Shown one piece after another: positions 1 to 35,363 of a stretch of 35,363 bases of DNA. The notes below the pieces were generated by a model, which saw nothing but the letters and a program-made list of their open reading frames with translations, was not told the origin of the DNA and ran no database searches. The first letter of the stretch is position 1; the number at the start of each line of letters is the position of its first letter. This DNA is from Candidatus Vogelbacteria bacterium RIFOXYD1_FULL_44_32 (lineage in GTDB: Bacteria > Patescibacteriota > Minisyncoccia > Phycocordibacterales > XYD1-FULL-46-19). Both the position numbers and the translations under genes were made by a program. Location: contig MHTJ01000004.1 of the NCBI GenBank assembly GCA_001823065.1, forward strand, positions 2,476 through 37,838, written 5' to 3'.

Positions 1-96
1 CCTTTGTCCCCATGTATATACACGTCCAAAATACCCCTTCTCTTGAGAAAGAACCTCAATAAGTTTTTGATTTATTTTTAGCAGGTCATCTGACAT
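1..96 (-). CDS. partial hypothetical protein (N-terminus MSDDLLKINQKLIEVLSQEKGYFGRVYTWGQR..., continues past the window edge)
   Basis: Minus-strand ATG at 96 is open for 32 codons to the window edge; an in-frame TAG lies just upstream. Too short to assign a family. Confidence 0.4.
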   Translation of the reverse strand, partial: MSDDLLKINQKLIEVLSQEKGYFGRVYTWGQR

Positions 97-158
97 TAAT
101 GTAGTTGAGTCGCCCTAACATCCTTAGGTACATGGGTCATACCGATACTAAATTTTCT

Positions 159-251
159 TGGCGGAGAGTGAGGGATTCGAACCCTCGAGGGGTTTTAAAG
201 CCCCTACCTCGTTAGCAGTGAGGCGCTTTCGGCCACTCAGCCAACTCTCCG
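159..251 (-). tRNA. tRNA-Ser(GCT), 3' CCA encoded
   Basis: Reverse complement CGGAGAGTTGGCTGAGTGGCCGAAAGCGCCTCACTGCTAACGAGG...CCTCGAGGGTTCGAATCCCTCACTCTCCGCCA: 7-bp acceptor stem, long variable arm, anticodon GCT, TTCGAAT T-loop. Confidence 0.95.
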
Positions 252-363
252 TTTGTACACTTTACTGCCTGATACTAGCAGTTTTGTTTCCATTTTTCAA
301 TTGGTCATTTTTATAAATAGAAGCTTTTTATTAGCGGTAAAAGGAGGGTATACTACTTAGGTA

Positions 364-2079
364 ATGAAAATTTTTTCGACTGTATTGTTAAAGGTGGTGA
401 TAGTATTCATTATATTGGTAACCGCTATTGTTATAGTTTTTTTCACTCGTCACTATTTTAAAAATAATAAATTCATTTCTTCTATAGTTGTACCTCACCA
501 TAACCTGGTAGCCGATAAGCGGGCAGAATTTTTTAGGGAACTAAGGGATACCATACCAGCACCGGCGACGATTATTCTCGTATCACCGAACCATTATGGA
601 GCGGGAAAGGGAGACATCCAGGTCTCAAAAGAAATCTGGCATGTTCGCGATGGCGAACTAAAGCCGGATGAGGTTGTTATTGATAGGTTACGGTCCACAG
701 CCCTCGCAAGTGAGGAACCATATAGTTTTACCAATGAGCATGGCATCTACGCGATACTGGGTGATATTAAGAAGAACTTTCCTGAAGCCAGGCTCGTACC
801 GCTTATGTTAAAAGAAGTATCGGCCGTGCGGCTCGCTGAACTGGAGAAGACTTTGCGAGAGGTTTGCACCGATTGTCTTCTTATTGCTTCTGTTGATTTT
901 TCCCATTACCAACCGGCTCTTTTAGCGGAACTCCATGATGATCTAACAAGAAGGGCGTTGCAGAAATTAGACGCAGTAGCTTTACTGGAAAAAAGCGAAG
1001 TCGATTCGGGGTCGGCGCTTGCATTAATGTCTTTGTGGGCCAAAAGCCATAGTACGCGCCGATTTGAAGAATATGCGCACACTAACTCGGGGGTAATTTA
1101 CGAGGATCCGGATGTGGAGACGACCACTCATATTTTTGGTTGGTATGAAAAAGGGGAGGAGGTGGTACCAGAACCAGAAGTGGGCTTCATTTTTGCTGGG
1201 GACGCTATGTTTGGTCGTTATGTCCATCGTGTCTATCAGAGCGATTTTAAAAAAATATTCAGCCAGCTGGGCGACAGAGTGTTTTGGGGTACCGATGCGG
1301 CGATTATAAACCTCGAGGGGGCAATTACGACCGAACCAATAGTTGATAGTCCTGAACCAAACAATATCATTTTCAAATTCTCACCACGAATAGTTGAGGC
1401 GCTGACTTTTCTGCGTGTAAATGGTGCGAGTCTCGCTAATAACCACAGCACCAATGCCGGGCCGGAGGGGACGGCGACGACGCGGAAGCTTTTGGAAGAG
1501 GTCGGCATCAAGGTTTTTGGCGGAGCGACTGATAGTGGTCTTCATAATGTGGTGATATTTCAAGGTGAAGGTCTGAAACTGGCGGTCATTGGCATGAATC
1601 TGACTTTTCCGGGGCAGACGCCAGAGGGGGCAGTGGTGATTATTAAAAAATTAAAAGAAGATGCGAACACAAAAGTGGCCGTTTTTGCCCATTGGGGGGT
1701 TGAGTATGTAGAACAGCACAATGCGACCCAAAGTGCCGCCGCCCATACCTGGATCGACGCTGGGGCCGATATGGTGATTGGGGCCCACCCACATGTGATC
1801 CAGGATGCGGAAATCTACAAAGGCAAACCTATTTTTTATTCACTCGGAAATTTCATTTTTGACCAGGTATATCCGGAGACTCAAGTTGGACTCATGCTTG
1901 CCGGTAAGTTTACCGAATCAAGTATTAAACTCTTTGCTTTACCGATTCGTCTAACCAACTACCAGCCACAGCTTATAAGAGGAGATGAAAAAAAGACTGT
2001 ACTCGATCAGCTGTATTTTCCGCTTAAAGACTATGTAATAAAGACGCCGGCCGGGGATGGTATTGAGATCGAAAATTAG
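364..2079 (+). CDS. two-domain protein: N-terminal MEMO/AmmeMemoRadiSam-B-like domain plus C-terminal CapA/PGA_cap metallophosphatase-like domain
   Basis: N-terminal TM; MEMO-like motifs VVPHH, SPNHYG, NEHGIYAIL, SVDFSHY; then CapA-like motifs FAGDAMFGR, INLEGAI, LANNHSTNAG, AHWGVEY, GAHPHVIQ, YSLGNFIFD. Confidence 0.85.
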   Translation: MKIFSTVLLKVVIVFIILVTAIVIVFFTRHYFKNNKFISSIVVPHHNLVADKRAEFFRELRDTIPAPATIILVSPNHYGAGKGDIQVSKEIWHVRDGELKPDEVVIDRLRSTALASEEPYSFTNEHGIYAILGDIKKNFPEARLVPLMLKEVSAVRLAELEKTLREVCTDCLLIASVDFSHYQPALLAELHDDLTRRALQKLDAVALLEKSEVDSGSALALMSLWAKSHSTRRFEEYAHTNSGVIYEDPDVETTTHIFGWYEKGEEVVPEPEVGFIFAGDAMFGRYVHRVYQSDFKKIFSQLGDRVFWGTDAAIINLEGAITTEPIVDSPEPNNIIFKFSPRIVEALTFLRVNGASLANNHSTNAGPEGTATTRKLLEEVGIKVFGGATDSGLHNVVIFQGEGLKLAVIGMNLTFPGQTPEGAVVIIKKLKEDANTKVAVFAHWGVEYVEQHNATQSAAAHTWIDAGADMVIGAHPHVIQDAEIYKGKPIFYSLGNFIFDQVYPETQVGLMLAGKFTESSIKLFALPIRLTNYQPQLIRGDEKKTVLDQLYFPLKDYVIKTPAGDGIEIEN

Positions 2080-2110
2080 GATAGAAAAGTAAAAAGCGTA
2101 TAATAGTGAC

Positions 2111-3829
2111 ATGGAACAAAACACATCTTTTGGAAATTCAGCTCAAGTTGCACCGGCTATGCCGCCAGCTGAGCCAAAGAAATCGCGACTGGTCTGGCTG
2201 GTCTTGCTTGGCGTCCTCGTAGCACTTAGTGTTTTTGGTGCTTGGTGGCAAATTAATACAGACAAGTCAGAAGAAGCTGGAATAAAGATTGAAGAATCAG
2301 GAAAAGTAGCCACGACAACCGTAGCGGTAAGTTGGCGCATAAAAGGCTTACCACTTTCCGACCAAGGTCTTCTTAATATTAACAGTAACTATGCTGGTTC
2401 GGAGAAAGTATCCTACTATGATTTGGGGCAGAATGGCAAAAATACAATTATTTTAGCTGAAGCGCCACCCGAGGGACCAGGTTCTTTGCCAAAATTTTTC
2501 TTTGAGAAGCAGGATGGCCGGTACGTGTTTATGTCGGCCATGTCATCCAAGGTTGTTACAAATCCGATCAACGATTATGAAGCTAACTATGGAATAAAAT
2601 TATCCAATTTGGTAGATGAAACAGATAATACAATCATCTACCAAGGAATTCAGGGTCCAGTGTCTCTTAATTATCGTGGTTTGTCACTTAAAAATAGGTA
2701 TATTGTTACCTCAGGTCTGTTTGAAGTAGATTTTAAAAATGCTTTAGCGAGCAAAGGGGAAAACGGTTCTTCGGTTATGATAAAGGTCGATGATATTAAC
2801 CAAGGTGAAATGTATATCTGGCGACAGAAATTAAATGGAGTTGTCATCAATCGCTATGTTCTTAAACTACCAAGCGGCTTTTATACCGAATACAATATTA
2901 GTTATCCCTTTTTTACTGACGATTCAGTACCACAGATTATCTGGACAGATGGCAGTGCCAATACTGATACGTACAGTCAGGCGGCCGCGACCGGTGGTTG
3001 CGGTAACCCGGGAGCCTTGGTCACGCCAGGGATAGATGTGTCGAGTCAAATCAAGGTAACTGGTCGAACCGCCTCGGGCGAAAGCATTTATGAGTTAACG
3101 GATATTAATCATCCGATCATGGCTTTTTTCTATAAACTCGGAGGCAAGGTATATCATGGCCCGACTGAAGAAATGGAATCACTGACCGTGGAAGAATGGG
3201 CGGCCCATCATCCAGTGGTTTTTTATAAAAATGCCATCGGTGACTATGTTATTTTCACTAATAATACATACGGTCTAGCGGCCGAATGTGGTAAGCCGGT
3301 CATTTACTTGTATCCGCCTACCCCAATGGATGTGAGGGTGCGGGTGGGGGCCGATGTCACCGTGTCGGAGCCGACCTATGGCGATGGTTGGCAAGTGAAG
3401 GCTTATCCTGACGGTATAATAGTAAATAGTGATGGTAAAAAATATGAATCTTTATTTTGGGAAGGAACGGGTCATGGCCTCTATCCGAATGTGATGGCGG
3501 GGACCGTGGTATCGGCAGAAGAGGTCGAGAGTATCCTAACAAGGCAGTTAGTTCAGCTTGGCCTCAACGATAAAGAGTTGGCAGACTTTCTGGAGTTTTG
3601 GTTGCCAAATATGCCAACCACGCCCTATGTCCGACTAACCTGGTTTACTACCGAGGAAATGAATGAACTGGCTCCACTTGCTCTGTCACCTCGTCCAGAT
3701 ACATTGATTCGCGTTTTTCTTGATTTTCAGGGGTTACAGGAGAAGATTTCTCTACCACCGCAGCAGCTGACAGCTTTGCCTCGACGAGGCTTCACGGTGA
3801 TAGAGTGGGGAGGGATTCTGCAAAAATAA
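2111..3829 (+). CDS. membrane-anchored extracytoplasmic protein, unknown function
   Basis: Long ORF with a single N-terminal TM (LVWLVLLGVLVALSVFGAWW) and a large extracytoplasmic region including CGKPVIYLYPP. Confidence 0.8.
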   Translation: MEQNTSFGNSAQVAPAMPPAEPKKSRLVWLVLLGVLVALSVFGAWWQINTDKSEEAGIKIEESGKVATTTVAVSWRIKGLPLSDQGLLNINSNYAGSEKVSYYDLGQNGKNTIILAEAPPEGPGSLPKFFFEKQDGRYVFMSAMSSKVVTNPINDYEANYGIKLSNLVDETDNTIIYQGIQGPVSLNYRGLSLKNRYIVTSGLFEVDFKNALASKGENGSSVMIKVDDINQGEMYIWRQKLNGVVINRYVLKLPSGFYTEYNISYPFFTDDSVPQIIWTDGSANTDTYSQAAATGGCGNPGALVTPGIDVSSQIKVTGRTASGESIYELTDINHPIMAFFYKLGGKVYHGPTEEMESLTVEEWAAHHPVVFYKNAIGDYVIFTNNTYGLAAECGKPVIYLYPPTPMDVRVRVGADVTVSEPTYGDGWQVKAYPDGIIVNSDGKKYESLFWEGTGHGLYPNVMAGTVVSAEEVESILTRQLVQLGLNDKELADFLEFWLPNMPTTPYVRLTWFTTEEMNELAPLALSPRPDTLIRVFLDFQGLQEKISLPPQQLTALPRRGFTVIEWGGILQK

Positions 3830-3919
3830 GGGTCAGCTCTCCCCAAATCCGCCTATCTATGTTAGGATAGTGTGATAAGGATTTTTTGGGGCTATTATTA
3901 AATAAGTAATACAGTACAT

Positions 3920-4174
3920 ATGCCTAAAGCAAATTCTGCATTTATGAAGCCAATGACCGTGAGCGACGATCTCGCAGCGGTGGTAGGGAAGGGTCCAATG
4001 CCTCGATCAGAAGTAGTGAAAGCGATTTGGGTTTATATTAAAAAGAACGATTTGCAGAACCCAAGCAATAAGCGCAATATTCTGGCTGACGAAAAACTCC
4101 TAAAAGTTTTTGGGGGCAAGAAAGAAGTTTCCATGTTTGAAATGACCAAATTGGTCTCGGCCCATTTGTCATAA
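3920..4174 (+). CDS. SWIB/MDM2 domain-containing protein
   Basis: 84 aa with SWIB signature: GKGPMPRSEVVKAIWVYIKKNDLQNPSNKRNILADEKLLKVFG. Confidence 0.9.
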   Translation: MPKANSAFMKPMTVSDDLAAVVGKGPMPRSEVVKAIWVYIKKNDLQNPSNKRNILADEKLLKVFGGKKEVSMFEMTKLVSAHLS

Positions 4175-4177
4175 GGT

Positions 4178-4230
4178 AAACCAAATTAAAACCCCCCGCG
4201 CCTACGGCGCGGGGGGTTTTAATTTGGTTT
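4178..4230. terminator. bidirectional intrinsic terminator
   Basis: Perfect long inverted repeat AAACCAAATTAAAACCCCCCGCGCC-TAC-GGCGCGGGGGGTTTTAATTTGGTTT between convergent genes. Confidence 0.9.
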
Positions 4231-4254
4231 GACTGTTAAATAACAAAAAAGTCA

Positions 4255-4917
4255 TTACCCATGAGCCACCGCGGCGCTGTACAGGCGGCGCGGGGGTTTT
4301 TGTTTTAATACCCGCATGATTTCGGTCAAGGTGGTGCCGGTAGTGGTGACATCGTCTATCACAATCACTATTTTACCGGCAATATCAGCGGTGGGGCTTA
4401 AACCAAAGGCATTTTTTAAATTTTGTAATCGCTCTTGTTTATTTTGACAATGGACTTGGCTTTTAGTGTCTTTTACTTTTACCACCGCTTGGCTAACGGT
4501 AAAACTAGCTGGCGAAATTTGGGCGATAGTTTGCGCGAGTAATAGAGCTTGGTTCCAGCCCCGGCGCCGCTGGTGCTTTCTCGTCATTGGCACAGGGACC
4601 AGTAAAATTTTCTCAGTGGTGACAAAAAAGTCAGGGACATCGGACAGATGATGTAAAATAGCTTCCTCTAATTTTTGGGCCAAAATTAAGGTGGCTTCAC
4701 TGGAACCGCGATATTTCATTAGCCAGATCAATTGGCGCACCGCTCTGTCAGAGTAGGCGAGGGCAGTGATAATATTTTCTTCTTCACTAAAATTACGCTC
4801 CAGTTTTGGTGCACAAGTTGAGCACAATAAAATATTATTTTTTCCACAGCCGACACAATAGTGTGGAAAAAATATTTTAGTTGCAATGTGGATAAGTTTG
4901 GCGAAAAATTTAAACAT
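4255..4917 (-). CDS. comF: ComF family phosphoribosyltransferase-like protein
   Basis: N-terminal zinc-finger Cys set (CVGCGKNNILLCSTC), central AYSDRAVRQLIWLMKYRG, PRPP loop VIVIDDVTTTGTTL. Confidence 0.9.
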   Translation of the reverse strand: MFKFFAKLIHIATKIFFPHYCVGCGKNNILLCSTCAPKLERNFSEEENIITALAYSDRAVRQLIWLMKYRGSSEATLILAQKLEEAILHHLSDVPDFFVTTEKILLVPVPMTRKHQRRRGWNQALLLAQTIAQISPASFTVSQAVVKVKDTKSQVHCQNKQERLQNLKNAFGLSPTADIAGKIVIVIDDVTTTGTTLTEIMRVLKQKPPRRLYSAAVAHG

Positions 4918-4984
4918 CAGGAGACGTGTTTGTGCTATACTTTTATTATAGAACTTTTGCTAATCAGCGAAAACTAATTTTATT

Positions 4985-6118
4985 ATGGCCTCATTATTTG
5001 GCCTTTTCAAAAAGCAAAATAGTATTATTGGTCTCGACATCGGCTCATCGTCGGTGAAGGTTATTCAATTGCGTAAAGAAAAGGGGCGAGTGATATTGGA
5101 AACCTATGGCGAGTTGTCGACCGGGCCATATGCTAGTAAAGCCGTGGGTCAAGCAGTGACTTTGGCCCCCGACCAGCTCGCTTTACTTATCAAAGACCTT
5201 TTCAAAGAAGCCAATATCACCACCAAGGTGGGGGCTATGGCTATTCCTTTGCGGTCTAGCTTGCTGGTGACTATTGATGTGCCAGATTTGCCCGAAGCTA
5301 AACTGGCTCAAATGGTGCCCCTCGAGGCGCGTAAATATATTCCCGTGCCTATTTCGGAAGTTATATTAGATTGGTCGGTGATTCCTGATATGCGCGAGGA
5401 ATTAATAGGAGCCGAAGAGCCCAATGCCCCCACTGTAACCGACAAGGCCGAGAGTGAAAAAATGCCCAAAATGAAAGAAGTGGAAGTGCTGATCGTGGCT
5501 ATTCACAAAGATACCATAAAACAATATGAGGAAATTGCTCGCCTCACCAACCTAGAAGCTAAATTTTTAGAGATTGAAACTTTCAGTGCGATGCGGGCTT
5601 CACTGTACGGCAGTCGGGGGGCGATGGTAATAGTCGACTTGGGCGCAGCTACCACCAAAGTGGTAATTATTGACCAAGGGACAGTCCGGCTTTCACATAC
5701 GATTAATAAAGGAGCCCAAGATGTGACCCTCGCCATTGCTCGTTCCCTAAATGTTTCTTTTGCTAAAGCCGAAGAAATAAAACGTAAAGTTGGTTTGGTG
5801 GAAAAAGTGGGGGACAAAGATTTGGGCGAGACTTTAAGCCCAATTGTGGAATACATATTTAACGAAGTGAGCCAAGTAATGGTAGAATATCAGAAGAAAC
5901 ACAACCGTAGTGTGGAGAAAGTTTTTCTGATTGGCGGTGGTGCCCTTTTACCCGGACTTTTTGATCTAGCCAAGTCCAATGTCTACGCGCCAGTAGTTTT
6001 TGCCACACCATTTGACCGCGTTGACGCACCCGCTTTTCTGGAAAATATTTTGCAAGCCGTTGGTCCGGAGTTTGCGGTGTCTATCGGACTAGCGTTACGG
6101 GCCCTAGAAGAGCTATAA
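4985..6118 (+). CDS. pilM: type IV pilus assembly protein PilM
   Basis: Actin-like ATPase fold motifs IGLDIGSSSVKVIQL, VIVDLGAATTKVVII, VFLIGGGALLPGL; first gene of the pilus locus. Confidence 0.93.
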   Translation: MASLFGLFKKQNSIIGLDIGSSSVKVIQLRKEKGRVILETYGELSTGPYASKAVGQAVTLAPDQLALLIKDLFKEANITTKVGAMAIPLRSSLLVTIDVPDLPEAKLAQMVPLEARKYIPVPISEVILDWSVIPDMREELIGAEEPNAPTVTDKAESEKMPKMKEVEVLIVAIHKDTIKQYEEIARLTNLEAKFLEIETFSAMRASLYGSRGAMVIVDLGAATTKVVIIDQGTVRLSHTINKGAQDVTLAIARSLNVSFAKAEEIKRKVGLVEKVGDKDLGETLSPIVEYIFNEVSQVMVEYQKKHNRSVEKVFLIGGGALLPGLFDLAKSNVYAPVVFATPFDRVDAPAFLENILQAVGPEFAVSIGLALRALEEL

Positions 6119-6141
6119 TTTAAATATCATCAATTAAAAAT

Positions 6142-6729
6142 ATGCCAATCCAAAATCAATCATCATTTATACCGCGGGAAAATGTGGGGCTTCGTCCGCG
6201 CCGAGAATCGACGATGGGTATTATGATGATGATCGCACTCATCATCGTTGGGTTATCACTATTTCTATTTGCGGGCGCTTATAGCTACCGCTATGTTTTG
6301 GATTTACAGGTCAACAAACCTTGTGCGGGCGATGGCACGGCTTGTGGTTTAAAAGCCACGGTAGAAAATACTCGCCGTAATCTCGGTATTGATAGTATCA
6401 ATCGCTACAATCGATTGGATAAAAAAATGAAAGTGGCGGAAAGTTTGATTAATAGCCATACCAATATGGTGCCCTTGTTTGACCTCCTAGAGCGCCTCAC
6501 TCTCCACACCGTGCGCTTTACTAAGCTTGATTTAGATGGGGACAAAGTATTTTTGGAGGGGGTAGCCGTGGGTTATACCGATTTGGCCGCTCAGCTAAAA
6601 GTTTTGGAAGCTAGCAATTCCTTGCGCGGGGCCGTTTTTTCCAATCTCGGCTTAGATCAAAGTGGAAATGTCACCTTTAGTTTGGAATTAGTGCCGGTCC
6701 CTTCATTATTAGCTTATTTAGCCAACTAA
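6142..6729 (+). CDS. pilN: PilN-like pilus assembly protein
   Basis: Short cytoplasmic N-terminus, one TM, coiled-coil/periplasmic domain; position directly after pilM. Confidence 0.65.
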   Translation: MPIQNQSSFIPRENVGLRPRRESTMGIMMMIALIIVGLSLFLFAGAYSYRYVLDLQVNKPCAGDGTACGLKATVENTRRNLGIDSINRYNRLDKKMKVAESLINSHTNMVPLFDLLERLTLHTVRFTKLDLDGDKVFLEGVAVGYTDLAAQLKVLEASNSLRGAVFSNLGLDQSGNVTFSLELVPVPSLLAYLAN

Positions 6730-6730
6730 T

Positions 6731-7312
6731 ATGTTTGTTCAAATAATTTTGCCCATAGTTTTAATTTTAGTTGGTGGGGGTGTCTATTTTGGCCTGACCG
6801 ACCCGCTAATTCGGGGTGATGGTTTTATGGGTAATGGTCAGGCCAATATTGTGGAGCTCCGTAATGAAAAGAGCGCTTTGTCTAAGGCCCTGGTTGATGC
6901 CAAAGCTTTAGCCGACCGGGCCTCTGACCTAAAAGCAAAAGTTGAAGCTATTTCGGCTGATAAAATCCAACGGCTAGACGATTTCTTGCCTGATCGAGTT
7001 GATGACTTGCAATTGATTGTCGATATCAACAATATTGCCAGCCGGTCTAATATGAAAATTAGTGAGGTGGAGCTGAAGCGGGAGAATAACAAAAGGAGCA
7101 GTGAAGCCGAAGTTGAACCAATGGTAGCGACTGTGCCGGTTTCCTTTACTGTGTCCGGTGGTTATGCTGATTATAAGAACTTTTTGAAAGATATCGCCAC
7201 TAGTTTGCGTATTCTCGAGGTTAAAGATTTGACTTTTTCGACCGGCGAAGCTAAAGGTGAAAAAGGCGGAAATAGTTATCAGCTCACCGTTGAGACTTAT
7301 TGGCTCAAATAA
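6731..7312 (+). CDS. pilO: PilO-like pilus assembly protein
   Basis: One TM, coiled coil, then FLPDRVDDLQLIVDINNIASRSNMKI...VPVSFTVSGGYADYKNFLKDIATSLRILEVKDLTFS, typical of PilO. Confidence 0.85.
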   Translation: MFVQIILPIVLILVGGGVYFGLTDPLIRGDGFMGNGQANIVELRNEKSALSKALVDAKALADRASDLKAKVEAISADKIQRLDDFLPDRVDDLQLIVDINNIASRSNMKISEVELKRENNKRSSEAEVEPMVATVPVSFTVSGGYADYKNFLKDIATSLRILEVKDLTFSTGEAKGEKGGNSYQLTVETYWLK

Positions 7313-7318
7313 AAATTT

Positions 7319-7729
7319 ATGCAACAAAAAAAATTGCTTATAAACATTTTAGTCTCGATCTTGGTGCTGGCTGGTCTAGTGGTGGCCTACTATTTTTTTA
7401 GTGGCTCAACAACAGACGACAATATTAGTATTTCCACTAGCTCAACTGGGGCAGGTCAGACTAATACCATCTCGACCGAGACATCGGAATTTCTGATTCT
7501 TCTAAAATCGTTACAGTCGGTTGACCTTGATGGTAAAATTTTTGAAAATCGTATTTTTGCTACTGACTTGGTAAATTTTACCACTGCCATTTCGCCTCGT
7601 CCCCAAGGCCGAGCCAACCCCTTTGCTCCTTTTGGGGTGGGTAATTTATCTTTGGCTGAAGCCAATGCCACAGCCACCGAGGGGACCAGTACTACCACGG
7701 CCGAGGAAAATTCGGCTCTGACACTATAA
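7319..7729 (+). CDS. small membrane-anchored protein of the pilus operon, unknown (possibly PilP-position)
   Basis: 136 aa, N-terminal TM, in tight operon between pilO and pilB; contains RPQGRANPFAPFG. Confidence 0.7.
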   Translation: MQQKKLLINILVSILVLAGLVVAYYFFSGSTTDDNISISTSSTGAGQTNTISTETSEFLILLKSLQSVDLDGKIFENRIFATDLVNFTTAISPRPQGRANPFAPFGVGNLSLAEANATATEGTSTTTAEENSALTL

Positions 7730-7742
7730 ATAAATAAAAGCT

Positions 7743-9317
7743 ATGGATGATAACCTGACTATTCCGGTAGCAACACTAGCTGGGGACCGTATTCCTTTTG
7801 ATGTTTTAAAATACATTCCAGAAGATTCGGCCAGTTACTACCAATTTATTCCGCTCAATTTTAAAGATGGGGTTCTTGCGGTGGGAATGGTGGACCCAGA
7901 CAATATTGAAGCGCGTGACGCTTTGCAATTTATTGTGTCTAAAAATAATATTCCGTTTAAGATTTTTATTCTGTCGACGGCTGATTTTAAGTTAGCACTG
8001 AAAAGCTACGAGGGACTGGGGGGGCAGGTAGATCGGGCGCTGAACGCTTTTGAAGCCGACGAGGTGATTGATAAAAAAACCTCGACCGAGCTGATTAAAG
8101 ATGGTGAGCAGAAAAAAGGTAATGGGCCGAATATTATTGAAGAGGCCCCAGTGACCAAAATTGTCGGGGTTATTTTACAACACGCCGCCGAGGGTAATGC
8201 TTCGGATATTCACATTGAGCCGATTGTTGATAAGGTGCGAGTCCGTTTTCGAGTGGATGGGATTTTATATACTAGTTTGTTTTTACCTAAAACTGTTCAC
8301 GATGCCGTGGTGGCTCGGATTAAAATTTTGACTAATATGAAATTGGACGAAAAACGTAAACCACAAGATGGGCGCTTTTCGGCTAAAATTGAAGACCGGA
8401 AAATAGATTTTCGTGTTTCCACTTTTCCGACCTATTTTGGGGAGAAGGTGGTACTACGTATTTTGGACCCGGAGAAGAAATTGGTTTCGCTCGAGTCGGT
8501 GGGTTTTTCTGGGCCCCAACTGACCTTGGTCGAAGAGTCGATCCAAAAACCGCATGGACTGATCTTGCTCACTGGCCCAACCGGCTCGGGTAAAACCACC
8601 ACTTTATACGCCATGTTAAATTCGTTGGAAAAAAATAAATATAATGTGGTGTCACTAGAAGACCCGATTGAATATGATATTGAGGGGGTCAATCAATCCC
8701 AAGTCCAAGCCGAAATCAATTATACTTTTGCCAATGGGTTGCGGTCTATCTTGCGTCAAGACCCGGATATTATTATGGTGGGTGAAATTCGTGATAAAGA
8801 AACCGCCAAGCTGGCGATCCAGGCCTCGCTCACTGGCCACCTAGTATTTTCTACCTTACACACCAACAGCGCGATCGGGGTGGTGCCCCGCTTGGTGGAT
8901 ATGGGGGTTGACCCTTACCTTATTCCGCCCACTTTGGTGATGGTGATTGGCCAACGGCTGGTGCCCCTTTTGGTGCCCGAGGCGCGCGAAGCCGTGCCAG
9001 TCGATGGTAGCTTGCAGGTGATGATTGATAAAGAATTTGAGGATTTACCAGCTGAGTACAAAAAAAATATTGCCATTCCCGATGTGGTCTATGAAGCCAA
9101 GTCTATTCCTAGCGCTCCGACGGGGACCAAGGGGCGGACAGCGGTATTTGAGTTTATCCAAATGGACCGGGAGCTAGAGCGACTGATTTTACGGAGCCCC
9201 AGCGAAGATGATATTTATCAACATGTGCGAGCCAAAGGGTTTACGACGATGCGGGAAGATGCCATGACCAAAGCTTTTGCGGGTTTGGTGCCGTGGTCGG
9301 AAGTGAATAAGCTTTAA
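7743..9317 (+). CDS. pilB: GspE/PilB family pilus assembly ATPase
   Basis: Walker A GPTGSGKTTT, Asp box EDPIEYDIEGVNQSQV, Walker B LRQDPDIIMVGEIRDKETAKLAIQASLTGHLVFSTLHTNSA, N-terminal T2SSE_N-like region. Confidence 0.96.
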   Translation: MDDNLTIPVATLAGDRIPFDVLKYIPEDSASYYQFIPLNFKDGVLAVGMVDPDNIEARDALQFIVSKNNIPFKIFILSTADFKLALKSYEGLGGQVDRALNAFEADEVIDKKTSTELIKDGEQKKGNGPNIIEEAPVTKIVGVILQHAAEGNASDIHIEPIVDKVRVRFRVDGILYTSLFLPKTVHDAVVARIKILTNMKLDEKRKPQDGRFSAKIEDRKIDFRVSTFPTYFGEKVVLRILDPEKKLVSLESVGFSGPQLTLVEESIQKPHGLILLTGPTGSGKTTTLYAMLNSLEKNKYNVVSLEDPIEYDIEGVNQSQVQAEINYTFANGLRSILRQDPDIIMVGEIRDKETAKLAIQASLTGHLVFSTLHTNSAIGVVPRLVDMGVDPYLIPPTLVMVIGQRLVPLLVPEAREAVPVDGSLQVMIDKEFEDLPAEYKKNIAIPDVVYEAKSIPSAPTGTKGRTAVFEFIQMDRELERLILRSPSEDDIYQHVRAKGFTTMREDAMTKAFAGLVPWSEVNKL

Positions 9318-9392
9318 AAAACTTTACTGTGAGTAACTTGGTTGGTATTAGGGCGAGTCTCGTGCGATAATTAGCTTAAATAATTTATCATA

Positions 9393-10457
9393 ATGGCTGA
9401 CTACAAAAGACAACTAGACGATTTGATTTTAATTGTCACAAAAGAAGGGGCATCGGATTTGCATATCACCGCTGGGATGCACCCGTCGATTCGGGTATCG
9501 GGGGATCTTATTCCATTGGTCAACCAGCCAGTGCTGTCAGCCGACGACACCATGGGAATGGCGATGGAGATTTTAAACGAGGCCAACAAGTCGCGTTTTT
9601 TGGAAAGTAAAGAAATCGATTTTTCCTACAGTCCCGAGGGGGTGACGCGGTTTCGGGGTAATGCTTTTTTCCAACGAGGCTTGGTGGGGATCGCCCTCCG
9701 TCTCATCCCGTCTGACATTAAAAGCATAGAGGAATTAAACCTACCCGACCGCTTGGCCGAATTTACTCGGCGCAAACAGGGTTTCTTTCTGGTGGTGGGG
9801 CCGGTGGGGCAGGGTAAGTCCACTACGCTGGCTTCGATGGTAAATCTGATCAACAAAGAGCGGGCGGAGCATATTATTACCATTGAGGATCCAATTGAAT
9901 ATTTATTTACCAACGACCGCTCTATTATTGACCAACGAGAAATTCGTTTTGATACCAATGATTTTCATGCCGCTTTACAGTCGATGTTCCGCCAAGATGT
10001 CAATGTCGGGATGATCGGGGAAATGCGTAACCCGGAAACTATTAGTGCCGCGGTCACCGCCGCCGAAACGGGCCACCTTATTTTGTCCACTTTGCATACC
10101 AACAGTGCTTCGCAAACTATTGACCGGATTATTGATTCTTTTCCACCCAACCAACAACGCCAAATTCGGATTCAGCTCGCTGGTTCCTTGATTGGGATAT
10201 TTTCTCAGCGTCTCATGCCCCGCATCTCAGGGGGACTTATTCCGGCTTACGAGCTACTGGTGGACAACAATGCTGTGTCCAATCTCATCCGCGAGGGGCG
10301 GACTGCCGAAATCGATGTGGTGATCGAAACCGGCTCGGATAGTGGGATGATTGATCTAAACCATTCTTTGGCCGATTTGGTGCGCCAAGGTGAAATTTCG
10401 ACCGAAACCGCCTACCGTTTTAGTATGAACCCAAAAAGTTTGGACCGCCTCTTATAA
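9393..10457 (+). CDS. pilT: PilT family retraction ATPase
   Basis: GASDLHITAG start, Walker A variant GPVGQGKSTT, FRQDVNVGMIGEMRNPETISAAVTAAETGHLILSTLHTNSASQTIDRIID. Confidence 0.94.
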   Translation: MADYKRQLDDLILIVTKEGASDLHITAGMHPSIRVSGDLIPLVNQPVLSADDTMGMAMEILNEANKSRFLESKEIDFSYSPEGVTRFRGNAFFQRGLVGIALRLIPSDIKSIEELNLPDRLAEFTRRKQGFFLVVGPVGQGKSTTLASMVNLINKERAEHIITIEDPIEYLFTNDRSIIDQREIRFDTNDFHAALQSMFRQDVNVGMIGEMRNPETISAAVTAAETGHLILSTLHTNSASQTIDRIIDSFPPNQQRQIRIQLAGSLIGIFSQRLMPRISGGLIPAYELLVDNNAVSNLIREGRTAEIDVVIETGSDSGMIDLNHSLADLVRQGEISTETAYRFSMNPKSLDRLL

Positions 10458-10469
10458 TCAATATTTACT

Positions 10470-11678
10470 ATGCTTTATTCCTACGAAGCCACCAACAAAA
10501 CCGGCCAGTCGCAAAACGGCAGTATCGAGGCCGGGAATCGTGATGTGGCCATTACCGCTCTCCAAAAACGGGGGTTAATTGTCATCAATATTAAGGAAGA
10601 AGGCGACCACGGGATTTGGAGCGCCAGTTTGTCGGCCTTTGTAAATCGCATTCACCCGCGTGATGTGGTGATTTTGTCCCGCCAGATTGCCACTTTGTTT
10701 GAAGCCAAAGTGTCGGTGCTTTCGACCTTTCGGCTCATCGCGGTCGAAAGCTCCAATCCGGTCCTCCAGAAAAAACTAATTCAGGTCACCGACGATATAA
10801 AAGGCGGGGTTCCTATTTCCACCGCGCTCGCTAAACACCCCGATGTTTTTACCGATTTTTATGTCAATATGGTGCGCTCGGGCGAGGAGTCGGGCAAGCT
10901 GTCCGAAACTTTCACTTATCTCGCCGACTATCTCGACCGGACTTACGCCCTAATGTCCAAGGCCAAAAATGCTTTGATTTACCCTATTTTCGTCATTTTG
11001 TCTTTTGCGGTGGTGATGATTCTAATGCTCGCGTTTGTGATTCCCCGGTTGTCCGAAATATTAATTGAAACTGGTCAAGAACTGCCGATTTATACGCGGA
11101 TGGTGATGGGGCTTAGCCAATTTACTGTCGATTATAGCTGGCTCTTGTTGTTTTTGGTGGTGGTCATTATTGTTTTTTTACTCAAATATATTCCCACCCC
11201 CAACGGCCGGATGGCCCTGTCTCGCTTTAAACTCTCGATTCCCTATGTGGGCACGCTTTACCGCAAGCTTTATTTATCCCGCGTGGCCGACAATCTAAAC
11301 ACCCTCATTACTTCTGGGGTGTCCATGGTGCGTTCGATTGAAATTACCGCCGAGGTGGTAGGTAATGATGTCTTCCGCGAAATTTTAGAGGAGACAGCCG
11401 AGTTGGTAAAATCGGGTAATGCCGTCTCAGATATTTTGTCGCGCCATAAAGAGGTGCCGAGTATTATGAGTCAGATGATCAAGGTGGGCGAGGAGTCGGG
11501 TAAGCTGACTTTTGTGCTCGCGACTTTGTCCAAGTTTTATCAACGGGAGGTGGATAATGAGGTTGATACCTTGGTGGGGCTCATTGAGCCAGCGATGATC
11601 GTGCTTTTGGGCCTGGCCGTGGGTATCCTGCTCACTTCGGTCCTTGTCCCCATCTACAACGTTGCCTCGGGATTTTAG
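10470..11678 (+). CDS. pilC: PilC/GspF family inner-membrane platform protein
   Basis: Two GspF repeats (MVRSGEESGKLSETF; MIKVGEESGKLTFVL), multiple TMs. Confidence 0.95.
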   Translation: MLYSYEATNKTGQSQNGSIEAGNRDVAITALQKRGLIVINIKEEGDHGIWSASLSAFVNRIHPRDVVILSRQIATLFEAKVSVLSTFRLIAVESSNPVLQKKLIQVTDDIKGGVPISTALAKHPDVFTDFYVNMVRSGEESGKLSETFTYLADYLDRTYALMSKAKNALIYPIFVILSFAVVMILMLAFVIPRLSEILIETGQELPIYTRMVMGLSQFTVDYSWLLLFLVVVIIVFLLKYIPTPNGRMALSRFKLSIPYVGTLYRKLYLSRVADNLNTLITSGVSMVRSIEITAEVVGNDVFREILEETAELVKSGNAVSDILSRHKEVPSIMSQMIKVGEESGKLTFVLATLSKFYQREVDNEVDTLVGLIEPAMIVLLGLAVGILLTSVLVPIYNVASGF

Positions 11679-11683
11679 GCGGG

Positions 11684-11689
11684 TATAAT
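11684..11689 (+). promoter_or_regulatory. candidate -10 box upstream of the prepilin cluster
   Basis: TTGCCT (11662-11667), 16-bp spacer, TATAAT (11684-11689); a second TATAAT occurs at 11732-11737. Pattern match only. Confidence 0.35.
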
Positions 11690-11789
11690 AGGGAGACCAT
11701 TAAATTTATATCCATAAGTTAGAACCGGTGGTATAATGGTCGTAGTTTAAATAATTATAAATTAGTCGGTTAAAAATTAATTAAATAAT

Positions 11790-12173
<384 letters not shown>

Positions 12174-12211
12174 ATTTAGATTTTGAAAGTGTATATAATA
12201 CATAAATTATA

Positions 12212-12658
12212 ATGGTAAAAATAAAATCAGAATCTGGTTTCACCCTTATTGAGCTTCTGGTCGTTATCGCCATCATCGGTATTTTGTCAGGGATAGTGAT
12301 TACGGCTTTAGGTGGGGCGAGGACAAAAGCCAAGGATGCTAAAATAAAATCTGAACTTATTGGTTTTCGAACTGCTGCACAGTTATACTATCTAGAAAAT
12401 GGTAATAAATATTCTGATTTGATATGTGGGAGCATTAATTCAGCATTGGTTAATAAAACAACAAGGCCGTACTACGATTCTATAAATAAGGCCAATGGCG
12501 TTGCCCCCATTGCTTGTCGTGCTAATATAAACGCATACGCGATTTCTTCAGTTATGGTTAGCGACCCTACTAAACACTTCTGTGTTGATAATGGTGGGTA
12601 TGCCGGGGAAGGGACAAAGGTGGCACAAGTGGTCGCAGGTACCATTAAGTGTGAGTAG
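12212..12658 (+). CDS. type IV prepilin (major pilin-like), copy 2
   Basis: SGFTLIELLVVIAIIGILSGIVITALGGARTKAKDAKIKSEL. Confidence 0.92.
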   Translation: MVKIKSESGFTLIELLVVIAIIGILSGIVITALGGARTKAKDAKIKSELIGFRTAAQLYYLENGNKYSDLICGSINSALVNKTTRPYYDSINKANGVAPIACRANINAYAISSVMVSDPTKHFCVDNGGYAGEGTKVAQVVAGTIKCE

Positions 12659-12757
12659 AAGTATATTTCTCCTCCACCTAAAAATATTTTAGTGGTAAGC
12701 GCCAAATACCATCTGTATGAAATATAGATTTAATAGTAAGGATTATAAAATCAGCTT

Positions 12758-13300
12758 ATGAATAACAAAGGTTTTACTCTCATTGAGCTTCTGGTCGTTA
12801 TCGCCATCATCGGTATTTTGTCGGGGATAGTTATTACCGCTTTGGGTGGGGCACAGACGAAAGCCAAAGATGCCAAAATCCAATCAGAAATGGGGCAGTT
12901 GCGTTCGGCGGCGGAGCTTTATGCTCTGAGCAATAACAATACTTATGGTAAAGGTGGACTGAATGGACGTGACACACTTGGCTGTACTGATTCGGCGGGT
13001 ATGTTTCAGGATCCAACCCTGGTTAAATATATCTCTAGTATATTGTCTAATGTAAAAATAGGTTCAACTTATGTACAGTGCGTGACTCGTCCTAGTGGGA
13101 CAACAAATGCCACGTCGTGGGCAGTAGTAGCTCTTTTGCCAAGTAGTTCGGTCCCTACTGATGAGAAGTGGTGGTGTGTAGACTCTAGTGGCTATAATGG
13201 CAAAGTTATTTATGGTGTTTCCGGTGGCCCAAGGTGGTTTAAAAGTGGTGGTGGTAGAGAAAGTAGAAAAATTGAGTGTAACCCGGTTACAACTTCTTAA
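12758..13300 (+). CDS. type IV prepilin (major pilin-like), copy 3
   Basis: NKGFTLIELLVVIAIIGILSGIVITALGGAQTKAKDAKIQSEM. Confidence 0.92.
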   Translation: MNNKGFTLIELLVVIAIIGILSGIVITALGGAQTKAKDAKIQSEMGQLRSAAELYALSNNNTYGKGGLNGRDTLGCTDSAGMFQDPTLVKYISSILSNVKIGSTYVQCVTRPSGTTNATSWAVVALLPSSSVPTDEKWWCVDSSGYNGKVIYGVSGGPRWFKSGGGRESRKIECNPVTTS

Positions 13301-13310
13301 AAATTTACCA

Positions 13311-13338
13311 CCCCGCCGAGCGAAGCTCGGCGGGGGTT
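13311..13338 (+). terminator. intrinsic terminator after the prepilin cluster
   Basis: CCCCGCCGAG-CGAAG-CTCGGCGGGG hairpin followed by GTTTAGGTTT. Confidence 0.75.
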
Positions 13339-13435
13339 TAGGTTTGGATTAGTTAATCATCACAATGTGGATAAGGTTTGGCTGGGTTTTGGTGGGGAAA
13401 ATGCTATGATTAGTTAAATAATCTAGCTAATAAAT

Positions 13436-15250
13436 ATGTCTAAAAAACTCTTGCCTTTTTTAGGGTTACTCATCTTGGTTTTAGTCACGGCTTCGATTTT
13501 GCCAGCTGGTGACGGGGCAAAAAAGGCGGCCGCCGCTGACAATGAACTCACCGGCTATCTCTGGAGCTCCAACATTGGCTGGATTAGCTTAAATTGTGCC
13601 AATACTGCGACTTGTAGTGTTTCAAATTATAAAGTCAGTAAACAAGCTAGTGGTTTTTTGGCTGGTTACGGCTGGAGCTCCAACATTGGCTGGGTAGATT
13701 TTGCTCCGGCTACTCGAAATTATCCGGTCGGGTCGGGGACCCTTGCAGGTCAGGCTCGTTTTGATGGCAATAAGCTGAAAGGTTGGATTAAAGCCCTTTC
13801 AAATGGTGGGGGTTGGGACGGGTGGATTAGTCTAGCTGGGCGTACTACCGCTGGCGGGGCTTATGGTCCAGTTTACAACCCAAATCCAGTACCACCCGCT
13901 ACTCAATTTTCCGGTTTTGCTTGGGGTGGTGACGTGGTGGGTTGGGTTGATTTCCAATATGCTAGTTGTCCAAGTTGTACAGCCAATCCGGCCTATGTTC
14001 TAAACCTAACGCCAAGCGGTATGGTCACAGGTGAAAAAGTGACTTTCTCTGACCCAGTGGGCGCCGAATGTACAACCAATATTCTTTGTTCGCGGACTTA
14101 TCCTACTGCTAGAAATGTGACCCTGACCGCAACTATAGGTGCTGGGCGCCAAGTGACTTGGGGCGGGGCGGTGCCAGCCATTTGCGCTAACCATAGTAGT
14201 ACCTGCATGGTAGCGGTGGACAGCATAAAAAATGTCTCCGTGGCGTTTGGGGGAGGAGGCGGTGTGGATAAAAATTTAGGTGTCACTATCACTGGTGACG
14301 GCAGTGGCCGAGTCACTTCCAATCCGTCTGGTATCAATTGTACTTCGGGTACTTGTAACCAGAGTTATCCTACTGGTACAGTGGTAACTTTGACTCGGAC
14401 TGTCGACGCTAACTCTACCTTTGTTAGTTGGGGTGGAGCCTGTACTGGGACGGCGGCTACTTGTAGCGTGACAATGAGTGTCGCCCGAGATGTCACCGCG
14501 GAATTCCATTGTGTTATTAATTGTGGCGGTGATGGCGATCCTGATTTGACAGTGGAAATTGTTGGTAACGGGACTGTTACTGGTGCTGGTAATGATATAG
14601 ATTGTACACGCGCAAACGGTTCCTATAGTGGTGTTTGTAGTATAGAAAATATCAGTAATGCGACTGACTATATTTTAGGAGCTACTCCGGCTAGTGGATT
14701 TTCATTTAGTGATTGGGCTGGTTGCGATTCAGTTAATAATCAGACCTGTAATGTAAGCATTGACTCAAGTAGTAAAACGGTAACCGCGACATTTGATGGT
14801 GGGACGTGTACCCCAGGCGAATCAGGTTGTCCTCCAACTAATTTATTTACCCTAGCGTGTTCGACGGGTTACCAAGGGGCCTGTGCTATTACCTTTAACT
14901 GTGATATCGAAGCCAACTGTGCTTCACGGGGAATCTACTCGCAAAACAAAGCGACAATTACCTCAAATTATAGTAGTGTCCAGTATGCGATTGAAAACTT
15001 ATCTAGTCCGTTGTTTGAAGTTCATATTTGTACTGATCCATCTTCCTTTATTGGGTGTTCAGTCGATTTACCGGAAGGACGCACTGGTACACCTCTATAT
15101 TTGCGTTTTTACAAAATACCTAATGCTAATCCACGGACGGCTTATTATTCAACCGATTTAGTGGGGACAGCCTATTCTGACGCTGGTGATCCGACTACAA
15201 CAACTAAAAAAATCTGGCTCAACTTTACCAACAGTGCCGGAACGCAATAA
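13436..15250 (+). CDS. secreted, Cys-containing repeat protein (GxxW-SSNIGW-type repeats plus three InlB B-repeat-like domains)
   Basis: N-terminal hydrophobic signal; GYLWSSNIGWISL, GYGWSSNIGWVDF, GWDGWISL, FAWGGDVVGWVDF; then repeats ending in FVSWGGACTGTAATCSVTMSVARDVTAEF and FSDWAGCDSVNNQTCNVSIDSSSKTVTATF. Confidence 0.85.
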   Translation: MSKKLLPFLGLLILVLVTASILPAGDGAKKAAAADNELTGYLWSSNIGWISLNCANTATCSVSNYKVSKQASGFLAGYGWSSNIGWVDFAPATRNYPVGSGTLAGQARFDGNKLKGWIKALSNGGGWDGWISLAGRTTAGGAYGPVYNPNPVPPATQFSGFAWGGDVVGWVDFQYASCPSCTANPAYVLNLTPSGMVTGEKVTFSDPVGAECTTNILCSRTYPTARNVTLTATIGAGRQVTWGGAVPAICANHSSTCMVAVDSIKNVSVAFGGGGGVDKNLGVTITGDGSGRVTSNPSGINCTSGTCNQSYPTGTVVTLTRTVDANSTFVSWGGACTGTAATCSVTMSVARDVTAEFHCVINCGGDGDPDLTVEIVGNGTVTGAGNDIDCTRANGSYSGVCSIENISNATDYILGATPASGFSFSDWAGCDSVNNQTCNVSIDSSSKTVTATFDGGTCTPGESGCPPTNLFTLACSTGYQGACAITFNCDIEANCASRGIYSQNKATITSNYSSVQYAIENLSSPLFEVHICTDPSSFIGCSVDLPEGRTGTPLYLRFYKIPNANPRTAYYSTDLVGTAYSDAGDPTTTTKKIWLNFTNSAGTQ

Positions 15251-15253
15251 AGC

Positions 15254-16078
15254 ATGGAAACCATCTTTATTATTTTAGCGACGGTATTAGGTCTCATTGT
15301 CGGGAGTTTCTTAAATGTCGTCATTTTACGCTATAACACTGGGCTGACTCTAAATGGTCGGTCTATGTGCCTAGCTTGTCGCCGACAACTGACCTGGTCA
15401 GAATTAATCCCAGTCTGGAGTTACTTCGCCCAAAAAGGGAAATGTCGCGGTTGTGAGAGTAAAATAGCAGTCCAATATGTGGTGGTAGAAATCCTGACAG
15501 CCCTGATATTTTTGTTTATTGCTCTATCAGCCAGCTCGACCTATGTCGCTGGCGAATATTTTCAGGAGCTACGATATATTTTGTGGGGTGGGGTAGTGTC
15601 GGCGGTACTGGTGGTAATCGCCGGCTATGATTTGCGTCATAAAATAATTCCCGATGAATTGGTTTATATTTTTATGGCGGTGGCCACTTTGTCAGTCTTT
15701 ATCGTTCATCTCCATTTTGGTTTTCGGGAATTGGTTTGGGTTTTACACGGGCTGTATTCGGGGGGAATTTTGTTTGCTCTTTTTTGGGCGATTTGGCATT
15801 TTTCTGATGGCCGTCTGATGGGTTTTGGCGATGCCAAGCTGGTGTTTGGGATAGGTTTATGGCTGGGTCTTAAGGCCTCGTTTATCTCGCTTCTAATCGC
15901 TTTTGTCACCGGTGCTGTGGTCGGCCTCATCTTGATTGGTCTCAAAAACCATAAAAATTTGCCGAAATATTTACGGGTTTATACAATGAAAAGCGAATTG
16001 CCTTTTGCCCCATTTCTCGCTCTGGGTGCTATTTTAAGCTTTATTTTGCTAGCTCATGCGACACCAATTGCTTTCTAA
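15254..16078 (+). CDS. pilD: prepilin leader peptidase (A24)
   Basis: GSFLNVVILRY, two CxxC pairs (CLAC, CRGC), catalytic Asp contexts AGYDLRHKIIPDE and GFGDAKLVFGIG. Confidence 0.95.
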   Translation: METIFIILATVLGLIVGSFLNVVILRYNTGLTLNGRSMCLACRRQLTWSELIPVWSYFAQKGKCRGCESKIAVQYVVVEILTALIFLFIALSASSTYVAGEYFQELRYILWGGVVSAVLVVIAGYDLRHKIIPDELVYIFMAVATLSVFIVHLHFGFRELVWVLHGLYSGGILFALFWAIWHFSDGRLMGFGDAKLVFGIGLWLGLKASFISLLIAFVTGAVVGLILIGLKNHKNLPKYLRVYTMKSELPFAPFLALGAILSFILLAHATPIAF

Positions 16079-16676
16079 AACTAAAAAGAGACAGGCCGGC
16101 TTCACGATGCTCGAAATGATGGTCGTGGTGGCCATTGTGCTAGCGATGACCTCGATTGTCATTATGTATATTCCGCAGTTTCGCGACCGCTCGGCGCTGG
16201 ACCTAGTGGCGCAAGACATCGCTATCACTATCCGTTCGGCCCAAGTCTATGCCTCAGGGGGCAAGATCCCAGCTGGTGCCACGGAAACTAAACCAAGCTA
16301 CGGGGTGCATTTTTCGACGGAGACAACTGGCAGTAAAAATCGCGAATTTTATTTATATACTAATAATGTAGGAAATGTGGGTTTTGCTGGTTTAGCGCCG
16401 GGTGACCCAGGAGTATTTGATTATAAGCTACACGCAATTACTGTGGCTCGTATCTGTGTTGACGGTGGTCAATGTGATGAAATAGAGACACTAGATGTCA
16501 TTTATACTCGTCCCCAGCTGGGTGCTAAAATATATATCGGCGGTAATTATGGTCAAGGGGAAAATAAAAATAGTGCCGAAATATATATTAAGGCCGACAA
16601 AACTGGTAAAGAAAAAATGATTATTGTACGGAGTAATGGGCAAATTAGTGTGGAAAATGTGGTTGAAACTCCATGA
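16056..16676 (+). CDS. GspH-like pseudopilin/minor pilin
   Basis: AGFTMLEMMVVVAIVLAMTSIVI class III signal; overlaps pilD by 23 nt. Confidence 0.85.
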   Translation: MRHQLLSKTKKRQAGFTMLEMMVVVAIVLAMTSIVIMYIPQFRDRSALDLVAQDIAITIRSAQVYASGGKIPAGATETKPSYGVHFSTETTGSKNREFYLYTNNVGNVGFAGLAPGDPGVFDYKLHAITVARICVDGGQCDEIETLDVIYTRPQLGAKIYIGGNYGQGENKNSAEIYIKADKTGKEKMIIVRSNGQISVENVVETP

Positions 16677-17206
16677 TAAAAAATAAATTTAAAACTAAAC
16701 GAGGATTTACCCTAATTGAGCTAATGGTCTCGGTATCGATTTTTGCGATTGTCACCCTTATTACCAGTGGTTCGTTTATTGTGCTCGCTAATATTTACCG
16801 TAAAGTTCAAAGCAACCGGGCAATCATTGATAATTTAAACTTAGCGATGGATACCATGACTTTACAAATTCGCGAAGGGGAAAATTATTCGATTGGGGGC
16901 GACCAATTTAGTTTTGATGAATATCGGATAGTGGAGGGTACAACATACGAAAGACAGAGAACTGTTACTTATAAACTAGAAGGGACTGTTTTGCAGGAAT
17001 GTGATGATCTTATCAATGATTGTACTGATCTTACCTCAAGGGAAATAGAAATATCTCGCTTAAACTTTGATGTGAGGGGTGGTGCTAATGAGGGTAAGCT
17101 AGTGACGATAGTGATGAAAGGCAAGGCTAAAAATAAACAAGGGCTGGAAACAGAATTTCTACTCCAAACTTCGCTGGCCCAACGTAATAAGAGAAATAAT
17201 ATATGA
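16673..17206 (+). CDS. minor pseudopilin (prepilin-type N-terminal domain)
   Basis: RGFTLIELMVSVSIFAIVTLITSGSF; 4-nt overlap with the previous gene. Confidence 0.85.
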   Translation: MIKNKFKTKRGFTLIELMVSVSIFAIVTLITSGSFIVLANIYRKVQSNRAIIDNLNLAMDTMTLQIREGENYSIGGDQFSFDEYRIVEGTTYERQRTVTYKLEGTVLQECDDLINDCTDLTSREIEISRLNFDVRGGANEGKLVTIVMKGKAKNKQGLETEFLLQTSLAQRNKRNNI

Positions 17207-17808
17207 TCGGTCCAAACAAAAATAAGCAAGGTTTTACGCTCATTGAGACTTTTGTCGCGGTGTTGATTTTAGTGTTTGCGGTCATCGCTCCTCTTGGTCT
17301 CTTGGCACGAGCTATTAGTGATGGTAATTTTGCTAAAAACCAGGTCATCGCTTATTTTTTGGCCCAGGAAGGGATAGAACTAGTTATAAATAAACGAGAT
17401 AATAATATAGCACCAAGTGGTGAGGGGGAGATTGATCCCAATTCTTGGCTTAATGATATGGCGCCCTGTTCGGCGAATGGATGTAACCCTACTTTGGAGC
17501 TTGAATTTAGGGCTTGCTCTAATACAGATATGGAGGCTGTTGATTATGGGGGTAGGGGTAATTGTCAATTATATTTGACTGGAAATGAAGATGCCAATAC
17601 TTATAGCGTGGGAAATTTCAATACCGATACTCCTTCTTTATTTTCACGTCAGGTTAAAATAAGTGATATTGTGGGCAAACCGGGGCAGAGGCTAGTTACT
17701 TCTAAAGTAATTTGGTCAGAAAAAAACAAAATTAACAAGACGGAAATATCAACGATCATTCAGAATCTACTTTCTCCACCACCCTCGGCTGTTGAGGTAG
17801 AATTTTAA
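17203..17808 (+). CDS. minor pseudopilin, PilV-like
   Basis: QGFTLIETFVAVLILVFAVIAPLGLLARAISDG; 4-nt overlap with the previous gene. Confidence 0.85.
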   Translation: MIGPNKNKQGFTLIETFVAVLILVFAVIAPLGLLARAISDGNFAKNQVIAYFLAQEGIELVINKRDNNIAPSGEGEIDPNSWLNDMAPCSANGCNPTLELEFRACSNTDMEAVDYGGRGNCQLYLTGNEDANTYSVGNFNTDTPSLFSRQVKISDIVGKPGQRLVTSKVIWSEKNKINKTEISTIIQNLLSPPPSAVEVEF

Positions 17809-17814
17809 TTTAAT

Positions 17815-18309
17815 ATGATATCTACTAAATCAAAAAAGGGGTTTGTAATATTGTATGCGGTTCTCGTGGCCGGTGTGGTTTCAATGAGTGGAATTTTGCT
17901 GGCCAATATTATTGTCAAACAACTGGTTTTGTCTTCAATCGGTCGTGAATCACAATCGGCTTATTATGCCGCCAATGCCGGAGCGGAGTGTGCTGAATAT
18001 GGTGAGGTCAACAACTTTTTTGGCAAGTTTGATAGCGAAGATACTTTAATGGAACCAGCATTGGCGTGGACTGATTTGCAATGTATCGATATAGATGAAT
18101 CAAGTGGTGGGCCCAATCCACAAGGTGACCTTGAATATTTTTTACGTGTTGATCCAGATAGTGGCGCTAGTTGTGCTGATGTTCATATTGTTGTTCGACC
18201 CGGTGGTGCCCTAATTACCTCGCGCGGGATAAATTTCTGCAATAACCCCGACCACCCCCGCGCAGTCGCTAAGGAAATATATCGAGTTAGCAGTGGTGAG
18301 TCTAGTTAA
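17815..18309 (+). CDS. PilX-like minor pilin
   Basis: KKGFVILYAVLVAGVVSMSGILLANI, then SAYYAANAGAECAEYGE typical of PilX-type proteins. Confidence 0.75.
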   Translation: MISTKSKKGFVILYAVLVAGVVSMSGILLANIIVKQLVLSSIGRESQSAYYAANAGAECAEYGEVNNFFGKFDSEDTLMEPALAWTDLQCIDIDESSGGPNPQGDLEYFLRVDPDSGASCADVHIVVRPGGALITSRGINFCNNPDHPRAVAKEIYRVSSGESS

Positions 18310-18338
18310 TATTTGCCCCAGCTTCTTTTAGGCGGTAA

Positions 18339-20330
<1,992 letters not shown>

Positions 20331-20367
20331 TATGGTCGGTAGGGAAAAATGGTGATATTATGGGTCT

Positions 20368-20670
20368 ATGATTGAGATAAAAGAGGTAGAAGCTTTGGCG
20401 GGGCTAGCTCGTCTGTCTTTGACTGACAGTGAAAAAGCTAAATTACATCAAGATTTGGAGTCTATTTTGGGCTATATTTCGGAGCTGAACAAAGCTCCAA
20501 CTTTGGTGGTGGCGAAGCAAGATTTAGGGCTGGTTAAAAATGTCTGGCGCGAAGACGAAAATATTAATGAGCGTAAATCTTTCACGGCTAAAATTTTAGC
20601 GGATGCCCCCCGCACTAAAAATGGTTATTTTGAGGTGAAAAAAATATTGGACACCAATTTTGAGGCCTAA
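20368..20670 (+). CDS. gatC: Asp-tRNA(Asn)/Glu-tRNA(Gln) amidotransferase subunit C
   Basis: VEALAGLARLSLTDSEKAKLHQDLESILGYISELNKAPT. Confidence 0.93.
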   Translation: MIEIKEVEALAGLARLSLTDSEKAKLHQDLESILGYISELNKAPTLVVAKQDLGLVKNVWREDENINERKSFTAKILADAPRTKNGYFEVKKILDTNFEA

Positions 20671-20673
20671 CTT

Positions 20674-22095
20674 ATGGACAGTAAATTTTCTAATCTAACA
20701 ATCGAGACAGCCGGAGCGGGTTTTCGCGCTGGTGATTTTGCGCCGACCGACTTGGCTAATTTTTATTTGACCCGAATCAAAGCCAAAAATTCGGATTTAA
20801 ATGCTTATCTAGAAGTATATGATGATGTTTTAGCTCAAGCGGAACAGGTCACTAAAATATTAAAACAGAATTCTGATTCTAAGTTGGCGGGCATCCCTTT
20901 GGCAATCAAAGATAACATTCTCATTGATGGTAAAATCGCTTCGGCTGGCTCAAAAATGTTGGCCAATTATGTCGCCGTCTATGATGCCACGGTCATAAAA
21001 AAACTAAAACAAGCAGGGGCAATTTTTCTGGGCCGAGCCAATATGGATGAATTTGCGATGGGGGGTTCGACCGAAAATTCAGCCTTTGGCCCGACGGGTA
21101 ATCCGTTTGATAAAACCAGAGTGGCCGGGGGCTCGTCGGGTGGTTCGGCGGCCGCCGTGGGGGCCAATTTGGCTTTGGCCGCCCTCGGGTCGGACACGGG
21201 TGGCTCTATTCGCCAACCGGCTAGTTTTTGTGGGGTGGTTGGCTTGAAGCCAACCTACGGTACAGTTTCGCGCTACGGCGTGGTGGCGATGGCTTCATCA
21301 CTAGATCAAATTGGGCCTCTGACTAAAACTGTCGCTGATGCCGAGCTGGTTTATCGCGTTATTAGTGGTCGTGATGAGAAAGATTCTACCACGATTGATC
21401 CGCAGGTTATGGTGGTGCCGGAAAAAATGACAATTGGTGTCCCTTATGACTTTTTGGCATCGGGGGTGGATCCGGTGGTGTTGGCTAATTTTAATTTGGT
21501 CCTCGACCAATTAAAAAAAACCGGGCACACTGTCAAAGAAGTTTCTTTACCCAATCTTAAATATTCGCTCGCTAGTTATTATGTGTTGATGCCGGCTGAA
21601 AGCTCGACCAACCTGGGGCGGTTTGATGGTTTGCGTTATGGAGCCCTCCAGGAAGGAAAAAATTTGTTGGAGGAATATATGAATTCCCGCGGGGTAGGAT
21701 TTGGGCCAGAGGTGAGACGGCGGATTATTTTAGGTACCTATGTTTTGTCGGCTGGCTACTATGATGCCTATTATGGCAAGGCGACCGCGGTGCGAGAGCT
21801 GATCAGAGGGGATTATGTTAAAGCATTTAGTAAAGACGGAGCCGGGGTGGATGTTATTATGACCCCGACCGCACCCACTCCTGCGTTTAAAATTGGTGAA
21901 AAAGTTGATGATCCATTGCAGATGTATCTGGAAGACATTTTTACGGTGCCGGCCAACCTAGCTGGTGTACCGGCGCTCGCCGTACCATCAGGTAAAACCG
22001 ACAGTGGGCTACCACTGGGGGTGCAAATTACCGGCCCGCATTTTGGTGAGGATATCTTATTTGCGCTGGGCCGAGAAATTGAGACAATAATATAA
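20674..22095 (+). CDS. gatA: Asp-tRNA(Asn)/Glu-tRNA(Gln) amidotransferase subunit A
   Basis: Amidase signature GGSSGGSAAAVGANLALAALGSDTGGSIRQPASFCGVVGLKPTYG. Confidence 0.97.
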   Translation: MDSKFSNLTIETAGAGFRAGDFAPTDLANFYLTRIKAKNSDLNAYLEVYDDVLAQAEQVTKILKQNSDSKLAGIPLAIKDNILIDGKIASAGSKMLANYVAVYDATVIKKLKQAGAIFLGRANMDEFAMGGSTENSAFGPTGNPFDKTRVAGGSSGGSAAAVGANLALAALGSDTGGSIRQPASFCGVVGLKPTYGTVSRYGVVAMASSLDQIGPLTKTVADAELVYRVISGRDEKDSTTIDPQVMVVPEKMTIGVPYDFLASGVDPVVLANFNLVLDQLKKTGHTVKEVSLPNLKYSLASYYVLMPAESSTNLGRFDGLRYGALQEGKNLLEEYMNSRGVGFGPEVRRRIILGTYVLSAGYYDAYYGKATAVRELIRGDYVKAFSKDGAGVDVIMTPTAPTPAFKIGEKVDDPLQMYLEDIFTVPANLAGVPALAVPSGKTDSGLPLGVQITGPHFGEDILFALGREIETII

Positions 22096-22643
22096 TGATC
22101 ACCTCTCTCAATCCATTGTATTTTATCAATTGGCTTTATGAAGCTATTGGTGGGTGGCTTACTTTTTCGGTGGTTACAATTTTTATGGCTAAAGCGATTT
22201 GGACGGCGCTTAGTGTCGTATTGTCGGTGGTTCTAGTGATAATTTTAATAAAAAAGAACGAATTAAAAAAATTAGACCGGGCTGAATATAAGGAGGCGAT
22301 GAGACAAGCAACAACCAAAGCCGACAGCAATCGTAATGAAGCCTGGGAGAAAATTTTGTCTCACCTAGAGTCGGGTAATCAATCTGATTGGAAGTTGGCA
22401 ATTTTGGAAGCCGACACTATTTTGGATTCATTGGTGCAGAAAATGGGTTACAAGGGCGAAAATCTAGGGGAGCGTTTGAAGAATGTAGAGCCCAGTGATT
22501 TCCTAACTTTAAATGAAGCTTGGGAAGCGCACAAAATTCGTAATGCTATTGCTCACGAGGCGGGGTATGAGCTAAACCAACGGGAGGCCAAACGCGTTAT
22601 GAAATTATTTGAAAGTGTTTTCCGCGAGTTTGGGTATTTATAA
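22095..22643 (+). CDS. membrane-anchored protein with C-terminal HEPN-like R-x4-H motif, unknown function
   Basis: N-terminal TM region; LTLNEAWEAHKIRNAIAHEAGYELNQREAKRVMKLFESVF. Confidence 0.75.
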   Translation: MITSLNPLYFINWLYEAIGGWLTFSVVTIFMAKAIWTALSVVLSVVLVIILIKKNELKKLDRAEYKEAMRQATTKADSNRNEAWEKILSHLESGNQSDWKLAILEADTILDSLVQKMGYKGENLGERLKNVEPSDFLTLNEAWEAHKIRNAIAHEAGYELNQREAKRVMKLFESVFREFGYL

Positions 22644-22645
22644 AT

Positions 22646-23212
22646 CTACCTCTGTTCTTCTCGTAAAATCTGGGCTTGATAAATAGTTGCAAGTACCTGA
22701 ATAATTCCCATAACAATAAATAAGGTAGCAAAAGAAAAATAATGAACAATAGTACCACCGATGATTATAGCTATGGCTGTAACCATTTTTGTTTGGCCGT
22801 CGGCCAAACCCCAAATGTAGCCATCATTATCTTTGTCAGAATATTTATCATAAAGAGCCATCCAAGTTGGGTTACATAGGGCAAGGGCAATACCAAGTCC
22901 AGCTTGAACTAGAAACAAGTGAATAGGGTTTTGGACAAAGATATAACTAAAAGTAAAAATAGCAGTTAGGGCATAGCCGGCGACCATTAGCTTTTCTTTA
23001 CTATATCTGTCGGATATTTTGCCTACCACTATTACCATTAGGCCGGTGGCAAACAAGTATATTGCCCAAGCCCAAGTAATTTCCAGAATATCACCGCCAA
23101 TCCTTTCGGTAAAAACAGCCAGGAGGGGACCCAACATACCGTCAGCAAAATTCCAGATATTACTACCCATAAGTAAGATTTTTTCTTTCGTGTGTAAAGA
23201 ATATTTTTTCAT
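22646..23212 (-). CDS. half-length MFS-type transporter protein
   Basis: 188 aa, about six TMs; MFS-like VVGKISDRYSKEKLMVAG loop; complete ORF from ATG to stop. Confidence 0.75.
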   Translation of the reverse strand: MKKYSLHTKEKILLMGSNIWNFADGMLGPLLAVFTERIGGDILEITWAWAIYLFATGLMVIVVGKISDRYSKEKLMVAGYALTAIFTFSYIFVQNPIHLFLVQAGLGIALALCNPTWMALYDKYSDKDNDGYIWGLADGQTKMVTAIAIIIGGTIVHYFSFATLFIVMGIIQVLATIYQAQILREEQR

Positions 23213-23228
23213 AAAGTTAATTATATCA

Positions 23229-23258
23229 AAAAGAGACAGCCTTGGCTGTCTCTTTTTG
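23229..23258. terminator. intrinsic terminator-like hairpin, symmetric A/T tails
   Basis: AAAAAGAGACAGCC-TT-GGCTGTCTCTTTTT. Confidence 0.8.
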
Positions 23259-23262
23259 TATT

Positions 23263-23279
23263 TTGTTGCGGGAGCCGGA
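23263..23279 (-). repeat. inverted copy of the tRNA-fMet 3' end (17 bp, exact)
   Basis: TTGTTGCGGGAGCCGGA is the exact reverse complement of 24373-24389 TCCGGCTCCCGCAACAA. Confidence 0.95.
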
Positions 23280-23286
23280 CTTTTTA

Positions 23287-23964
23287 CTATCGTGACGATA
23301 TTTCTTTGAGGGCTGACAGGATTTGGGTTCTAATACCACTACCGTTTCTAATTTTTATTCTTAAGGTGCCAAAGTGTATTTGGTAATTTTTGTAGTTTCT
23401 CAATACTTTTGTTTTAACTAGACTCGTCTTAGTGAATTGGCTTATATCAGTGCCGGTTAGTGAGCACCAATATTTAAGTACTTCATTGACACGGTGTTTG
23501 TGAATTTCATTTATACTGACTCTTAAAATTAAATTTTCTCTTTTTACTTTGTATATTTGCTCTAGCCATTTGATAATTATTAAAATAATTTTTGGGTCAC
23601 TATTTGTAAATCCAAATTCATTATTTCCTTTTTTATATCCTTCACCCCAATATAGAGCGAGTCCGGCTATGTATAGATCTCTTTTACTCCACTTCCCAAT
23701 GCTATTTTTCCCAGCATTCTCATCATCTTGTTTTTTCTTTTGCTGTATTTGTCTCCTAATATTATTATATTTTTTTAAGGATTTTATCCCCGCAAAATAT
23801 CGGTTTTTTGTTAAAATAATCTTTTGGTTTTTGGAAAGTACAATATCTTTACACCAGCGACTGACTGTGCTTTGACTAATATTTAAAACTAATGATATTT
23901 TTTTAATACCTAAACCATTTTGGCGCAAAATCATTGCTTCTTTTTTCTTTTCAGGCAAAGACAT
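23287..23964 (-). CDS. HTH protein with LAGLIDADG-like motif (putative homing-endonuclease-like)
   Basis: N-terminal HTH (ILRQNGLGIKKISLVLNISQSTVSRWCKD); LYIAGLALYWGEGYK resembles a LAGLIDADG helix with Glu; GFTNSDPKII and LRIKIRNGS follow. Confidence 0.6.
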   Translation of the reverse strand: MSLPEKKKEAMILRQNGLGIKKISLVLNISQSTVSRWCKDIVLSKNQKIILTKNRYFAGIKSLKKYNNIRRQIQQKKKQDDENAGKNSIGKWSKRDLYIAGLALYWGEGYKKGNNEFGFTNSDPKIILIIIKWLEQIYKVKRENLILRVSINEIHKHRVNEVLKYWCSLTGTDISQFTKTSLVKTKVLRNYKNYQIHFGTLRIKIRNGSGIRTQILSALKEISSR

Positions 23965-24018
23965 AAAATAAGACTACTGTTTACAGGTAGTATAACATAT
24001 ATAAGTTATTTTTAATAT

Positions 24019-24047
24019 TTGCATGATATCTTATTTTAAGGTAAGAT
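24019..24047 (+). promoter_or_regulatory. candidate promoter for the split tRNA-fMet gene
   Basis: TTGCAT, 17-bp spacer, TAAGAT, about 22 nt before the tRNA 5' end. Confidence 0.4.
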
Positions 24048-24068
24048 ATATTTGTTAGTGAAATATAT

Positions 24069-24386
24069 CGCGGGATAGAGGAGAGGTACCTCGGGAGGCT
24101 CAAATTGGGCTCACTATCCAGTAATGGGTAATGGAAACCCTGCCAAATTCGGTGAAACCTTCTTCGTTAAAAGCGAATGGCAACGCCGAGCCAAGCCGAG
24201 CACTACTTTTGGTTTCTAGAATATTCTAGAATTCAAAAGTGGTGCTCGGAAGGTGTAGAGACTAGACGACAGGCACCCTATTATGTAGGGTGAAGGCATA
24301 GTCCAGACCACAAACTTAATATAGGCAGTGAAAACTGTAGTGGTAAGCATAACCTCCAGACGCCGGTTCGATTCCGGCTCCCGCAA
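24069..24386 (+). tRNA. initiator tRNA-fMet(CAT), interrupted by a group I intron (exons 24069-24100 and 24348-24386)
   Basis: Joined exons: CGCGGGA TA GAGG AGAGGTA CCTC G GGAGG CTCATAA CCTCC AGAC GCCGG TTCGATT CCGGC TCCCGCA A. Initiator hallmarks: C1xA72 mismatch, A11-U24 pair. Confidence 0.93.
24101..24347 (+). ncRNA. group I intron (IC3-like, about 247 nt, no ORF) in tRNA-fMet
   Basis: Core strings AAATTCGGTGAAACC, AATGGCAACGCCGAGCCAAGC, AAGGTGTAGAGACTAGACG, AAGGCATAGTCCAG; P1 GGCT|CA-AAT-TGGGCT with U-G at the splice site; last base G. Confidence 0.93.
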
Positions 24387-24390
24387 CAAG

Positions 24391-24420
24391 AAGAATGACC
24401 GCTAAAAAGCGGTCATTCTT
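24391..24420 (+). terminator. hairpin/terminator after tRNA-fMet
   Basis: AAGAATGACCGC-TAAAAA-GCGGTCATTCTT perfect stem. Confidence 0.7.
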
Positions 24421-24458
24421 GTCAGGGATAATTTTAAAGTAGATAATTGTAAGGATAT

Positions 24459-24534
24459 GTCGGGGTAGCTCAGTTGGTAGAGCACAGGACTCATAAGCCT
24501 GGGGTCGTGGGTTCGATCCCCACCTCCGACACCA
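24459..24534 (+). tRNA. tRNA-Met(CAT), elongator-type (Ile2 not excluded), CCA encoded
   Basis: GTCGGGGTAGCTCAGTTGGTAGAGCACAGGACTCATAAGCCTGGGGTCGTGGGTTCGATCCCCACCTCCGACACCA. Confidence 0.93.
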
Positions 24535-24566
24535 CAAATAAACCAACAGTTTATTTGTGGTGTCGG
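24526..24566. repeat. perfect 17-bp inverted repeat that includes the tRNA-Met 3' end and CCA
   Basis: CCGACACCACAAATAAA-CCAACAG-TTTATTTGTGGTGTCGG. Confidence 0.95.
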
Positions 24567-24686
24567 AAACAACCAAACTGCTTTGGTTGTGTGGTGGGGG
24601 TCGAAAAGGTTGAGATTGTCGGAGTGAGCGTAGCGAAATGAGACGCGAAACCTGTACTGTTCCCGTAGGGAAAGATCCCCCGACAC
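24560..24686 (+). other. putative structured RNA / intergenic structured element
   Basis: Nested complementarities: GTGTCGG/CCGACAC (outer), ACAACCAAA-CTGC-TTTGGTTGT hairpin, GGGGGTC/GATCCCC, AGGTT/AACCT, TTCCC-GTA-GGGAA. Hand folding only. Confidence 0.4.
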
Positions 24687-24748
24687 TAGAATAGTCCCAG
24701 ACCTAATTTTTTGTTTATAAGTGATTAGGTAAAACACCTGTCACGTAA

Positions 24749-24754
24749 TATAAT
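24749..24754 (+). promoter_or_regulatory. candidate -10 box directly upstream of the LAGLIDADG gene
   Basis: TATAAT ends 6 nt before the GTG start at 24761. Confidence 0.4.
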
Positions 24755-24760
24755 ATTTGT

Positions 24761-25447
24761 GTGCCAGTATACAAGTATGTAGATAAAGGTTTTTTTAAGA
24801 AATGGTCACCCAATATGGCCTATGTTTTAGGATTTTTTGCGGCTGACGGGTATATAACTCACAATAAACGTGGGGCATATTTTTGGTGTATCCAAATTAC
24901 AGATAAAAAATTATTAGAACAGATTAAAAATATAATTAAGGCGGAGCATAAAATAAGCACAAGACCAAAGACAGGTAGTGCCAACACTATTTACCGCCTA
25001 CAGATCGGTAGTATTGAGATGTGTTATGATTTGCAAAAATTGGGTTTTATGGAACGTAAGACTAAAAATATGGTTGTGCCTAAAGTACCGCTAGAATATT
25101 TTCCCTATTTTGTTCGTGGTTATTTTGATGGGGACGGAAATGTCTGGACTGGTTATCTAAACAAAGATAGGAAGCAACCCACTTTGGCTATCACCTTAGC
25201 TTTTACTTCTTGTTCCAAGACTTTTTTGAGTCAATTATGGGATAAATTAAAACAATCGGGTGTTAAGGGAGGTTCGATCTATCAGTCTCAAGGAAATTAT
25301 TGCCGACTTCAATTTGGGACTGCTGATACTTTGAAAATTTACAGAATTATGTATAATCAGTCTGTCCTTGTTAAATCTAGTCTTTTTCTGGAAAGAAAGA
25401 GAAGAGTTTTTGATAAGTACAATAAGTTGAAGCGCTTGCGGTCGTAG
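24761..25447 (+). CDS. two-motif LAGLIDADG homing endonuclease
   Basis: YVLGFFAADGYI and YFVRGYFDGDGNV motifs about 100 aa apart; GTG start; stop codon TAG at 25445-25447 lies inside the tRNA-Asp gene. Confidence 0.92.
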   Translation: MPVYKYVDKGFFKKWSPNMAYVLGFFAADGYITHNKRGAYFWCIQITDKKLLEQIKNIIKAEHKISTRPKTGSANTIYRLQIGSIEMCYDLQKLGFMERKTKNMVVPKVPLEYFPYFVRGYFDGDGNVWTGYLNKDRKQPTLAITLAFTSCSKTFLSQLWDKLKQSGVKGGSIYQSQGNYCRLQFGTADTLKIYRIMYNQSVLVKSSLFLERKRRVFDKYNKLKRLRS

Positions 25448-25722
25448 CTCAACTGGTTAGAGCACCCGCCTGTAGAATACTGCAGCTTTTTGCCTAAAGG
25501 TAGATTGAAACTCTCTGGGATATCGGTGAAGGCTAAGTCTTCTTCCAGAAGATATGCGAATACCGAGGGAACCCAGCACATAATATGTGCTGGGGCGCCG
25601 TAGAGACTAGATACCGGAGCACCTAAGTGAAATATCATAAGGTGAAGATATAGTCCACGCCATTATGAAAGTAGTGGATAAGTGCACGCGGGAGGTTGCC
25701 GGTTCAAGTCCGGTCGACCGCG
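25438..25722 (+). tRNA. tRNA-Asp(GTC), interrupted by a group I intron (exons 25438-25473 and 25685-25722)
   Basis: Joined exons: GCGGTCG TA GCTC AACTGGTTA GAGC A CCCGC CTGTCAC GCGGG AGGTT GCCGG TTCAAGT CCGGT CGACCGC G; anticodon GTC; discriminator G73. Confidence 0.93.
25474..25684 (+). ncRNA. group I intron (about 211 nt, no ORF) in tRNA-Asp
   Basis: P1 CTGT|AG-AATA-CTGCAG with U-G at the splice site; ATCGGTGAAGGCT, GAATACCGAGGGAACCC, GCCGTAGAGACTAGATACCGG, GAAGATATAGTCCACGCC; terminal G. Confidence 0.92.
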
Positions 25723-25734
25723 CAAGACCAAAAA
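25706..25734 (+). repeat. direct repeat, copy A: tRNA-Asp 3' end plus flank
   Basis: AAGTCCGGTCGACCGCGCAAGACCAAAAA; 28/29 identical to 25932-25960. Confidence 0.95.
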
Positions 25735-25763
25735 GTCACAGATTTTGTCTGTGGCTTTTTGGT
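25727..25763 (+). terminator. intrinsic terminator after tRNA-Asp
   Basis: ACCAAAAAGTCACAGA-TTTTG-TCTGTGGCTTTTTGGT. Confidence 0.75.
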
Positions 25764-25775
25764 TTTAGTCACAGG

Positions 25776-25802
25776 AAAAAGCAAGCCAGCTACTTGGCTT
25801 GC
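25776..25802 (-). terminator. intrinsic terminator on the minus strand
   Basis: Minus strand GCAAGCCA-AGTAGC-TGGCTTGC followed by TTTTT. Confidence 0.7.
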
Positions 25803-25931
25803 GCCCGGGTTTGAAAGTCCTTTCGTTGCCGATCACTAGTTAGATGTTTCTGAGGCTTTGGTCGAAAAGTACCAGCGACCGCCCGCCTGTCATCGCCTAA
25901 GGTCTCAGACAATGGCGGACAGGTAGGGGGA

Positions 25932-25960
25932 AAGTCTGGTCGACCGCGCAAGACCAAAAA
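25932..25960 (+). repeat. direct repeat, copy B: orphan tRNA-Asp 3' end
   Basis: AAGTCTGGTCGACCGCGCAAGACCAAAAA, one mismatch to copy A; no intact tRNA upstream. Confidence 0.95.
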
Positions 25961-26010
25961 CCACCAACGCTCGATTAGCGGTTTTTGTGATATTGGATTA
26001 GGATAAGGAT

Positions 26011-26676
26011 ATGAAAAACACTCTAATTTTTGCTGGGCTGATTTTAGTTCTTGCAGGAGGCACTGTGTATTTAACATTTCAAAAGAAACCAGCGGAGAAG
26101 CCGGTGGGGGCAGATTTGGTAGCCACTAGCACTAAACCAGATTTTTATTTACCGGACCCACTAGGACCAAAAAAATATACGCACAATAATCCCTATTTTA
26201 CTTTTAATTTTCCAGCTGATTTTAGTTTGACCGAAGGTGGCCGGCCGGGCTTCGAAGACAATTGGAGCACCTTGTCCCAAGCCACCGGCACGGTATACAC
26301 CATTTTGACCTTGCCGCGCTCTTTTCAACCAGGGACTAATTTTTCCGAAGCCACGATTACTTTGGCTGGTAGTACGAGTGCCACCTCGACCTGCACTGAT
26401 TTACCAAATGAGGCCCTGATAAAATCAGGGCCAGTAAATATCGGTGGGGTGCAATTTGAGCGAGCGGAAATAAGCGAGGGGGCGGCTGGTAATTTATATC
26501 AAACTACGGTTTATCGTCGGCTGGTCAATAATATTTGTTTGTCTATCGAGTCGACTATTCACTCGACCAATCTTGGTGTTTATGATCAGGGTACGGTCAA
26601 AGAATTTGATCAATCAAAAATTGCCGATTTATTGTGGTCGGTTATTTCAACCTATAGTTTTAGACAAACAATTTAA
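26011..26676 (+). CDS. membrane-anchored hypothetical protein
   Basis: N-terminal TM, extracytoplasmic domain; no family recognised. Confidence 0.75.
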   Translation: MKNTLIFAGLILVLAGGTVYLTFQKKPAEKPVGADLVATSTKPDFYLPDPLGPKKYTHNNPYFTFNFPADFSLTEGGRPGFEDNWSTLSQATGTVYTILTLPRSFQPGTNFSEATITLAGSTSATSTCTDLPNEALIKSGPVNIGGVQFERAEISEGAAGNLYQTTVYRRLVNNICLSIESTIHSTNLGVYDQGTVKEFDQSKIADLLWSVISTYSFRQTI

Positions 26677-26915
26677 AGCTTCGAAATTTCCTTCAAGTCT
26701 TTGTCCGGTAGGTAGAGCAGAAGCATGCCTAAAATAACACCAAGAATCCCGGAGAGAAGGTGGTTGCCAGACAAGAAGATAAAATCAAGGCCGTCTAATA
26801 TATACCAGACACCACGCCAAACTAAAACCAGGCCAACAACAACTAAAAAATTGCGAGCAAAATAGCTGGCGAGCGCCGAAGCTTTAGTATCCTTCATATA
26901 AATATATTCTAACAT
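26673..26915 (-). CDS. small hypothetical membrane protein
   Basis: 80 aa, two hydrophobic segments; 4-nt convergent overlap with the previous gene. Confidence 0.6.
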   Translation of the reverse strand: MLEYIYMKDTKASALASYFARNFLVVVGLVLVWRGVWYILDGLDFIFLSGNHLLSGILGVILGMLLLYLPDKDLKEISKL

Positions 26916-26967
26916 AAATAAAAAATCACAAATACATTTACCTGTGTATTTGTGTTAACATTGGTGT

Positions 26968-27537
26968 ATGAACAAAATATTTCTAATAATCTTTTTGCTG
27001 TTTTTAATCATTAGCGCGGGATATTTTGCTTGGCCGCTATGGTCGGCTAAAGAGACTAAACCCCTTGAGGTGACCAATGCCAATCCGATCACTGGACTAG
27101 CTGTAAGGCAAGCCGGTCTGGATCTATTGGGTACTGATTTTGTTGTGCCAGGGGTCAATATTGCCGTTAAATTAGCCACGGATATTATTGATTATAAAGA
27201 AGGAGATAATACCGGCAGTGTTATCTATTTGCCAGAACATACAATAAAGGTGACAGTGGCGGGTAAAGATTATATTGTGGCACCGATTGCGACCAATAAT
27301 GGTGGAACCGGCACTTTTGTCTATTTAGTTTTATTTGAAAAGAATGGCAACCAATTTAAACAAGTCGACGATGAGTTTTTAGGTGACCGCATCAAAATTG
27401 AAAAAGTGGAAACCACTGGCGATAAAATAAGCGCGACGATTTATGACCGCGGGACCGGCGAACCGTATTCTGCCGTGCCCACAGTCCAAAAAACCTTAAC
27501 TTATACTATTGTTGGTGGGGCGCTTAAATTACAATAA
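26968..27537 (+). CDS. membrane-anchored hypothetical protein
   Basis: N-terminal TM, 189 aa, extracytoplasmic domain. Confidence 0.75.
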   Translation: MNKIFLIIFLLFLIISAGYFAWPLWSAKETKPLEVTNANPITGLAVRQAGLDLLGTDFVVPGVNIAVKLATDIIDYKEGDNTGSVIYLPEHTIKVTVAGKDYIVAPIATNNGGTGTFVYLVLFEKNGNQFKQVDDEFLGDRIKIEKVETTGDKISATIYDRGTGEPYSAVPTVQKTLTYTIVGGALKLQ

Positions 27538-27629
27538 ATCCGAAAGAATGGTAGATTTATAATCCTTGAAAAGAACAATAAAAAATAGTAGTATTTTGGG
27601 GTAAGAATTAAGGAATTGTTTTAAAATAA

Positions 27630-27702
27630 GCCATTGTAGCTCAGTCGGTAGAGCACCCCCATGGTAAGGGGGAGGTCTCCGGTTCGATCCCGGACAATGG
27701 CT
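27630..27702 (+). tRNA. tRNA-Thr(GGT)
   Basis: GCCATTGTAGCTCAGTCGGTAGAGCACCCCCATGGTAAGGGGGAGGTCTCCGGTTCGATCCCGGACAATGGCT, anticodon GGT. Confidence 0.94.
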
Positions 27703-27760
27703 CAACTACGAAGTTGTAAAAATACTTCATTTTTTTAACTTTTGTCAAAAAGCTAATTAT

Positions 27761-29230
27761 ATGTTAGAAATGGCTCAAATGCTTAATAAAATAAAAAAGC
27801 TGATTATGGCTTCGCGCCGCAATATGATTGGGGCGGTGGTTATTGGGCTGGCGATTTTAGGGACCATTGGCTACCTCATTTTGGGAGGTAATGGTAATGG
27901 GGAAATTGTGGTTGCCACTAAAAGAGATTTAGTGGAAACAGTCAAAATATCCGGGCGCGTGGAGGCGGATATAGTGTCAGATATGGGTTTTCCGGTTAGT
28001 GGGATTGTGCGAACGGTCAAGGTAAAAGCCGGTGATCGGGTCTGGGCTGGCCAACAACTAGCGGTTCTTGATCTTGGTACCCTTTATGCCGACTTACGTT
28101 CGGCCCGGGCTGAGGTCGCGATCAAGCGAGCGGAGCTGGCTAACCTTCAAATTGATTTAACCGCTGTCAAAAGACAACAAGACACTTTGGTGGAAAGCGC
28201 TTATCGAACTTTACTGTCGGCTAGTCTCGAAGCAGAACCAGCGAGCGCTAGCTACACCCAAACACCACCGACTATCACGGGGACCTATTTTGGGGCGGAA
28301 GGAACTTATAAAATAATTATTGACCGCAATTCTTCTGGTGGCGCTAATGGTATAAAACTTCGGACTTTTGGTGTGGAAAAAACAGAGCAGATAGAAGTTA
28401 GTGATACTACGGCGACCGCGCTTGGGACCAAAGGTCTTTATATTTCTTTCGCCGATGATTTAACTGATTATGCTAATACTACTTGGTATGTGACTTTACC
28501 TAATCCTAAAAGCAGTGTTTATGCTACCAATCGCAATACTTATGAAGAAGCAATACGTGAGCGAAGTGCGGCTCTTTCCTCGGCCGAAGCTAATTTACGT
28601 CAGGGGGTGGGGGGCGATTCTATTGCCAAAGCTCAACTAGAAAAAACCGAAGCTGAAGTGGCGCGGATTTCTGCTGAGATTGGCCAGCGGGTTTTGGTTG
28701 CGCCATTTGCCGGGGTAGTGACAGTGGTCAATATTGACCCAGGTGAATCGGCCTCAGCCAATACAACAGCGCTTGCTATGATTTCCGCCGGTGAGTTGGG
28801 AGTAAAAGTTGATTTACCGGAAATAGATAGTATTAAAGTAAATATTGGTGACCTGGCCACTGTCACTATCGACGCACTCGATAGCGAACTGGCTCTACCA
28901 GCCAAAGTGGTGGCGGTCAATCGGGCCGAAACTATGGTTGACGGGGTGCCAGTCTATGAAGCACGTCTGGCTTTGACGGCTAAAAATGCCACCATCGCTT
29001 CTGGGATGACCGCCGATGTTACTATCACTACTGGCAAAAAAGACGGGGTGCTCTCTCTACCAGCGCGGGCAATCCGCTATCGGACGAGTGGCACTCCTTA
29101 TATCCTCACCATTTCTCGCGGGGGAAAGCAGATTGATAAAGAAGTTGCCCTTGGTTTGCGTAGCACCGATGGTTATATTGAAATAAAGGCCGGGGTGGTG
29201 GCAGGGGAACAAGTGCTAGTCGCCAAGTAA
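27761..29230 (+). CDS. HlyD/MacA-like periplasmic adaptor subunit
   Basis: N-terminal TM; VSGIVRTVKVKAGDRVWAGQQLAVLD lipoyl-like, coiled coil, VLVAPFAGVVTVVNIDPGESAS; followed by ABC permease and ATPase. Confidence 0.9.
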   Translation: MLEMAQMLNKIKKLIMASRRNMIGAVVIGLAILGTIGYLILGGNGNGEIVVATKRDLVETVKISGRVEADIVSDMGFPVSGIVRTVKVKAGDRVWAGQQLAVLDLGTLYADLRSARAEVAIKRAELANLQIDLTAVKRQQDTLVESAYRTLLSASLEAEPASASYTQTPPTITGTYFGAEGTYKIIIDRNSSGGANGIKLRTFGVEKTEQIEVSDTTATALGTKGLYISFADDLTDYANTTWYVTLPNPKSSVYATNRNTYEEAIRERSAALSSAEANLRQGVGGDSIAKAQLEKTEAEVARISAEIGQRVLVAPFAGVVTVVNIDPGESASANTTALAMISAGELGVKVDLPEIDSIKVNIGDLATVTIDALDSELALPAKVVAVNRAETMVDGVPVYEARLALTAKNATIASGMTADVTITTGKKDGVLSLPARAIRYRTSGTPYILTISRGGKQIDKEVALGLRSTDGYIEIKAGVVAGEQVLVAK

Positions 29231-29234
29231 AAAA

Positions 29235-30485
29235 ATGTTTGGTCAGACTCTAAAAGTAGCTTGGTTTCTCGGGTTACGGCAAGTTAGGCACGCTAGTGTT
29301 TGGACGACCGTCCTGATTATTTTTGTGATGATGCTGACTTTTCTAAACCTGGTGGTAGTTACTGGTATTTTGGTGGGCTTGATTGAGGGTTCGGTCAAGG
29401 CCTATCGTGACCAGTACACGGGTGATATTTTAATTACCACTCCGACTGGCGAGGAGTTTATCGAGCGGAGTAATGAGCTTTTGTCTATCCTCGGTACTCT
29501 GCCGACCGTGGCCGGCTATTCGGCCCGCTATACCGAAGGGGGTACCGTCGAGGCCAACTATCGCACTCGGCGTGACCCACAAGAACTGCGCGATTTGGTT
29601 TCTAGCCGGGTGACAGGGATTGACCCAATTAAAGAAGACGCGGTCACTGGGTTGTCACGCTTTGTGGTAGAGGGTGAATATTTAGCGCCGGGTGATGAAG
29701 GTTATATTTTAATTGGGGCCAATTTGTTGCACCAGTATGCCCCAGACTTTGGCGAGGGTTTTGATACAATTGCTGATGTTTACCCTGGAACTAGAGTGCG
29801 ACTAAAAGTTGGCGACAAAACCAAAGAATATATAGTGAAAGGGATTATTGATTCTAAAGTCGACGAAACTTCGCGCCGGATTTTTATGGGGGAACCAGAT
29901 TTTCTCCGTTTTGTGGGGCGGACAAGTTTAAATGTCAATGAAGTAGCAATTGTGGCCAAAGTGGGGACCGACCCCCAGCTGATAAAAAGTGGTTTACTGG
30001 GAAGTGGAGTAGGTGAATACAGTGTAGTGCGGTTGTCGCGCGAGGGTTTGCCCCAAGCGCTCGAGGATATTATTTCTACTTTCCGTTTTTTGGGTAATAT
30101 CATTAGTTCGATTGGTTTGGTGGTGGCTTCCATTACGGTTTTTATTGTGGTGTTTGTCAATGCGATTACTCGGCGCAAGTACATTGGTATTTTGAAGGGG
30201 ATTGGGATTGAGGCTTTAGCTATTGAACTATCTTATGTTTTTCAATCTTTATTTTATGCGCTGGTTGGTTCGACACTCGCGATTGGTTTAATTTATGGCG
30301 TGTTGGTGCCGTGGTTTTCGGCTCATCCACTCGATTTTCCTTTTTCCGATGGGATTTTGGTGGCGCCAGTTTTGGGGACAGTTATTCGTTTGTTAATTTT
30401 AATTGTCGCCACTGTTATTGCTGGTTATATTCCCGCTTGGCTGATTATTAAGAAAAATACGCTCGACTCGATTTTGGGGCGCTAA
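29235..30485 (+). CDS. ABC transporter permease (FtsX/MacB-like)
   Basis: N-terminal TM, large extracytoplasmic domain, three C-terminal TMs (ITRRKYIGILKGIGIEALAIE). Confidence 0.9.
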   Translation: MFGQTLKVAWFLGLRQVRHASVWTTVLIIFVMMLTFLNLVVVTGILVGLIEGSVKAYRDQYTGDILITTPTGEEFIERSNELLSILGTLPTVAGYSARYTEGGTVEANYRTRRDPQELRDLVSSRVTGIDPIKEDAVTGLSRFVVEGEYLAPGDEGYILIGANLLHQYAPDFGEGFDTIADVYPGTRVRLKVGDKTKEYIVKGIIDSKVDETSRRIFMGEPDFLRFVGRTSLNVNEVAIVAKVGTDPQLIKSGLLGSGVGEYSVVRLSREGLPQALEDIISTFRFLGNIISSIGLVVASITVFIVVFVNAITRRKYIGILKGIGIEALAIELSYVFQSLFYALVGSTLAIGLIYGVLVPWFSAHPLDFPFSDGILVAPVLGTVIRLLILIVATVIAGYIPAWLIIKKNTLDSILGR

Positions 30486-30489
30486 ATAT

Positions 30490-31176
30490 ATGATTGAAAT
30501 AAAAAAATTAAACAAAAGTTACGAGTCGGGTGATGTAATGACTAGAGTTTTACAAGAGATAGATTTGGCCGTGCCTAGTGGTGAATTTTTGGCGATTATG
30601 GGCAAATCAGGGGCGGGTAAATCGACCTTGTTGTATCAAATGAGTTTGCTTGATACGCCGAGTAGTGGTGAAGTAATTATCGATGGAGTGGACACGGCCA
30701 AGCTGACGGAAAAAGAGCGGACCAGTTTTCGGCTCAACCGCCTAGGTTATATTTTTCAAGATTATGCCCTGATGCCCGACCTGACGGCACTGGAAAATGT
30801 GCTTGTGCCACTGATGATGCTGGGTATTCAAAATAGCGAGGCTAAAACTCTGGCGGTGGAGGCACTCGAGGCGGTGGGGCTAGCGCACCGGCATAACAAC
30901 CGCCCGAGCCAGCTGTCGGGGGGTGAGCAACAGCGGGTCTCAATTGCGCGGGCGATTGCCCACAAGCCGGATATTTTATTTGCTGATGAACCAACGGCCA
31001 ATCTCGACAGTGTCTCGGGCCAAGCGGTACTCGAGGTTATTCGTCGTCTCCACTTACAAGATAAACAGACTATTGTGATGGTAACCCACGAGCTCGAATA
31101 TGCCGAAGCGGCTGACCGGGTGATATATCTCGAAGACGGGCAGATTAGTCGGGAACAACTACGACCAAACCCTTAG
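30490..31176 (+). CDS. ABC transporter ATP-binding protein (MacB/LolD-like)
   Basis: Walker A GKSGAGKST, signature LSGGEQQRVSIARAI, Walker B ILFADEPT. Confidence 0.95.
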   Translation: MIEIKKLNKSYESGDVMTRVLQEIDLAVPSGEFLAIMGKSGAGKSTLLYQMSLLDTPSSGEVIIDGVDTAKLTEKERTSFRLNRLGYIFQDYALMPDLTALENVLVPLMMLGIQNSEAKTLAVEALEAVGLAHRHNNRPSQLSGGEQQRVSIARAIAHKPDILFADEPTANLDSVSGQAVLEVIRRLHLQDKQTIVMVTHELEYAEAADRVIYLEDGQISREQLRPNP

Positions 31177-31233
31177 CCCTCATTTAGGTTTTTTAATCAT
31201 TTATTTTCTGTTAGGATTATTTTAGCTGACAAA

Positions 31234-31306
31234 GCCACCTTAGCTCAGTTGGTAGAGCATCTCACTCGTAACGAGAAGGTCCGCAGTTCGATCCTGCGAG
31301 GTGGCT
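31234..31306 (+). tRNA. tRNA-Thr(CGT)
   Basis: GCCACCTTAGCTCAGTTGGTAGAGCATCTCACTCGTAACGAGAAGGTCCGCAGTTCGATCCTGCGAGGTGGCT, anticodon CGT. Confidence 0.93.
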
Positions 31307-31341
31307 CATTATTAGAAAATTTATTAATCAGATAAATAAAA

Positions 31342-31842
31342 ATGAAAAAAATTATTATTCTTGTCTTGGTCGCTCTTTTATTTGGAGGAGCAATATATTT
31401 TTTTAGTATAAAAAATATTGATGTAGTAGAAAATACTGTTGATACTTTTGTTAGTGAAAAAATTGCTAATAATGATGGGATTATTGTCATTTCCCCTAAA
31501 CCGAATGACACAGTAAAACTTCCAATTACCATTGAGGGATACTTAACTAATCAAACCAAGTCTGGACTCTGGCGAGCATTTGAAGGTGAGGCTGGGGTGG
31601 TAAAATTATATGACGCTAATGACAAACAAATAGCTGAAGCGTTACCCCTAACGGTAATTGAACCAGATTGGATGGAGAGATCATTAAATTCTCAATCGGT
31701 GCACTTTAAGGTTTTGATTGGTGATAGACAATATATGTCATACCTTGAAACTGAAACAGGAAAAATTGTGATTGAAAATAAAGGGATTAAAGATGGGGAC
31801 GCGTTATCACAAATAGAAATACCAATAATATTTAACAAATAG
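31342..31842 (+). CDS. membrane-anchored Gmad2-like immunoglobulin-like domain protein
   Basis: N-terminal TM; IIVISPKPNDTVKLPITIEGYL...GVVKLYDANDKQIAEALPL. Confidence 0.7.
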   Translation: MKKIIILVLVALLFGGAIYFFSIKNIDVVENTVDTFVSEKIANNDGIIVISPKPNDTVKLPITIEGYLTNQTKSGLWRAFEGEAGVVKLYDANDKQIAEALPLTVIEPDWMERSLNSQSVHFKVLIGDRQYMSYLETETGKIVIENKGIKDGDALSQIEIPIIFNK

Positions 31843-31869
31843 TAGAATATTATTGGCTTTTATAAATTT

Positions 31870-32748
31870 ATGCCCGACGAACTAAAGGCAAAAATTGCTG
31901 ATCTGGAAGCTCAAATGCAAGGGGCCGTTTTTTGGGCGGACAAGGACAAGGCGCAGGCAATAGTAAAAGAATATCAAGAACTTAAAGAAGAACTAGAATC
32001 GGGTGGGACCGGTAAATATGATAAATTAAATGCGGTCATTACTGTATTTGCTGGGGCCGGCGGTGATGATGCAGAAGATTGGGCCAAGATGTTGTTTGAA
32101 ATGTATCGTAAATGGGCCGAGCAACAGGGGTATGGTTTGCAAACTTTGACCGAAAATCAAAATAACCAGGGTGGCTATCGTAATATTGCTTTTAAAATTA
32201 GCGCCAAAAATGCTTACGGACTGCTAAAAAATGAATCTGGTGTTCACCGGCTAGTGCGGATTTCGCCTTTCAATGCTGGGGGCAAACGGCAAACTTCTTT
32301 TGCCCTAGTGGAAGTGATACCCGAGTTTACTAATCCGAAAACTATCAATATCCCCGACGACGACCTAAAAATTGAATTTACTCGCTCTTCTGGCCCAGGG
32401 GGACAGAATGTTAATAAACGGGAAACCGCGGTGCGAATTACTCATTTGCCGACTGGTCTCGTCGCCAGTTCTGATGTCGAGCGGACCCAAGAAGCCAATC
32501 GTCGGTTGGCGTTGGTACTACTTGAAGGTAAGGTTTACAAAAAAACAACCACTGACCAGCAAAAATCAGAACAAGGAATGTATGTATCTAAAACTACCGA
32601 CAATGAGTGGGGCAGTCAGATTCGCTCCTATGTTTTACACCCTTATAAACTGGTCAAAGACCACCGCACTGATTTTGAAACTTCTAGTGCCGAAGCAGTA
32701 CTCGCTGGGGATATCGAAGGGTTTTTAGAGGCTGAACAGACTTTATAA
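31870..32748 (+). CDS. prfB: peptide chain release factor 2, reduced N-terminal domain
   Basis: RF2 tripeptide SPF (RISPFNAGGKRQTSF), GGQ motif SSGPGGQNVNKRETAVRITHLPTG; 292 aa. Confidence 0.93.
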   Translation: MPDELKAKIADLEAQMQGAVFWADKDKAQAIVKEYQELKEELESGGTGKYDKLNAVITVFAGAGGDDAEDWAKMLFEMYRKWAEQQGYGLQTLTENQNNQGGYRNIAFKISAKNAYGLLKNESGVHRLVRISPFNAGGKRQTSFALVEVIPEFTNPKTINIPDDDLKIEFTRSSGPGGQNVNKRETAVRITHLPTGLVASSDVERTQEANRRLALVLLEGKVYKKTTTDQQKSEQGMYVSKTTDNEWGSQIRSYVLHPYKLVKDHRTDFETSSAEAVLAGDIEGFLEAEQTL

Positions 32749-32817
32749 TGGCATTTCGTTCATTTCTAAAATTGAGTTATACTAAATACAGCATACTTCA
32801 TACTGAATGCTAATTTT

Positions 32818-33498
32818 ATGATCTATTTCGACAAAGTCTCTAAAAAATATTTTGACAAATCAGTTGCTCTCGACAATGTGTCTTTTACTATTGAGCCCGG
32901 CGAATTTGTGTCGGTGGTTGGTCACTCGGGGGCGGGTAAATCGACCTTGTTAAAGATGATTTTAGCAGAAGAGAAACCCTCCGCGGGTAAAGTTTTTTTT
33001 GAGTCAGTTGATATTCATACCCTTGGTCGGCGCCATATTCCTACTTTGCGCCGGCGGATTGGCAGTGTGTTTCAAGATTTTCGTTTATTACCCCACAAAA
33101 CAGCTTTTGAAAATATTGCTTTTACGATGGAGGCCGCTGGGCGGGCGGAAGACGAAATTGAGTCCGATGTCCCTCATGTGCTCGAGCTAGTTGGTTTGGA
33201 TGATAAAATGTGGAACTTTCCTTTTGAGCTTTCGGGGGGTGAGCGTCAGCGGGTGGCGATTGCGCGAGCGATTGTCAATCAGCCGGATTTGCTTATTGCC
33301 GACGAGCCAACAGGTAATCTTGATCCACTATCCACACACGAAATTATTGAAATTTTCAAAAAAATCAATGATATTGGTACCACTGTCATCTTGACCACGC
33401 ACAATAAAGGGGTGATCGACAAGCTAGGTAAAAGAGTAATCACTTTAGAAAAAGGTAAAATAATCCGCGACGATAAGGAGGGGCGCTATGTGATATAA
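32818..33498 (+). CDS. ftsE: cell division ATP-binding protein FtsE
   Basis: Walker A GHSGAGKST, LSGGERQRVAIARAI, LIADEPTGNLDP; followed by ftsX. Confidence 0.95.
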   Translation: MIYFDKVSKKYFDKSVALDNVSFTIEPGEFVSVVGHSGAGKSTLLKMILAEEKPSAGKVFFESVDIHTLGRRHIPTLRRRIGSVFQDFRLLPHKTAFENIAFTMEAAGRAEDEIESDVPHVLELVGLDDKMWNFPFELSGGERQRVAIARAIVNQPDLLIADEPTGNLDPLSTHEIIEIFKKINDIGTTVILTTHNKGVIDKLGKRVITLEKGKIIRDDKEGRYVI

Positions 33499-33523
33499 TT
33501 TACACTTAAATATTGCTTTAATT

Positions 33524-34438
33524 ATGTTCATCAATCTAAAAAGAGTTATTCGGTCCGGTTCCCTCAATTTTTGGCGTAATGGTTCGGTGGCCTTGGCTTC
33601 GATTTTAGTTTTGACCACCACTTTACTCGTGATTGGCTCGCTTTATCTGGGCAGTGCTTTTCTGACTTCCACCTTGGCTAGTATTCGGGACCGGGTTGAT
33701 ATCAGTGTCGCTTTTAAAACCGAGGCCGAGGAATCGGCAGTGTTGGCTTTGAAGAAAGATTTAGAACAATTGCCGGAAGTAAAAACTGTCACCTATTCTT
33801 CTCGCGAGCAAGAGTTGGCCGATTTTCGTAAGCGCCATGAAGATAATGCCCTGCTTATCCAATCCCTCGAGGAGGTGGGCAACCCGTTTGGCGCGCGCTT
33901 ATCTATTTTAGCGATCAACCCAGCCCAATATGATTCGATTTCCCGTTTTTTGTCTAACTACAATGAAAACGCCGGAGTGACCGGCGGGATTATTGACCAG
34001 ATTAGTTTCAAAAAGGATATTATTGCCAAACTTTTGGCGATAATTTCTACTAGCCAAACGATTGGTCTGGCTATTAGCGCGCTGTTAATTTTGTTGTCGA
34101 TTCTGGTGACCGTCAATACTATTTCCCTGACTATTTATATTGCGCGGGAGGAAATTTCGGTGATGCGCCTAGTGGGGGCCAACAATTCCTACATTCGCGG
34201 GCCCTTTATTGTGGAGGGGGTAATTGCGGGGGGGATTGCCTCTTTTATTTCGATTGTGCTTTTGTATCCGAGTGTCTTGTGGGTGCGCAATTTGACCGCT
34301 GGTGTCTATGGTGGTATTGACTTGGTGTCATTCTATATTTCCCACTTTGGTATTTTGTTTCTCATTTTACTCGGCTCTGGTATCATACTGGGGACAGTTT
34401 CGAGTTTCTTGGCCATTGGCCGTTACCTGAAAGTGTGA
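33524..34438 (+). CDS. ftsX: cell division protein FtsX
   Basis: Four-TM topology, SRNGSVALASILVLTTTLLVIG-like start, IAREEISVMRLVGANNSYIRGPFIVEG. Confidence 0.93.
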   Translation: MFINLKRVIRSGSLNFWRNGSVALASILVLTTTLLVIGSLYLGSAFLTSTLASIRDRVDISVAFKTEAEESAVLALKKDLEQLPEVKTVTYSSREQELADFRKRHEDNALLIQSLEEVGNPFGARLSILAINPAQYDSISRFLSNYNENAGVTGGIIDQISFKKDIIAKLLAIISTSQTIGLAISALLILLSILVTVNTISLTIYIAREEISVMRLVGANNSYIRGPFIVEGVIAGGIASFISIVLLYPSVLWVRNLTAGVYGGIDLVSFYISHFGILFLILLGSGIILGTVSSFLAIGRYLKV

Positions 34439-34493
34439 TTAGGCCCATTGGCCGTTATTTGAAAGTTTAGTAGTCCCTTTTTAAATAAATATA

Positions 34494-35363
34494 ATGAAGA
34501 AGCAGGCGACAAAATACATATTTGTCGTGGGCGGAGTGATGTCGGGCGTGGGTAAAGGTATCACTTCATCCTCGATTGGTGCGATTATGCAGGCGCGCGG
34601 TTTTGTGACCACCGCTATCAAAATTGACCCGTACATCAATGTCGATGCGGGAACTATGAACCCCACTGAACACGGTGAGGTTTTTGTTTTGGACGATGGC
34701 GACGAGTGTGACCAAGATATGGGCAACTACGAACGATTTTTGGGTTTAAATTTGTCGCGCGTCAACTATATGACCACCGGTCGGGTGTATCAGGAGGTGA
34801 TTCGGCGTGAACGCAACTTGGAATATGGTGGTAAAAATGTGCAGGTGGTGCCCGATGTGCCACTTGAGGCTATTCGCCGGATTGAAAAGGCCGGTGCCGA
34901 CATCAAGGCCGATGTGGTGGTAGTCGAAGTCGGTGGTACTGTCGGTGAATATGAAAATATTTTGTTTTTAGAAGCAGCCCGGATGATGAAATTTAAATAC
35001 CCCAATGATGTGGCTTTTGTGATGGTGTCGTATGTACCTATTCCATCTAAAGTGGGTGAAATGAAAACCAAACCGACTCAGCATGCCTCGCGTACTCTAA
35101 ACTCGGTGGGGGTACAGGCCGATGTTATAATTGCTCGTAGTGAAGTACCGCTCGATAAAAAACGAAAAGATAAGATTGCCATTTTTTGTAATCTTCGACC
35201 CGAGCATGTTATTTCGGCGCCCGATGTTGACTCGATTTATGATGTACCAGTCAACTTTGAGCGGGATAAAATTGGTGAGATTTTAAGTCAGATTTTAAAA
35301 TTACCCAACCACCGGACGACTGATCTTACCCAGTGGAAAGATTTGGCACGTAAGGCCAGAACG
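34494..35363 (+). CDS. pyrG: CTP synthase, 5' part (runs off the window; missing from the ORF track because it has no stop)
   Basis: MKKQATKYIFVVGGVMSGVGKGITSSSIGAIMQARGFVTTAIKIDPYINVDAGTMNPTEHGEVFVLDDGDECDQDMGNYERFL; 290 open codons to the edge. Confidence 0.96.
   Translation, partial: MKKQATKYIFVVGGVMSGVGKGITSSSIGAIMQARGFVTTAIKIDPYINVDAGTMNPTEHGEVFVLDDGDECDQDMGNYERFLGLNLSRVNYMTTGRVYQEVIRRERNLEYGGKNVQVVPDVPLEAIRRIEKAGADIKADVVVVEVGGTVGEYENILFLEAARMMKFKYPNDVAFVMVSYVPIPSKVGEMKTKPTQHASRTLNSVGVQADVIIARSEVPLDKKRKDKIAIFCNLRPEHVISAPDVDSIYDVPVNFERDKIGEILSQILKLPNHRTTDLTQWKDLARKART

Follow-up and report, generated by a model that had tools for sequence, protein, structure and literature searches.

How does a cell start its proteins when the one initiator tRNA gene in its assembly is interrupted? 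The question arises from a 35,363-nt stretch of the genome of Candidatus Vogelbacteria bacterium RIFOXYD1_FULL_44_32 (contig MHTJ01000004.1), which we refer to as the window. In it, the two halves of a tRNA gene flank an insert of 247 nt, and an intact tRNA gene with the same anticodon follows a short distance downstream:

24069..24100, forward strand: 5' exon of tRNA-fMet (tRNA positions 1–33), placed by its sequence, by the ARAGORN fold of the joined exons and by its identity or near-identity to intron-less relatives
24101..24347, forward strand: group I intron of 247 nt, without an ORF of note (RF00028, 50.6 bits; covariation, nine homologues)
24347, forward strand: terminal intron G (omega G), from the sequence; a G precedes C34 in every split tRNA-fMet gene found
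24348..24386, forward strand: 3' exon of tRNA-fMet (positions 34–73), ending at A73; joined-exon fold
24459..24534, forward strand: intact elongator tRNA-Met (CAU), distinguished from an initiator by G1-C72

Joining 24069–24100 to 24348–24386 yields a complete tRNA in the ARAGORN fold, and this tRNA bears the marks of an initiator, namely the C1xA72 mismatch, the A11-U24 pair and a CAU anticodon. Of the three G-C pairs usual in the anticodon stem of initiators, two are present (G30-C40 and G31-C39), with A29-U41 at the remaining position. CCA is absent from the gene, which continues with CAA after position 73. The last base of the 5' exon is U33 and the last base of the intron is G, although the G before C34 was built into our search pattern and is thus preselected in most of the split genes. 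When run on genomic DNA, ARAGORN overlooked the split gene, as is expected for a gene with a group I intron.

The assignment of the insert to the group I introns had to be secured by homologues, since its single Rfam score is marginal, lying just above the threshold (cut-off 50 bits, E=3.8e-10). The 5' end given by Rfam (24026) is wrong; we regard it as an alignment artefact, because the exon boundary and the pairing of P1 put the intron at 24101–24347. We aligned nine tRNA-fMet introns that share this site and come from nine families, and wrote their structure by hand, including the pseudoknot between P3 and P7. The main elements in the window are as follows:

24097..24111, forward strand: P1, 24097–24101 with 24107–24111; U33 (24100) pairs with G24108 as U·G, in nine of nine introns
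24139..24144, forward strand: 5' strand of P3, partner 24268–24273; three of six pairs changed on both sides
24148..24152, forward strand: 5' strand of P4, from the covariation alignment
24260..24264, forward strand: 5' strand of P7 (GACUA), partner 24299–24303, pseudoknotted with P3; covariation
24274..24292, forward strand: P8 hairpin (24274–24278 with 24288–24292); five of five pairs changed on both sides
24326..24337, forward strand: P9 hairpin with a GAAA loop; three of four pairs changed on both sides

Across this alignment, 97.4% of the cells assigned to helices are paired, compared with 87.3% after shuffling and no more than 48% when the partners are slid, 24 pairs are changed on both sides (11.5 in shuffles), and the covariation score is 0.372 (0.161 in shuffles, at most 0.104 when slid); as the structure was written with the nine sequences in view, the slid and shuffled controls are partly biased, but compensation in P3, P8 and P9 is nonetheless plain pair by pair. 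For the individual helices, the paired cells amount to 98.1% in P3, 100% in P7 and 97.8% in P8, with three, one and five pairs changed on both sides, respectively. The one compensatory change in P7, which is thus paired in all aligned introns, is found at locus L071, and the intron of the window itself has a single CxA mismatch inside P3. By its score, its core from P3 to P8 with the pseudoknot, the U·G pair of P1 and its terminal G, the insert is a member of RF00028. A sequence-only reading of this DNA had described an initiator tRNA, interrupted directly after U33 by a group I intron with a U-G pair in P1. These points are borne out: the tRNA identity by C1xA72, A11-U24, the anticodon and the fold of the joined exons, the insertion point by the exon boundary and P1, the nature of the intron by a score over the cut-off together with the nine-sequence covariation, and the U·G pair by its presence in all aligned introns.

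The same reading had raised the possibility that no other initiator tRNA exists. The genome is available as a 705-kb assembly of 5 contigs, rated 100% complete, in which a tRNA covariance search found 38 intact tRNAs. The elongator at 24459–24534 is the sole CAU tRNA among them, and the AUA codon is served by a UAU tRNA. A census of tRNAs with their anticodons revealed no second initiator in the assembly, and when the split gene served as a DNA query against the genome, no second copy of its exons was retrieved. Within the assembly, the split gene is therefore the only one of its kind, whereas the division into five contigs leaves room for an unassembled second initiator.

The initiator is not alone in this respect. 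Intact copies are lacking for precisely four isotypes, initiator Met, Phe, Asn and Asp, and these correspond to four split genes, interrupted after U33 in tRNA-fMet and tRNA-Phe and after U35 in tRNA-Asn and tRNA-Asp. The four introns are 64–76% identical over aligned columns, and in three of them a hairpin is 88–89% identical. Exact or one-mismatch copies of the P6 hairpin are confined to the fMet, Phe and Asn introns, and we therefore rejected the idea that it is a dispersed repeat. We also rejected splicing of tRNA-Asp and tRNA-Asn after U33, which would give the anticodons UGC or UGU, since the identity of the exons and the intron-less alleles place the splice site after U35, with the anticodons GUC and GUU. 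These three further split genes had escaped the sequence-only reading. The split tRNA-Asp (25438–25722) is located in the window, 1.4 kb downstream of the split tRNA-fMet, and the other two lie elsewhere in the genome:

25438..25473, forward strand: 5' exon of tRNA-Asp(GUC), through U35; joined-exon fold
25474..25684, forward strand: 211-nt intron, the second of group I in the window, interrupting tRNA-Asp after U35 (RF00028, 46.6 bits, below the cut-off)
25685..25722, forward strand: 3' exon of tRNA-Asp; joined-exon fold

Two more group I introns reside in the 23S rRNA of this genome. Several observations were made along the way. In the 23S gene (loci L045, on G000:C1, and L006), one of the two introns has, by eye, a LAGLIDADG-like ORF, and the gene contains an assembly gap of 7 N with a repeated stretch beside it. 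The long tRNA-Asn introns of L075 (585 nt) and L098 (560 nt) contain an ORF that by eye resembles an HNH endonuclease. At L044 (G000:C3:305097-305182), ARAGORN reports a tRNA-Thr(UGU) of low score whose long variable arm makes it look like a type II tRNA, and an ordinary tRNA-Thr(UGU) is present elsewhere. At least 7 of 30 tested tRNA genes are accompanied, at a distance of 110–190 nt, by a 16–24-nt copy of one of their own ends; we noted such copies at 25930–25965 of the window (Asp), at L002 (Phe) and at L007, L008, L015, L018, L019, L021 and L031, and they look as if short elements were flanked by direct repeats of tRNA ends. Upstream of the split tRNA-Asn of L001, around 1380–1410, the stretch ATCGACTGTTAATC duplicates the anticodon arm of uninterrupted tRNA-Asn, perhaps the remnant of another endonuclease operator or of a duplication.

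To trace the split initiator gene in related genomes, we used a pattern of the 3' half of tRNA-fMet with G in place of U33. Among 297 genomes of the order, it matched in nine, which all belong to different families, and each match is a split tRNA-fMet gene whose intron is homologous and sits at the identical site; a reversed control pattern had 0 matches. A pattern with a variant T-loop yielded 12 further genomes, and a relaxed scan added G116, in which the split gene adjoins a relative of the ORF at 23287. The 3' end of a split tRNA-fMet is thus found in 22 of the 297 sampled genomes, in 16 families and always at the same site; this count is a lower bound, and the 5' exon was located in 21 of them, our search expression having missed that of L227. 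Seven relatives within the family of the host have an uninterrupted tRNA-fMet gene (CTCATAA), in which matching exons adjoin with no base missing. One of them, G012, shows synteny at this locus (gatA, a DUF4145-like gene, then tRNA-fMet, tRNA-Met and tRNA-Asp), with both tRNA-fMet and tRNA-Asp uninterrupted. The intron belongs to a lineage at U33 of tRNA-fMet that has a sporadic distribution through the order.

Group I introns are common in this order, with at least one match in 55 of 79 sampled genomes. When applied to the fetched loci, a classifier for split tRNAs recognised no hosts other than tRNA-Asn (14) and tRNA-Asp (7), both interrupted after U35, and tRNA-Phe (3) and tRNA-fMet (8, in addition to L066), both interrupted after U33; as these loci are skewed to high Rfam scores and the classifier requires U before and G after the splice site, further hosts may escape it. 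A search of plasmids gave no match, and in phages the matches were confined to short stretches from the core of unrelated introns.

Group I introns in bacterial tRNAs are established (PMC8450103; PMC4033280; PMC3073962), and those in cyanobacterial tRNA-fMet are known from Synechocystis PCC 6803, Gloeobacter violaceus, Scytonema and Dermocarpa (PMC8450103; PMC5733544); the sequence-only reading had referred to this precedent, in agreement with the literature (PMC8450103). The cyanobacterial introns resemble ours in the host tRNA, the location in the anticodon loop, the group I ribozyme and a sporadic distribution that has been read as lateral transfer (PMC8450103; PMC5733544), but they belong to another bacterial group. 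Moreover, the Synechocystis intron carries a PD-(D/E)-XK endonuclease in P1 (PMC3073962), whereas the intron described here has 247 nt, lacks an ORF and has neighbouring genes instead. No PD-(D/E)-XK ORF is found in its P1, nor could there be one, as the P1 loop comprises only 5 nt. Introns of 22–49 nt are, in turn, too short for a group I core. We have for this reason set aside the group I introns of this length claimed in PMC5733544.

The size of the genome and its rRNA introns point to a CPR bacterium as the host. For small circular CPR genomes, Lui et al. (2021; PMC8172020) traced missing tRNAs to genes with group I introns, and the main text of that study gives no isotypes, sites or structures. 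CPR rRNA genes are also known to harbor group I introns with LAGLIDADG endonucleases (PMC11270868; PMC11809585). These are the same kind of element in similar genomes, as the 23S introns of this genome illustrate, but there an rRNA is the host and the intron itself encodes the endonuclease, whereas here the hosts are tRNAs and the genes are freestanding. In the literature searched, we came across neither tRNA-Asn, tRNA-Asp or tRNA-Phe as hosts nor the U33 and U35 sites. The host isotypes, the sites and the arrangement with freestanding endonuclease genes thus appear to be new to the searchable literature.

This arrangement involves the following features on either side of the tRNA pair:

23287..23964, reverse strand: helix-turn-helix ORF, 225 aa, divergent from tRNA-fMet; candidate mobility gene (neighbour survey, weak Pfam helix-turn-helix match)
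24723..24745, forward strand: GATTAGGTAAAACACCTGTCACG, candidate operator of the LAGLIDADG gene, followed by TATAAT; 14 of 15 fixed bases
24761..25447, forward strand: freestanding LAGLIDADG endonuclease gene with a GTG start and two motifs (Pfam, fold match)

The divergent ORF has a conserved GLALYWGEG motif, and relatives hold the same divergent position at four further split tRNA-fMet loci. Among the 297 genomes, 11 of its 12 nearest relatives occur in genomes with a split tRNA-fMet (hypergeometric 2.5e-13, uncorrected for phylogeny); remoter relatives are often found beside an intact tRNA-fMet and an elongator tRNA-Met. Pfam yields only the weak helix-turn-helix match and none to LAGLIDADG, a profile comparison with I-DmoI is not significant (E=0.047), and a fold search finds neither LAGLIDADG nor any known endonuclease family. 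With all three against it, we reject for now the notion that this protein is a proven LAGLIDADG endonuclease.

The gene before tRNA-Asp is a clearer case. It matches LAGLIDADG_3 in Pfam with 48.8 bits (cut-off 22.5), the acidic residues D29 and D123/D125 are invariant in 20 sequences, and its structural model (pLDDT 91.8) has I-Tsp061I (2dch) as the best match in the PDB (E=1.5e-10, probability 1.00), with the maturase I-AniI among the further fold matches. Its stop codon coincides with U8-A9-G10 of the split tRNA-Asp. Homologues at 30 loci are mostly located before tRNA-Asp, where most of them stop at the same three bases, regardless of whether the tRNA is split or intact; two distant homologues are located at tRNA-Cys. 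Both this gene and the divergent ORF look linked to the spread of the introns. A freestanding endonuclease gene in a tRNA cluster has a parallel in phage T4, where SegB is encoded between tRNA genes and promotes the inheritance of the cluster (PMC2988022), although SegB belongs to an unrelated endonuclease family and the gene described here overlaps the tRNA with its 3' end.

Upstream of the LAGLIDADG gene, we found GGTTAG-N8-CCTGTCACG, the pattern that extends from the D-loop to the anticodon loop in uninterrupted tRNA-Asp, with the same spacing. Of 23 homologues, 14 have it with 12 or more of the 15 bases (shuffles: mean 0.006, maximum 1), at a constant 38–39 nt from the start codon in many families, and by eye it lies between the -35 and -10 elements. 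Conservation in these promoters is limited to the two words and the distance between them; the inner 8 bases and the flanks vary. We consider the pattern a candidate autorepressor site: the LAGLIDADG protein may cut tRNA-Asp at the matching stretch and would also repress its own gene. The T4 endonuclease I-TevI is autorepressed in such a way, with a look-alike of its homing site over the promoter (15/20 identity; PMC2988022). Both cases share a target look-alike that overlaps the promoter, with 14 of 15 fixed bases here and a presumed homing site, but I-TevI is a GIY-YIG enzyme, whereas here the enzyme is a freestanding bacterial LAGLIDADG protein with a candidate operator. Alternatively, the pattern may have remained from a duplication of tRNA-Asp, in a genome where tRNA ends are indeed partially duplicated, or may be an ordinary element of the promoter; either reading seems doubtful to us, as it would hardly account for the conservation of words and spacing only, in 14 of 23 homologues from many families and at a fixed distance. 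Near the split tRNA-fMet, no mimic of an fMet target was found. By eye, intact tRNA-Asp genes beside a LAGLIDADG gene (noted for the 24459 region of the window and for loci L163–L189 across the order) usually depart from GGTTAG..CCTGTCACG, as if they were immune to cutting.

Based on the structure of the intron, its site, the sole-copy status of its host, the empty alleles, the sporadic distribution and the linkage to neighbouring genes, we infer that the intron is catalytic, spliced in the cell and spread by homing. The primary transcript would fold into a group I ribozyme, in which P1 pairs G30–U33 with the internal guide. As is standard for group I introns, an external guanosine would attack after U33, and the freed U33 would then attack after the terminal G to join the exons, which would be matured to tRNA-fMet with enzymatic addition of CCA. 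On this view, such splicing would be needed for all of the genome's initiator, Phe, Asn and Asp tRNA. The intron itself would have spread by DNA homing, probably with the aid of the freestanding genes beside the tRNA and not of an intron-internal gene. That the sole initiator tRNA gene is split by this ribozyme, spliced and was reached by homing is, in our view, very probable. A broader proposal, which we regard as evenly balanced, is that the fMet-Met-Asp cluster serves as a platform for mobile elements, where freestanding endonucleases move the introns and the Asp endonuclease limits itself via the target copy in its promoter.

In the cell, the ribozyme may need help from a protein such as a maturase-like endonuclease, a tRNA synthetase or an RNA chaperone. 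Group I introns often rely on host or intron-encoded proteins (PMC3984707), and the LAGLIDADG and helix-turn-helix proteins are encoded next door, the former with a maturase among its fold matches; yet the split tRNA-fMet genes of L065, L067 and L071 have neither gene within the flanks examined, and the intron core is small and complete, so that we give this reading only tentative credence. Far less probable is a dead intron in a pseudogene, with initiation via the elongator tRNA-Met or via an initiator copy that the five-contig assembly lacks: the exons are intact and fully paired save for the initiator mismatch at 1–72, the intron core is clearly constrained across nine families, and a genome rated complete has no other initiator and likewise no other Phe, Asn or Asp tRNA. 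Finally, as the four sole-copy tRNAs, including the initiator, share a guanosine-dependent step, regulated splicing might act as a switch on initiation or on the supply of Phe, Asn and Asp tRNA, for instance with the level of GTP. We think this improbable, since the patchy presence in close relatives and the links to endonuclease genes fit a tolerated mobile element. Standard two-step group I splicing, with spread of the intron by DNA homing, is our preferred explanation.

If splicing proceeds as proposed, the interruption of the initiator and of three further sole-copy tRNAs would make translation wholly dependent on ribozymes, in a stripped-down genome; drastic genome reduction evidently does not purge such introns. 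The split genes also explain tRNAs that tRNA finders report as missing in such genomes, and when missed, they bias estimates of completeness. The split tRNA-fMet offers a natural system to ask whether splicing limits initiation, and the LAGLIDADG gene, with its stop codon in tRNA-Asp and its target-mimicking promoter, a testable case of self-limiting mobile DNA.
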